Shown piece by piece: positions 1 to 47,905 of a stretch of 47,905 bases of DNA. The stretch comes from Hydrogenophaga sp. GTDB lineage: Bacteria > Pseudomonadota > Gammaproteobacteria > Burkholderiales > Burkholderiaceae_C. How positions within the stretch are numbered: the first letter of the stretch is position 1; every line of letters begins with the position of its first letter. The stretch spans positions 1 through 47,905 of the forward strand of contig JAGKSX010000057.1 in the NCBI GenBank assembly GCA_018993155.1. The letters are read 5' to 3'. The translations under genes were made by a program, and so were the position numbers. The notes beneath the pieces are model-generated. The model had not been told where the DNA came from. It worked only from the letters and a program-made list of their open reading frames with translations, and made no database searches.

Positions 1-1250
1 ACGTAGGAGGCCAGGCCGTACTCGGTGTCGTTGGCCATGCGGATCACCTCGTCCTCGCTGTCGAAGGGGATCAAGGCCGCCAGCGGACCGAAGGTCTCCT
101 CGCGCGCGACCCGCATCTGCTGCGTCACACCGGTCATGACCGTGGGCTCGAAGAAGTTGCCCTCGAGCCGGCGCCCGCCGGCGATCACCCTGGCCCCCAG
201 GCCCAGGGCGTCGTCGATGTGCTCTTCCACCTTGGCCAGGGCCTTGCCGTCGATCAAGGGGCCCACCACCACGCCCGCGTCGAGGCCGTTGCCCAGCTTC
301 ATCGCCCGCACGCTGGCCGCGAGCTTCTGGGCGAACGCGTCGTACACCGGACGCTGCACATAGAGGCGGTTGGCGCACACGCAGGTCTGGCCGTTGTTGC
401 GGAACTTGGCGATCATCGCGCCCTGCACCGCCGCGTCCAGGTTCGCATCGTCGAACACGATGAAGGGGGCGTTGCCGCCCAGTTCCAGCGAGACCTTCTT
501 GATGTGCTCCGCGCATTGCCGCATCAGCACGCGCCCGATCTCGGTAGAACCGGTGAAGCTCAGCTTGCGCACCACCGGGTTGCCGGTGAGTTCTTTCGCG
601 ATCGCACCGGCATCCCCCGTCACCACGTTGATCACGCCCCGGGGAATGCCGGCGCGCTCGGCCAGCACCGCGATGGCCAGGGCCGAGAACGGGGTCTGGG
701 TGGCCGGCTTGACCACCATGGTGCAGCCCGCGGCCAGCGCCGGCGCGAGCTTGCGCGTGAGCATCGCGTTGGGGAAATTCCAGGGCGTGATCGCCGCGCA
801 CACGCCGATGGGCTGGCGCAGCACCACGATGCGCTTGTCGGGCTGCGGCGCGGGGATCACGTCGCCGTTGTTGCGCCGCCCCTGCTCGGCGAACCATTCG
901 ATGAAGCTCGCGCCATAGGCGATCTCGCCGCGCGACTCGCTCAGCGGCTTGCCTTGCTCGATCGTCATGATGCGCGCCAGGTCATCCTGCGCCTCCATCA
1001 TCAGCTCGTACCAGCGGCGAAGCAGCGTGGCGCGCTCCTTGGCGCTGCGCGCGGCCCAGGCCGGGAAGGCGTGGGCCGCCGCCTGCACAGCCAGGCGCGT
1101 TTCCCCCTCGCCCATGTTGGGCACCGTGCCCACCCGCTCGCCGGTGGCGGGGTTCATCACCTCGCGCACCTGGCCATTCAGGGCGGGCTGCCAGTGGCCA
1201 TCGATCAGGCACTGCTGAACAAAGAGGCCGGGATCCTTCAGATGCTTCAT
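1..1250 (-). CDS. NAD(P)-dependent succinate-semialdehyde-type aldehyde dehydrogenase, C-terminus cut by window edge
   Basis: About 417 residues are visible from the ATG at 1250-1248; the reading frame stays open through base 1, so the C-terminal part is missing. Translation shows the aldehyde dehydrogenase landmarks in order: ITPWNFP in the cofactor domain, the SFTGSTEIG loop, LELGGNAP with the general-base Glu near residue 256, and NNGQTCVC with the catalytic Cys at 290 and a second Cys at 292. The Cys-x-Cys active site and the ELGGNAPF wording are typical of the GabD (succinate-semialdehyde) branch, which oxidises a semialdehyde to a dicarboxylate in the cytoplasm. It is divergent from the SDR at 1328 and shares its operator region, so it is probably part of the same GntR regulon. 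The exact substrate is not established and could be another semialdehyde. Confidence 0.9.
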
Positions 1251-1268
1251 GCTGTCTCCAAAAAGAGG

Positions 1269-1296
1269 TTGTCCGATTTTGGATGCATGATATATC
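1269..1296 (+). promoter_or_regulatory. Candidate sigma70 promoter for the SDR/AroE-like genes
   Basis: TTGTCC at 1269-1274 and TATATC at 1291-1296 are separated by 16 bp and sit 32 bases before the ATG at 1328. Each box matches four of six consensus positions. The -10 lies inside a 16-bp palindrome, as expected for a repressed promoter. Inferred only from sequence. Confidence 0.35.
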
Positions 1297-1300
1297 ATGC
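1285..1300. promoter_or_regulatory. Perfect 16-bp palindrome, probable GntR operator
   Basis: GCATGATATATCATGC is a perfect palindrome in the 77-bp gap between the divergent aldehyde dehydrogenase and SDR genes. AT-rich palindromes of this size are typical targets of FCD-type GntR repressors, and one is encoded at 2875-3561. A related sequence (12 of 16 bases) lies upstream of that repressor gene at 3580-3595. Confidence 0.55.
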
Positions 1301-1327
1301 GTTTTCTATCAACAAGGAGACGTTTTC

Positions 1328-2032
1328 ATGAATCAACGGCAAAAGGTGGCGGTGGTGACGGGCGGCGGCACGGGGATCGGGCTGGCCTGCGCCCAGGAGC
1401 TGCAAGCCCAGGGCTGGCGCGTGGTTTGCGCCGGCCTGGACACCGAGCCCACGCTGCCCGACCAACTCGAATTCACCCGCCTGGACGTGACCGACACCGC
1501 CGCGATCGCGGCCCTGTTCGAGCGGCTCCCGCACGTCGACGGGCTGGTCAATGCGGCGGGCATCATCCTGCACGAGCAGAAGGAACTCACGCCCGACGGC
1601 TTCGACAAGGTGGTGGCGATCAACCTCAACGCGGTCAACCGGCTGACGCTCGCCGCCTTGCCCGGCCTCAAGGCGGCGCGTGGCGCGGTGGTGAACGTGG
1701 CCTCCATGTGGAGCCAGTTCGGCTCGGCCCGCAACCCGGCGTACTCGGCCAGCAAGGGCGGCGTGACCTCCCTCACCCGCTCGCACGCAGTGGCCTTCGC
1801 CGCCGACGGCGTGCGGGTCAACGCGATCGCGCCGGGCTGGATCGACACGCGGCTCGCTTCCGGCGCCATCCACAATCCGGAGCGCAGCACGGCAATCCTG
1901 GGCCGCATTCCACTCGGTCGCTGGGGCCAGCCAGCGGACGTGGCCCGCGTGGTGAGCTTCCTGCTGTCGGCCGAGGCCGCCTACGTCACCGGCATCGTGA
2001 TGCCGGTGGACGGCGGATTCGGCATCGCCTGA
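1328..2032 (+). CDS. Short-chain dehydrogenase/reductase (SDR)
   Basis: Classical SDR of 234 residues. The Rossmann motif TGGGTGIG is near residues 11-18, NAAG follows in the middle, and the catalytic set is Ser126, Tyr139 and Lys143 (YSASK). PVDGGFG near the C-terminus is the usual substrate-loop ending of FabG-like enzymes. It should oxidise or reduce a hydroxyl or keto group with NAD(P)(H) in the cytoplasm. The start at 1328 is chosen because AAGGAGA lies at 1314-1320 with normal spacing; an in-frame start at 1283 would run through the operator palindrome. It is followed after 16 bases by the AroE-like gene, so the two are probably co-transcribed. The substrate is unknown. Confidence 0.9.
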   Translation: MNQRQKVAVVTGGGTGIGLACAQELQAQGWRVVCAGLDTEPTLPDQLEFTRLDVTDTAAIAALFERLPHVDGLVNAAGIILHEQKELTPDGFDKVVAINLNAVNRLTLAALPGLKAARGAVVNVASMWSQFGSARNPAYSASKGGVTSLTRSHAVAFAADGVRVNAIAPGWIDTRLASGAIHNPERSTAILGRIPLGRWGQPADVARVVSFLLSAEAAYVTGIVMPVDGGFGIA

Positions 2033-2048
2033 ACCCACACCGGAGCCC

Positions 2049-2870
2049 ATGAGCGTGAACCTTCCTCCGACCCCCGCCGTCAATGGCCGAACCGCCGTGG
2101 TGCCCTTGCTGGCCTACCCGAGCGAGCACGTGCGCACGCCCGGCTTCTTCAACCAGCACTGCAGCGAGCACGGCATCAACGCCGTGATGGTGCCGTGGAA
2201 GGTCTCGCCCGCGGTCCTGCCCGCGGCCATCGAGGCCATCCGCCGCATCGAGAACATCCCTGGTTTCGTCATCACCATCCCGCACAAGCAGGAGGTCTGC
2301 CGGCACTGCGACACGCTGGAGGGTCTGGCCGCGGTGATGGGCGTGTGCAACGCGGTGCGCAAGAACGCCGATGGCACGCTGTCGGGCCGCATGCACGACG
2401 GCCAGGGTTTTGTGCAGGGCCTGCTCGAGCGGGGCATCCCGCTGGCCGGCCGCTCGGTGCTGCTCGCGGGCGCCGGCGGCGTGGCGACCGCCATCGCGTT
2501 CGAGCTGGCCGGGTCGCAGGTGGGACGCATCGGCATCCGGAACCGCTCGATGGACAAGGCGCGCGAACTGGGGCAGCAGCTCTCGCGCCACTTCCCGGGT
2601 CTGGTGGTCGAACTCAATCCAGCGCGCATGGAGGGCTACGACATCGCCGTCAACGGCACCTCGCTGGGCCTGCACCCCGAAGACCCCCTGCCGTTCGACC
2701 CGACCACCTTGCGCCAGGACACGGTGGTGGCCGAGGTCGTGATGCAGCCCGACGTCACGCCCTTGCTGCAGCGAGCGGCGGAGAACGGCCAGCGCATCCA
2801 CAAGGGCGTGCACATGGTCACGACGCAGATCCGGCTGCTGGTCGAATTCACGACTGGCCAGGCCGGCTGA
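2049..2870 (+). CDS. Shikimate/quinate dehydrogenase-like protein (AroE family)
   Basis: The 273-residue protein has the AroE fold signatures: TIPHK with the catalytic Lys80, a GRMHDGQGF segment with the paired Asp117, the nucleotide-binding GAGGVA loop, an NRS motif and NGTSLG. Both catalytic residues of shikimate dehydrogenase (Lys and Asp) are kept, so it is probably an active NAD(P)-dependent oxidoreductase acting on a cyclic polyol or a related hydroxy acid. Its place in a repressor-controlled unit with an SDR and a semialdehyde dehydrogenase argues for a catabolic role rather than housekeeping aromatic amino-acid synthesis. It ends 4 bases before the convergent GntR gene. The real substrate cannot be read from sequence. 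Confidence 0.8.
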   Translation: MSVNLPPTPAVNGRTAVVPLLAYPSEHVRTPGFFNQHCSEHGINAVMVPWKVSPAVLPAAIEAIRRIENIPGFVITIPHKQEVCRHCDTLEGLAAVMGVCNAVRKNADGTLSGRMHDGQGFVQGLLERGIPLAGRSVLLAGAGGVATAIAFELAGSQVGRIGIRNRSMDKARELGQQLSRHFPGLVVELNPARMEGYDIAVNGTSLGLHPEDPLPFDPTTLRQDTVVAEVVMQPDVTPLLQRAAENGQRIHKGVHMVTTQIRLLVEFTTGQAG

Positions 2871-2874
2871 ACAC

Positions 2875-3561
2875 CTAGGCGTAGATCTCTTCGACCGAGC
2901 GCCCGCTCATCCACTCGGTCAACACCCGCTCACCCCACTGGATGTCTTCCTGGATGGCCCTGGACGCCATCTCGGGGTTGCGGGCCTTCAGGCCTTCGAG
3001 CACCTTGTAGTGCGGGTGGCCGCTGTTGAAGATGTTGCGCCGCGGCACCTTGGCGTGGAAGGTGTTCAGCAACGGCCCCATCCGCACCCAGAGGGTCTCG
3101 ACCACCGCGGAGAGGCTGGGCAGCCGCGCAGCGGCCATCAGCTCGAAATGGAAGTCGCGGTTGCGCCGGGCGGCGTCCTTCGGGTTGGTCGCCGAGGCCT
3201 TGATGAACTGGTCCTGGATCTTCTCCAGGTGCTCGATTTCCTTGCGCGTGATCTGCCGCGCGGCCTGGGCGGCGGCCGCGCCTTCGAGCAGGCCCCGCAT
3301 GAGCTGGATCTCGCGCACGGTGGCCAGATCCAGCTCGGGGACCGCGATGGAGGTCGCGGCGGTCACGTCCAGCGCCTGCTCACTGGCCAGGCGGAAAATG
3401 GCCTCGCGCACCGGCGTGATGCTGGTGCCCAGCACCTCGGCGAGTTCGGCGATGCGCAGCCTCGAACCGGGCGCGTATTGCCCGTTCATCAAGGCATTGC
3501 GAATCTCAACGTACACGCGTTGGGACAGGTTCTGCTTTTCCACTCGGCCCAGTTCAGCCAT
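2875..3561 (-). CDS. GntR-family transcriptional regulator, FCD subfamily
   Basis: 228 residues. The N-terminal winged helix has its recognition segment about residues 37-58 (IAELAEVLGTSITPVREAIFRL), which is a textbook GntR helix-turn-helix. The C-terminal all-helical FCD domain, from about residue 85, carries the DFHFEL and HPHYKVLEGL segments whose His residues usually bind a metal and a carboxylate effector. Regulators of this type are generally repressors released by a pathway acid. It is convergent with the AroE-like gene and lies beside a candidate operator copy in its own promoter, so it probably controls both itself and the 1-2.9 kb enzymes. Confidence 0.92.
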   Translation of the reverse strand: MAELGRVEKQNLSQRVYVEIRNALMNGQYAPGSRLRIAELAEVLGTSITPVREAIFRLASEQALDVTAATSIAVPELDLATVREIQLMRGLLEGAAAAQAARQITRKEIEHLEKIQDQFIKASATNPKDAARRNRDFHFELMAAARLPSLSAVVETLWVRMGPLLNTFHAKVPRRNIFNSGHPHYKVLEGLKARNPEMASRAIQEDIQWGERVLTEWMSGRSVEEIYA

Positions 3562-3579
3562 CTCCGCACCTTACTTTTT

Positions 3580-3595
3580 ACATCATATATCCTGT
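3580..3595 (-). promoter_or_regulatory. Second candidate GntR operator (autoregulatory)
   Basis: Read on the minus strand the site is ACAGGATATATGATGT, matching the palindrome at 1285-1300 in 12 of 16 positions including the whole GATATAT core. It lies 19 bases upstream of the GntR start codon. An autoregulatory role is inferred. Confidence 0.4.
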
Positions 3596-3640
3596 TCGGG
3601 AATGTAGCAGAAAAGGGCGGGATGCACGGGCGTGACAAGG

Positions 3641-3680
3641 CCACGCTGTCGCCTGCGGCTCAGCACAGGAAACAGCGTGG
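3641..3680 (-). terminator. Hairpin after the beta-propeller gene, possible terminator
   Basis: CCACGCTGT at 3641-3649 pairs with ACAGCGTGG at 3672-3680 (9 bp perfect), and an inner CCTG/CAGG pairing extends the stem on the minus strand. It lies 27 bases after the stop of the gene at 3707-4906. The following bases (CCTTGTC) contain only a weak U-rich stretch, so termination may be inefficient or Rho-assisted. Confidence 0.4.
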
Positions 3681-3706
3681 CGTCGGACAGGCGGGGCGCG
3701 GGATCG

Positions 3707-4906
3707 TCAGTGGCGCGCTGCCTTCTGGCCGCGCGGCCGCAGCCGCCACAGCTCGTAGCGCTCCTCCCCGGCCTGGACCTGGCCGGCGAAGTGCTGGTTG
3801 AGCGCGCTGGCGGTGAAGACCAGGTCACCACCCGGGTGCCAGGCCGGCGTGTCGGGCCAGCGCACCGCGCCGTTCGCGGCGATGAGCGCCAGCTCGCGCG
3901 TCGAGGGGTTGTAACGCACGATGCCGCCTCGCGTCACGTCGGTGATGTAGAGGTCCCCCACCGGGTCCGTGACGATGCCGTCGGTGTTGCCGCCGACCAC
4001 GCCCAGGCTTCGGACCTCGCGCGCGATCTGCGCATCGCTGGCGCTCGCCCGGCGCAACACCGCGGTCGGGACCGCCCAGGCCTGCGTGCCGGTCGTCACC
4101 GTCCAGTACAGCGTCTGGCCATCGGGCGAGAGCGCGATGCCGTTGACACCGATCAGCAAGGGGTTGCCGGGCCAGACCTCGCTGCCACCGGACACCACCT
4201 TGACGCCCGGTTCGATCTGCAGGCTGGCGTGCCCGTCCAGCACACGCCGGGCCGTGCCGGTGGCGTGGTCCACCACGATCAGGCCCACCTGGTTGCGCGG
4301 CGCGCTGCGAAAGCCGCTGTCGGACACATAGGCCACGCGCCGGCGCTCGTCGACCGCGATGTCGTTGAGAAAGCTGCCCACGCGATCGGCCACGCCGTCC
4401 AGCGCAATGGTCTTCAAGAGCTTGCCCGAGGCCAGTTCGAACACCATCACCTTCTGGGCCCCGGCGGGCGCCTCGGCCTCGCCCGCCACGAAGCCCATGT
4501 CCAGCGCCCAGAGCCAGCCGTTGCGCCGGTCCACATGGAAGCCGAGCACGTTGCGCAAGGCCAGGTGGGGCGGCACCTTCACATCGTTGCCCTGCGTGGA
4601 AGGAAAGGCGGTCAGCCTCGCGGGGCCACCGTCGGCCGTGGTGTCGAGCCGGCTCAGGGTGGCCGGCGCGGCGGGCGAGAGCAGGCGGGGCGTGCTCACG
4701 TAGGCACCGCCCCGGGCGTCGAAATGCAGGCCGGCGATGGGCGCGTTCACCGATTGCGCGAACGGCACAGCCACCTGCCCGGGTGCGGCAGCGTCCCAGC
4801 TCACGCCCTGGTAGCTGCGCCAGCGCTCCAGCGGCAACAGATCGGCGGCATGGGTCACCCAGGGAACGGTGAGCAGCGCAGCCAGTGCGAACGCGGCGCG
4901 ATTCAT
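3707..4906 (-). CDS. Secreted major-royal-jelly/yellow-type beta-propeller protein
   Basis: 399 residues starting at the ATG at 4906-4904. A signal peptide is clear (MNRAAFALAALLTVPWVTHA, then a mature start near ADLLP), so the protein is exported. The mature part has repeated propeller blades with features of the MRJP/yellow family: GWLWALDMGF, VAYVSDSGFRS, IVVDHATG, GIALSPDGQTLYW and NTDGIVTDPVGDLYITD. Bacterial members are often labelled SMP-30/gluconolactonase-like, but the order of motifs here fits the L-dopachrome-tautomerase-related branch better. The start overlaps the stop of the DJ-1-type gene by 4 bases (ATGA), so the two are translationally coupled. The ligand or reaction is unknown. 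The open frame continues upstream of 4906 but only as a shadow of the DJ-1 gene. Confidence 0.85.
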   Translation of the reverse strand: MNRAAFALAALLTVPWVTHAADLLPLERWRSYQGVSWDAAAPGQVAVPFAQSVNAPIAGLHFDARGGAYVSTPRLLSPAAPATLSRLDTTADGGPARLTAFPSTQGNDVKVPPHLALRNVLGFHVDRRNGWLWALDMGFVAGEAEAPAGAQKVMVFELASGKLLKTIALDGVADRVGSFLNDIAVDERRRVAYVSDSGFRSAPRNQVGLIVVDHATGTARRVLDGHASLQIEPGVKVVSGGSEVWPGNPLLIGVNGIALSPDGQTLYWTVTTGTQAWAVPTAVLRRASASDAQIAREVRSLGVVGGNTDGIVTDPVGDLYITDVTRGGIVRYNPSTRELALIAANGAVRWPDTPAWHPGGDLVFTASALNQHFAGQVQAGEERYELWRLRPRGQKAARH

Positions 4907-5592
4907 GGGCGCGCTCCGATCTGCGCGAGCAAGGCCTCGGCCGTCGCTTCGGAAGATGCCGGGTTCTGCCCCGTGATCAGCCGGCCGGACACCACCACAT
5001 GGCTCTGCCAGTCGGCCCCGCGGGTGTAGAGGCCGCCGTGACCGGTCAACATGTCTTCCAGCGAGAAGGGCACCACCTCGGTGAGCTGGGCCACCGATTC
5101 CTCGCTGTTGCTGAAGCCGGTGACCTGGCGGCCGCGCACCAGCGGCTGCCCTTGCGCGTCCTTCACATGGCGCAGCACGGCGGGGGCATGGCACACCGCG
5201 GCCACCGGTTTGTCCTGCGCCAGGAAGCGTTCGATCAGCGCGATGGACCGGGTGTCTTCCGCCAGATCCCACAGCGGCCCGTGACCACCGGGGTAGAACA
5301 CGGCGTCGAAGTCCTGCGCGTTCACGTCGCCCAGAGGCAGGGTGCGGGCCAGGGCGGCCTGGGCCTGGGCGTCGGCGTTGAAGCGGCGCGTCGCTTCGGT
5401 CTGGGCATCGGCTTCGTGGCTCTTGGGGTCGATCGGCGGTTGCCCACCCAGGGGCGAGGCCAGCGTGACCTGCGCGCCCGCGTCCTTGAACCGGTAGTAC
5501 GGGGCGGCGAACTCCTCCAGCCAGAAACCGGTCTTGTGCCCGGTGTCGCCCAGCCGGTCGTGGGAGGTCAGCACCATCAAAATCTTCTTCAT
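4903..5592 (-). CDS. DJ-1/PfpI-family type 1 glutamine amidotransferase-like protein
   Basis: 229 residues with the DJ-1/Hsp31-like fold. The nucleophile elbow is AVCHAP with Cys134, followed by His135. GFWLEE near residues 22-27 provides the conserved Glu that tunes the Cys. The FYPGGHGPLWDL segment is the loop typical of the larger Hsp31/PfpI group. Family members act as glyoxalase III, deglycase or chaperone, usually in carbonyl or oxidative stress; which applies here cannot be decided. It is the first gene of a two-gene minus-strand operon with the secreted propeller protein and is divergent from a LysR gene that probably regulates it. Confidence 0.88.
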   Translation of the reverse strand: MKKILMVLTSHDRLGDTGHKTGFWLEEFAAPYYRFKDAGAQVTLASPLGGQPPIDPKSHEADAQTEATRRFNADAQAQAALARTLPLGDVNAQDFDAVFYPGGHGPLWDLAEDTRSIALIERFLAQDKPVAAVCHAPAVLRHVKDAQGQPLVRGRQVTGFSNSEESVAQLTEVVPFSLEDMLTGHGGLYTRGADWQSHVVVSGRLITGQNPASSEATAEALLAQIGARP

Positions 5593-5660
5593 CGCGCATC
5601 CTTTCGAGGCCCGCGGGCCGTGGTTGAAATGGGTTGAGCGCGATGATCGGGACGCTTCTA

Positions 5661-5687
5661 TGATTCGAAAAGTCGAAATATTCGATC
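5661..5687. promoter_or_regulatory. Overlapping TTCGA/TCGAA inverted repeats, probable LysR operator
   Basis: The divergent gap holds TTCGA (5664-5668), TCGAA (5673-5677) and TTCGA (5681-5685). Adjacent copies form two overlapping inverted repeats about one helical turn apart. This is the expected layout for a LysR activator that shifts between two sites. The site lies 16-39 bases before the LysR start. Confidence 0.45.
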
Positions 5688-5702
5688 TTTGGAATTCAAT
5701 AA

Positions 5703-6647
5703 ATGAATATTGACAGCAAGGACCTCAACCTGCTGCGGGTCTTCCACGTGGTCTATCAGGAGCGCAACGCCTCGCGCGCGGCCGAACGCCTGGCGCTGAG
5801 CCAGCCCGCGCTGAGCCACAAGCTGGCCAAGCTGCGCCACGAGATGGGCGACCCGCTCTTCGTGCGCGCCCCGCGCGGCCTGACGCCGACGCCCCGGGCG
5901 CACGAACTCGCGCCGCAGGTGCAGGCGCTGGTGGGCGACATCGAGGCCTTCTACCACCGCAGCGAAGGCAGCGACTTCCTCTCGCGCAACGAGCGGCTGC
6001 ACCTCTTCACCACCGACTACCTTGAACAGACCCTGCTGCCCGGGCTGCTGCCCCGGCTGCGCGCCCAGGCGCCCGGGGTCATCCTGATCACGCACAACAC
6101 GCGAGGCCAGCTGCCTCGCGAGGAACTGGAAAAAGGCAGCTGCGACCTCGCCATCGCGGGTTTCTACGACGAGCTGCCCGACACGCTGCGCCAGCAGCGC
6201 CTGTTCAGCGAAGACTTCGTGGTGCTGGCCTCGCGCCACAACCCCCACTTGAACGGAGGACCGCTGGGGCTCGAACGATTCCTGGCCTGCGAACACCTGC
6301 TGACCACGCTCACTGGCGATCTGCATGGGCGGGTTGACCGCGCCCTGGAGGCGCGGGGTCTGCGCCGCCGCATCGCGGCGGGCCTCTCCAGCTTCCTGGC
6401 CCCGACCCGCCTGGTCCGGGACACGGCCTTTCTGCTGACCTGCCTGCGCTCGGTGGCCGAAGAGGCCGCGCAACGCGACCCCGATCTGCAGATCCACCCG
6501 CTGCCGATCGACCTGCCCCGGGTGGAGGTGAAACAGATCTGGCACGAACGCACCGACGCCGACCCCTTGCGGCGTTGGCTGCGGCAGCAGATCCAACAGG
6601 TGTCTTCGAGAAGCGGGTCGCTCATCGCAGGCAGTGACGGGCCATGA
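5703..6647 (+). CDS. LysR-family transcriptional regulator
   Basis: 314 residues. The N-terminal winged helix-turn-helix spans about residues 5-65, with RNASRAAERLALSQPALSHK as the recognition region and the usual DPLFVR wing. The rest is the periplasmic-binding-protein-like effector domain. It has the NodD/PcpR-like look of regulators beginning with DLNLLRVF. It is transcribed divergently from the DJ-1/beta-propeller operon with an inverted-repeat array between them, so it most likely controls that operon in response to an unknown ligand. Confidence 0.92.
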   Translation: MNIDSKDLNLLRVFHVVYQERNASRAAERLALSQPALSHKLAKLRHEMGDPLFVRAPRGLTPTPRAHELAPQVQALVGDIEAFYHRSEGSDFLSRNERLHLFTTDYLEQTLLPGLLPRLRAQAPGVILITHNTRGQLPREELEKGSCDLAIAGFYDELPDTLRQQRLFSEDFVVLASRHNPHLNGGPLGLERFLACEHLLTTLTGDLHGRVDRALEARGLRRRIAAGLSSFLAPTRLVRDTAFLLTCLRSVAEEAAQRDPDLQIHPLPIDLPRVEVKQIWHERTDADPLRRWLRQQIQQVSSRSGSLIAGSDGP

Positions 6648-6749
6648 ACAGGGGCCAGCTTGCGAAGCAATGCAGCACCTGAAGCTCTGGAGGTGAAACC
6701 GTGACCATCAGCGACGAAGCGTTTCGACAATGCGGCGAGATCGTTGCGC

Positions 6750-6770
6750 CGCCCGAGGGCCGGTCGGGCG
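6750..6770. terminator. Hairpin between convergent genes
   Basis: CGCCCGA (6750-6756) and TCGGGCG (6764-6770) form a perfect 7-bp stem with a 7-base loop in the 132-bp gap between the convergent LysR and acyl-CoA dehydrogenase genes. There is no T-run on either side, so it is only a possible transcription end point. Confidence 0.3.
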
Positions 6771-6779
6771 CGGCCGTGC

Positions 6780-7940
6780 TCAGCCTGCCTTCATCAGGTG
6801 CTTGCCGATGACCACCTGCTGGATCTGGGTCGTGCCCTCGTAGAGCCGCAGCAGGCGCACGTCGCGGTAGAAGCGCTCGACCTTGTAGTCGTTGATGTAG
6901 CCCGAGCCACCGTGGATCTGCACGCCACGATCGGCCACGCGGCCCACCATCTCGGTGGTGAACATCTTGGCGCACGAGGCCTGCATGCTCACCTCGGCAT
7001 CGGGCGCACCGAAGGGCTTGGCGTCGTAGCGCGCGGCCACCGCCTGCACCAGCGCCCAGCCCGCCTGCAGTTCGGCCTGGCTGTCGGCCAGCATGGCCTG
7101 CACCAGCTGGAAATCGCCAATGCGCTGCCCGAACTGCTTTCGCTGCTGCGCGTAGGCAATGCTCTCGCGCAGGATGCGGCTGGCCATGCCGCAGGCCAGC
7201 GCCGAAATGTGCAGGCGGCCCCGGTCCAGCACCTTCATCGCGGTCTTGAAGCCCTTGCCGGGCTCACCGCCGATGATGTTCGCGGCGGGCACCCGCACCT
7301 GATCCAGATACACGTCGCAGGTCTTGGTGCCGCGCTGCCCCATCTTCCTGTCGGGCGGGCCCAGGGAGAGCCCCGGCAGCCCCGCGGGGACGATGAAGGC
7401 CGTGATGCCTCCCGCGCCCGCGCCTTCGGTGCGCGCCATCAGGGTGAAGGCACCGGCGCGCGGGGCGTTGGTGATGAACCGCTTGGTGCCGCTGAGCAGG
7501 TAGTCGCTGCCGTCGCGCACGCCCTGGGTCTTGAGGGAGGCCGCGTCCGAGCCGGCATCGGGCTCGGTGAGCGCAAAGGACACGATCAGCTCGCCGCTGG
7601 CGATGCGGGGCAGGTACTCGGCTTTCTGCGCGGGTGTGCCATCCATCAGGATGCCTTGCGAGCCGATGCCGATGTTGGTGCCCACCACCGAGCGGAACGC
7701 CAGCGCGGTGTGCCCCAGTTCGTGGGCGACTTCGCATTCCTGCGCCAGGCTCAGCCCGATGCCGCCGAATGCCTCGGGAATCGAAATGCCGAACAGCCCC
7801 AGTTCCCTCATGTCGGCCACGATGTCGGCCGGCACCTCGTCGCGCGCCTCCACCTCGTCTTCCGCGGGCATCAGCCGGTCGCGAACAAAGCGGTGCACGC
7901 TTTCCTTGAGCAATTGAAAGGTTTCCGGGTCCAGCGACAT
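6780..7940 (-). CDS. Acyl-CoA dehydrogenase
   Basis: 386 residues from the ATG at 7940, preceded by AGGAG at normal spacing; a longer open frame to 7994 has no ribosome-binding site. The three-domain flavoenzyme is clear: an N-terminal helical domain, the FALTEPDAGSD flavin loop, FGQRIGDFQLVQ, GGSGY, and the catalytic base Glu368 in LYEGTTQIQ. The Glu is at the usual C-terminal position of short/medium-chain enzymes. It should introduce the alpha-beta double bond into an acyl-CoA, passing electrons to ETF. It is divergent from a LysR gene. It stands outside the 10.9-18.7 kb CoA pathway operon but could supply unsaturated thioesters to it. Confidence 0.93.
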   Translation of the reverse strand: MSLDPETFQLLKESVHRFVRDRLMPAEDEVEARDEVPADIVADMRELGLFGISIPEAFGGIGLSLAQECEVAHELGHTALAFRSVVGTNIGIGSQGILMDGTPAQKAEYLPRIASGELIVSFALTEPDAGSDAASLKTQGVRDGSDYLLSGTKRFITNAPRAGAFTLMARTEGAGAGGITAFIVPAGLPGLSLGPPDRKMGQRGTKTCDVYLDQVRVPAANIIGGEPGKGFKTAMKVLDRGRLHISALACGMASRILRESIAYAQQRKQFGQRIGDFQLVQAMLADSQAELQAGWALVQAVAARYDAKPFGAPDAEVSMQASCAKMFTTEMVGRVADRGVQIHGGSGYINDYKVERFYRDVRLLRLYEGTTQIQQVVIGKHLMKAG

Positions 7941-8016
7941 GGGGCATCTCCTGTGGGGGAGCCGGATTGTTGACCCATCGAAGCCGCTTGACAATCACAA
8001 TAATCATGAACAATAC

Positions 8017-8032
8017 GTCAAGGATTTTTGAC
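8017..8032. promoter_or_regulatory. GTCAA-N6-TTGAC inverted repeat, possible LysR site
   Basis: GTCAA (8017-8021) and TTGAC (8028-8032) form an inverted repeat in the 102-bp gap between the divergent acyl-CoA dehydrogenase and LysR genes. The spacing suits a LysR-type dimer, and the site is immediately upstream of the LysR start, which would fit autoregulation. Confidence 0.3.
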
Positions 8033-8042
8033 ATATCACCCC

Positions 8043-8969
8043 ATGGACTCCAACGCGCTTGTGCTCTTCGTGGGCATCGTCGAGGCCGGCAACCTCAGCC
8101 TGGCCGCCCGCCAGCTGAAGATGAGCCGGGCCAACATCAGCTACCACCTGGCCCAGCTGGAGAAGTCGCTGGGCCAGCAGCTCATGCGGCGGACCAGCCG
8201 GCGTGTGGAGCTGACGGAGGTCGGTGAGCGGCTGTACCGGCACGGCAAGGTGGTGCGCGACGAATTGATGGCGGCGCGCGAGTCGGTGACAACCTTCGGG
8301 CGCTCGCTGCACGGCTCGGTGCGCCTGAGCGTGCCCACCGGCTTCGGGCACCTGGTGATGTCGGGCTGGCTGATCGAGTTCAAGCGCCGGTACCCCGACA
8401 TCGCGCTGGAGCTGCTGTTCGACAACCGCGTCGACGACCTGCTGCACGAGGAGGTGGACGTGGCGGTGCGGGTGATGTCCGAGCCGCCGCAGCAGCTGGT
8501 GGCGACGGAACTGGCGGCGGTGCGCTACGCCGTCTGCGCCTCGGTCGAGCATGCGCGCTTGCATGCCATGCCCAGCACGCTGGAAGAGCTGGAGCGCGTG
8601 CCCTTGATCACCTCCGCCGTCTCCGGCCGCGAGCTGCGGATCTCGGCCTACCGCGACGGCGAACGGCGCGAGCTGAGCCAGCGCCCGACCCTCGCCTCGG
8701 AGAATTTCCAGTTCCTGCGCGAAGCCATCCTGGCCGGCCTGGGCGTGGGGCTGGTGCCCGACTACGTCATCGACCAGGATGTCGCCGAGGGCCGCGTGGT
8801 CACGGCCCTTCACGACTGGCGGCTGAGCGTGTTCGGCACGCGCATGTTCCTGCTGCGCATGCCGAACCGCTTCCAGACCCTGGCCACACGGACCCTGATC
8901 GACTTCATCGTCGACCAGGTCCGCGCCTGGCAGGCGGGGATGCGCGTCGGGCCTGAGCGGCGCGCCTAA
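8043..8969 (+). CDS. LysR-family transcriptional regulator
   Basis: 308 residues from ATG 8043; an in-frame TTG at 8028 is an alternative but lies only a few bases from the AAGGA at 8020-8024. The helix-turn-helix (AGNLSLAARQLKMSRANISYH) and the following wing (TSRRVELTEVG) are standard for the CrgA/DmlR-like group that controls metabolic genes. The effector domain includes the usual VDVAVRV segment and a late AGLGVGLVPDYV segment. It is divergent from the acyl-CoA dehydrogenase, the most likely target. Its stop codon overlaps that of the convergent nitronate monooxygenase gene by 4 bases. Confidence 0.9.
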   Translation: MDSNALVLFVGIVEAGNLSLAARQLKMSRANISYHLAQLEKSLGQQLMRRTSRRVELTEVGERLYRHGKVVRDELMAARESVTTFGRSLHGSVRLSVPTGFGHLVMSGWLIEFKRRYPDIALELLFDNRVDDLLHEEVDVAVRVMSEPPQQLVATELAAVRYAVCASVEHARLHAMPSTLEELERVPLITSAVSGRELRISAYRDGERRELSQRPTLASENFQFLREAILAGLGVGLVPDYVIDQDVAEGRVVTALHDWRLSVFGTRMFLLRMPNRFQTLATRTLIDFIVDQVRAWQAGMRVGPERRA

Positions 8970-9979
8970 GCCGACACCTGCAGGCGCTGGAATCGGCCGC
9001 AGGCCTGCACGCACTCCCGTTGCAGCCGCTGCACGATGCTGGCCACCGGCTCGATCGCGCGCGCAAAACCCACGGCGGGCCCCATGGAGAGCATGCCTTC
9101 CTCGTGCTGGCCGGCCTGGTAGGCCAGGGTCTGCGTGCGCTCGCCGCTGATCAGCTCACCGAACGCCGCGTAGCTGTTCGCGCCCGTCTGCTCCAGCGCA
9201 GCCACCTTGCGCGCGTTGTCGTTGTCGATGATGCGCCAGGTGTCGCCCAGGCTGCCGAGCACGGCGCGGGTGCCATGTTCGTCGGTATTCACCACGCGCT
9301 GCTTGTAGGCCTCGTGCGCGGGCGTCTCCACCGCCGCGGTGAAGACGCTGCCCATCACCACCGCATCCGCCCCCAGGGCCAGCGCGGCGGCGATCTGCCG
9401 GCCGTGGCCAATGCCACCACCCAGCGCCAGCGGCACCTGCAGTCGCTCCAGCGCATACGCGCCATTCAGGAAGGTCGGCAGCTGGTTGTTGCCCGGGTGG
9501 CCGCCCTCTTCCATGCCCACCAGCGTGACCGCGTCCACACCCATGTTCTGTGCGGCCACCGCGTGGCGCACGTGCGCACACTTGTGGACCACGACCGCGC
9601 CGGCTTCCTTGATCGCGGGCAACAGCGGCGTGGGCGGCAGCCCCGCCGTCTCGAAGATCCGCACGCCCTCTTCGAGCGCGATGCGCAGGCGCGTGAGCAT
9701 CACATCGTTCTGTGCCACGCGGCGCGAGAGCGTGAGGTTCACACCGAAGGGCTGGCCCTGGGTCCATTCCCGGCAGTCGCGCAGCGCCTGGCGGAACGCC
9801 TCGTCGGAGCGCGAACTGCGCGCGGTGATGAAGCCCATGCCGCCAGCGCGCACCATGGCGGCGACCAGGCGCGCGTCCGACAGCCACATCATGCCGCCCA
9901 GCAGCAAGGGCCAGCGGATGCCCAGCAGCTCGGTGATGCGCGTGGGAAGACGGTCCGGAATCGTGACGCCCGCGCTCAT
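8966..9979 (-). CDS. Nitronate monooxygenase / 2-nitropropane dioxygenase family flavoprotein
   Basis: 337 residues with a TIM-barrel NMO fold. IRWPLLLGGMMWLSD near the N-terminus, PFGVNLTLS, the EEGGHPGNNQLPT loop carrying the conserved His, and the phosphate-binding stretch GGGIGHGRQIAAALALGADAVVMGS all belong to this FMN family. Members oxidise alkyl nitronates such as propionate 3-nitronate, but many are enoyl-reductase-like or uncharacterised. Its start overlaps the IclR stop by 4 bases (ATGA), so regulator and enzyme are co-expressed. It may have a role in the pathway controlled by that IclR protein rather than in nitronate detoxification. Confidence 0.85.
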   Translation of the reverse strand: MSAGVTIPDRLPTRITELLGIRWPLLLGGMMWLSDARLVAAMVRAGGMGFITARSSRSDEAFRQALRDCREWTQGQPFGVNLTLSRRVAQNDVMLTRLRIALEEGVRIFETAGLPPTPLLPAIKEAGAVVVHKCAHVRHAVAAQNMGVDAVTLVGMEEGGHPGNNQLPTFLNGAYALERLQVPLALGGGIGHGRQIAAALALGADAVVMGSVFTAAVETPAHEAYKQRVVNTDEHGTRAVLGSLGDTWRIIDNDNARKVAALEQTGANSYAAFGELISGERTQTLAYQAGQHEEGMLSMGPAVGFARAIEPVASIVQRLQRECVQACGRFQRLQVSA

Positions 9980-10791
9980 ACGTGCCGCCCCATCAGCAGG
10001 ATCGGATGGAGCTCCAGCGCCAGCTGGCGCAACAGCGGCCCCACCTCGCTGAGCATCAGCGGCTGCGGCAGCAGCGTCGCCGGGCCGCCGCAGCTGATCA
10101 CATAGCGTTCACCGGCCGGCAGTTCGATGGCCGATGCGACGGTGTTGATCTGGTGCCGAGGGCGCTCGTGGTACGTGAAGCCGCGCTCCGGGTACCGCGC
10201 GATGGCCTGTGCCAGTGCCTGCTGCTCCGCCGGATCGGCGGCCGCGTCGCCGGCCTCGGCCAGCAGACGCGCGCGCTCGTCGGGCGTGCACGAGGCCAGG
10301 TAGGCCCAGCCGATCGCGCTGTGGAACAGCGGAATGCGCGAGCCCACGCGCAGGTTCATCAGCAGCGGTGAATTGCCCTGGCAGCGCAGCAGGTAGACGA
10401 TGCTGTCGCCGTCCCGGCGCCCCAGGGCCACGGCCACCTGGTAGCGGTCGGCCAATGCCTGCAGCCGTGGGCGAATCACTTCCAGCGCCTCCTGCCCGGC
10501 GAGCGCGGCCGCGCCCAGCGCAATCACCGCCGCGCCCAGCTGCAGCTTGTCCTTGCCCGGCACCGGGCTCAGGAAGCCGGTCTTCTGCAAGGTGTGGCAC
10601 AGCCGCCAGACCGTGGGCTGCGCGAGCCCTGTCAGGTGGGCGATTTCCGTGGTGCCCAGCATGCGCCGCTCGGCGTCGAAACAACGCAGCACCTCCAGCC
10701 CGCGCGCGAGCGCCGTGACGAACTGGCGGTCGGGTTCGGCCGCCTCCGGGGGTTCGCCCACAGGACTTGTGGACGTGTCGGTGCTTGACAT
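9976..10791 (-). CDS. IclR-family transcriptional regulator
   Basis: 271 residues. The N-terminal winged helix begins near residue 25 (LARGLEVLRCFD, then MLGTTEIAHLTGLAQPTVWRLCHTLQ), the standard IclR DNA-binding pattern. The C-terminal GAF-like effector domain follows (RLQALADRYQVAVALGRRDGDSIVYL and a later HQINTVASAIE). The promoter of the divergent seven-gene operon begins inside its start codon (TTGACA at 10785-10790), so regulator and operon share one control region. Most likely it represses or activates the 10.9-18.7 kb catabolic operon in response to a pathway acid. Confidence 0.93.
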   Translation of the reverse strand: MSSTDTSTSPVGEPPEAAEPDRQFVTALARGLEVLRCFDAERRMLGTTEIAHLTGLAQPTVWRLCHTLQKTGFLSPVPGKDKLQLGAAVIALGAAALAGQEALEVIRPRLQALADRYQVAVALGRRDGDSIVYLLRCQGNSPLLMNLRVGSRIPLFHSAIGWAYLASCTPDERARLLAEAGDAAADPAEQQALAQAIARYPERGFTYHERPRHQINTVASAIELPAGERYVISCGGPATLLPQPLMLSEVGPLLRQLALELHPILLMGRHV

Positions 10792-10814
10792 GGGGATGCC
10801 ACCTTTCGTATGAT
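10785..10814 (+). promoter_or_regulatory. Strong sigma70-like promoter of the seven-gene CoA pathway operon
   Basis: TTGACA (10785-10790, six of six) and TATGAT (10809-10814, five of six) are 18 bp apart. Transcription would begin near 10821, about 40 bases before the first gene. It is the best-looking promoter in the window. The -35 overlaps the IclR start codon on the other strand. Confidence 0.6.
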
Positions 10815-10840
10815 CAATTCACTTAGCGAGTTATCAATTC
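10813..10840. promoter_or_regulatory. ATCAATTC direct repeat, probable IclR operator
   Basis: ATCAATTC occurs at 10813-10820 and 10833-10840, exactly 20 bp (two helical turns) apart. The first copy overlaps the -10 element and the second lies just past the expected transcription start, so bound protein would block the operon promoter. The regulator is most likely the adjacent IclR protein. Confidence 0.5.
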
Positions 10841-10861
10841 GCCATGCAAATTATAAAGAGA

Positions 10862-12088
10862 ATGACAGACAAAATCAACCCCCTGCCTCAGCCCGTGGCC
10901 ACCCTGGCCACCGGCGGCGGCATTTCCTGGCCCGGCGACAGCCACTGGGGCCCCGATGCGCTGGAGCGCGCCGTGCAGGTGGCCGGCGCGCGCCTGCGCC
11001 AGCCCCTGGTCATCACCGACCCGGTGGTGTGGCGCGCCGTCGGCCCCGCCGTGCAGGCCGCGCTCGCCACCGTGCCCGGGCTGTCCTGGCAGGTGTACGA
11101 CGGCGTGGTGCCCAACCCCACGCTGACCCAGGTGCGCGAGGCGCTGCAGACGGCGCGGCGCCTGGGCTGCGGCAGCCTCATCGCCGTGGGCGGCGGCAGC
11201 GCGATCGACGTGGCCAAGGTGGTCCTGGCCGGCCTGGCCGGCGGCCTGGACGTGGAGGAACTGCAGGCGCCGCGCGGCCGGGCCTGGCTCGACGCCCCCG
11301 CCACGCCCGAGGACGCCCTGCTGCTGGCGGTGCCCACCACCTCGGGCACCGGCAGCGAAAGCAGCTCGGCTGCGCTGATCCAGGGCGACGACGGCCGCAA
11401 GCACCTGTACCGCTCGCTGCGCCCCCGCCCCGCCATCGTGGCACTGCAACCTTCGCTGACGCTGGGCCTGCCGCCCCGCCCCACCGCGCACGGCGGCTTC
11501 GACGCGGTGCTGCACGCGCTGGGCACCTGGGTCAACACCGACCCGTCCCCGGTCGGCAAGGCCCTGGCCTTGCACGCGCTGCGCATCTGCCTGCCAGCCC
11601 TGCCCGCCGTGCTGCGGGAACCGGACAGCCTGCAGGCCCGCGCCGACATGCAGATGGGCGCCTACCTCGCGGGCGTGGCCATCGGCCTGAACAAGGTGGA
11701 CGCGGTGCACGGCATGTGCACGCCGCTCGAAGCGCGCGTGCACCTCACGCACGCGGAAGTGCTGGCCCCGGTGTTCAGCGTGGTGGCGCGCCACACGGTA
11801 CAGACCCACGCCCGCCCTTACGCGGAGGCGGCACGCGCGCTGGACATCGCGAGCACCGGCAACGAGCAGCACGACGCGCTGGCACTGATCGAAGCAGTGG
11901 AAGGCCTGGCCCGGCTCGGCGGCATCGCCACGCGCTTCACGGATCTGCGCCTGTCGGCGCAGGACGCCGACGAACTTGCGACCCGGGCGCTGCGCAGCGC
12001 CTCCACCCCGCTGAACCCGCGCCCGCTGGCGCACCCAGACATCCGGTCGCTGTACCTGCAGATGGCCCACCCAGGAGTTTCCCCATGA
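10862..12088 (+). CDS. Iron-containing alcohol dehydrogenase (group III; maleylacetate-reductase/butanol-dehydrogenase type)
   Basis: 408 residues from ATG 10862; an ATG at 10844 is possible but has no ribosome-binding site and touches the operator. Nucleotide-binding VGGGSAID and the PTTSGTGSE motif are clear. Spacing from FucO suggests the metal ligands Asp214, His218, His283 and His297. The further His that FucO-type enzymes carry four residues after the third ligand is a Thr here (VHGMCTPLE). The enzyme should interconvert an alcohol and an aldehyde, or reduce an enol acid, with NAD(P)(H). It overlaps the next gene by 4 bases (ATGA), coupling it to an aldehyde dehydrogenase, which suggests alcohol oxidation. 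Confidence 0.88.
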   Translation: MTDKINPLPQPVATLATGGGISWPGDSHWGPDALERAVQVAGARLRQPLVITDPVVWRAVGPAVQAALATVPGLSWQVYDGVVPNPTLTQVREALQTARRLGCGSLIAVGGGSAIDVAKVVLAGLAGGLDVEELQAPRGRAWLDAPATPEDALLLAVPTTSGTGSESSSAALIQGDDGRKHLYRSLRPRPAIVALQPSLTLGLPPRPTAHGGFDAVLHALGTWVNTDPSPVGKALALHALRICLPALPAVLREPDSLQARADMQMGAYLAGVAIGLNKVDAVHGMCTPLEARVHLTHAEVLAPVFSVVARHTVQTHARPYAEAARALDIASTGNEQHDALALIEAVEGLARLGGIATRFTDLRLSAQDADELATRALRSASTPLNPRPLAHPDIRSLYLQMAHPGVSP

Positions 12089-13548
12089 ACGTTGTCGACA
12101 CCCGGCCCTATGAACTGCTCATCGGCGAGCGCTGGACCGCAGGCGCACAAGGCCGCACCTTCGACACCCTGAACCCCGCCACCGGCCAGGTGCTGGCCCA
12201 GGTGCACGAGGCCACCGAGGCCGACGTGGATGCGGCCGTGATGGCCGCGCACGAGGCGCACCAAAAACACTGGCGCAAGACCACCCCAGCCGAGCGCGGC
12301 CGGCTGCTGCGGCGCCTGGCCGAGCTGTTCGAGCGCGACCGCGAAAAGATCGCCTGGCTCGAAACCTTGAACGTGGGCAAGCCCATCACGCATTCGCTGG
12401 AATCGCTCAAGGCCATGCCCGCGTCGCTGGCGTACTTCGCCGGCATCATCCCCGCCGTGCGCGGCGAGACCATCCCGGTGGGGCAGCCGGACGTGCTGAA
12501 CTTCACCCTGCGCGAACCGCTGGGCGTGTGCGCCCTGGTCATGCCGTGGAACTACCCGATGACGCTCACCGTCAACAAGCTCGGGCCGGCCCTGGCCGCG
12601 GGCAACACGGTGATCCTCAAGCCCTCGGAGGTGACGCCGCTGTCCACCATGGCGCTGGCGCGCTTGTTCGAGGAGGCCGGTTTCCCCGCGGGTGTGGTGA
12701 ACGTGGTCAACGGCCCGGGCGCCACCGTGGGCCAGCGGCTGGTGACGCACCCGCTGGTCTCGCGCGTGTCGTTCACCGGCGGCACCGTGACCGGCGCGCG
12801 CATCCTGGCCGCCACCGCCAGCGACGTCAAACGCGTGACCCTGGAGCTGGGCGGCAAATCGCCCCTCATCGTGTTCGACGACGCGCCGCTGGAGAAGGCC
12901 GTGGCCGTGGCCGCGGGCGACCTCATCAAGAACTCGGGCCAGGTGTGCATCTCCTGCACCCGCCTGCTGGTGCAGGACGGCATCCGCGACGAATTCATTC
13001 AACGCCTGCAGCAGCGGCTCGCGACCGTGCGCGTGGGCTCGCCCACCGACCCGGCCACCGAGATGGGGCCGCTGGTCAGCGCGGCGCAGAAGCAGCGCGT
13101 CGAGCAGTACATCGAAATCGCCGGCCGCGAAGGTGCCTTGCCCGCCGCGTCCGGGCAGATGGCGCTGGACGCCACGACGGCTGCCGGCTTTTTCGTGCGG
13201 CCCACCCTGCTGCTGAACTCGCACAACCGCATGCAGTCCGCGCAGGACGAGATCTTCGGCCCGGTGCAATCGGTCATCGGCTTTCGCGACGAGGCCCAGG
13301 CGCTGGACCTCGCCAACGACTCGCGCTACGGCCTGGCCGCCGTGCTGTTCACGCGCGATGGCGGCCGCGCCCTGCGCATGGCGCACGGCCTGCAGAGCGG
13401 CAGCGTGGCGATCAACACCGGCGTGCGCACCTCCTTCGACGCGCCCTTCGGCGGCTACAAGCAGTCCGGCATCGGCAAGGAGCGCGGGCTCGAAGCGATC
13501 TACGAAAACACCCAGCTCAAGAACGTCAAGTACGACATGAGCGTGTAA
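12085..13548 (+). CDS. Aldehyde dehydrogenase (betaine-aldehyde/phenylacetaldehyde dehydrogenase type)
   Basis: 487 residues, full length for the family. MPWNYPM, the SFTGGTVTG cofactor loop, LELGGKSP with general-base Glu254, and SGQVCISCTR with nucleophile Cys288 are all present, as is the C-terminal PFGGYKQSGIGKE. It oxidises an aldehyde to its acid with NAD(P)+ in the cytoplasm. AGGAG lies just before the ATG, and the start overlaps the alcohol dehydrogenase stop by 4 bases. With the first gene it forms an alcohol-to-acid pair feeding the acyl-CoA synthetase further down the operon. The substrate is unknown. Confidence 0.95.
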   Translation: MNVVDTRPYELLIGERWTAGAQGRTFDTLNPATGQVLAQVHEATEADVDAAVMAAHEAHQKHWRKTTPAERGRLLRRLAELFERDREKIAWLETLNVGKPITHSLESLKAMPASLAYFAGIIPAVRGETIPVGQPDVLNFTLREPLGVCALVMPWNYPMTLTVNKLGPALAAGNTVILKPSEVTPLSTMALARLFEEAGFPAGVVNVVNGPGATVGQRLVTHPLVSRVSFTGGTVTGARILAATASDVKRVTLELGGKSPLIVFDDAPLEKAVAVAAGDLIKNSGQVCISCTRLLVQDGIRDEFIQRLQQRLATVRVGSPTDPATEMGPLVSAAQKQRVEQYIEIAGREGALPAASGQMALDATTAAGFFVRPTLLLNSHNRMQSAQDEIFGPVQSVIGFRDEAQALDLANDSRYGLAAVLFTRDGGRALRMAHGLQSGSVAINTGVRTSFDAPFGGYKQSGIGKERGLEAIYENTQLKNVKYDMSV

Positions 13549-13573
13549 ACCCTTTCAACCCAGGAGACCACCA

Positions 13574-14539
13574 ATGAAACTCAGCAAAAAAATCGTTTTC
13601 GGCCTCGCGGCGTGCACGCTCGCGGGCAGCGCCCTGGCCGAATGGCCCGACAAGCCCATCCGCATGGTGATCGGTTTCGCCCCCGGCGGTGCGTCCGACA
13701 TCGCCTTCAAGATGGTGCAGGAAGAACTCGCGCGCCGGCTGGGCCAGCCCGTGGTGCCGGACTACAAGCCCGGCGCGAACGGCAACATCGCCAACCAGGC
13801 CGTGGCCACCGCCGCGCCCGACGGCTACACCGCGCTGTGGGCCAACGTGGGCCCGCTGGCGGTCAACACCTACCTCTACAAGGGCGTGAAGATCGATCCG
13901 GGCAAGGCCTTCGTGCCCGTGACCCAGCTCACCGACTCGCCCCTGGTGGTGGTGGTGCCCAAGTCCTCGCCCTACCGCACCATGCAGGAGCTGCTGCAAG
14001 GCATCAGGCAAACCGGTGCCACGATGTCCTACGGCTCGGCTGGCCACGGCAGCTCCATGCACATCGCCGGCGCTTCGCTGGCCCTGGCCCTGAACGCACC
14101 CATGACCCACGTGCCCTACAAGGGCAGCGCGCCGGCCATTCAGGACTTGCTGGCCGGGCGCCTGACCTTCATGGTGGACAGCCGCTCCACCACCGCCCCG
14201 TTCATCCAGGACGGCTCGCTGCGCGCCCTGGCCGTCAGCGGTGGCAAGCGCGCCGCCGACATGCCCGAGATTCCCACCGTGGAAGAGGCCGGCGTCCCCG
14301 GCTTCAAGGTCACCACCTGGCAGGCCGTCGTCATGCCGGCGGGCACGCCCAAACCCATCGTCGACAAGTTCTCCAAGGCGCTGCGCGAGACGCTGGAAAC
14401 GCCCGAGGTGCGCGAGCGCTTCGCCCGCATCTACACGCCGCTGGTGGGCAGCACGCCCGAGGTCTTCGCGAAGTTCTGGGAAAAGGAACGCGCCGAGGCC
14501 AAGACCCTGGTGGAAACCGCCAAGCTGCAGATCGACTGA
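13574..14539 (+). CDS. Bug-family (TctC) tripartite tricarboxylate transporter substrate-binding protein
   Basis: 321 residues. A signal peptide is visible (MKLSKKIVFGLAACTLAGSALA), then the Bug opening WPDKPIRMVIGFAPGGASD. The two lobes carry the standard signatures GANGNIANQAVATAAPDGYT and THVPYKGSAPAIQDLLAGR. Bug proteins bind carboxylates or aromatic acids in the periplasm and usually pass them to TctAB, but no membrane subunits are encoded nearby, which is common in Burkholderiales. It begins 25 bases after the aldehyde dehydrogenase with AGGAG upstream. It may capture the operon's substrate or report its presence. Confidence 0.95.
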   Translation: MKLSKKIVFGLAACTLAGSALAEWPDKPIRMVIGFAPGGASDIAFKMVQEELARRLGQPVVPDYKPGANGNIANQAVATAAPDGYTALWANVGPLAVNTYLYKGVKIDPGKAFVPVTQLTDSPLVVVVPKSSPYRTMQELLQGIRQTGATMSYGSAGHGSSMHIAGASLALALNAPMTHVPYKGSAPAIQDLLAGRLTFMVDSRSTTAPFIQDGSLRALAVSGGKRAADMPEIPTVEEAGVPGFKVTTWQAVVMPAGTPKPIVDKFSKALRETLETPEVRERFARIYTPLVGSTPEVFAKFWEKERAEAKTLVETAKLQID

Positions 14540-14565
14540 CCTTGCCTTGAATGGATTGACCGATC

Positions 14566-15315
14566 ATGGATCTCGGACTGAAAGAAAGCACCGCCTTCAT
14601 CACGGGCGGAGCGGGCACGCTGGGCCTGGCCATGGCCCGGCGCTTCGTGCAGGAAGGCTGCAACGTCGTCGTGTGCGACACCAACCAGGACGCGATCGAC
14701 GCTGCCTGCGAAGAACTGACCGCCCTGGGCGGCCAGGCGCTGGGCGTGCGGGCCGACGTGACCAGCAAGGACGAGGTGGCCCAGGCCGTGCAGAAGGCCA
14801 CCGACCGCTGGCAGAAGGTGGACGTGCTGGTCAACAACGCGGGCTTCGCGCGCGACAGCTACCTCACCCGCATGCGCGAAGAAGACTGGCACGCGGTGCT
14901 CGACGTGACCCTGCTGGGCGCCTTCCATTGCTCGCGCGCCGTGCTGCCGCTGATGATGGCGCAGCGCTACGGCCGCATCGTCAACATCGCCTCGCGTGCC
15001 CACCTGGGCAACCCGGGGCAGACCAACTACTCGGCGGCCAAGGCCGGCCTGATCGGCTTCACGCGCTCGCTCGCACTGGAGTCGGGCAAGTTTGGCATCA
15101 CCGCCAACGCGGTCGCGCCCGGCGTGATCTCCACGCCGCGCATGCAGCAGCGGCCCGACTACGCCGAGCTCACCGAACGCGCCAAGTCCAACACGCCCGT
15201 GGCGCGCCTGGGCGACCCGGCCGACGTGGCCGCCACCGTGGCCTTCCTGGCCTCGCGGCTGGCCGGCTTCACCACCGGCGAGACCGTGCACGTCACCGGA
15301 GGGCGCTACGCATGA
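14566..15315 (+). CDS. SDR-family oxidoreductase (FabG-like)
   Basis: 249 residues. The cofactor loop TGGAGTLG near residues 14-21, NNAG, and the catalytic set Ser143, Tyr155 and Lys159 (YSAAK) mark an intact classical SDR. The ending GETVHVTGGRYA is FabG-like. The likely reaction is oxidation or reduction at a hydroxyl or keto group of a CoA-linked or free intermediate. It overlaps the MaoC-type hydratase gene by 4 bases (ATGA), and hydratase plus SDR is a normal beta-oxidation pairing: enoyl-CoA to hydroxyacyl-CoA to ketoacyl-CoA. Confidence 0.93.
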   Translation: MDLGLKESTAFITGGAGTLGLAMARRFVQEGCNVVVCDTNQDAIDAACEELTALGGQALGVRADVTSKDEVAQAVQKATDRWQKVDVLVNNAGFARDSYLTRMREEDWHAVLDVTLLGAFHCSRAVLPLMMAQRYGRIVNIASRAHLGNPGQTNYSAAKAGLIGFTRSLALESGKFGITANAVAPGVISTPRMQQRPDYAELTERAKSNTPVARLGDPADVAATVAFLASRLAGFTTGETVHVTGGRYA

Positions 15316-15809
15316 GCACCCCCTTCGACCTGGACGAACACCTGGGCCGGCGCCTGTACTTCGACGACCTGCAGACCGGCCAGACCTGGGAAAGCCCGCG
15401 CCGCACCGTGACCGAGGCCGACGTGGTGCAGTTCGCGGGCCTCTCGGGCGACTACAACGCGCTGCACACCGACGCGGTGTTCGCCGCCGAGCACCCCTTC
15501 GGCCAGCGCGCCGCGCACGGCCTGCTGACCCTGGCTATCGCATCCGGCCTGACCACCCGCATGCCGGTGTACCGGCTGATGGACGGCGCCCGCCTGGCGC
15601 TGACCGAACTGCGCTGCCAGTGGCGTGCGCCCGTCTTCATGGGCGACACCCTGCATGTGGAGCTGCGCATCGGTGAGAAAACGCTGTCGCAGAAACGCCC
15701 CGGCACCGGCCGCGTGGCGATGCACCGCACGGTGAAGAACCAGCGCGGCGAGGTGGTGGTGGAGAGCGAATGGACCACGCTGATGAAATGCAGAACGGAG
15801 GCCGCATGA
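15312..15809 (+). CDS. MaoC-like (R)-specific enoyl-CoA hydratase/dehydratase
   Basis: 165 residues of single hotdog domain. The hydratase-2 catalytic stretch is FAGLSGDYNALHTD, in which the Asp-x-Asn-x-x-His of (R)-specific hydratases is kept, although the usual Pro is Ala. The second motif FGQRAAHGLLTL precedes the long helix. It should add water to an enoyl-CoA or remove it from a hydroxyacyl-CoA. The gene overlaps both neighbours by 4 bases, so SDR, hydratase and acyl-CoA synthetase form one translationally coupled block. Itaconyl- or mesaconyl-CoA-type hydratases belong to the same family and are possible alternatives. Confidence 0.92.
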   Translation: MSTPFDLDEHLGRRLYFDDLQTGQTWESPRRTVTEADVVQFAGLSGDYNALHTDAVFAAEHPFGQRAAHGLLTLAIASGLTTRMPVYRLMDGARLALTELRCQWRAPVFMGDTLHVELRIGEKTLSQKRPGTGRVAMHRTVKNQRGEVVVESEWTTLMKCRTEAA

Positions 15810-17917
15810 ACAGCGCCGTCCGTTTCGACGACCTCGCGGGGCTGACGCAGCCGCGCTCGGTGATGGTCGTGGGTGCCTCCACCAGCCCCGGCACGCTGGG
15901 GCACACCACCGTGCTCAACCTGCTGGAGCACTCGGATTTCAGCGGTGAGGTCCACCTCGTCAACCCCAAGGGCGGCGAGCTGATGGGCAAGCCGCTGCAC
16001 CGCAGCGTCGACGAGGTGCCGGCCCAGGGCATCGACGTGGCCCTGCTGCTGGTGCCCGCCGAATCGGCCATCGCCACGCTGAGCGCCTGCGCCGCCCGGG
16101 GCGTGCGCTACGCCATCGTGTTCACCGGTGGTTTTGCCGAACTGGGCGAGGCGGGCCGCTCGGTCGAGGCCGAGATGCGGGCTCTGGCCGAGCGCACCGG
16201 CATGCGCATCTACGGCCCCAACTGCGCGGGCATGACCCTGCTGGCGCCCCGCCTGGGTTTGACCTTCTCGACCGAATTCCGCAACGACGGCCGCAGCGGC
16301 GCGCTCTCGCGCATCGGCCTGGTGACGCAGGGCGGCGGCCTGGGCCGCTCGCTGATGCAGGGCGACGAGCGCGGCGTGCGCTTCTCGCGCTGGTTCTCCA
16401 CCGGCAACGAGGTCGATCTGGACAGCGCCGACTTCATCCACTGGCTGGCGAACGACCCCGGCACCGACCTGATCTGCACCGTGATGGAAGGCATCAAGGA
16501 CGGCACGCGCTTCGTGGCCGCGGCCCAGGCCGCGCGCCGCGCCGGCAAGCCGCTGATCGCCCTGAAGATCGGCCGCTCGGACTTCGGCAAGAAAGCCGCC
16601 CAATCGCACACCGCCTCGCTGGCCGGTGAAGACGTGGTCAACGACGCGGTGTTCTCGCAGCACGGCGTGATCCGCGTCGAGGACCTGGACGAGCTGCTCG
16701 ACGTGGCCAGCCTGATCTCGCGCGTGGGCGTGCGCAACCTGCAGCGGGTCTGCGTGTACTCGTCGTCGGGCGGTGCCGGCGTGCTGTCGGCCGACAAGGT
16801 GGGCGAAGCGGGCCTGGCCATGGCCACGCTGGGCGAGGCCACCGTGGCCGAGATGGCGAAGCACGCGCCCTCCTACGCCGCGCTGACCAACCCGGTGGAC
16901 CTGACCACCAAGGCCCTGGTCGACCCCGAACTGGCGCGGCGCTGCCTCACGCCCTTGTTCGCCGACCCCGGCGTGGACGTGGTGCTGTACCCCATCACCT
17001 CCAACTACGCGGCCAGCACCGAAGGCCTGGTGCGCAACATGCTGGAAGTGGCCCGCACCGGCAGCAAGGCCTTCGTGCCGGTCTGGATGAGCAGCCGGCG
17101 CGGCCCGGCGCACGAGCTGCTGGTGAGAGAAGGTTTCGCGCCGATCTACAGCCTGCGCAACGCCACGCTGGCCCTGCAGCGCTGCAGCGGGTACGCGCAG
17201 CAGCTCGGCACCGCCAACGAACCCGAGGCCGCGGTGGTCGGCGGGCCCTCCTCGACCGTGGCGCTGCCCTGCAGCGAGACCCAGGCCAAGGCCCTGCTCG
17301 CGCAACACGGCGTGCGCTCGCCTCAGGAGGCGCAGGCCACCACCGCCGATGAAGCCGCCGCGCAGGCGTGCCGCATCGGGTTTCCGGTGGCGCTCAAGCT
17401 GGTGGCCGACGGCGTGCTGCACAAGAGCGAGATCGGCGGCGTGGCCCTGCACCTGCGCGACGCAGAACAGGTGCGGGAGGCCTTCGATCGCATCCTCGCC
17501 AACGCACGCCGGCACCTGGTGCCGCCACAGGCCATCCGCGGCGTGCTGGTGTCGGAGATGGTGACGAACGGCGTGGAAATGCTGGTCGGCATCCACCGCG
17601 ATGCGGTCTTCGGCCCGGTGCTCAGCGTGGGCGCGGGCGGCGTGTGGGTGGAGGTCGAGGCCGATGTGGCGCGCTGCCACCTGCCTGCGGGCCGCGCCGT
17701 GCTCGAACGCGCGCTCGACAAGACGCGCATCGCCAAACGGCTCGCCAGCCACCGCGGCCTGCCCGCGCGCGACCGCGCCGCGCTGCTGGACGCCATGCAG
17801 CGCATGGCCGCGCTGTTCCTGGGCCTGGGCGAGCGTGTGCAATCCCTGGAAGTGAATCCGCTGGTCGTGCTCGACGACGGTCAGGGCGTGGTCGCCCTCG
17901 ATGCCGTGATCGAGTGA
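15806..17917 (+). CDS. ADP-forming acyl-CoA synthetase (acetate-CoA ligase family, fused alpha-beta)
   Basis: 703 residues; ATG 15806 overlaps the hydratase stop (ATGA), and an in-frame start at 15770 lies inside that gene. Domain order is CoA-binding Rossmann (about 1-130, VMVVGASTSPGTLG), succinyl-CoA-synthetase-like domains (about 150-450) and C-terminal ATP-grasp (about 489-700, ending EVNPLVV). The phosphohistidine is probably His268 in SHTASLAG, the site used for phosphoryl transfer from ATP. The enzyme makes a CoA thioester from a free acid with release of ADP and phosphate, reversibly. It probably activates the acid made by the upstream alcohol and aldehyde dehydrogenases. Related family members include protein acetyltransferases, but no GNAT domain is attached here. 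Confidence 0.92.
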   Translation: MNSAVRFDDLAGLTQPRSVMVVGASTSPGTLGHTTVLNLLEHSDFSGEVHLVNPKGGELMGKPLHRSVDEVPAQGIDVALLLVPAESAIATLSACAARGVRYAIVFTGGFAELGEAGRSVEAEMRALAERTGMRIYGPNCAGMTLLAPRLGLTFSTEFRNDGRSGALSRIGLVTQGGGLGRSLMQGDERGVRFSRWFSTGNEVDLDSADFIHWLANDPGTDLICTVMEGIKDGTRFVAAAQAARRAGKPLIALKIGRSDFGKKAAQSHTASLAGEDVVNDAVFSQHGVIRVEDLDELLDVASLISRVGVRNLQRVCVYSSSGGAGVLSADKVGEAGLAMATLGEATVAEMAKHAPSYAALTNPVDLTTKALVDPELARRCLTPLFADPGVDVVLYPITSNYAASTEGLVRNMLEVARTGSKAFVPVWMSSRRGPAHELLVREGFAPIYSLRNATLALQRCSGYAQQLGTANEPEAAVVGGPSSTVALPCSETQAKALLAQHGVRSPQEAQATTADEAAAQACRIGFPVALKLVADGVLHKSEIGGVALHLRDAEQVREAFDRILANARRHLVPPQAIRGVLVSEMVTNGVEMLVGIHRDAVFGPVLSVGAGGVWVEVEADVARCHLPAGRAVLERALDKTRIAKRLASHRGLPARDRAALLDAMQRMAALFLGLGERVQSLEVNPLVVLDDGQGVVALDAVIE

Positions 17918-17959
17918 CGCACCGGCCCACCTGATACCTCAAGCAAAGGAAACATCACC

Positions 17960-18715
17960 ATGTTCGACAGCCAGATCGGCGGGGGCGACGCCCATTCCAT
18001 CCTGGTGCGGGGCCATGACCTCGTCAACGACCTGTTCAACCGCGACTTCATCGACGTGCTGGCGCTGGAGCTGCTGGGCGAGTTCCCCAGCCCGCCGCTC
18101 AAGCGCATGCTCAACCTGTTCCTGGTCAGCGCCACCGACCACGGCCTCACGCCCAGCGCGCTGTCCTCGCGCCTCACGCTGCACGGCGCCCCCGAGGCCA
18201 TGCAGGGCGCGCTGGCCGCCGGCCTGCTCGGTGCCGGCAGCCGCTTCCTCGGCGTCATCGAGTACAGCGCGCGCTTCCTGCGCGACGCGCTGCCCCCGAA
18301 GGACAGCTACACCGACGAGGAACTGCGCGCGTGCGCCGAGGAATGCGTGCGGGCCAACAAAGCGGCCAAGCGCAAGATCCCGGGCGTGGGGCACCCCATC
18401 CATGTGGACGGCGACCCCCGCTGCGAGCGGATGTTCGAGATCGCCCGCGAGTGCGGCTACTACGGCGTGTACTCGCGCTTCGCGGTGGAACTCGCGGCGG
18501 CGGCGGCGCGCCAGTCCGGCCGCAAGATCCCGCTCAACGCCACTGGCGCCAAGGGCGCCATCGTGCTCGACATGGGCCTCACGCCCGAACTGGGCAAGGC
18601 GCTCACCATGATCGGGCGCACCGTCGGCCTGATGGCCCACATCATCGAAGAGCAGAAGAACCCCATCGCGCAAAAGGTGTGGGACATGGCCTCGGGCCAC
18701 GCCGCGCACGGATAG
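17960..18715 (+). CDS. Citryl-CoA-lyase-like protein (citrate synthase superfamily) with altered triad
   Basis: 251 residues, the size of a stand-alone citryl-CoA lyase and of the C-terminal module of ATP-citrate lyase. Recalled family motifs align well: SATDHG (His61) with the first catalytic His, GLLGAGSRFLG with the glycine-rich turn, GVGHPIH (His145) with GIGHRIK, and MIGRTVGLMAHIIEE at the C-terminus. However, the third catalytic residue, Asp in LNVDG of known lyases, is Thr195 here (LNATG). The expected reaction is retro-Claisen cleavage of a 3-hydroxyacyl-CoA to acetyl-CoA plus a keto compound, but the missing Asp makes the chemistry uncertain. It is the last gene of the operon, 42 bases after the synthetase and just before a strong hairpin. 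Confidence 0.8.
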   Translation: MFDSQIGGGDAHSILVRGHDLVNDLFNRDFIDVLALELLGEFPSPPLKRMLNLFLVSATDHGLTPSALSSRLTLHGAPEAMQGALAAGLLGAGSRFLGVIEYSARFLRDALPPKDSYTDEELRACAEECVRANKAAKRKIPGVGHPIHVDGDPRCERMFEIARECGYYGVYSRFAVELAAAAARQSGRKIPLNATGAKGAIVLDMGLTPELGKALTMIGRTVGLMAHIIEEQKNPIAQKVWDMASGHAAHG

Positions 18716-18726
18716 GGCGCAAAGAA

Positions 18727-18750
18727 GGCGGCCCGCCGTCGCGGGCCGCC
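18727..18750. terminator. Bidirectional intrinsic terminator between convergent genes
   Basis: GGCGGCCCGC (18727-18736) and GCGGGCCGCC (18741-18750) form a perfect 10-bp GC stem with a CGTC loop, 11 bases after the lyase-like gene. On the minus strand it is followed by TTCTTT, a usable U-tract for the convergent chemoreceptor gene. On the plus strand there is no T-run. Confidence 0.6.
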
Positions 18751-18754
18751 GGGG

Positions 18755-20746
18755 TCAGCCGTGGGAGGAGGTCCCGAGCTGGAACACCGAGACCGTCTTC
18801 ACCAGCTCGTCCGCCTGCTGTCGCAGGCTGCTGGCAGCGGCGGACATTTCTTCCACCAGCGCGGCGTTCTGCTGCGTGGACTGGTCCAGCTGCACCACCG
18901 CTTCGCCAACCTGGCTCACGCCCGCGCTCTGTTCGCCGCTGGCGGTGCTGATGTCCGACATGAGGCGCGAGACCTTCTGGATCGAGGCGATCAGCTCCTG
19001 CATGGTCTGGCCGGCCTCGTTCACGAGCACTGTGCCGTTGCCCACGCTCTCCACGCTGGTGCCGATCAAGGCCTTGATCTCGCGCGCGGCCTGCGCCGAG
19101 CGCGTGGCCAGGCTGCGCACCTCACCGGCCACGACCGCGAACCCCCGGCCCTGTTCTCCCGCGCGCGCCGCCTCGACGGCCGCATTGAGCGCCAGGATGT
19201 TGGTCTGGAAGGCGATGCCGTCGATGACGCCGATGATGTCGGCGATCTTGCGCGAACCGGCGTCGATGTCCTGCATGGTGTCCACCACACGCTGCACGGC
19301 CGCGCCGCCCTGCTCGGCCAGCGAGGTGGCCGAACGCGCCAGCTGGTCGGCCTCGCGCGCATGGCCCGAGTTCTGGCCGACGGCGGTGCCCAGCTGCTCC
19401 ATGGACGCGGCGGTTTCCTCCAGCGCGCTGGCCTGGTTCTCGGTGCGGCTGGAGAGGTCCTGGTTGCCCTGGGAAATCTCCGCGCTGGCCGTGGCAACGG
19501 CCTCGGCGCCACGCCGCACGCGGCCGACCACGCTGGCCAGGTCCTTCTGCATGATCGCCAGCTGGGCCATCAGGCTGTGGGTGTCGCCGGTGCGCACGGG
19601 CACCGGCTGGCCCAGGTCGCCCCGGGCCACACGGGCGCTCACGGCCACCGCTTCGGCCGGCTCACCGCCCAGCGGGCGCAGCACGAGCCGCTGCAGGGCC
19701 CAGAGCAGGCCGAGCGACACCAGCACGATCGACACCGCGCCCAGAAGCGCGGCGGTGACGTTGAGCTGGCGCACCTCGGCGAGGATGCGGTCCTGAGGCA
19801 CGGTGGCTGCGAAGGCCCACGACGAGTGGTCCTTGCCCACGCGGATCGGCACGTAGACACTGGTCACCTCGGTGTTCAGTCCCTCGTGCAGGTAGCGCAC
19901 GCGCTGCGGCCGGTTCTCGCCCAGCGCGGTGCGCATGGCCTCCAGCTCGGCCGGCTTGGTCAGTGCCTGCCCCACATGGGCGGGGTCGCGGTCGCCGACA
20001 TACAGGGCGCCGTTGGACAGCAGGCTGGCATAACCCGTGTCGTAGATGCGGATCGCCTGGACCTTCTCCTGCAGGCTGGACAGCGGCAGGTCGATGCCCG
20101 CCACGCCCACGAACTGGCCGTTGACCACGATGGGCACCGAGGTGGTCGTGATCATGACTTCCTTGCCCGCGACCGTGTACTTGTAGGGCTCGATCAGCGT
20201 TTCCTTGCCGGTGCGCTTGGCCAGTTGGTAGTAGTCGCCCGGGCCGGGCTTGTCGTAGTCCACCAGCGGCTCCACCATCGGCGAACCCGAACCCCGGTTC
20301 CAGTAGGGGATGTAGCGGCCCGTGGCGTCGTGGCCCGGCTTGTCCACGTACTCGGCATCGCGGCCGTCGAACGCGTTGGGCTCCCAGGCCACCCAGACCC
20401 CGAGGAACTGGGGCGAACCCTCCAGCACGTTGCGGATCAGCGCATCGGCCTCGATGCGGTCGGCCTGCCCGGTGGCCTTCAGGCCACCGAGCGCCTGGGC
20501 CAGGGTGCGCGCCGCCGTCATGGTGGCGTTGAGCTCGGACTCCACCTGCGCCGCATTGCGGCTCGCCAGCTCCTCGGCGTACAGGAGCGCGGTGCTTTCC
20601 TGCAGCTGGCCGGCCTGGCGGGTCAGCGAGATCACGGTGACGGCAAATCCGACCAGCACCACTCCGATGACCAGCAGCAGCAGCTTGGTGCGCAGGCTCA
20701 TGGTGGCAAGAGGGGAACCCGTGGAAAGGGAATGGGGATGAGACAC
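18755..20746 (-). CDS. Methyl-accepting chemotaxis protein with Cache sensor domain
   Basis: 663 residues from a GTG at 20746 preceded by AAGAAG; an ATG at 20701 (MSLRTKLLLL) is a plausible shorter start without a clear ribosome-binding site. The first membrane helix is about residues 19-41. A double-Cache periplasmic sensor follows (YIPYWNRGSG, then PYKYTVAGKEVMITTT), a second helix lies about 329-352, then HAMP and the cytoplasmic signalling domain. The hairpin tip around 520-545 carries the invariant EAARAGEQGRGFAVVAGEVR. There is no C-terminal CheR-tethering pentapeptide. It should bind a small periplasmic ligand, often an amino acid or carboxylate, and signal to CheA. Confidence 0.95.
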   Translation of the reverse strand: MSHPHSLSTGSPLATMSLRTKLLLLVIGVVLVGFAVTVISLTRQAGQLQESTALLYAEELASRNAAQVESELNATMTAARTLAQALGGLKATGQADRIEADALIRNVLEGSPQFLGVWVAWEPNAFDGRDAEYVDKPGHDATGRYIPYWNRGSGSPMVEPLVDYDKPGPGDYYQLAKRTGKETLIEPYKYTVAGKEVMITTTSVPIVVNGQFVGVAGIDLPLSSLQEKVQAIRIYDTGYASLLSNGALYVGDRDPAHVGQALTKPAELEAMRTALGENRPQRVRYLHEGLNTEVTSVYVPIRVGKDHSSWAFAATVPQDRILAEVRQLNVTAALLGAVSIVLVSLGLLWALQRLVLRPLGGEPAEAVAVSARVARGDLGQPVPVRTGDTHSLMAQLAIMQKDLASVVGRVRRGAEAVATASAEISQGNQDLSSRTENQASALEETAASMEQLGTAVGQNSGHAREADQLARSATSLAEQGGAAVQRVVDTMQDIDAGSRKIADIIGVIDGIAFQTNILALNAAVEAARAGEQGRGFAVVAGEVRSLATRSAQAAREIKALIGTSVESVGNGTVLVNEAGQTMQELIASIQKVSRLMSDISTASGEQSAGVSQVGEAVVQLDQSTQQNAALVEEMSAAASSLRQQADELVKTVSVFQLGTSSHG

Positions 20747-20782
20747 GCGGCTTCTTCTTTCTTCGTCCAGTGGAAGTGAATG

Positions 20783-20814
20783 CCTGGCGCTGCCCGAAGG
20801 CGGGCGAAGCCAGG
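20783..20814 (-). other. Hairpin in the chemoreceptor 5' leader
   Basis: CCTGGC (20783-20788) pairs with GCCAGG (20809-20814), and inside it GCCCG (20792-20796) pairs with CGGGC (20801-20805) around a 4-base loop. It lies 36-68 bases upstream of the chemoreceptor start, in its probable leader. The role is unknown; it could be a regulatory leader structure or a terminator-like block between divergent genes. Confidence 0.3.
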
Positions 20815-20995
20815 CGACCTGTCAGGACAGTGAATTTCCCACGCCGGCAAATCCGCAAGACCGCGAACAGACGGGGAAAGCCGGGGCAATTTCCCGACGC
20901 GGGGTCCGTGCGCCAACCCACACAGCCCCGCCGCCGTCGCAGCGTAGACTGGGGGCCGCCGCCGCCCATCCTCCCATCCCCTGGAGCGCACTTCA

Positions 20996-22885
20996 GTGAC
21001 AGACCCCGACACGCGCGAACCGTCCACCGCCGACCGCTTCCAGTTGCTGGTGGAGGCCGTCCAGGACTACGGCATCTTCATGCTCGACCCGGCGGGCCGC
21101 GTGATGTCGTGGAACGCGGGAGCCGAACGCATCAAGGGCTACCGTGCCGACGAGGTGATCGGCAAGCACTTCTCGATGTTCTACCCGGAGCCGGCGCGCG
21201 CCCGGCATTGGCCCGACCACGAGCTGCGGCAGGCCGCGGCGGTCGGCAAGTACGAGGAAGAAGGCTGGCGCGTCCGCAAGGACGGCACACCGTTCTGGGC
21301 CAACGTGGTCATCACCGCGATGCGCGATGCGCACGGCACGCTCACCGGCTTCGGCAAGGTCACGCGCGACCTCACCGAGCGGCGCGCCCACGAAGACGCC
21401 CTGCGGCAAAGTGAGGAGCGGTTCCGCCTGCTGATCGAGGGCGTGCGCGACTACGCCATCTACATGCTCGACCCCGACGGCATCATCCAGAGCTGGAACG
21501 GCGGGGCCGAAGAGATCAAGGGCTACGCGGCCAGCGAGGTGATCGGCAAGCACTACGGCATGTTCTTCCGGCAGGAGGACGTCCAGGCGGGCCGCCCCGT
21601 GCAGGAGCTCAGGGACGCCCTGGCCCACGGCCGGACCGAAGACGAAGGCTGGCGCGTGCGCAAGGACGGCTCGACCTTCTGGGCCAACATCATCGTCACG
21701 CCCATCCACGGCGCGGACGGTTCCCTGCTGGGCTTCGCCAAGGTCACGCGCGACATGAGCGAGCGCAGCAGGCTGCGCGAGCTGGAGCATTCCCTGAAAC
21801 GCATGAACGAGTTCCTCGCCATGCTGGCCCACGAGCTGCGCAACCCGCTCGCGCCCATCCGCAACGCGGTGTCGATCCTGCAGCTGGAAGCCTCGCCCAG
21901 CCCCACGCTGCGCACCAGCCGCGACATGATCGACCGGCAGTTGACCCACCTCACGCGGCTGATCGACGACCTGCTGGACGCCGGGCGCTTGACCGGCGGC
22001 AAGATCCGCATCAAGCCCGAGCGCGTGTCCTTCAACCACGTGGTGGCCCGGGCCATCGATGTGGCGCGGCCTTCGATGGACGCGCGGGGCCAGGCCTTCG
22101 ACGTCGACATCCCCGCCGCCAACCTCTGGGTCAACGCCGATGAAATCCGCCTCGCCCAGGTGCTGCAGAACCTGCTGGGCAACGCCTCCAAGTTCACGCC
22201 CATCGGCGGCACCATCAAGCTGAGCGCGCGCGTGAACGGTACCCGACTGCGGGTGGAGGTGGCCGACAACGGCGAGGGCATCTCGGCCACGGCCATCCAC
22301 GATATCTTCGCCCTGTTCTCCCAGGGCGACGGCGTCGCCGCGTCGCGGCAGTCCGGCCTGGGCATCGGGCTGGCGCTGGCGCGCTCCATCGTGGAGATGC
22401 ACGGGGGCACGATCGCCGCGACCAGCCCCGGGCCGGGCCAGGGCAGCGTCTTTCATTTCGAGTTGCCCGGCGCGTCCATGGACGCGCAGGCCAGCCAGCA
22501 GGAAACGCCCTGGCTCCTGGTGGTGGACGACAACCGCGACTCGGCCGACAGCCTCGCAGACCTCCTGCGCATGCTGGGCTGTCGCGTGCGCACCGCCTAC
22601 GACGGCAAGGCCGCGCTCGAAGCCGCCCGGCAGGACGGCCCCCGCATGGCGTTTCTCGACATCGGCATGCCCGGCAAGAACGGCGCGCAGGTCCTGCAGG
22701 AACTGCGTGCCCTGCCCGGTGGCGACACCCTCTTCGCCGCCGCCGTCACGGGGTACGGCGCCGAAGACGAGAAAGCCGGCCGTGCCGATTTCGCCGGCTT
22801 TGACGCGCGCCTGCAGAAGCCGGTGGGGCTGTCCGATCTGAGAGAATTGTTGACACGCGCCCACCTGGGGAGCCACCTGCCATGA
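20996..22885 (+). CDS. Hybrid sensor histidine kinase, PAS-PAS-HisKA-HATPase-REC
   Basis: 629 residues, soluble. The start is GTG 20996, chosen for GGAG at 20983. Two PAS domains (about 12-125 and 140-255) are strikingly alike: each contains a MLDP, SWN.GAE.IKGY and EVIGKH series and a GWRVRKDG stretch, so they look like an internal duplication. The kinase core has phospho-acceptor His279 in HELRNPL, and N, G1 (ADNGEGIS) and G2 (GLGIGLAL) boxes. A C-terminal receiver has phospho-acceptor Asp555 in FLDIGMPG. There is no output domain, so it probably feeds a phosphorelay. Its stop overlaps the start of the hydrolase gene (ATGA). Confidence 0.95.
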   Translation: MTDPDTREPSTADRFQLLVEAVQDYGIFMLDPAGRVMSWNAGAERIKGYRADEVIGKHFSMFYPEPARARHWPDHELRQAAAVGKYEEEGWRVRKDGTPFWANVVITAMRDAHGTLTGFGKVTRDLTERRAHEDALRQSEERFRLLIEGVRDYAIYMLDPDGIIQSWNGGAEEIKGYAASEVIGKHYGMFFRQEDVQAGRPVQELRDALAHGRTEDEGWRVRKDGSTFWANIIVTPIHGADGSLLGFAKVTRDMSERSRLRELEHSLKRMNEFLAMLAHELRNPLAPIRNAVSILQLEASPSPTLRTSRDMIDRQLTHLTRLIDDLLDAGRLTGGKIRIKPERVSFNHVVARAIDVARPSMDARGQAFDVDIPAANLWVNADEIRLAQVLQNLLGNASKFTPIGGTIKLSARVNGTRLRVEVADNGEGISATAIHDIFALFSQGDGVAASRQSGLGIGLALARSIVEMHGGTIAATSPGPGQGSVFHFELPGASMDAQASQQETPWLLVVDDNRDSADSLADLLRMLGCRVRTAYDGKAALEAARQDGPRMAFLDIGMPGKNGAQVLQELRALPGGDTLFAAAVTGYGAEDEKAGRADFAGFDARLQKPVGLSDLRELLTRAHLGSHLP

Positions 22886-24192
22886 AATCCGCCCTGCTTC
22901 CGTTCGCGCTCGCGCTCGGCGTGGTCACCGCCACCGCCTTCGCCCAGACCCCGCCGCCGGACGCTGCGGCCAGCGACCCCGCCAAGCTGGGCTGGATGGT
23001 GGGCGCCCCGCCCCCACCGGAGCGGCAACTGCGCTTCGACGACGGGAGTTATTTCCAGTTTCCCGCGATGCGCTGGAGCGTGTCGAACTTCCGCCAGCTC
23101 ATGCCCACGGTGAACGTCTCGCGTGGCGTGGGCGCGCCCACGCCGCTGCCGCGCGCGCTGCGCCAGGACATCGACGCCGTGCGCTTCACCCCCCTGGGTG
23201 GCGCGGCCACCATGAGCTGGGCCGAATCGCTGGCCGCCAACTACACCGACGGCATCCTGGTGCTGCACCAGGGCCGCGTCGTCTACGAGCGCTACTTCGG
23301 GGTGCTGAACGCGCAGGGGCAGCACGGCGCCATGTCGGTGACCAAATCCGTCACCGGCACGCTGGGCGCGATGCTGGTGGCCGAAGGCCGGCTGGACGCG
23401 GACAAGCGGGTCGCGGACTACGTGCCCGAGCTGGCGCGATCGGCCTTCGGCAACGCCACCGTGCGGCAGGTGCTCGACATGACCACGGGGCTGAAGTACA
23501 GCGAAGACTACGCCGACCCCAACGCGGAAGTCTGGGCCTACTCACAGGCCGGCAACCCGCTGCCCAAGCCGAAGGACTACACCGGCCCGCGCAGCTACTA
23601 CGAGTACCTGCAGACGGTGCAACCCGAGGGCCGGCACGGCGCGGCCTTCGCCTACAAGACCGTCAACTCCGATGCCCTGGGTTGGGTCATCGCGCGCGTC
23701 ACCGGGCGCAACGTGGCCGAGCTGCTGTCCGAGCGCATCTGGAGCCGGCTGGGCGCGGAGCAAGACGCCTACCTGACCGTGGACGCCACCGGCACCCCCT
23801 TCGCCGGCGGCGGACTCAACACCGGCCTGCGCGACCTCGCGCGCTTTGGCGAGATGCTGCGCCAGAACGGCCGCTTCAACGGCCAGCAGATCATCCCCAA
23901 GGCCGTGGTGGACGACATCCGGCGCGGCGGCAGCCGCGAGGCCTTCGCCCAGGCCGGCTACAGCCTGCTGCCCGGCTGGAGCTACCGCAACATGTGGTGG
24001 GTCACCCACCAGCCCGACAGCGCCTTCATGGCGCGCGGCGTGCACGGCCAGCGCATCTACGTGAACCCGCAGGCCGGCGTGGTGATCGTGCGCTACGCCT
24101 CGCACCCGGTGGCGAGCAATGCCGCCAACGACCCGACCACGCTGCCCGCCTTCGACGCGGTGGCGCGACACCTCATGCGCCGGCCGCGCTGA
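22882..24192 (+). CDS. Secreted serine hydrolase, beta-lactamase/6-aminohexanoate-dimer-hydrolase (NylB)-like
   Basis: 436 residues with a signal peptide (MKSALLPFALALGVVTATAFAQ), so probably periplasmic. The class C beta-lactamase fold is shown by Ser152-x-x-Lys155 in SVTKSVTGTLG, Tyr258 in AYKTVNSDALG and a late HGQRIYVNPQAG segment replacing the usual KTG. The wording MSVTKSVTGTL and the RYFGVLNAQGQHG segment fit the NylB-like group, which hydrolyses amide or ester bonds, rather than true beta-lactamases. It is translationally coupled to the hybrid kinase upstream, an unusual pairing. The substrate is unknown. Confidence 0.88.
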   Translation: MKSALLPFALALGVVTATAFAQTPPPDAAASDPAKLGWMVGAPPPPERQLRFDDGSYFQFPAMRWSVSNFRQLMPTVNVSRGVGAPTPLPRALRQDIDAVRFTPLGGAATMSWAESLAANYTDGILVLHQGRVVYERYFGVLNAQGQHGAMSVTKSVTGTLGAMLVAEGRLDADKRVADYVPELARSAFGNATVRQVLDMTTGLKYSEDYADPNAEVWAYSQAGNPLPKPKDYTGPRSYYEYLQTVQPEGRHGAAFAYKTVNSDALGWVIARVTGRNVAELLSERIWSRLGAEQDAYLTVDATGTPFAGGGLNTGLRDLARFGEMLRQNGRFNGQQIIPKAVVDDIRRGGSREAFAQAGYSLLPGWSYRNMWWVTHQPDSAFMARGVHGQRIYVNPQAGVVIVRYASHPVASNAANDPTTLPAFDAVARHLMRRPR

Positions 24193-24212
24193 CGCCGGCC
24201 ACCCTCGCGAAC

Positions 24213-24743
24213 TCAGGCCGGCACGTAGGTCAACCGAAGCACGTCCTCGCCCATGGGCTCGTGACTCACCAGGCGCAGCGGCGGCCGGGGCCCGGCGAAA
24301 TAGGGCTGACCCTGCCCCAGCACCACGGGGTGCAGGTAGATGCGGTACTCGTCGATCAGGCCCAGCTCGGTGAGGCGCTTCGCCAGGTTCGGGCCCGCCA
24401 CCTCGATCTCGCCATCGTGCCCGGCCTTCAGCGCGCGGATCGCGCCCTCCAGGTCATCCCCCACCAGCGTGGCGTTGGGACCGACCGACTTCAGCGTGCG
24501 CGAAACCACCCACTTTGGCTGCCGGCGCCACGCCGCCGCGAAGGCGCGTTCCTCGTCACTCCATTCCGGATGCTCGTCGTCCCAGTAGCGCATGATCTCG
24601 TACATCACGCGACCGTAGACGCTGCCCGTCTGCCCCTGGGCCTGCTCGATGAAATGGCGAAAGAGCATGGGACCTGGTGCGAACCCCATGTGATCGACGT
24701 AGCCGTCCAGGGACTGGTTCATGCCGAACACGAGCTTGGCCAT
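24213..24743 (-). CDS. Dihydrofolate-reductase-fold family protein (RibD C-terminal domain)
   Basis: 176 residues from ATG 24743, chosen because AAGGAAA lies at good spacing; an in-frame ATG at 24764 lacks this. The opening VFGMNQSLDGYVDH and the later DLEGAIRALKAGHDGEIEVAGPNLAK segment are the standard RibD-C/YwjB pattern. Members bind NADPH, but most have no known physiological reaction; they are not the housekeeping DHFR. The gene stands alone, convergent with the hydrolase. 115 bases separate it from serS and hold no gene that I can see. Confidence 0.85.
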   Translation of the reverse strand: MAKLVFGMNQSLDGYVDHMGFAPGPMLFRHFIEQAQGQTGSVYGRVMYEIMRYWDDEHPEWSDEERAFAAAWRRQPKWVVSRTLKSVGPNATLVGDDLEGAIRALKAGHDGEIEVAGPNLAKRLTELGLIDEYRIYLHPVVLGQGQPYFAGPRPPLRLVSHEPMGEDVLRLTYVPA

Positions 24744-24858
24744 GGCGTTTCCTTTCTGGTGCAAGGGGCCGCCGCCAACATGGGCGCCCCACCCTCACGA
24801 CGAACGGGCCAGGCGCTTTCGACATCCGGGGAGCGGCCAGCGCCCACCGAGTGTCCGG

Positions 24859-27195
<2,337 letters not shown>

Positions 27196-27196
<1 letters not shown>

Positions 27197-27642
27197 CACA
27201 GCACCCCGATCAGTTGCACTTCGAAGCGCACCGGCTGGCCCGCCAGTGGGTGGTTGAAGTCGAACAGCACCGCGCCGTCCTCGCGCACCTGAACGGCCGC
27301 GCCCGCGTAGCTGCCCAGGCCATCGGGCGTGGGGAACTGCACCACGTCGCCCGCCGCGTATTGCTCGTGGGGATCGCCCAGCTCGTTGAGCAGCTTGCGC
27401 GCCACCCACTGCACCATGTCCGGCTGGCGATCGCCGAAGGCCTCGCCCGCGGCGAGTTCGATCACCGTGCGCGTGCCCTCCTCCAGCCCGATCAGGCGCT
27501 GCTCGATCGCGGGCGAGAGTTCGCCCGCGCCCAGGCTGAGCGTGGCGGGCTTGCCTTCGAAGGTGTCAATGATCACCTGCCCCTGCGCACCGGACATGCG
27601 GTAGTGCAGGGTCAGGAAGGAACCTTCTTGGACTTGGGGCAT
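27196..27642 (-). CDS. FKBP-type peptidyl-prolyl cis-trans isomerase (SlpA/FkpB-like)
   Basis: 148 residues. [13 protein letters not shown] at the start, [32 protein letters not shown] in the middle (quoted in part: [12 protein letters not shown]) and [16 protein letters not shown] at the end are typical of the short SlyD/FkpB class, in which an insert-in-flap domain adds chaperone activity. No His-rich metal tail is present, so it is the SlpA/FkpB type rather than SlyD. It catalyses prolyl isomerisation in the cytoplasm. It is coupled to ispH by a one-base overlap. Confidence 0.95.
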
Positions 27643-27741
27643 AGGCGGGGGGGTATGTCAGTAAAAAGTATGCGAAAAAGGCGGCTGGGGGCCGACACAG
27701 CCCCTATTGTAAAAACCCCACCCAATCAGGAAGGACCGCCC

Positions 27742-28434
27742 ATGAATGGCCTGTCAATCAATGGCGTCAAGCACTGGCCGCGCGAATCACGCCCCCGCGA
27801 AAAGCTGCTCGCCCGAGGCCCCAACGCGCTGAGCGATGTCGAGTTGCTCGCCCTGCTGCTGCGCACCGGCATCACCGGCAAGGACGTGCTGCAGCTGGCC
27901 CATGAACTGCTGAACCGTTTTGGCGGCATCAGAGGCCTGCTGGACGCCGGTGCCGACTCCCTCAAGCAGATCAAGGGGCTGGGGCCCGCCAAACGCGCGG
28001 AAGTGGTCGCGGTGCTGGAGATTGCGCGCCGCGCGCTGACCGAGAAGCTGGAGAAACGACCCGTCTTCGAGAGCCCCAAGGCAGCGCGGGAATACCTTCA
28101 GCTGCAGCTGGGCGCACGGCCCCATGAAGTGTTCGCCGTGATGTTCCTGGACAGCCAGAACCGCCTGATCGCGATGGAAGACATGTTCCGGGGCACGCTC
28201 TCCCAGGCGACCGTGTACCCGCGCGAGATCGTGGTGCGCGCCCTGCACCACCACGCCTCAGCCGTGGTGCTGGCACACAACCACCCCAGCGGCAACGCCG
28301 AGCCCTCGCTGGCCGACATCGAGCTCACCCGCACCGTGCTCACCGCCCTGGCCCTGGTGGACGTGCGCGTGCTGGACCATTTCGTGGTCACGCGGGAGCA
28401 CGCCGTTTCCATGGCCCAGGAAGGCCTGATGTAA
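27742..28434 (+). CDS. radC: RadC-family JAMM-domain protein
   Basis: 230 residues from ATG 27742 with AAGGAC just upstream. The N-terminal UPF0758 helix-hairpin-helix part ([26 protein letters not shown]) is followed by [10 protein letters not shown] and the C-terminal JAMM metalloprotease-like fold with HNHPSG, whose His residues are potential zinc ligands. RadC is widespread, but its earlier assignment to DNA repair is doubtful; the biochemical role is open. It is divergent from the FKBP-ispH-serS run across a 99-bp gap. Confidence 0.95.
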
Positions 28435-28480
28435 ACCCCGCGCCGGACAGCGGCGGTCTGGCCGGGCGACAATTCCGGCC

Positions 28481-29116
28481 ATGAAAGTCCACACGCTGGC
28501 CGAGTTGAAGGCGTTCAAGCGGGCCATGGCCGAACGCGCGGCGGCCGAGGCCCAGCGGCGCGAGGCCGAGCGGCTGGCCACGCTGCGCCGCGAGCGCGAG
28601 CACCGGCTGTTCGAGCTGGCGGTGGGCCCGGTGCAACGCCTGCCCCACCGGGGCCACATCGAGCCGCGCCCAGTGCCGGTGGACCCCTTGCCCCTGCAGC
28701 GCCAGCGCGACGAAGCCTCGGTGATGCGCGAGGCGCTGTCGGATGAGTTCGATGTCGAGACCCTGCTGCACACCGACGAGTTGCTGAGTTACCGCCGCCC
28801 GGGCCTGGGGCCGGAGATCGTGCGCAAGCTGCGCGAGGGCCGCTGGAGCATCCAGCGCCAGATCGACCTGCATGGCCTGCGCACCGACGAAGCCCGCGAG
28901 GCCCTGGGCCGTTTCATCCGCGAGGCCCACCTGGCCAGCCTGCGCTGCGTGCGCGTGGTGCATGGCAAGGGCCTGGGCTCACCCGGGCGCACCCCGGTGC
29001 TGAAGAACCGCGTGCTGCGCTGGTTAGTGCAAAAGAAGGAGGTGATCGCCTTCGTGCAGGCGCGCCCGGCCGAGGGCGGGGCCGGCGCGCTGGTGGTGCT
29101 GTTGCGCTCGGGTTGA
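28481..29116 (+). CDS. Smr/MutS2-domain protein (YdaL/SmrA-like endonuclease family)
   Basis: 211 residues. The N-terminal third is a charged, Arg/Ala-rich helical stretch (about residues 5-50), then a linker with RPGLGPEIVRKLREGRWSI, then a C-terminal Smr domain with IDLHGLRTDEAREAL and the VVHGKGLGSPG motif. DLHG and HGKG are the nucleic-acid-binding/nicking signatures of this family. Stand-alone Smr proteins in proteobacteria are structure-dependent nicking nucleases in vitro; more recent work on the superfamily points to mRNA and ribosome rescue. It lies 46 bases after radC. Confidence 0.92.
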   Translation: MKVHTLAELKAFKRAMAERAAAEAQRREAERLATLRREREHRLFELAVGPVQRLPHRGHIEPRPVPVDPLPLQRQRDEASVMREALSDEFDVETLLHTDELLSYRRPGLGPEIVRKLREGRWSIQRQIDLHGLRTDEAREALGRFIREAHLASLRCVRVVHGKGLGSPGRTPVLKNRVLRWLVQKKEVIAFVQARPAEGGAGALVVLLRSG

Positions 29117-29158
29117 CGCAGGTCCATACTGCATGTCCGCTGTTGGAAAGGACTGCAT

Positions 29159-29545
29159 ATGCTGAACAACGCTGCAGTGACCACCATGCTCCCCGTCATC
29201 GACATGGCGCGGGCCCGTCAGTTCTACGAGGGACGGCTCGGGCTGACGCCCGGCGGCGCCCGACCGGACGGCAAGTTCGTGTACCAGGTGGGCGGCAGCA
29301 CCCTGGCGCTGTTCCCCAAACCCGAAGGCACGAAAGCCGAGCACACGGCGATCAGCTTCCAGGTGGCGGACATCGCGGCCACCATCGCGAAGCTGAAACA
29401 GACCGGCGTGGTGTTCGAGGACTATGACTTTCCGGACTTCAAGACCGTGAACCACGTGTGCGTGCTCGGTGCCGAGAAGGCAGCGTGGTTCAAGGACACC
29501 GAAGGCAACTACCTCTGCCTGCACGAGGACATCGCGAGCCCCTAG
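29159..29545 (+). CDS. VOC-superfamily protein (glyoxalase/bleomycin-resistance-like)
   Basis: 128 residues with two beta-alpha-beta-beta-beta units. MLPVIDMARARQFYEGRLGL opens the first, and AAWFKDTEGNYLCLHED closes the second, where the Glu/His-like metal position (YLCLHED) is found. Members include glyoxalase I, dioxygenases and antibiotic-binding proteins; nothing here decides which. AAAGGA lies just before the ATG. Its stop overlaps that of the convergent truncated haemoglobin gene. Confidence 0.88.
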   Translation: MLNNAAVTTMLPVIDMARARQFYEGRLGLTPGGARPDGKFVYQVGGSTLALFPKPEGTKAEHTAISFQVADIAATIAKLKQTGVVFEDYDFPDFKTVNHVCVLGAEKAAWFKDTEGNYLCLHEDIASP

Positions 29546-29958
29546 CCCGGCGAGTTCCGCATCCAGTCGGCAGTCTGGAAGAAGCTGGTCTTGAGCCGCT
29601 CGCGCAGCGCCGCGTCCACGCCGGCCTCGCCCATCGCCTGGTCCATGCAGGCCAGCCACTGGTCGCGCTCGATGATGCCAATGGCGAACGGCATGTGCCG
29701 CATGCGCAGGCGCGGGTGGCCGAAGCGATCGGTGTAGTGCTGCGGTCCACCCAGCCAGCCGCAGAGAAACCAGAACAGTTTCTGGCGCGCGCTCTCCAGC
29801 GTGCTGCCGTGCGCCGCGCGCAGTTCGCGGTAGCGCGGCTCGATGTCCATGAGGTCGTAGAAGCGGTCGACGAGTGCGCGCACCTTGTCCTCGCCGCCGA
29901 TCCAGTCGAAGGGCGTGGCGTGCTGCGTGGGCTCCTGGGGTTGAATGAGATCGCTCAT
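29542..29958 (-). CDS. Group II truncated haemoglobin
   Basis: 138 residues from ATG 29958; the frame is open further upstream only as a shadow of the permease gene. The GGPQHY and GHPRLRMRHMPF motifs are diagnostic for group II truncated haemoglobins. The proximal haem ligand should be His88, the G8 position is Trp101, and the B10 Tyr is Tyr34, matching the ligand-stabilising set of trHbO. Such proteins bind O2 and detoxify NO or peroxides in the cytoplasm. It begins 8 bases after the permease stop, so it is probably in the same transcript. Confidence 0.93.
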   Translation of the reverse strand: MSDLIQPQEPTQHATPFDWIGGEDKVRALVDRFYDLMDIEPRYRELRAAHGSTLESARQKLFWFLCGWLGGPQHYTDRFGHPRLRMRHMPFAIGIIERDQWLACMDQAMGEAGVDAALRERLKTSFFQTADWMRNSPG

Positions 29959-29966
29959 GCCGGTGT

Positions 29967-32510
29967 TCAGACAGCTGCCTTGCGCAAGGTTTCCACCACG
30001 GGCGTGCGCAGCACGCTGCGCAGCCCCCACCAGCCCGCCAGCAAAGCCAGCAAGGCACCGGCGACGGCACCGCCCAGCGGCACCCAGGGCGAAGCCGTCC
30101 ACGAAAACTGGAACACGAAACGGGCCAAGGCCCAGCCCACCGCGACCGCCACGGCCGAGGCCAGGAAACCCGCCAACAGGCCCACGCCGAGCAGCTCGAT
30201 GCGCTGCACCTGGCGCAGCAGCTTCGAGCCCGCGCCCACGGCGCGCAGGATGGCGAACTCGCGCTCGCGCTCGCCGCGCGTGGCGGTGACGGCCGAGAGC
30301 AGCACGACCAGGCCGGCCGCGAGCGTGAAGGCGAACAGGAACTCCACCGCGCTGATGACCTGGCCCAGCACGCGCTGCACCTGCGCGATGGTCTGGCTCA
30401 TGTCGACGTTGGTGATGTTGGGAAACTGGCGCACCAGCCCGTTGTCGAAACCGTTCGTGGGTTCGGGTGCGCGGAACGCGCTGATGTAGCTCAGCGGCAC
30501 ATCGGGCACCTGGGCCACCGGGAACACGACGAAGAAGTTCACCCGCATCGAGCCCCAGTCCACCTTGCGCAGGCTGGTGATGCGGCCTTCGGTCACCTGG
30601 CCTGCGATGTCGAAGCCCAGGCGGTCGCCGAGCTTGAGGCCGAGTTCTTCGGCCAGGCCTTCTTCCACGCTCAGCGCATCGGGTTCGTTGTCGGTCCAGC
30701 GGCCTGCCACCACGGGGTTGTGCTCGGGCACGGTGGCGGAGTTGGAGAGGTTGAACTCGCGGTCCACCAGGCGCTGCGCGCGGTCTTCGGTGAAGTCTTC
30801 CGGCACCACGGCCTTGCCGTTGATGGTGACCAGCCGGCCCCGGATCATGGGGTACCAGTCGTAGCGCTGCACCCCGGCCTGCCGCAGCGCCTGCTGGAAC
30901 GCCTCGCCCTGGTCGGGCTGCACGTTGATGACGAAGCGGTTGGGCGCGTCGGGTGGCGTGGCGTTGCGCCAGCTGGAGATGAGGTCGGTGCGCAGCAGCA
31001 CCAGCAGCACCAGGGCCAGCAGGCCGACGGCAAGCGCGCTGATTTGCACCACGGCATAGGCCGGGCGCGCCGAGAGCTGGCGCGTGGCCATGACCAGCGC
31101 ACGCGGCGCGGTGGCTTCGTTCACACTGGCGCGCAGCACGCGCACCGCCGCGTAGCTGGCGGCGGCGAACAGCAGCACCGCGCCCGCGAAACCGCCCACG
31201 GCGATGGCGCCCAGCAGCAGATCGCGGCTGGCCGCGAGCAGCAGCGCGGCAAAACCGGCCACGCCCAGGCCCAGCACAGCCAGGGTGGCGGGCTTGAGCT
31301 GGCCCACATCGCGGCGGATCACGCGCAGCGGCGGCACCTGGGCCAGCTGCAGCACCGGCGGCAGGCCGAAGGCCATCATGAGCGTGAGGCCCATGCCCAG
31401 GCCGAGCAGCACCGGCGCGATGCTGGGCGCGGGCAGGCTGGCTTCGACCAGGCCGGCCAGCAGCAGCACGAAGGCGTGGTGCACCGCGTAGCCGATGGCC
31501 ACGCCCAGGGCGCTGGCGAACAGGCCGATGAGCGCGAATTCGAGCGTGTAGGCGCGCGCCATGGTGCCTTGCGAGAGGCCGAGCACGCGCAGCATGGCGC
31601 AGTCGTCCAGGTGGCGCTGGGCGAAGCCGCGCGCGGCGATCGCCACGGCCACGGCGCACAGCAGCGCGGCCAGCAGGGCCACGAGGTTGAGGAACTTTTC
31701 GGCGCGCCCCAGCGTCTGCTGCATCTCGGGCCGGCCGCCTTCAAGCGACTCCAGCCGCATGCCGCGCACGTCGGGCTGCTCCATGGCCTTCGTGGCCCAG
31801 TTGCTGAAATCGGCCACGCGGGCCTCGTTGCCGATCACGGCCAGGCGGTAGGTCAGGCGGCTGGCGGGCTGCACCAGGCCGGTGGCGGGCAGGTCGGCCG
31901 CGTTGAGCATGACGCGCGGCGCGAAGCTCATGAAGCCCGCGCCCCGGTCGGGCTCGACCGTGATGAGGCGCGCGATGGTGAGCGCCGAGTCGCCCAGCAG
32001 CAGCGTGTGGCCCATCTTCAGGTCGAGCGCGACCAGCAGGGCTTCGTCCACCCACACAGTGCCGGGGGCGGGAATCTCGCGGGTGGCGCTGTCGGGCCCA
32101 CCCTGGGCCTCGGCCACGCGCAGGCTGCCGCGCAGCGGGTAGCCCTCACCCACGGCCTTGAGCGCCACCAGGCGCGCGGCGCCGCCTTCTTCTTCGCGCG
32201 CGCGGCCCATGGTGGGAAAGCCCAGCGTCTGCGTGGTGGTCAGGCCCAGTTCGCGCGCCCGGGCCTCGAACGAGGGCGGCGGCACGTGGTCGCTGCTGAT
32301 CACCGCGTCGCCGCCGAGCAGCGCGCTGGCGTCGCGCGTGAGGCCGCCCTGCAAGCGGTCGGCGAAGAAACCCACCGCCGTGAGCGCGGCCACCGCGAGG
32401 GTGACGGCCAGCATCAGCAGGCGCAGTTCGCCGGCGCGCCAGTCGCGCACCAGGGAAGACCAGCCCAGAGTCCAGAAACGGATGGGCAAGGAAGGAGGGG
32501 GCTGTGTCAT
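29967..32510 (-). CDS. Large FtsX-family ABC transporter permease (YbbP-like)
   Basis: 847 residues, the usual length of YbbP-type MacB/FtsX permeases. A first membrane helix is near residues 30-50 (LMLAVTLAVAALTAVGFFA), followed by a long periplasmic domain and several helices in two FtsX blocks: about 270-420 (LVALLAALLCAVAVAIAARGF and later segments) and the C-terminal 710-840 region (EFLFAFTLAAGLVVLLSAVTA). These permeases work with a small ATPase in lipoprotein, lysophospholipid or envelope handling, but no ATPase gene is adjacent here. It lies between upp and the haemoglobin gene on the same strand. Confidence 0.93.
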   Translation of the reverse strand: MTQPPPSLPIRFWTLGWSSLVRDWRAGELRLLMLAVTLAVAALTAVGFFADRLQGGLTRDASALLGGDAVISSDHVPPPSFEARARELGLTTTQTLGFPTMGRAREEEGGAARLVALKAVGEGYPLRGSLRVAEAQGGPDSATREIPAPGTVWVDEALLVALDLKMGHTLLLGDSALTIARLITVEPDRGAGFMSFAPRVMLNAADLPATGLVQPASRLTYRLAVIGNEARVADFSNWATKAMEQPDVRGMRLESLEGGRPEMQQTLGRAEKFLNLVALLAALLCAVAVAIAARGFAQRHLDDCAMLRVLGLSQGTMARAYTLEFALIGLFASALGVAIGYAVHHAFVLLLAGLVEASLPAPSIAPVLLGLGMGLTLMMAFGLPPVLQLAQVPPLRVIRRDVGQLKPATLAVLGLGVAGFAALLLAASRDLLLGAIAVGGFAGAVLLFAAASYAAVRVLRASVNEATAPRALVMATRQLSARPAYAVVQISALAVGLLALVLLVLLRTDLISSWRNATPPDAPNRFVINVQPDQGEAFQQALRQAGVQRYDWYPMIRGRLVTINGKAVVPEDFTEDRAQRLVDREFNLSNSATVPEHNPVVAGRWTDNEPDALSVEEGLAEELGLKLGDRLGFDIAGQVTEGRITSLRKVDWGSMRVNFFVVFPVAQVPDVPLSYISAFRAPEPTNGFDNGLVRQFPNITNVDMSQTIAQVQRVLGQVISAVEFLFAFTLAAGLVVLLSAVTATRGEREREFAILRAVGAGSKLLRQVQRIELLGVGLLAGFLASAVAVAVGWALARFVFQFSWTASPWVPLGGAVAGALLALLAGWWGLRSVLRTPVVETLRKAAV

Positions 32511-32544
32511 GGTGCGGGGTTCGAGCGCGCGCGGCCCGACTGGT

Positions 32545-33177
32545 TCACTTGGTGCCGAAAATTCGGTCGCCCGCGTCGCCCAGGCCCGGGACGATGTAGC
32601 CGTGTTCGTTCAGACCCCGGTCCACGGCGGGGGTGTAGACCGGCACGTCGGGGTGGGCGTCGTGGAAGGTCTTGAGACCTTCGGGGCAGGTCACCAGGCA
32701 GACGAAGCGGATCGAGCGCGGGTTCGTCTTCTTGAGCCGGTCCACCGCGCTCACGGCGGAGTTGCCGGTGGCGAGCATGGGGTCGAGCACGATCACGTCG
32801 CGCTCGTGCATGTCGTGCGGCATCTTGAAGTAGTACTCCACCGCCTTGAGCGTGGCGGGGTCTCGGTACAGGCCGATGTGGCCGACGCGCGCGCCCGGGA
32901 TCACCTGCAGCATGCCGTCCAGGAAACCATTGCCCGCACGCAGGATGGAGGCCAACACGACCTTCTTGCCGTCGATGACGCGCGAGGTCATCTTCTCCAG
33001 CGGAGTCTCGATCTCGATCTCCTGCATCGGCATGTCGCGCGTGATCTCGTAAGCGAGCAGGGCACTCAACTCGTGCACCAGCTCGCGAAAGCTCTTGGTG
33101 CTGGTGTCCTTGCGGCGCATGAGGGTGAGCTTGTGCTGCACCAGGGGGTGGTCAATGACGTGGACGGCTCGGCTCAT
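32545..33177 (-). CDS. upp: Uracil phosphoribosyltransferase
   Basis: 210 residues, the standard length. [23 protein letters not shown] at the start (quoted in part: [13 protein letters not shown]), [13 protein letters not shown], the PRPP-binding loop [15 protein letters not shown] and the C-terminal uracil-binding [12 protein letters not shown] are all present. It makes UMP from uracil and PRPP in pyrimidine salvage. Upstream, 60 bases separate it from the end of fdhD on the same strand. Confidence 0.98.
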
Positions 33178-33237
33178 GGGGGGGTCTCTCGGAGGGGGTG
33201 ATCCGAGTTTATGCCCGAACGCGCGGGCGCAGCCGCG

Positions 33238-34101
33238 TCAAGACGCGGGGGCGGCGCGCTCACGGGCCACGGGCGCTGCCGGCGGCACCGCGTCCAGCAC
33301 CAGGCGCTGGGGGTTGGCGTAACACAGGAAGCGCTGGTTGGTGGCGCGGCCGATGGCGCACAGGCCCACACGCAAGGCCACGTCCAGCCCCATCTGCGTG
33401 ATGCCGCTGCGCGAGACCACCACCGCCACACCCATCTGGGCCGACTTGATCACCATCTCGCTGGTGAGCCGGCCGGTGGTGTAGAAGATCTTCTCGCCGG
33501 TGGGTTCATCCGATTGCAGCGCCATCCAGCCCGCGATCGTGTCCACCGCGTTGTGGCGGCCCACGTCTTCCACGAACAGCTGCAGCTCCTGCCCGTGAAA
33601 CAGCGCGCAGGCGTGCACCGAGCCGGCCGACTTGTAGGTGCTCTCCTTGAGCCGGATCGCGTTGACGATGGCGTAGAGCTGCGACTGCGTCAGCCCGGCC
33701 TCGTCGGGCAGGCGGATGCGATCGATCTCGTCCATGAGGTTGCCGAACACGCTGCCCTGGCCGCAGCCGGTGGTGACCACGCGTTTGGAGGTACGCTCCT
33801 CGATGCGGTCGATGCCATGGCGGGGCTTGACCGACGCGGCGTTCACGTCCCAGTCCACGGTGATGGATTCGACCTCCTCCACCGAGGCGATGAGCCGCTG
33901 GTTGAGCAGATAGCCCAGCACCAGCCATTCGGGTTGCGCGCCCAGCGTCATGAGCGTGACCAGCTCGCGCTTGTCCACGTAGACCGTGAGGTCGCGCTCG
34001 GCGGGGATGGAGATGGTCTCGCGCGCGCCATGCTCGTTCATGACCTCGACTTCACGGGTCAGCGGCGCACGCGCCTGGGTCAGTTGGGGCAACAGGGGCA
34101 T
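33238..34101 (-). CDS. fdhD: Formate dehydrogenase accessory sulfurtransferase FdhD
   Basis: 287 residues. The sulfur-carrying Cys is Cys113 in TTGCGQGS; the CxxC pair of E. coli FdhD is not present and only this one Cys of the motif is kept, as in many FdhD proteins. FVEDVGRHNAVD and YTTGRLTSEMV are further diagnostic segments. FdhD takes sulfur from a cysteine desulfurase and inserts the terminal sulfido ligand into the molybdenum cofactor of formate dehydrogenase, which is needed for activity. It follows the fdh operon on the same strand but a terminator lies in between, so it may be expressed separately or by read-through. Confidence 0.95.
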   Translation of the reverse strand: MPLLPQLTQARAPLTREVEVMNEHGARETISIPAERDLTVYVDKRELVTLMTLGAQPEWLVLGYLLNQRLIASVEEVESITVDWDVNAASVKPRHGIDRIEERTSKRVVTTGCGQGSVFGNLMDEIDRIRLPDEAGLTQSQLYAIVNAIRLKESTYKSAGSVHACALFHGQELQLFVEDVGRHNAVDTIAGWMALQSDEPTGEKIFYTTGRLTSEMVIKSAQMGVAVVVSRSGITQMGLDVALRVGLCAIGRATNQRFLCYANPQRLVLDAVPPAAPVARERAAPAS

Positions 34102-34120
34102 GGGCGAAGACTACCGCATG

Positions 34121-34149
34121 AAAAGGGCCGCCACCCGAGGGTGCGGCCC
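34121..34149 (-). terminator. Intrinsic terminator at the end of the fdh structural operon
   Basis: On the minus strand GGGCCGC-ACCC pairs with GGGT-GCGGCCC (34149 down to 34125, one bulged G), followed directly by TTTT at 34124-34121. It lies 22 bases after the small periplasmic protein gene and just before fdhD. The GC stem plus T-run is a standard Rho-independent terminator. Confidence 0.6.
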
Positions 34150-34171
34150 ATGGCAAGACAGGGAAAGCGGT

Positions 34172-34558
34172 TTATTTCTTGGCCGGCATCGTCGCTGCGG
34201 CCGGTGCATTGGAACTCGGCGGCGCCTTGGCGGTTTCCGGCGGCGAGTGCGCACCCGAAGCCTCGATTGGTTTCGGTGCGGTGTAGGCGAAGGGGCCCGG
34301 GTCGGTGCAGGCCGGGGCGTTGGCCGTCGCGGGGGGCACGCTCTTGCCGGTAGCCGCCGCGGTCTTGAAATAGTTGGCGGCGGCCTTGTCCATGGAGACA
34401 CACAGCTTGTAGCCGTCGGCCTTGGCGGCCCAGGCCGTCTTGGCCGCCGCTTCGGCGGCCTTGGCCTTGGCCTCTTCCGTCGGTGGCGGGGGCGCGGGCA
34501 GCTTGGCGTGGGCCGTTGCGGCCAGCAGCAGGGTCAGGCACAGGAGGCTGCGTTTCAT
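34172..34558 (-). CDS. Small periplasmic protein of unknown function in the fdh operon
   Basis: 128 residues. A signal peptide is likely (MKRSLLCLTLLLAATAHA, cleavage near residue 18). The mature protein is Ala/Lys/Pro-rich, with a helical segment about 27-65 (EEAKAKAAEAAAKTAWAAKA) and two Cys in YKLCVSMD and APACTDP that could form a disulfide. The tail is Pro/Ala-rich, low complexity. I do not recognise the family. It starts 26 bases after the gamma subunit and is the last gene before the terminator, so it is co-transcribed with the enzyme and may help assemble it or bind to the periplasmic side. Confidence 0.75.
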   Translation of the reverse strand: MKRSLLCLTLLLAATAHAKLPAPPPPTEEAKAKAAEAAAKTAWAAKADGYKLCVSMDKAAANYFKTAAATGKSVPPATANAPACTDPGPFAYTAPKPIEASGAHSPPETAKAPPSSNAPAAATMPAKK

Positions 34559-34584
34559 GGGTTGTCCTCGTTGTCTCGTTGTGT

Positions 34585-35820
34585 TCAGGCCTTGACGGCG
34601 CGCGAGGCCTCGGCCGCGCTGGCTGCGTCCACCGGGCCCGCCGTGCGTTGCGCGGGGATCTTGCCGGCCTTGATGTCGTCGTACCAGAGTTCGTGGTGTT
34701 CCCTGGCCCAGGTCTCGTCCACGTAGCCGGTCTTCATGGCCTTGTAGGCGCCCTTCATGCCGATGGTGCCGAGGTAGATGTGGCCCATGAACAGCGCCAT
34801 CATCAGCACCGCGGCGCTGGCGTGGATCATGTGCGCAATCTGCATGTTGCCGCGCGTGTAGTCCACCGAGGGCAGCAGCTTGTCCAGGAACAGGCCCGAG
34901 CCCACCACGATCAGACCGAAGAAGAACACACCGGCCCAGAACACCACCTTCTCGCCCGCGTTGAACCGGTGCGACGGCACTTCCTGGCCGCTGAACAGGC
35001 CACCGCCCTTGAGCAGCCAGGTGATGTCTTCCTTGGCCGGCAGGTTGTCCTTGATGAAGGTGAGGATCACCACCACCAGCGACACCGCGAACAGCGGCCC
35101 GGCGAAGTTGTGCAGGTTCTTCAGCGCGTAGGTCAGCCAGCCGAACAGCGTGCTGCCGATGATGGGCAGCAGAAAGAACTTGCCGAAGGCCATGATGATG
35201 CCGGAGACCGCCAGCGCCACGAAGGCGATGGCGTTGACCCAGTGCGCGGCGCGCTCGAAGTAGGTGAAGCGCTCGATCACGCGGCCGGTGGGCTGGCCGT
35301 GCACGGGGATGGCGCCCTTGGCGAAATAGAACAGTGCGATGGCCACCGCGACGATGAGCAGCACCGAACCGCCATAGGGAATGATCCACTGGTTGCGCAC
35401 TTGCCGCCAGGCTTCACCCGCGTTGGTCAGGCGCGCGCCGGGGTAATTCACGAACGGCTGGATCAGGTTGCCGGCCTCGGGGTACGGCAGGCTGGAATAG
35501 CCGGTCACGCCCTTGCCCACGTCGCGCCACATCGGCGCGTTGTTGCCGGGCTGCACCTGGCCGCGTTCGGCGTTGGTCTGCTCGGGGTACTTCGGGTCCT
35601 TGTTCGCGTCGGGCGCGATCTCGAAGATGTTGGCGCCCTTGATGCCACCCATCTGGCCACTGGCCGGTGCGGCCGCGCCGGCGGGCGCCGGGTCTTCCTG
35701 CGGTGGCTCCACCTTGAGCGTCTGGGCATTGGCCCAGGCGGCGCTCAGCGCCAGCAGCGCCATGCACCACGCCTTGGGCGACGCCAGGTGGCGCAGGCCT
35801 TGAGTCAGGAGGCTGTACAT
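34585..35820 (-). CDS. Formate dehydrogenase cytochrome b556 gamma subunit
   Basis: 411 residues. After a signal-like N-terminus (ALLALSAAWANAQ) comes a periplasmic stretch to about residue 145 with Pro/Ala-rich sequence, then the membrane cytochrome b domain with about four to five helices (YGGSVLLIVAVAIALFYFA; ERAAHWVNAIAFVALAVSG; FAGPLFAVSLVVVILTF; GLIVVGSGLFL; HMIHASAAVLMMALFMGHIYLG). His residues in AAHW, NLHN and AHMIHA are candidate haem ligands. It takes electrons from the beta subunit to the quinone pool and anchors the complex. The extra N-terminal region is usual for the FDH gamma of betaproteobacteria and absent from E. coli FdoI. Confidence 0.93.
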   Translation of the reverse strand: MYSLLTQGLRHLASPKAWCMALLALSAAWANAQTLKVEPPQEDPAPAGAAAPASGQMGGIKGANIFEIAPDANKDPKYPEQTNAERGQVQPGNNAPMWRDVGKGVTGYSSLPYPEAGNLIQPFVNYPGARLTNAGEAWRQVRNQWIIPYGGSVLLIVAVAIALFYFAKGAIPVHGQPTGRVIERFTYFERAAHWVNAIAFVALAVSGIIMAFGKFFLLPIIGSTLFGWLTYALKNLHNFAGPLFAVSLVVVILTFIKDNLPAKEDITWLLKGGGLFSGQEVPSHRFNAGEKVVFWAGVFFFGLIVVGSGLFLDKLLPSVDYTRGNMQIAHMIHASAAVLMMALFMGHIYLGTIGMKGAYKAMKTGYVDETWAREHHELWYDDIKAGKIPAQRTAGPVDAASAAEASRAVKA

Positions 35821-35830
35821 GGTGGGGGCC

Positions 35831-36085
35831 TCAGGGTTTGTTGCCGCCCATGCGGGTGTAGTCGTTCTGGCCGTACTGCGCGCGCGTCTTGAGCTGCTGC
35901 TCCCAGCTGGTCTTGTCGCCCGCCTTCCAGTTGGTGTTGGCGTACTGGCTGCTGCCCACGCCCTGGTACGGCGCGCTGTCCTGCTTGACGCCGGCCGCGT
36001 TCATTTCCTGCGGCTTCTCGCCGCAGGCGGTGAGCGCGAGCAAGGCGGCGGCCACGGTGGTGGTGAGTGCGAAGCGGCGCATCAT
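35831..36085 (-). CDS. Small lipoprotein of unknown function in the fdh operon
   Basis: 84 residues. A lipoprotein signal with lipobox LTAC is clear, so Cys21 should be lipidated. The mature part is short and polar (SSQYANTNWKAGDKTSWEQQL, TRAQYGQNDYTRMGG). ATG 36085 overlaps the stop of the beta subunit gene; a second Met at 36082 is possible. It sits between the beta and gamma subunits, so a role in assembling or anchoring the complex is likely, but no function can be read. I know of no named family. Confidence 0.8.
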   Translation of the reverse strand: MMRRFALTTTVAAALLALTACGEKPQEMNAAGVKQDSAPYQGVGSSQYANTNWKAGDKTSWEQQLKTRAQYGQNDYTRMGGNKP

Positions 36086-36684
36086 GACTTGGTCCCTTGT
36101 GCGGTGCCGTAGGCGGTGCCCCAGCCCCAGACTTCGGCGCCCTTGCCCCGCTGCAGCACGCGGTTGCGGAAGATGTCCGCCACCACGTCGCCGTCACCGG
36201 CGAGCAAGGCCTTGGTCGAGCACATCTCGGCGCAGGCCGGCAGCTTGCCTTCGGCCAGGCGGTTGCGGCCATACTTCTCGAACTCGCTCTGGCTGCCGTG
36301 GGCCTCGGGGCCGCCGGCGCAGAAGGTGCACTTGTCCATCTTGCCGCGCACGCCGAAGGTGCCCTGCGAAGGGAACTGCGGCGCGCCGAACGGGCAGGCG
36401 TAGGAGCAGTAGCCGCAGCCGATGCAGACGTCCTTGTCGTGCAGCACCACGCCCTCGTCGGTGCGGTAGAAGCAGTTGACCGGGCAGACCGCCATGCAGG
36501 GCGCGTCGCTGCAGTGCATGCAGGCCACCGAGATCGACTTCTCGCCCGGAATGCCGTCGTTGAGCGTGACCACGCGGCGGCGGTTCACGCCCCAGGGCAC
36601 CTCGTGCTCGTTCTTGCAGGCGGTGACGCAGCCGTTGCATTCGATGCAGCGTTCGGCGTCACAGATGAATTTCATTCGTGCCAT
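36082..36684 (-). CDS. fdh3B: Formate dehydrogenase FDH3 beta subunit, iron-sulfur
   Basis: 200 residues of a four-cluster ferredoxin-type protein. Cys motifs in order are CIECNGCVTACKNE, CMHCSDAPCMAVCPVNC, CIGCGYCSYACPFGAP and CTFCAGG with later CAEMC; these hold four [4Fe-4S] clusters that wire electrons from the alpha subunit to cytochrome b. It has no signal peptide and no C-terminal membrane anchor, in contrast to E. coli FdoH, so it is likely exported attached to the Tat-signalled alpha subunit. It overlaps the lipoprotein start by 4 bases and follows alpha after 15 bases. Confidence 0.95.
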   Translation of the reverse strand: MARMKFICDAERCIECNGCVTACKNEHEVPWGVNRRRVVTLNDGIPGEKSISVACMHCSDAPCMAVCPVNCFYRTDEGVVLHDKDVCIGCGYCSYACPFGAPQFPSQGTFGVRGKMDKCTFCAGGPEAHGSQSEFEKYGRNRLAEGKLPACAEMCSTKALLAGDGDVVADIFRNRVLQRGKGAEVWGWGTAYGTAQGTKS

Positions 36685-36699
36685 GTGGTGCTCCTGGTC

Positions 36700-39678
36700 T
36701 TATGCTTTTTCGACGTTGCAGATCGTGGTCTTGGTTTCCTGCATCATCGTGACGATGTCGTAACCGTAGGTCGTGCCGGTGTTGACGGCCTCGCCGCGCA
36801 CCACAGGGAAGGCGCCGTCGGGGTAGTAGGGCTTCATGTCCACGCCCTGCCAGCGCCCCGAGAAGTGGAACGGCAGCCACACCGTGTCAGGCCCCACGCG
36901 CTCGGTCACCAGCGCCTGCACGTTCAGGCGCGCGCCGGTCGGGGTGTTGACCCACACGCGCTCGCCGTTGCGCACACCGCGCTCGGCCGCCGCCTTCGGG
37001 TTGATCTCGACGAACATCTCCTGCTGCAGCTCGGCCAGCCAGGGGTTGGAACGCGTTTCCTCGCCACCGCCCTCGTACTCGACCAGGCGGCCCGAGGTCA
37101 TGATGAGCGGGAATTTCTCATGCATCTTGTCGTCCACGTTTTTCTGCTGGAGCGACTTGTACAGGATGGGCAGGCGCCAGCGGGTTTTCTGGTCGTCGTG
37201 GCTGGGGTACTTGGCAATCAGGTCGGGGCGCGTGCCGTAGATCGGCTCGCGGTGCTGCGGCACGGCGTCGGGGAAGTTCCACACCACGGCGCGCGCCTTG
37301 GCGTTGCCGAACGGGTGGCAGCCGTGGGCCATGGCCACGCGGATGATGGCGCCGGTCGGGTCGGTCTTCCAGTTCTTGCCCTCGGCGGCCTTCTGCTCGG
37401 CCTCGCTGAGATCGGCCCACCAGCCCAGCTTCTTGAGCAGCACGTGGTCGAACTCGGGGTAGCCGGTGGTGATCTCCGAACCGACCGAGTAGGAACCGTC
37501 CTCGGCCAGCAGGGACTTGCCCTCGCGCTCCACACCGAAGTTGGCGCGGAAGTTGCCGCCGCCGTCCATCACGTGCTTGGAGGTGTCGTACAGGTTGGGG
37601 GAGCCGGGGTGCTTGATCTGCGGCGTGCCGTAGCAGGGCCAGGGCAGGCCGAAGTAGTCACCGGTCATGTCGTAGCCGGTTTCCTTGTCCACCACCTTGC
37701 CCTTGGCCTTGAGCGTCTTCACGTCGAAGGCGTTCATGTTGCGCATGTGGGCCTTGAGGCGCTCCGGGCTCTGGCCGGTGTAGCCGATGGTCCAGACCGA
37801 CTTGTTGATCTCGCGCAGGATGTCCTCGGGCATGGGCTCGTCCAGGCCCTTGATCTTCTGCATCTTGTAGTTCTTGCTGAGCTCGGTGGCGAAGCCGAGT
37901 TTTTCAGCGAACTGGTGCATGATCATGTGGTCGCTGCGGCTCTCCCACAGCGGGTCGATGACCTTCTCGCGCCACTGCAGCGAGCGGTTGGACGCGGTGC
38001 AGGAACCGCTGGTCTCGAATTGCGTGGCCGCCGGCAGCAGGTACACCGCGCGGTTCGGGTTGAGGTCTTCGGGCTTGCCGGGCATGGCCGCCATCGACGC
38101 CGTGGCCGAGGGGTACGGGTCCACCACCACCAGCAGGTCCAGCTTGTCCATCGCGCGCTTCATCTCCAGACCGCGGGTCTGCGAGTTGGGCGCATGGCCC
38201 CAATAGAACACGCCGCGCAGGTTCGGGCCCTGGTCGATCAGCTCGTTGTTTTCGAGCACGCCGTCGATCCAGCGCGAGACCGTGATGCCGGGCTTCTCCA
38301 TCGTGCCGTCGGCGTACTGTTTCTTGATCCACTCGTAGTCCACGCCCCAGGCGTTGGCGAAGTGGCGCCACGAGCCGGCGGCCAGGCCGTAGTAGCCGGG
38401 CAGCGAGTCGGGGTTGGGGCCGACGTCGGTCGCGCCCTGCACGTTGTCGTGGCCGCGGAAGATGTTGGTGCCGCCACCGCTCTTGCCCACGTTGCCCAGC
38501 GCCAGCTGCAGGATGCACGAGGCGCGCACCATGGCGTTGCCGATGGTGTGCTGCGTCTGGCCCATGCACCAGACGATGGTGGCCGGCTTGGCTTCGGCCA
38601 GCATCTTGGCCACCTTGAACATCTGCTCTTCCTTGACGCCGCAGGCCTCTTCCACGGCCGCAGGGGTCCACTTGGCCATCACGTCGGCCTTGACGGCTTC
38701 CATGCCGTAGACGCGGTCGTTGATGTACTGCTTGTCTTCCCAGCCGTTCTTGAAGACGTGGTACAGCACGCCGAAGAGGAAGGGGATGTCGGTGCCGGAG
38801 CGGATGCGCACGTACTCGTCGGCCTTGGCCGCGGTGCGGGTGAAGCGCGGGTCCACCACGATCATCTTGCAGCCGGTTTCCTTGGCGTGCAGCATGTGCA
38901 GCATGGAGACCGGGTGCGCCTCGGCGGCGTTGGAGCCGATGTACAACGCGCACTTGCTGTTCTGCATGTCGTTGTACGAGTTGGTCATGGCGCCATAGCC
39001 CCAGGTGTTCGCCACGCCGGCCACCGTGGTGGAGTGGCAGATGCGCGCCTGGTGGTCGCAGTTGTTGGTGCCCCAGAAGCTCACGAACTTGCGCAACAGG
39101 TACGCCTGTTCGTTGCTGTGCTTGGAGGAGCCGATGAAGTACACCGAGTCGGGCCCGCTGGCCTCGCGCAGCTCCTTCATCTTCGCGGTGATCTCGTTGA
39201 GCGCGGTGTCCCAGCTGATGCGCTGGTACTTGCCGTTCACCAGCTTCATCGGGTAACGCAGGCGGTACTCGCCGTGGCCGTGCTCGCGCAGCGACGCGCC
39301 TTTGGCGCAATGCGCGCCGAGGTTGATGGGGGAGTCGAACACCGGTTCCTGGCGCACCCAGACGCCGTTCTCCACAATGGCGTCGGTCGCGCAGCCCACC
39401 GAGCAGTGCGTGCAGACGGTGCGCTTGACCTCGATCTTGCCGGTGCCGTCGATGGACGACTTGCCCGAAGCGGCCTCGGCCTTCTTCACCAGCGTGAGCT
39501 GGCTCGCGGCCAGGCCGACGCCTACACCCAGGCCCGAGCGGCGCAGGAAAGCGCGGCGGTCCATGGTGGGCAGGGCCGTCGACAGGCCGCGCTGCAGGCG
39601 GTGCACGAAGCCGGACGACGTGGAGGAGGATGCGCGCGAAGCGTGCGCACCCGACGGGGATTTTTTGGTCAGCAACAT
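36700..39678 (-). CDS. fdhA: Formate dehydrogenase alpha subunit, molybdopterin, Cys type, Tat-exported
   Basis: 992 residues. A long N-terminus ends in a Tat signal (DRRAFLRR, twin Arg 41-42). The [4Fe-4S] site is Cys89, Cys92, Cys96 and Cys124. The active-site metal ligand is Cys214 in HQARICHS; in E. coli FdnG the matching residue is selenocysteine, so no UGA recoding is needed here. The remaining domains are the usual MoCo/W-bis-MGD dimethyl-sulfoxide-reductase fold with the C-terminal aspartate-decarboxylase-like domain (GERVWVNTPTGARLNV). It oxidises formate to CO2 in the periplasm. AGGAG-like sequence precedes the ATG, and the neighbours fit an FDH-N/O-like three-subunit enzyme. Confidence 0.97.
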   Translation of the reverse strand: MLLTKKSPSGAHASRASSSTSSGFVHRLQRGLSTALPTMDRRAFLRRSGLGVGVGLAASQLTLVKKAEAASGKSSIDGTGKIEVKRTVCTHCSVGCATDAIVENGVWVRQEPVFDSPINLGAHCAKGASLREHGHGEYRLRYPMKLVNGKYQRISWDTALNEITAKMKELREASGPDSVYFIGSSKHSNEQAYLLRKFVSFWGTNNCDHQARICHSTTVAGVANTWGYGAMTNSYNDMQNSKCALYIGSNAAEAHPVSMLHMLHAKETGCKMIVVDPRFTRTAAKADEYVRIRSGTDIPFLFGVLYHVFKNGWEDKQYINDRVYGMEAVKADVMAKWTPAAVEEACGVKEEQMFKVAKMLAEAKPATIVWCMGQTQHTIGNAMVRASCILQLALGNVGKSGGGTNIFRGHDNVQGATDVGPNPDSLPGYYGLAAGSWRHFANAWGVDYEWIKKQYADGTMEKPGITVSRWIDGVLENNELIDQGPNLRGVFYWGHAPNSQTRGLEMKRAMDKLDLLVVVDPYPSATASMAAMPGKPEDLNPNRAVYLLPAATQFETSGSCTASNRSLQWREKVIDPLWESRSDHMIMHQFAEKLGFATELSKNYKMQKIKGLDEPMPEDILREINKSVWTIGYTGQSPERLKAHMRNMNAFDVKTLKAKGKVVDKETGYDMTGDYFGLPWPCYGTPQIKHPGSPNLYDTSKHVMDGGGNFRANFGVEREGKSLLAEDGSYSVGSEITTGYPEFDHVLLKKLGWWADLSEAEQKAAEGKNWKTDPTGAIIRVAMAHGCHPFGNAKARAVVWNFPDAVPQHREPIYGTRPDLIAKYPSHDDQKTRWRLPILYKSLQQKNVDDKMHEKFPLIMTSGRLVEYEGGGEETRSNPWLAELQQEMFVEINPKAAAERGVRNGERVWVNTPTGARLNVQALVTERVGPDTVWLPFHFSGRWQGVDMKPYYPDGAFPVVRGEAVNTGTTYGYDIVTMMQETKTTICNVEKA

Positions 39679-39697
39679 GGGAGGCGCTCCTGTTCGC

Positions 39698-39931
39698 TCA
39701 GATGCGGGTGGTCTGGTAGTACTGCTTGACGTGATCGCTCAGCGAGTAACCACCGCCCTTGGTCGGCGCCGGCTTGGGCTCGGCCACGGCAGCCGCCTCT
39801 TCGGGCGCCATGCGGGGCAACAGGGTGGCCGCGGCGGCCAGGGCGCCCACGGTGGACGCGCCGGCAAACAAGGTGCGGCGCTTCAGGTTCGGACGGCCTT
39901 CTTCGGGCGTGGATCGTGGGGACTTGTTCAT
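39698..39931 (-). CDS. Formate dehydrogenase region Tat-signal small protein
   Basis: 77 residues. A Tat-like signal (LKRRTLFAGASTVGALAAAATLLP) fills most of the protein, with KRR at residues about 17-19, and the C-terminus ends in YQTTRI. This matches the short proteins called formate dehydrogenase region TAT target, found as the first gene of fdh operons in betaproteobacteria. Their job is unknown; a structural role in the exported complex or a Tat-chaperone recruiting role has been guessed. AGGAGA lies 6 bases before the ATG. It is the first gene of the operon, 19 bases before alpha. Confidence 0.88.
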   Translation of the reverse strand: MNKSPRSTPEEGRPNLKRRTLFAGASTVGALAAAATLLPRMAPEEAAAVAEPKPAPTKGGGYSLSDHVKQYYQTTRI

Positions 39932-39955
39932 GCATGTCTCCTGTGGGGTATCGGT

Positions 39956-39975
39956 CCCGCATCACAACATGCGGG
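39956..39975 (-). promoter_or_regulatory. Hairpin/inverted repeat in the fdh leader
   Basis: CCCGCAT (39956-39962) and ATGCGGG (39969-39975) form a perfect 7-bp inverted repeat with 6 bases between. It lies 25-44 bases before the first fdh start codon and downstream of the proposed -10, so it would be part of the mRNA leader or a repressor site. Confidence 0.4.
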
Positions 39976-39991
39976 CCTTTTGCATACGTCG

Positions 39992-40020
39992 AATCTAACC
40001 GTCCCCCACCCCCTATGCAA
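39992..40020 (-). promoter_or_regulatory. Candidate sigma70 promoter of the fdh operon
   Basis: On the minus strand TTGCAT (40020-40015), a 17-bp spacer and TAGATT (39997-39992) precede the first gene. The -35 is weak (three of six) and the -10 moderate (four of six), as expected for an activated promoter. Transcription would start near 39985. Confidence 0.35.
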
Positions 40021-40258
40021 GCCATCCATAAGGCCGCCCTCCGAGTGAAATGCGAGCGGTTCTCATCGCCGCATGTCGCAGCGCAGCATGCTGCCGCGCT
40101 TCTGAATTCATAGCCAGAACCGTGCCATGGTGCCGGCGTGGACCACCCCTCGCACGGACCCCGGGGGCTTGCGGGGCAATGCGCTTCGCCGCCTAGGGAT
40201 AACCCATGGAACGAATCCATTACGCGGTGGCGTGGACCGCCAAACTGTCCATCGGCGA

Positions 40259-40275
40259 CGCGACAAATTGTCGCG
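40259..40275. promoter_or_regulatory. Perfect CGCGACAA-A-TTGTCGCG dyad, probable regulator binding site
   Basis: Eight-base arms with a single central A form a perfect dyad 80 bases upstream of the NtrC-type regulator gene and about 270 bases upstream of the proposed fdh promoter. Response regulators with a Fis-type helix-turn-helix bind dyads of this kind, so this is the most likely enhancer or autoregulatory site. Confidence 0.5.
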
Positions 40276-40354
40276 ACCGCCCTCTCGCGCACGGGATCGG
40301 AAATGCGCCAATACCCCACTGATTTCGTAGGCTTACTCCGTAGAATCCTTCGGG

Positions 40355-41737
<1,383 letters not shown>

Positions 41738-41753
41738 CACCGACGCCCTGCGC

Positions 41754-43862
41754 ATGAGCTTCTGGCGCGCCCCCCGCTGGCTGGCCGGCTCGGTCCGCAA
41801 CAAGCTGTTGGCGATGGCGCTGCTGCCGTTGCTGCTGGCATTCCCGATGCTGGCGCTGGCGCTGGCCCTGTGGGGCAACGTGGCCTACGACCGGCTGCTG
41901 ATCACCAAGGTGCGCAGCGACCTGGCGGTGGCGCACGGTTACTTCGAGCAGGTGCTCAGCGAGGTCGGCTCGGGCACACAGGGCGTGGCCGGCTCACAGG
42001 CGCTCTACACCGCGCTGCGGCCCGCGAATCCCACGGACCGGCGCGACGTGAGCGAGCAACTGGCGTTGGCCCGCGAACGGCTCGGGCTGGACTTCCTGCT
42101 GCTCTACACACCGCAAGGCCAGCCGCTTGCGCGCGCGGTGCCCACCGGGCTGAGCAACGCGGATGCGAGCGCGCCGATCCCACTCATGCCCCCCGCGCTC
42201 GGTGGTTCGGTGAGCGACAACGGCCGCTCGGCCGCGCGCGCGCGGTTGCTGGTGCTGGAGCCGGAAGAACTGGAGGCCCTGGCGCCGCACCTCTCGCCTC
42301 GCCTGCGCATTTCGCTGGTGGCCACGCGCAACGCCGCGCCCGACACACGCGAGGCCGAGCACCGGGCCATGGTGATGCTGGCCACGCACCCGGTGCGCGA
42401 CGCGGCGGGCCAGACGATCGCGCTGCTCGCAGGTGGCCTCCTGCTGAACCAGAACCTGGATTTCATCGACCACATCAACCGCATCGTGTACCCCGAGGGC
42501 TCGTTGCCCTTCGGCAGCCAGGGCACGGCCACGCTGTTCATGGACGACGTGCGCATCACCACCAACGTGCGCCTGTTCCAGGACCAGCGCGCGATCGGCA
42601 CACGCGTGTCGCAGACGGTGCGCGACGCGGTGCTGGGCCGGGGCCAGACCTGGCTGGACCGCGCCTTTGTGGTGAACGACTGGTACGTCTCGGCCTACGA
42701 GCCCTTGCTGGACGCGCACGACCAGCGCATCGGCATGTTGTACGTGGGGTACCTGGAGGCGCCGTTCCGGCTGGTGCGCTACGCGATGCTGGGGGTGATG
42801 GGCCTGATCTTCCTGGGCGTGATGGCGCTCTCGGCCTGGTTCTCGCTGCGCTGGGCGCGCAGCATTTTCCAGCCGGTGCAGCGCATGAACCGCACGATGC
42901 AGCTGGTGGAGGAAGGCCAGTCGTCGGCGCGCGTGGGCGAGATTTCGGCGCGCGACGAGCTGGGGGCGTTGGCGGGCCATCTGGACGAGTTGCTGGACGT
43001 GATCGACGACAAGACCGCGGCCTTGCAGCGCTGGGGCGATGAGCTGGACCACAAGGTGGCTGAGCGCACGGCGGAGCTGGAGGCGAGCAATGCGTCCTTG
43101 CAGCTGGCGCAGCAGCAATTGGTGAAGAGCGAGAAGCTGGCGGCGATCGGCCAGCTGACGGCGAGCATCGCGCACGAGATCAACAACCCGATCGCGGTGA
43201 TGCAGGGCAATCTGGACTTGATGCGCGAGACGCTGGGGGCGGCGAGCCGGCCGGTGGCGTCGGAGCTGAAGTTGCTGGACGAGCAGGTGGAGCGCATGCG
43301 CATCATCGTGACGCAGTTGCTGCAGTACGCGCGGCCGACGGAGTACGCGGGGTATGTGGAGACGCTGGACATCAATCGGACGATGGAGGACTGTCTGGTG
43401 CTGGTGGGGCATCTGCTGGCACAGACGCACATTCGCGTGGAGCGGGATTGGCAGGCGACGCGGCGCGCGGGGTGCAACCGGCAGGAGTTGCAGCAGGTGG
43501 TGATCAATCTGTTGATCAACGCGATTCAGGCGATGCCGCAGGGCGGTGTGTTGCGCTTGGTGACGCGGGATTGGGTGGATGAGGCGGGGCGTGGGGGGGT
43601 GCGGCTGTGGGTGCAGGACAGCGGCCCCGGTCTTTCTTCGGAGGTTCTGGAGCGGCTGTTCCGGCCTTTCTTCACGACGAAGAACGATGGGAATGGGCTG
43701 GGGTTGTGGATCAGCCAGGGCCTGGTGGAACGGTATGGGGGGCACATCACGGCCGAGAACCTCCCGGATGGTTCCGGCGCTTCCTTCTGCGTGGCTTTGT
43801 TGACGGAGCCTCATGCGCCTGAGGCTGCGCCTACCCGGGATGGGAGGCCTGGGGGGCTTTGA
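41754..43862 (+). CDS. Membrane-bound sensor histidine kinase with Cache domain
   Basis: 702 residues. Membrane helix 1 is about 18-41 (LLAMALLPLLLAFPMLALALAL), a single long periplasmic sensor of Cache type fills 45-340 (GLLLNQNLDFIDHINR, LFMDDVRITTNVR and QRIGMLYVGY are typical), helix 2 is about 342-367, HAMP follows, then a coiled linker and a DctB/NtrB-like kinase core with His474 in AHEINNPI and an ATPase domain with GNGLGLWIS. It partners the NtrC-type regulator just upstream. The ligand is unknown; formate or a related small acid would fit the locus. From about 43,000 to the end the codons change to G-ending ones. Confidence 0.93.
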   Translation: MSFWRAPRWLAGSVRNKLLAMALLPLLLAFPMLALALALWGNVAYDRLLITKVRSDLAVAHGYFEQVLSEVGSGTQGVAGSQALYTALRPANPTDRRDVSEQLALARERLGLDFLLLYTPQGQPLARAVPTGLSNADASAPIPLMPPALGGSVSDNGRSAARARLLVLEPEELEALAPHLSPRLRISLVATRNAAPDTREAEHRAMVMLATHPVRDAAGQTIALLAGGLLLNQNLDFIDHINRIVYPEGSLPFGSQGTATLFMDDVRITTNVRLFQDQRAIGTRVSQTVRDAVLGRGQTWLDRAFVVNDWYVSAYEPLLDAHDQRIGMLYVGYLEAPFRLVRYAMLGVMGLIFLGVMALSAWFSLRWARSIFQPVQRMNRTMQLVEEGQSSARVGEISARDELGALAGHLDELLDVIDDKTAALQRWGDELDHKVAERTAELEASNASLQLAQQQLVKSEKLAAIGQLTASIAHEINNPIAVMQGNLDLMRETLGAASRPVASELKLLDEQVERMRIIVTQLLQYARPTEYAGYVETLDINRTMEDCLVLVGHLLAQTHIRVERDWQATRRAGCNRQELQQVVINLLINAIQAMPQGGVLRLVTRDWVDEAGRGGVRLWVQDSGPGLSSEVLERLFRPFFTTKNDGNGLGLWISQGLVERYGGHITAENLPDGSGASFCVALLTEPHAPEAAPTRDGRPGGL

Positions 43863-44271
43863 GTTTGGATTTCGCGCATCTACCTCGCGTCAGGCCGGTG
43901 GCGGGATCCGAATGCTCCGGCCCTGCTCGCGGGCGTCTGCCCGGGTCCGCCTCTACCCCTTCGTCAACGCCTTGGCCTGCGCGCAGCCTCTGTGGCAACC
44001 GCGAATGGGGGCCTGCGCATTCGGACGCCACCACCGTCCTGCGAAACAACGTAAGCACACCCAGCTTGGCGCGCCACCATCTCTCAGGGGCGGGTGGTTT
44101 GGGCATGAGGGCGCTGGCCCCATTCGCGGTTGCCACAAAGGCTTGCGTGCCCACGCGGTGTTGATGAAGTGATGTTCGCGCGCACGGGCAGTCACCCGCG
44201 AGCGGCCGGCGCCAGCATGACCGGACCACCCGACCCTGCCAACCCGGCAGAGCGAAACGCCTGAAAGAACC
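43863..44271. other. 409-bp intergenic region carrying a long inverted repeat
   Basis: No conserved gene is visible; the overlapping open frames on both strands have no ribosome-binding site and share the same repeated segment. The region holds the 25-bp inverted repeat at 43986-44142 and two small hairpins near the TorD stop: CTGCC/GGCAG around 44236-44250 and CCTGA/TCAGG around 44260-44276. The latter could end the TorD operon. Confidence 0.6.
43986..44142. repeat. 25-bp inverted repeat with 107-base centre, possible small mobile element
   Basis: Bases 43986-44010 and the reverse complement of 44118-44142 agree at 24 of 25 positions (core TGTGGCAACCGCGAATGGGG). Weaker pairing continues for several bases outside each arm. 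Between them are 107 bases with CCACC/GGTGG pairing. This layout fits a MITE-like element or a REP/BIME-type dispersed repeat. Transposase and target duplication are not seen. Confidence 0.65.
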
Positions 44272-44892
44272 TCAGGCCAACATATCGAAGCCCTGCGCCT
44301 CGACGCTGACAAACGCCCGGGTGAACCCAGCCAAGGCCGCATAAAAAGAAGCCTTGGGATGCCCGGCAATCGCATCGCACATCTGCAACACCCAGGGCTG
44401 CAGGTGCGTGGTGAAGAACTTCTGCTGCTGCGTGAGGTTCGCCACCTCCACCTCGTCGCCCGCGATCAGGTAACGCATCACCTCGCACAGGTACGCGATG
44501 TGGTCCTCCGTCTCCGGCATGGTCTCGTCGCGCGCCAGACCCAGCGCCGCCAGATCGTTGCGCAAGGCCGCCAAGGGCTTCTCATTCAGGAAGCCGCTGA
44601 GGTAATGCGAGCCGAACACGAATACCTCGGGCTTGCCCACGCCACCGAACAGCGCGTCGTACTCGGCCACGACGGCCTCGTCGCTCAAGGCGCGCGCCGC
44701 CGCCACCACCTCGCGCCACGGCTCCTCCAGAAAACCACCGGCGGCCGGCGCCTCGGTCACGGCCACACGCAGCTGCGCCATCAGCTCGGCCGACGGCGGC
44801 GCGTAGTACAGCGCAGCCAGCAGGCCGTACACCTCGGCACGGGCGGTTTCTTCGTCCAGCGCGGAGGACGAGACGGGAATGGCGTTGTTCAT
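44272..44892 (-). CDS. TorD-family molybdoenzyme chaperone
   Basis: 206 residues, all-helical. ARAEVYGLLAALYYAPPS near the start, YDALFGGVGKPEVFVFGSHYLSGFL in the middle (quoted in part: FVFGSHYLSGFL) and TEDHIAYLCEVMRYLIAG are the signatures of the TorD/DmsD group. Such chaperones bind the Tat signal of a molybdoenzyme and hold it until cofactor insertion. Its location beside the fdh locus and the polyferredoxin makes the alpha subunit of formate dehydrogenase the natural client. It starts one base after the polyferredoxin stop in a minus-strand operon. Confidence 0.92.
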   Translation of the reverse strand: MNNAIPVSSSALDEETARAEVYGLLAALYYAPPSAELMAQLRVAVTEAPAAGGFLEEPWREVVAAARALSDEAVVAEYDALFGGVGKPEVFVFGSHYLSGFLNEKPLAALRNDLAALGLARDETMPETEDHIAYLCEVMRYLIAGDEVEVANLTQQQKFFTTHLQPWVLQMCDAIAGHPKASFYAALAGFTRAFVSVEAQGFDMLA

Positions 44893-44893
44893 G

Positions 44894-46996
44894 TCAGAGA
44901 TCGTGAATCCGGGTCTCGCCCGGGTTGGAATACAGGTCCACCACGCGGCAGTCGCCGCACATCTTCAGGCGCTCCAGGGCCTCACCCTGGAACATGGCGT
45001 GACCCGAGAGTTTGGCCAGCATGACCTCGATGCCCTTGAGCGTGCCGAAGGGCTTGGCGCAGCGGATGCAGTGGTAGGGCTGGGCCTCGTTGAGCACGCG
45101 CAATTGCTTGCGCTGCTCGCCCAGCAGAAGGCGCGGTTGCAGCGTGATGGCGTCCTCCGGGCAGGTGCTGGCGCACAGGCCGCACTGCACGCAGTTCTTT
45201 TCGATGAAGCGCAGCTGCGGGCGCTCGGTGTTGTCCTGCAAGGCGCTGGCCGGGCAGGCGCTCACGCAGCTCAGGCACAGGGTGCAGGTGTCCTTGTTGA
45301 CCACGATCGTGCCAAGCAAAGACGCACCGGGCAGCGCGATGGCTTCCACCGGCGCGCGCTGGGCCGCGCTGTCCTGCATCAGGTGGTCGAGCGCAAGCTC
45401 CACGGTCGCGCGCTTCTCGGCCTGGATGGCGAAGGTCGCGCGGCGCTTCACGGTCTGTGCCGGTGCGTCACCGAGCTCGGCGTCCAGCGCCTTCGCGTCC
45501 TTCGCTTCGATCAGGCGGAAATGCCGACCGCTGTAGCCCAGGCCGCTCACGATGGCCTGAGCCACGTCCATCTGCTCGCGCACCGCGTCGCGGTACTGCG
45601 GCGCTTCGTCGCCGGTCATCAGCACCCAGACCTGCGAGGCGCCATAGGCGAAGGCGGAAAGCCACACGTCCAGCCCGATGGAGGCGGTGTGCCACAGAGG
45701 CACCGGGATCACGCGCGCGGGCACGCCGCGCACGGCCTTCTTGTCCAGCGAGGCCGAACGCCCGAGTTCACCGATGAGCGCGCCGCCCGCTTCCTCGCTG
45801 TGCAGCAGCAGGGCGGCGTCCTTGCCACCGGCCTTGGCGTACGTGCCCAGCAGGGTGCGCAGCTTCACGCCCTGCTCGCTCGCTCGCGGGTAGGCGTACG
45901 ACAGCGCACCGGTCGGGCACACCGTGGTGCAGGCGCCGCAGCCCACACAGAGGTTGGGGTTGACGACGATCTGGTTGCGCTTGATCTCGCTGTGGATCGC
46001 CAGCGCCGAGCAGATCTCCACGCAGGCATTGCAGCCCACGGTTTCGTTGCGGCCGTGTGCGCACAGCTTCTGCTTGTAGGTGAAGAACTTGGGCTTCTCG
46101 AATTCGCCGACCAGGTCGCGCAGCCGCACGACGGTGGCCATGGCGCCCTCGGCCTGCAGGCCGCCGCGCAGGTGGAAATAGCCCTGCGGGAGCGCGTGCT
46201 GGGTGAAGGCCGGGGCGTCGCGCAGGTCGAGCACGATGTCGAAGCGCTCGCTGTGGGTCTGCGGCTCGCGCTGGAAGTTGATCGCGCCCACGGCCTCGCA
46301 GGCCTTCACACAGGCGCGGTGGTCCTGGCACTTGGCCAGGTCGATCTGGTAGTCCAGGCCGATGGCGCCTTCCGGACAGGCGGCCACGCAGGCGTTGCAG
46401 CGCGTGCAGAGGTCGAGGTCGATCGGGTTGTCGCTGCGCCATTGCACGTCGAACGCGCCCAGCCAGCCTTGCACCTGCTCCAGCGCGCCCGCGATCACGG
46501 GGTAACGCCGCGCCTGCATGCCCTGCCCGCCCGTGGCCAGGAGGCTGACCTCGAGCACGTCCCCCACCATGCCGGCGATGCGTTCGCTCTCGTCCAGCGC
46601 GCCGATGATCAGCAGGCGCCCCGCGCTGTTGTAGGTCACGGTGGGCACCGGCTCGGGATCGGGCAGGCGCGCCGCCGCCAGCAGCGCAGCCATCTTCGGC
46701 ATGGCCTGCGCGCCTTCGCGGCCCCAGCCACCGGTCTCGCGGATGTTCACGAAATGGATCGGCCGCACGTCCAGCGACACCGCGCCCTCGGTCTGTTCCG
46801 AGAGTTCGGTGAAGAGCCGGCTTTCCTGCGTGCAGGCCACCACGAGCTCATCCTTGCTGCGGCAGGCCTTCTGGAAGGCAGGCGCGTCGCGGCGGCACAG
46901 CGTGGTGTGCAGGCTCAGGTCTTCATCCAGCGCGTCGCCCAGAACCTGGGGGTTCAGGGACATCGTCTGGTTGCAATTGCAGATCAGCGTGGTCAT
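44894..46996 (-). CDS. Polyferredoxin, 4Fe-4S binding protein of the fdh accessory operon
   Basis: 700 residues. At least six ferredoxin-type Cys clusters are seen: CTRCNACVAACPEGAI, CQDHRACVKAC, CNACVEIC, CVGCGACTTVCPTGAL, CTLCLSCVSACPASAL and CVQCGLCASTCPEDAI, plus CIRC and CGDC near the end. The N-terminus LICNCNQTM has two further Cys. There is no signal peptide, so it is cytoplasmic. It is conserved next to DUF3305/DUF3306 and TorD proteins in proteobacterial fdh loci, where it is thought to act in electron supply or enzyme maturation; neither is proven. Its start lies inside the end of the DUF3306 frame (74-base overlap). Confidence 0.9.
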   Translation of the reverse strand: MTTLICNCNQTMSLNPQVLGDALDEDLSLHTTLCRRDAPAFQKACRSKDELVVACTQESRLFTELSEQTEGAVSLDVRPIHFVNIRETGGWGREGAQAMPKMAALLAAARLPDPEPVPTVTYNSAGRLLIIGALDESERIAGMVGDVLEVSLLATGGQGMQARRYPVIAGALEQVQGWLGAFDVQWRSDNPIDLDLCTRCNACVAACPEGAIGLDYQIDLAKCQDHRACVKACEAVGAINFQREPQTHSERFDIVLDLRDAPAFTQHALPQGYFHLRGGLQAEGAMATVVRLRDLVGEFEKPKFFTYKQKLCAHGRNETVGCNACVEICSALAIHSEIKRNQIVVNPNLCVGCGACTTVCPTGALSYAYPRASEQGVKLRTLLGTYAKAGGKDAALLLHSEEAGGALIGELGRSASLDKKAVRGVPARVIPVPLWHTASIGLDVWLSAFAYGASQVWVLMTGDEAPQYRDAVREQMDVAQAIVSGLGYSGRHFRLIEAKDAKALDAELGDAPAQTVKRRATFAIQAEKRATVELALDHLMQDSAAQRAPVEAIALPGASLLGTIVVNKDTCTLCLSCVSACPASALQDNTERPQLRFIEKNCVQCGLCASTCPEDAITLQPRLLLGEQRKQLRVLNEAQPYHCIRCAKPFGTLKGIEVMLAKLSGHAMFQGEALERLKMCGDCRVVDLYSNPGETRIHDL

Positions 46997-47638
46997 CGTG
47001 GGGTGCCGCGTCGTGGGCGGCGGCAGTGGGCTCGCGGGGGTCGGCGGCGACAGGGGCGTCGTCGACGGCGTCGTTGACTTCGGCCTGTTGGGCGGCCGTT
47101 GTGTCTGGTGGTGTATCGGTGGCCGGGGCGGCGGCGGCGGGTTTGACTTCGTTGGGGTCGTCCACCAGCTTGAGGAACTGCGCGCCCACCATCTTGGCCA
47201 TCTCGGCGGCCGTGATGGGGCTGGGTTGGGAGTAGTCGTCGATGTAGATGTCCAGCCCGTCCATCACGTTGTAGTGCGGGTCGGTGAACAGCTTCTTCAC
47301 GGCGGCGTTGCGCACGTCAGCAGGCACGTCGCGCGCGACGAAGGCCGAGTAGTCAGATTCGGGTGTGAGGCGGGCCACGTCGTCCAGCGTGAGCGCGGGT
47401 GGCGGCTCGGCAGGCGTGTCGGCGGGCACGGGATCGGTCACCCACCCAGGCGCCGGCGGCGCCACCACCGCGGCCGCGATCGGGGCCACGGGCGGGGCGG
47501 GGGGGCCCGGGGGGCGGGGGGGGGGGGGGCCACGGGCGGGGCGGGCGGCTCGGGGGGCAGGGGCTCGCCGCTGCGCACCTGCACCTTGCGGCGTGACCAG
47601 CGCGAGAAGAAGTTGCTGCTGTCGTCTTCGGCGGCCAT
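46923..47638 (-). CDS. DUF3306-domain protein, interrupted by an apparent frameshift at a G14 tract
   Basis: The N-terminal end (MAAEDDSSNFFSRWSRRKVQ from ATG 47638, with GGAGAG upstream) and the C-terminal domain (TPESDYSAFVARDVPADVRN, KKLFTDPHYNVMDGLDIYIDDYS) are typical of DUF3306 proteins. They lie in different frames and meet in a Pro/Ala-rich linker encoded by a G-rich region with 14 G at 47516-47529. One extra base, or two fewer, in the run would restore a single frame. I think this is more likely a sequencing or assembly error, or slippage, than loss of the gene, because both ends stay intact. DUF3306 proteins always travel with DUF3305 and formate dehydrogenase genes; their function is unknown. 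The frame ends 74 bases inside the polyferredoxin gene. Confidence 0.75.
47516..47529. repeat. Homopolymer run of 14 G
   Basis: Fourteen G follow a C and are preceded by further G-rich runs (47498-47514). The run lies in the Pro-rich linker of the DUF3306 gene, where the reading frame changes. Long G runs are prone to both sequencing error and polymerase slippage. Confidence 0.85.
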
Positions 47639-47640
47639 GC

Positions 47641-47905
47641 TCACTCTCCGGGCGGCCCGCCGCCACGCAGCTTGCTGGTGCTGATGCGCACGGGCTGGCC
47701 GAAGCGGTCGGTCAGTGGCTTGAAGCTGTCGGGCCGCTTGCGGCGCTTGGGTTCGGGCTGGTAGGTGGTGTCCACGAAAGCGCGCAGCCAGCCCACCACC
47801 TCGTCGGGCGCGGCGACCTGGTCCACGCGCTCCTGCGCGTCAAGCCAGCGGCCGGCATCGTGGTAACTCAGCGTGACGATCTGCGGCACCGCCATGGGCT
47901 CGCCG
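47641..47905 (-). CDS. DUF3305-domain protein, N-terminus cut by window edge
   Basis: The frame is open to the right edge; 87 residues are visible. The GEP-M-AVPQIVTLSYHDAGRWLDAQE stretch (quoted in part: AVPQIVTLSYHDAGRW) and the tail KPLTDRFGQPVRISTSKLRGG are typical of the C-terminal half of DUF3305 proteins, which are about 170-190 residues long. The ATG at 47895 is internal Met of the full protein, not its start. It is next to DUF3306 with a 2-base gap to that ATG, as usual for this gene pair of formate dehydrogenase accessory operons. Function unknown. Confidence 0.85.
   Translation of the reverse strand, partial: GEPMAVPQIVTLSYHDAGRWLDAQERVDQVAAPDEVVGWLRAFVDTTYQPEPKRRKRPDSFKPLTDRFGQPVRISTSKLRGGGPPGE

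Follow-up and report, generated by a model that had tools for sequence, protein, structure and literature searches.

The window, i.e., the whole 47,905-nucleotide stretch of Hydrogenophaga sp. DNA analyzed here, carries a seven-gene operon whose last gene (g7) encodes a protein named citryl-CoA lyase, and the question that the locus raises is which reaction this protein catalyzes. A sequence-only reading of the same DNA had proposed that an alcohol is oxidized to an acid, activated with CoA, hydrated and finally cleaved, in a citryl-CoA-lyase-like step, to acetyl-CoA and a keto compound. Our tentative answer, to which we give a probability of about 0.38, is that g7 may instead be a citrate-synthase-fold enzyme for the retro-Claisen cleavage of 3-oxoacyl-CoA, replacing thiolase.

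Operon Organization and Regulatory Elements

Seven open and complete genes were found at 10862–18715, all on the plus strand and in the order previously described for an IclR-linked operon, and every family that had been named was confirmed by Pfam. They encode an iron-type alcohol dehydrogenase (g1, Fe-ADH, 10862..12088); an aldehyde dehydrogenase similar to betaine-aldehyde dehydrogenase (g2, ALDH, 12085..13548; Pfam 556.7 bits); a Bug/TctC solute-binding protein (g3, 13574..14539; Pfam TctC 214.5 bits); a FabG-like SDR with a YSAAK motif, predicted to be a 3-hydroxyacyl-CoA dehydrogenase (g4, 14566..15315); a MaoC-type enoyl-CoA hydratase (g5, 15312..15809; Pfam MaoC, GDYNALH motif); a single-chain ADP-forming acyl-CoA synthetase (g6, 15806..17917; CoA_binding_2, Succ_CoA_lig and ATP-grasp_5); and g7 (17960..18715; Pfam CS-C-terminal-like), the predicted 3-oxoacyl-CoA retro-Claisen hydrolase. 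The ends of the MaoC and synthetase genes differ slightly in the Pfam listing from these coordinates. Divergent from the operon, on the minus strand, lie an IclR-family regulator (9976..10791; Pfam HTH_IclR and IclR_C) and an NMO/FabK-like FMN enzyme (8966..9979; Pfam NMO 141.9 bits), which scored 174.4 bits with the FabK model, well under the cut-off of 453. Of the four ATGA overlaps reported earlier, three are within the operon (at 12085, 15312, and 15806), while the fourth (at 9976) joins the IclR gene to the NMO/FabK-like gene.

A sigma-70-type promoter, TTGACA-18-TATGAT, was located at 10785..10814 on the plus strand. It matches 11 of 12 consensus positions, and three promoter-type sites were found compared with 0.2 in shuffled sequences, which bears out the one strong promoter noted before as far as consensus goes. 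TTGAC occurred at the promoter place in the window and in all 10 orthologous loci, which were cut at TTGAC for alignment, so that this motif anchored the alignment; TATGAT was present in nine of the 11 aligned loci and missing from both Pigmentiphaga loci. A conserved element of three half-sites, GCGAGTTA-nn-AATTCGC-nnn-GCAAATTA (10826..10853), in which AATTCGC and GCAAATTA were unchanged across all 11 aligned loci, is a probable IclR operator. A G+C hairpin with a 10-pair stem lies at 18727..18750, where the operon is followed by a chemoreceptor gene in convergent orientation. The stem of the reported terminal hairpin exists, but the tail rich in T lies on the minus strand, facing the chemoreceptor gene, and terminator-like sites were no commoner than by shuffling (3 vs. 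4.1). Together, the seven genes are supported as one co-regulated catabolic operon.

Conservation and Distribution

The nine-gene order (NMO, divergent IclR, and the seven genes) was kept in all 10 named orthologous loci, which belong to Achromobacter, Advenella, and Pigmentiphaga; IclR was present and adjoined by NMO in each. The sequence-only reading would have been refuted by an order found nowhere else; the order is conserved, and to an extent that is more than chance. Among these loci, conservation within the operon was lowest for g1 (48–72%) and highest for g7 (81–92% in 10/10 loci). At E 1e-80, g7 was found in none of 35 other congeneric genomes, so the operon was probably acquired horizontally. 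Base composition was considered as a sign of transfer and set aside as weak, with a G+C content of 70.3% in the operon, only slightly above the 68.3 and 68.4% of its flanks. Orthologues of the chemoreceptor gene (81–91% identity) occurred in three congeners (L132–L134), whose fetched stretches contained no operon, only Bug proteins at 29–32% (two) and an IclR at 31% (one). The LysR gene of the left flank was not found in these three, one of which (L133) starts at the chemoreceptor gene, and an empty site was not demonstrated.

In line with the earlier statement that no pathway with this gene set has been described, none was found in the literature searched, a scope that leaves out most subscription journals. 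One Streptomyces paper contains a single mention of “citryl-CoA lyase” and a single mention of “MaoC.” In the same literature, no assayed activity was found for any member of the g7 clade described below.

Predicted Functions of g1–g6

In an alignment read by eye, one Asp and three His of g1 align with the metal ligands of lactaldehyde reductase, which we take to be the Fe-ADH metal-ligand positions. ELGGKS and GQVC motifs were present in g2, which scored 509.8 bits with the BADH model, under its cut-off of 668.6. The top PDB matches of g4 were yeast (3R)-hydroxyacyl-CoA dehydrogenase (2et6) and BbsD (7pcs, 203.9 bits), followed by many FabG-type reductases. PDB matches of g5 included PaaZ and R-specific hydratases, and the nearest relatives of g6 in the PDB were 3-hydroxypropionate- and 4-hydroxybutyrate-CoA ligases. 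By family, the operon contains members of a beta-oxidation-type set, with predicted CoA activation (g6), a hydratase (g5), and a 3-hydroxyacyl-CoA dehydrogenase (g4). The proposed sequence from alcohol to acid, CoA ester and hydration is what these families predict, and the ALDH, SDR, and MaoC motifs are present. By Pfam, the seven operon genes included no thiolase, acyl-CoA dehydrogenase, CoA-transferase or CitE-type citramalyl-CoA lyase, and no PF00108 match was listed on the contig of the window (C124).

The suggested resemblance to itaconate breakdown turned out to be weak, as g5 reached 57 bits against the 340-bit cut-off of the itaconyl-CoA hydratase model (RipB/Ich), and on such family scores an itaconate-type route was rejected. 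As far as the available part of PMC12290011 describes it, itaconate degradation has a CoA ester, hydration, and an acetyl-CoA-releasing cleavage in common with the proposed pathway, but the operon lacks the CoA-transferase and the CitE-type lyase.

Active Site of g7

The protein has the citrate-synthase C-terminal (citryl-CoA lyase) fold, and matched NCBIfam NF004868 (PRK06224.1-5) with 315.1 bits, over the curated cut-off of 193. The active-site set is given as His274, His320, and Asp375 in the accessible portion of PMC8455617. In g7, F96 stands in place of the enolising His (pig citrate synthase His274) and T195 in place of the catalytic Asp (Asp375), while the equivalent of His320 is kept (H145; 66 of 69 homologues). 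A homologue was found at 71 loci, from which two identical proteins were dropped; the resulting 69 distinct proteins include three of the 10 named orthologues, and the other seven, aligned separately, had the same residues. His and Asp were both missing in 68 of the 69, which form one clade. At the first position the three reference enzymes all have His, compared with non-His in 68/69; at the second, HtCCL and the genome's own citrate synthase have Asp and Bacillus subtilis CitA has Glu, compared with non-Asp in 68/69. This contrast with the canonical type draws on the three references and on the only canonical-type homologue row (L089).

Within the clade, Glu/Asp 79 and Gln 82 were fixed (E79 and Q82 in g7), and many polar and charged residues were invariant or nearly so among the 68 homologues. 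The clade also carried His 148, which is present too in L089, where the canonical His and Asp are retained, so that H148 alone is no mark of a new reaction. R154 and R220, presumably the carboxylate-binding arginines of citrate synthase, were retained in g7, which suits keto-acid-releasing lyases too. Compared with the Hydrogenobacter thermophilus citryl-CoA lyase (6hxp) and the ATP-citrate lyase module, g7 differs by F96 and T195, by the E79/Q82 pair fixed in its clade, and by a context of SDR and MaoC. With two residues missing that are catalytic in citrate synthase and in citryl-CoA lyase, it does not support the final citryl-CoA-lyase-like cleavage as first written, and on the same ground an ordinary citryl-CoA lyase and a citrate route of two enzymes were rejected.

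Gene Neighborhoods of g7 Relatives

Neighborhoods were counted over 68 loci, excluding L089; some seeds for SDR, MaoC, acyl-CoA dehydrogenase, and CoA-transferase had been drawn from loci of this set, which therefore matched themselves, and the genes carry these annotations in their records. In the subclade of g7, an SDR lay beside the g7 relative in 12 of 13 members (9/10 counting four orthologues once), the exception without an SDR match being L090. A MaoC gene was nearby in 11 of 13, and an acyl-CoA dehydrogenase in six of 13, including the paralogue on C23. A g7 relative occurred with an intradiol dioxygenase and a CoA-transferase at eight loci, the dioxygenase being hydroxyquinol-type in both cases typed (2/2), and with an AMP-ligase and Fe-ADH at two loci, one Fe-ADH being typed as maleylacetate-reductase-like (that of L083 was left untyped). 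The SDR, dioxygenase, and AMP-ligase settings of g7 relatives are all ones in which a 3-oxo acid or 3-oxoacyl-CoA would be expected. A CoA-activating neighbor was missing in 10 of 68 homologue loci, and minimal CaiB pairs, at six loci, were neutral for the model. Four loci (L054, L056, L057, and L059) combined a g7 relative with a CitE-type lyase, PrpD, CaiB and acyl-CoA dehydrogenase and had no SDR match, the CitE-type lyase of L054 also being typed by Pfam; these are left unexplained by the 3-oxoacyl-CoA model.

At 16 loci searched with Pfam out to 10 kb, or as far as the contig extended (several contigs end sooner), no thiolase was among the matches listed. Thiolase seeds, two of 11 of which recover no other seed, gave no match near most g7 relatives, 12 of the 71 loci being under 15 kb. 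Within g7's subclade, a thiolase-like gene of the SCP-x type (“lipid-transfer protein”) was seen in L073, where it belongs to a divergent operon at a distance of about 4.5 kb; the seed that matches it also matches L057 and L059. In the host genome, 22 of the 24 PF00108 matches listed were over the family cut-off, some being short stretches in long frames; with many thiolases elsewhere in the genome, one could act in trans.

The genome of Cupriavidus metallidurans CH34 is said, in the part of the source at hand, to encode no citryl-CoA synthetase/lyase route. The megaplasmid nonetheless has a 62% g7 homologue, upstream of which are AMP-ligase, SDR, and Bug genes, with no MaoC match at this locus; the Fe-ADH and ALDH there are encoded on the other strand and share only 28% identity with g1 and 39% with g2, respectively.

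Proposed Pathway and Alternatives

Under IclR control, the operon would act on an α,β-unsaturated primary alcohol (allylic, e.g., cinnamyl-type), or its aldehyde or acid. Fe-ADH would convert the alcohol to the enal, ALDH the enal to the 2-enoic acid, and the ADP-forming synthetase this acid to 2-enoyl-CoA, which MaoC would hydrate to 3-hydroxyacyl-CoA and the SDR oxidize to 3-oxoacyl-CoA. Retro-Claisen cleavage by g7 would then release acetyl-CoA and leave a carboxylic acid shortened by two carbons. As a gem-diol, the hydrated 3-oxo group would resemble the 3-hydroxy carbon of citryl-CoA, so that the old fold could serve a new reaction. We infer every reaction, the reaction order, the substrate, and water (not CoA) as the attacking group. 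The 3-oxoacyl-CoA intermediate and acid product fit better than the last step first proposed. That scheme has no step for the SDR, which nearly always accompanies the members of g7's subclade.

That original scheme, in which MaoC would form a tertiary 3-hydroxyacyl-CoA from a branched enoyl-CoA and g7, with relocated catalytic acid/base, would split this product by retro-aldol reaction into acetyl-CoA plus either a ketone or a 2-oxo acid, is in our view unlikely. It agrees with the fold, with H145, R154, and R220 being kept, and with MaoC near most subclade members, but it leaves the SDR without a role, the His/Asp pair is gone in nearly all homologues, and the two typed dioxygenases yield a 3-oxo acid and no tertiary alcohol. 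Shy, of the steroid pair Shy/Sal, is MaoC-type. This pair, as presented in the part of PMC12329534 available, offers this scheme a precedent for retro-aldol cleavage by a repurposed fold beside a hydratase: Sal has a thiolase-related fold with new catalytic residues and cleaves a C–C bond of a CoA ester in a complex with the hydratase, whereas g7 has the citrate-synthase fold and stands beside an SDR. Slightly less doubtful is that g7 cuts no C–C bond and acts on CoA esters in some other capacity (thioesterase, isomerase, hydratase or non-catalytic partner), with a thiolase from elsewhere performing the cleavage. The loss of both catalytic residues, the PF00108 matches in the genome, the CitE-type lyase at four loci, and the SCP-x-type gene near L073 point that way, against which stand the near-invariant polar and charged residues, the rank of g7 as the most conserved operon gene, and the lack of thiolase matches near most relatives. 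A true citrate cleavage by citryl-CoA synthetase plus lyase is highly improbable; the NF004868 name and the adjoining synthetase favor it, but the catalytic Asp and His are missing and g6 is nearest to hydroxyacid-CoA ligases. Furthermore, going by its PDB title, 6znw is an ATP-citrate lyase with the mutation D541A in complex with citryl-CoA, which would fit an Asp needed for turnover, should D541 be the equivalent position.

Among known systems, benzylsuccinate beta-oxidation (bbs) shares with the proposed retro-Claisen pathway an SDR related to BbsD and the succession of CoA activation, hydration, SDR oxidation and cleavage; the acyl-CoA dehydrogenase likeness is with sister modules of the operon, not with the operon itself. 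Hydration and cleavage in the bbs route fall to a hydratase of the crotonase type and a thiolase, whereas the operon has MaoC and g7 instead. The canonical hydroxyquinol/3-oxoadipate pathway ends with a CoA-transferase and a thiolase; the g7 relatives near a hydroxyquinol-type dioxygenase or maleylacetate-reductase-like Fe-ADH are accompanied by a CoA-transferase or AMP-ligase, with no thiolase seed match. Two further candidates were rejected from the parts of the sources available: VceB and VceA of Sphingobium SYK-6 are a thioesterase and a VAA-converting enzyme, neither of them linked there with citrate-synthase-type proteins, and the phenylpropanoid catabolism of PMC12642758 has a thiolase-family protein and a hydratase/lyase, and is no match.

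More broadly, and with a little less confidence than for g7 itself, the “citryl-CoA lyases” of many Proteobacteria and some Actinobacteria may form a separate family with a citrate-synthase fold whose site was rebuilt for cleavage of 3-oxoacyl-CoA, replacing thiolase and working in modular operons for unsaturated alcohols or acids, hydroxyquinol, and 3-oxoadipate, of which the operon in the window would be one complete pathway from alcohol to acid and acetyl-CoA. If this is true, the family publicly annotated as citryl-CoA lyase is misnamed, and reconstructions that take it as a citrate-cleaving (reverse-TCA) enzyme are wrong. There would be a further enzymatic route for cutting 3-oxoacyl-CoA, via a rebuilt citrate synthase site, and the substrates of orphan IclR/Bug operons would become more predictable, by looking for a 3-oxo acid.

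Architecture and conservation of the operon

Seven complete frames, all in one direction, spanned positions 10862–18715 of the window and matched the Pfam families of Fe-ADH (g1), ALDH (g2), TctC/Bug (g3), SDR (g4), MaoC (g5), a single-chain ADP-forming acyl-CoA synthetase (g6) and a citrate-synthase C-terminal protein (g7), and the operon described in the sequence-only reading was confirmed with small corrections. Divergent and upstream lay IclR (9976–10791) and an NMO/FabK-like gene (8966–9979). Four ATGA overlaps had been attributed to the operon; four exist, but three are inside it (12085, 15312, and 15806) and the fourth joins IclR to the NMO gene. The strong promoter was upheld, as TTGACA-18-TATGAT (10785–10814) kept 11 of 12 consensus positions and three promoter-like sites were found vs 0.2 in shuffles. 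The intergenic stretch was alignable in 11/11 loci when anchored on TTGAC, with AATTCGC and GCAAATTA invariant in all 11 and TATGAT kept in nine. Three related half-sites at 10826–10853 look like a putative operator.

A g7 scan of the named genomes, which reaches close relatives only, yielded 10 loci with a g7 identity of 81–92%: four in Achromobacter, four in Advenella, and two in Pigmentiphaga. The order NMO, divergent IclR and g1 to g7 was intact in all 10, so the gene order does recur elsewhere, and no match to the set was found in the literature searched. The NMO/FabK-like flavoprotein was linked to IclR in 10/10 loci. Median identity per gene ranged from 64% (Fe-ADH) to 91% (g7), making the alcohol dehydrogenase the most variable component and g7 the least. 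At E 1e-80, g7 was absent from the 35 other genomes of the genus that were searched; at E 1e-30 a homologue occurred in 33 of 200 family genomes, the window's own included, and outside that genome the best homologue was 46% identical. The likeliest history of the operon is a horizontal acquisition from a donor of Alcaligenaceae type.

Gene neighborhoods of g7 and its relatives

The examined loci numbered 71, drawn from the window, named genomes (four, counting the window), its own assembly, the family, the order, the phylum and plasmids. The subclade of g7 had 13 members (SH-aLRT 92), 12 of which carried a same-strand SDR no more than 5.2 kb from the g7-like gene, compared with 5 of the 55 remaining loci (Fisher p ∼1e-8, ignoring relatedness). 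Within the same distance, MaoC accompanied 11, the ADP-forming synthetase eight and an acyl-CoA dehydrogenase six; when the window and its three orthologues were treated as a single member, the figures were 9/10 for SDR, eight for MaoC, five for the synthetase and six for the dehydrogenase. A paralogous module of the same genome (L009, contig C23, 8166–14602) comprised SDR, acyl-CoA dehydrogenase, MaoC, synthetase, g7-like gene and CoA-transferase. By eye, its upstream frame resembles an HpcH/HpaI-type lyase, and C23 has a weak PF00108 match (64.3 bits) about 20 kb off. Diaphorobacter had the same core followed by CoA-transferase, Fe-ADH, Bug and flavin reductase, and a Rhodococcus plasmid carried acyl-CoA dehydrogenase, MaoC, SDR and g7-like gene consecutively. 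L052 combined SDR, MaoC, synthetase, g7-like gene, Bug, aldo/keto reductase, ALDH and flavin reductase and, like the window operon, had no acyl-CoA dehydrogenase. Among solved structures, g4 was closest to a (3R)-hydroxyacyl-CoA dehydrogenase and to BbsD, an enzyme of benzylsuccinate oxidation, with FabG-type reductases next. On the Cupriavidus metallidurans CH34 megaplasmid (L070), a 62% g7 homologue lay with AMP-ligase, SDR and Bug, with no MaoC match at the locus, although according to the CH34 genome paper this genome lacks a citryl-CoA synthetase/lyase route.

The subclade modules read as a beta-oxidation set in which g7 occupies the position of thiolase. Seeded with the genome's own thiolases, of which 9/11 recovered another seed and 2/11 none, the search gave no match up to 7.5 kb away at any of 68 loci; of the 71 loci examined, 12 were shorter than 15 kb. 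An SCP-x seed matched three loci, among them L073, a member of g7's subclade, where the match lies in a divergent operon. For 16 g7-like loci, spread over 15 genomes, none of the Pfam thiolase matches listed fell within 10 kb or before the contig end, and the nearest was about 12 kb away (genome G176); the window's genome had 24 such listed matches, none on the window's contig. We put the probability that g7 cleaves a 3-oxoacyl-CoA in place of thiolase at slightly under 40%. The citrate- or itaconate-type retro-aldol ending proposed earlier is unsupported by the active site of g7.

If g7-like proteins cut 3-oxoacyl-CoA, loci without SDR are expected to have a different source of a 3-oxo acid, a prediction able to fail. 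Eight loci (L063, L064, L066, L087, L110, L111, L113, and L114) had both an intradiol dioxygenase and a CoA-transferase at most 5.2 kb from their g7-like gene. Both dioxygenases typed were hydroxyquinol-type, not catechol-type: that of L066 scored 258.8 vs 108.6 bits, and that of L063 251.7 (PnpC) and 240.4 (hydroxyquinol dioxygenase) vs 124.6 bits. The L063 enzyme shared 60–77% identity with five of the six untyped ones and only 36% with that of L087. The product of hydroxyquinol-type dioxygenases, maleylacetate, is a 3-oxo acid. With a five-Fe-ADH profile, positive in four control loci, Fe-ADH of the maleylacetate reductase family was absent from all eight loci, which possibly represent an alternative lower hydroxyquinol pathway. 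At L068 (9575–13952) and L083 (5584–10690), an AMP-ligase/g7-like pair was clustered with an alpha/beta hydrolase, a 319–336 aa protein that matched no Pfam family, and an Fe-ADH; the Fe-ADH of L068 is maleylacetate-reductase-like (359.7 bits). Maleylacetate reductase yields 3-oxoadipate, also a 3-oxo acid.

Cleavage of a 3-oxoacyl-CoA by g7-like enzymes does not explain L054, L056, L057, and L059, where CaiB, acyl-CoA dehydrogenase, MmgE/PrpD, CitE-type lyase and g7-like genes occurred together, with an enoyl-CoA hydratase match in three. Nor does it explain the AMP-ligase/g7-like pairs with no assigned substrate or the minimal CoA-transferase/g7-like pairs. The latter were divergent (L077, L078, L081, L082, L085, and L086), with an IclR match alongside in 4/6; five of these genomes belong to a different class of the phylum, the sixth to the same class.

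Proposed pathway

The sequence-only reading was right in part: its alcohol-to-acetyl-CoA-type operon is real and conserved, but its scheme omitted the SDR. With genes, residues and neighborhoods as observed and each reaction taken from family membership, an allylic alcohol would be converted through an enal and a 2-enoic acid to 2-enoyl-CoA, which would yield 3-hydroxyacyl-CoA and then 3-oxoacyl-CoA, to be cleaved by g7 into an acid and acetyl-CoA. The lack of an acyl-CoA dehydrogenase in the operon fits an already unsaturated substrate; sister modules carrying one would accept saturated acids. It is g7 itself that is the object of greater interest.
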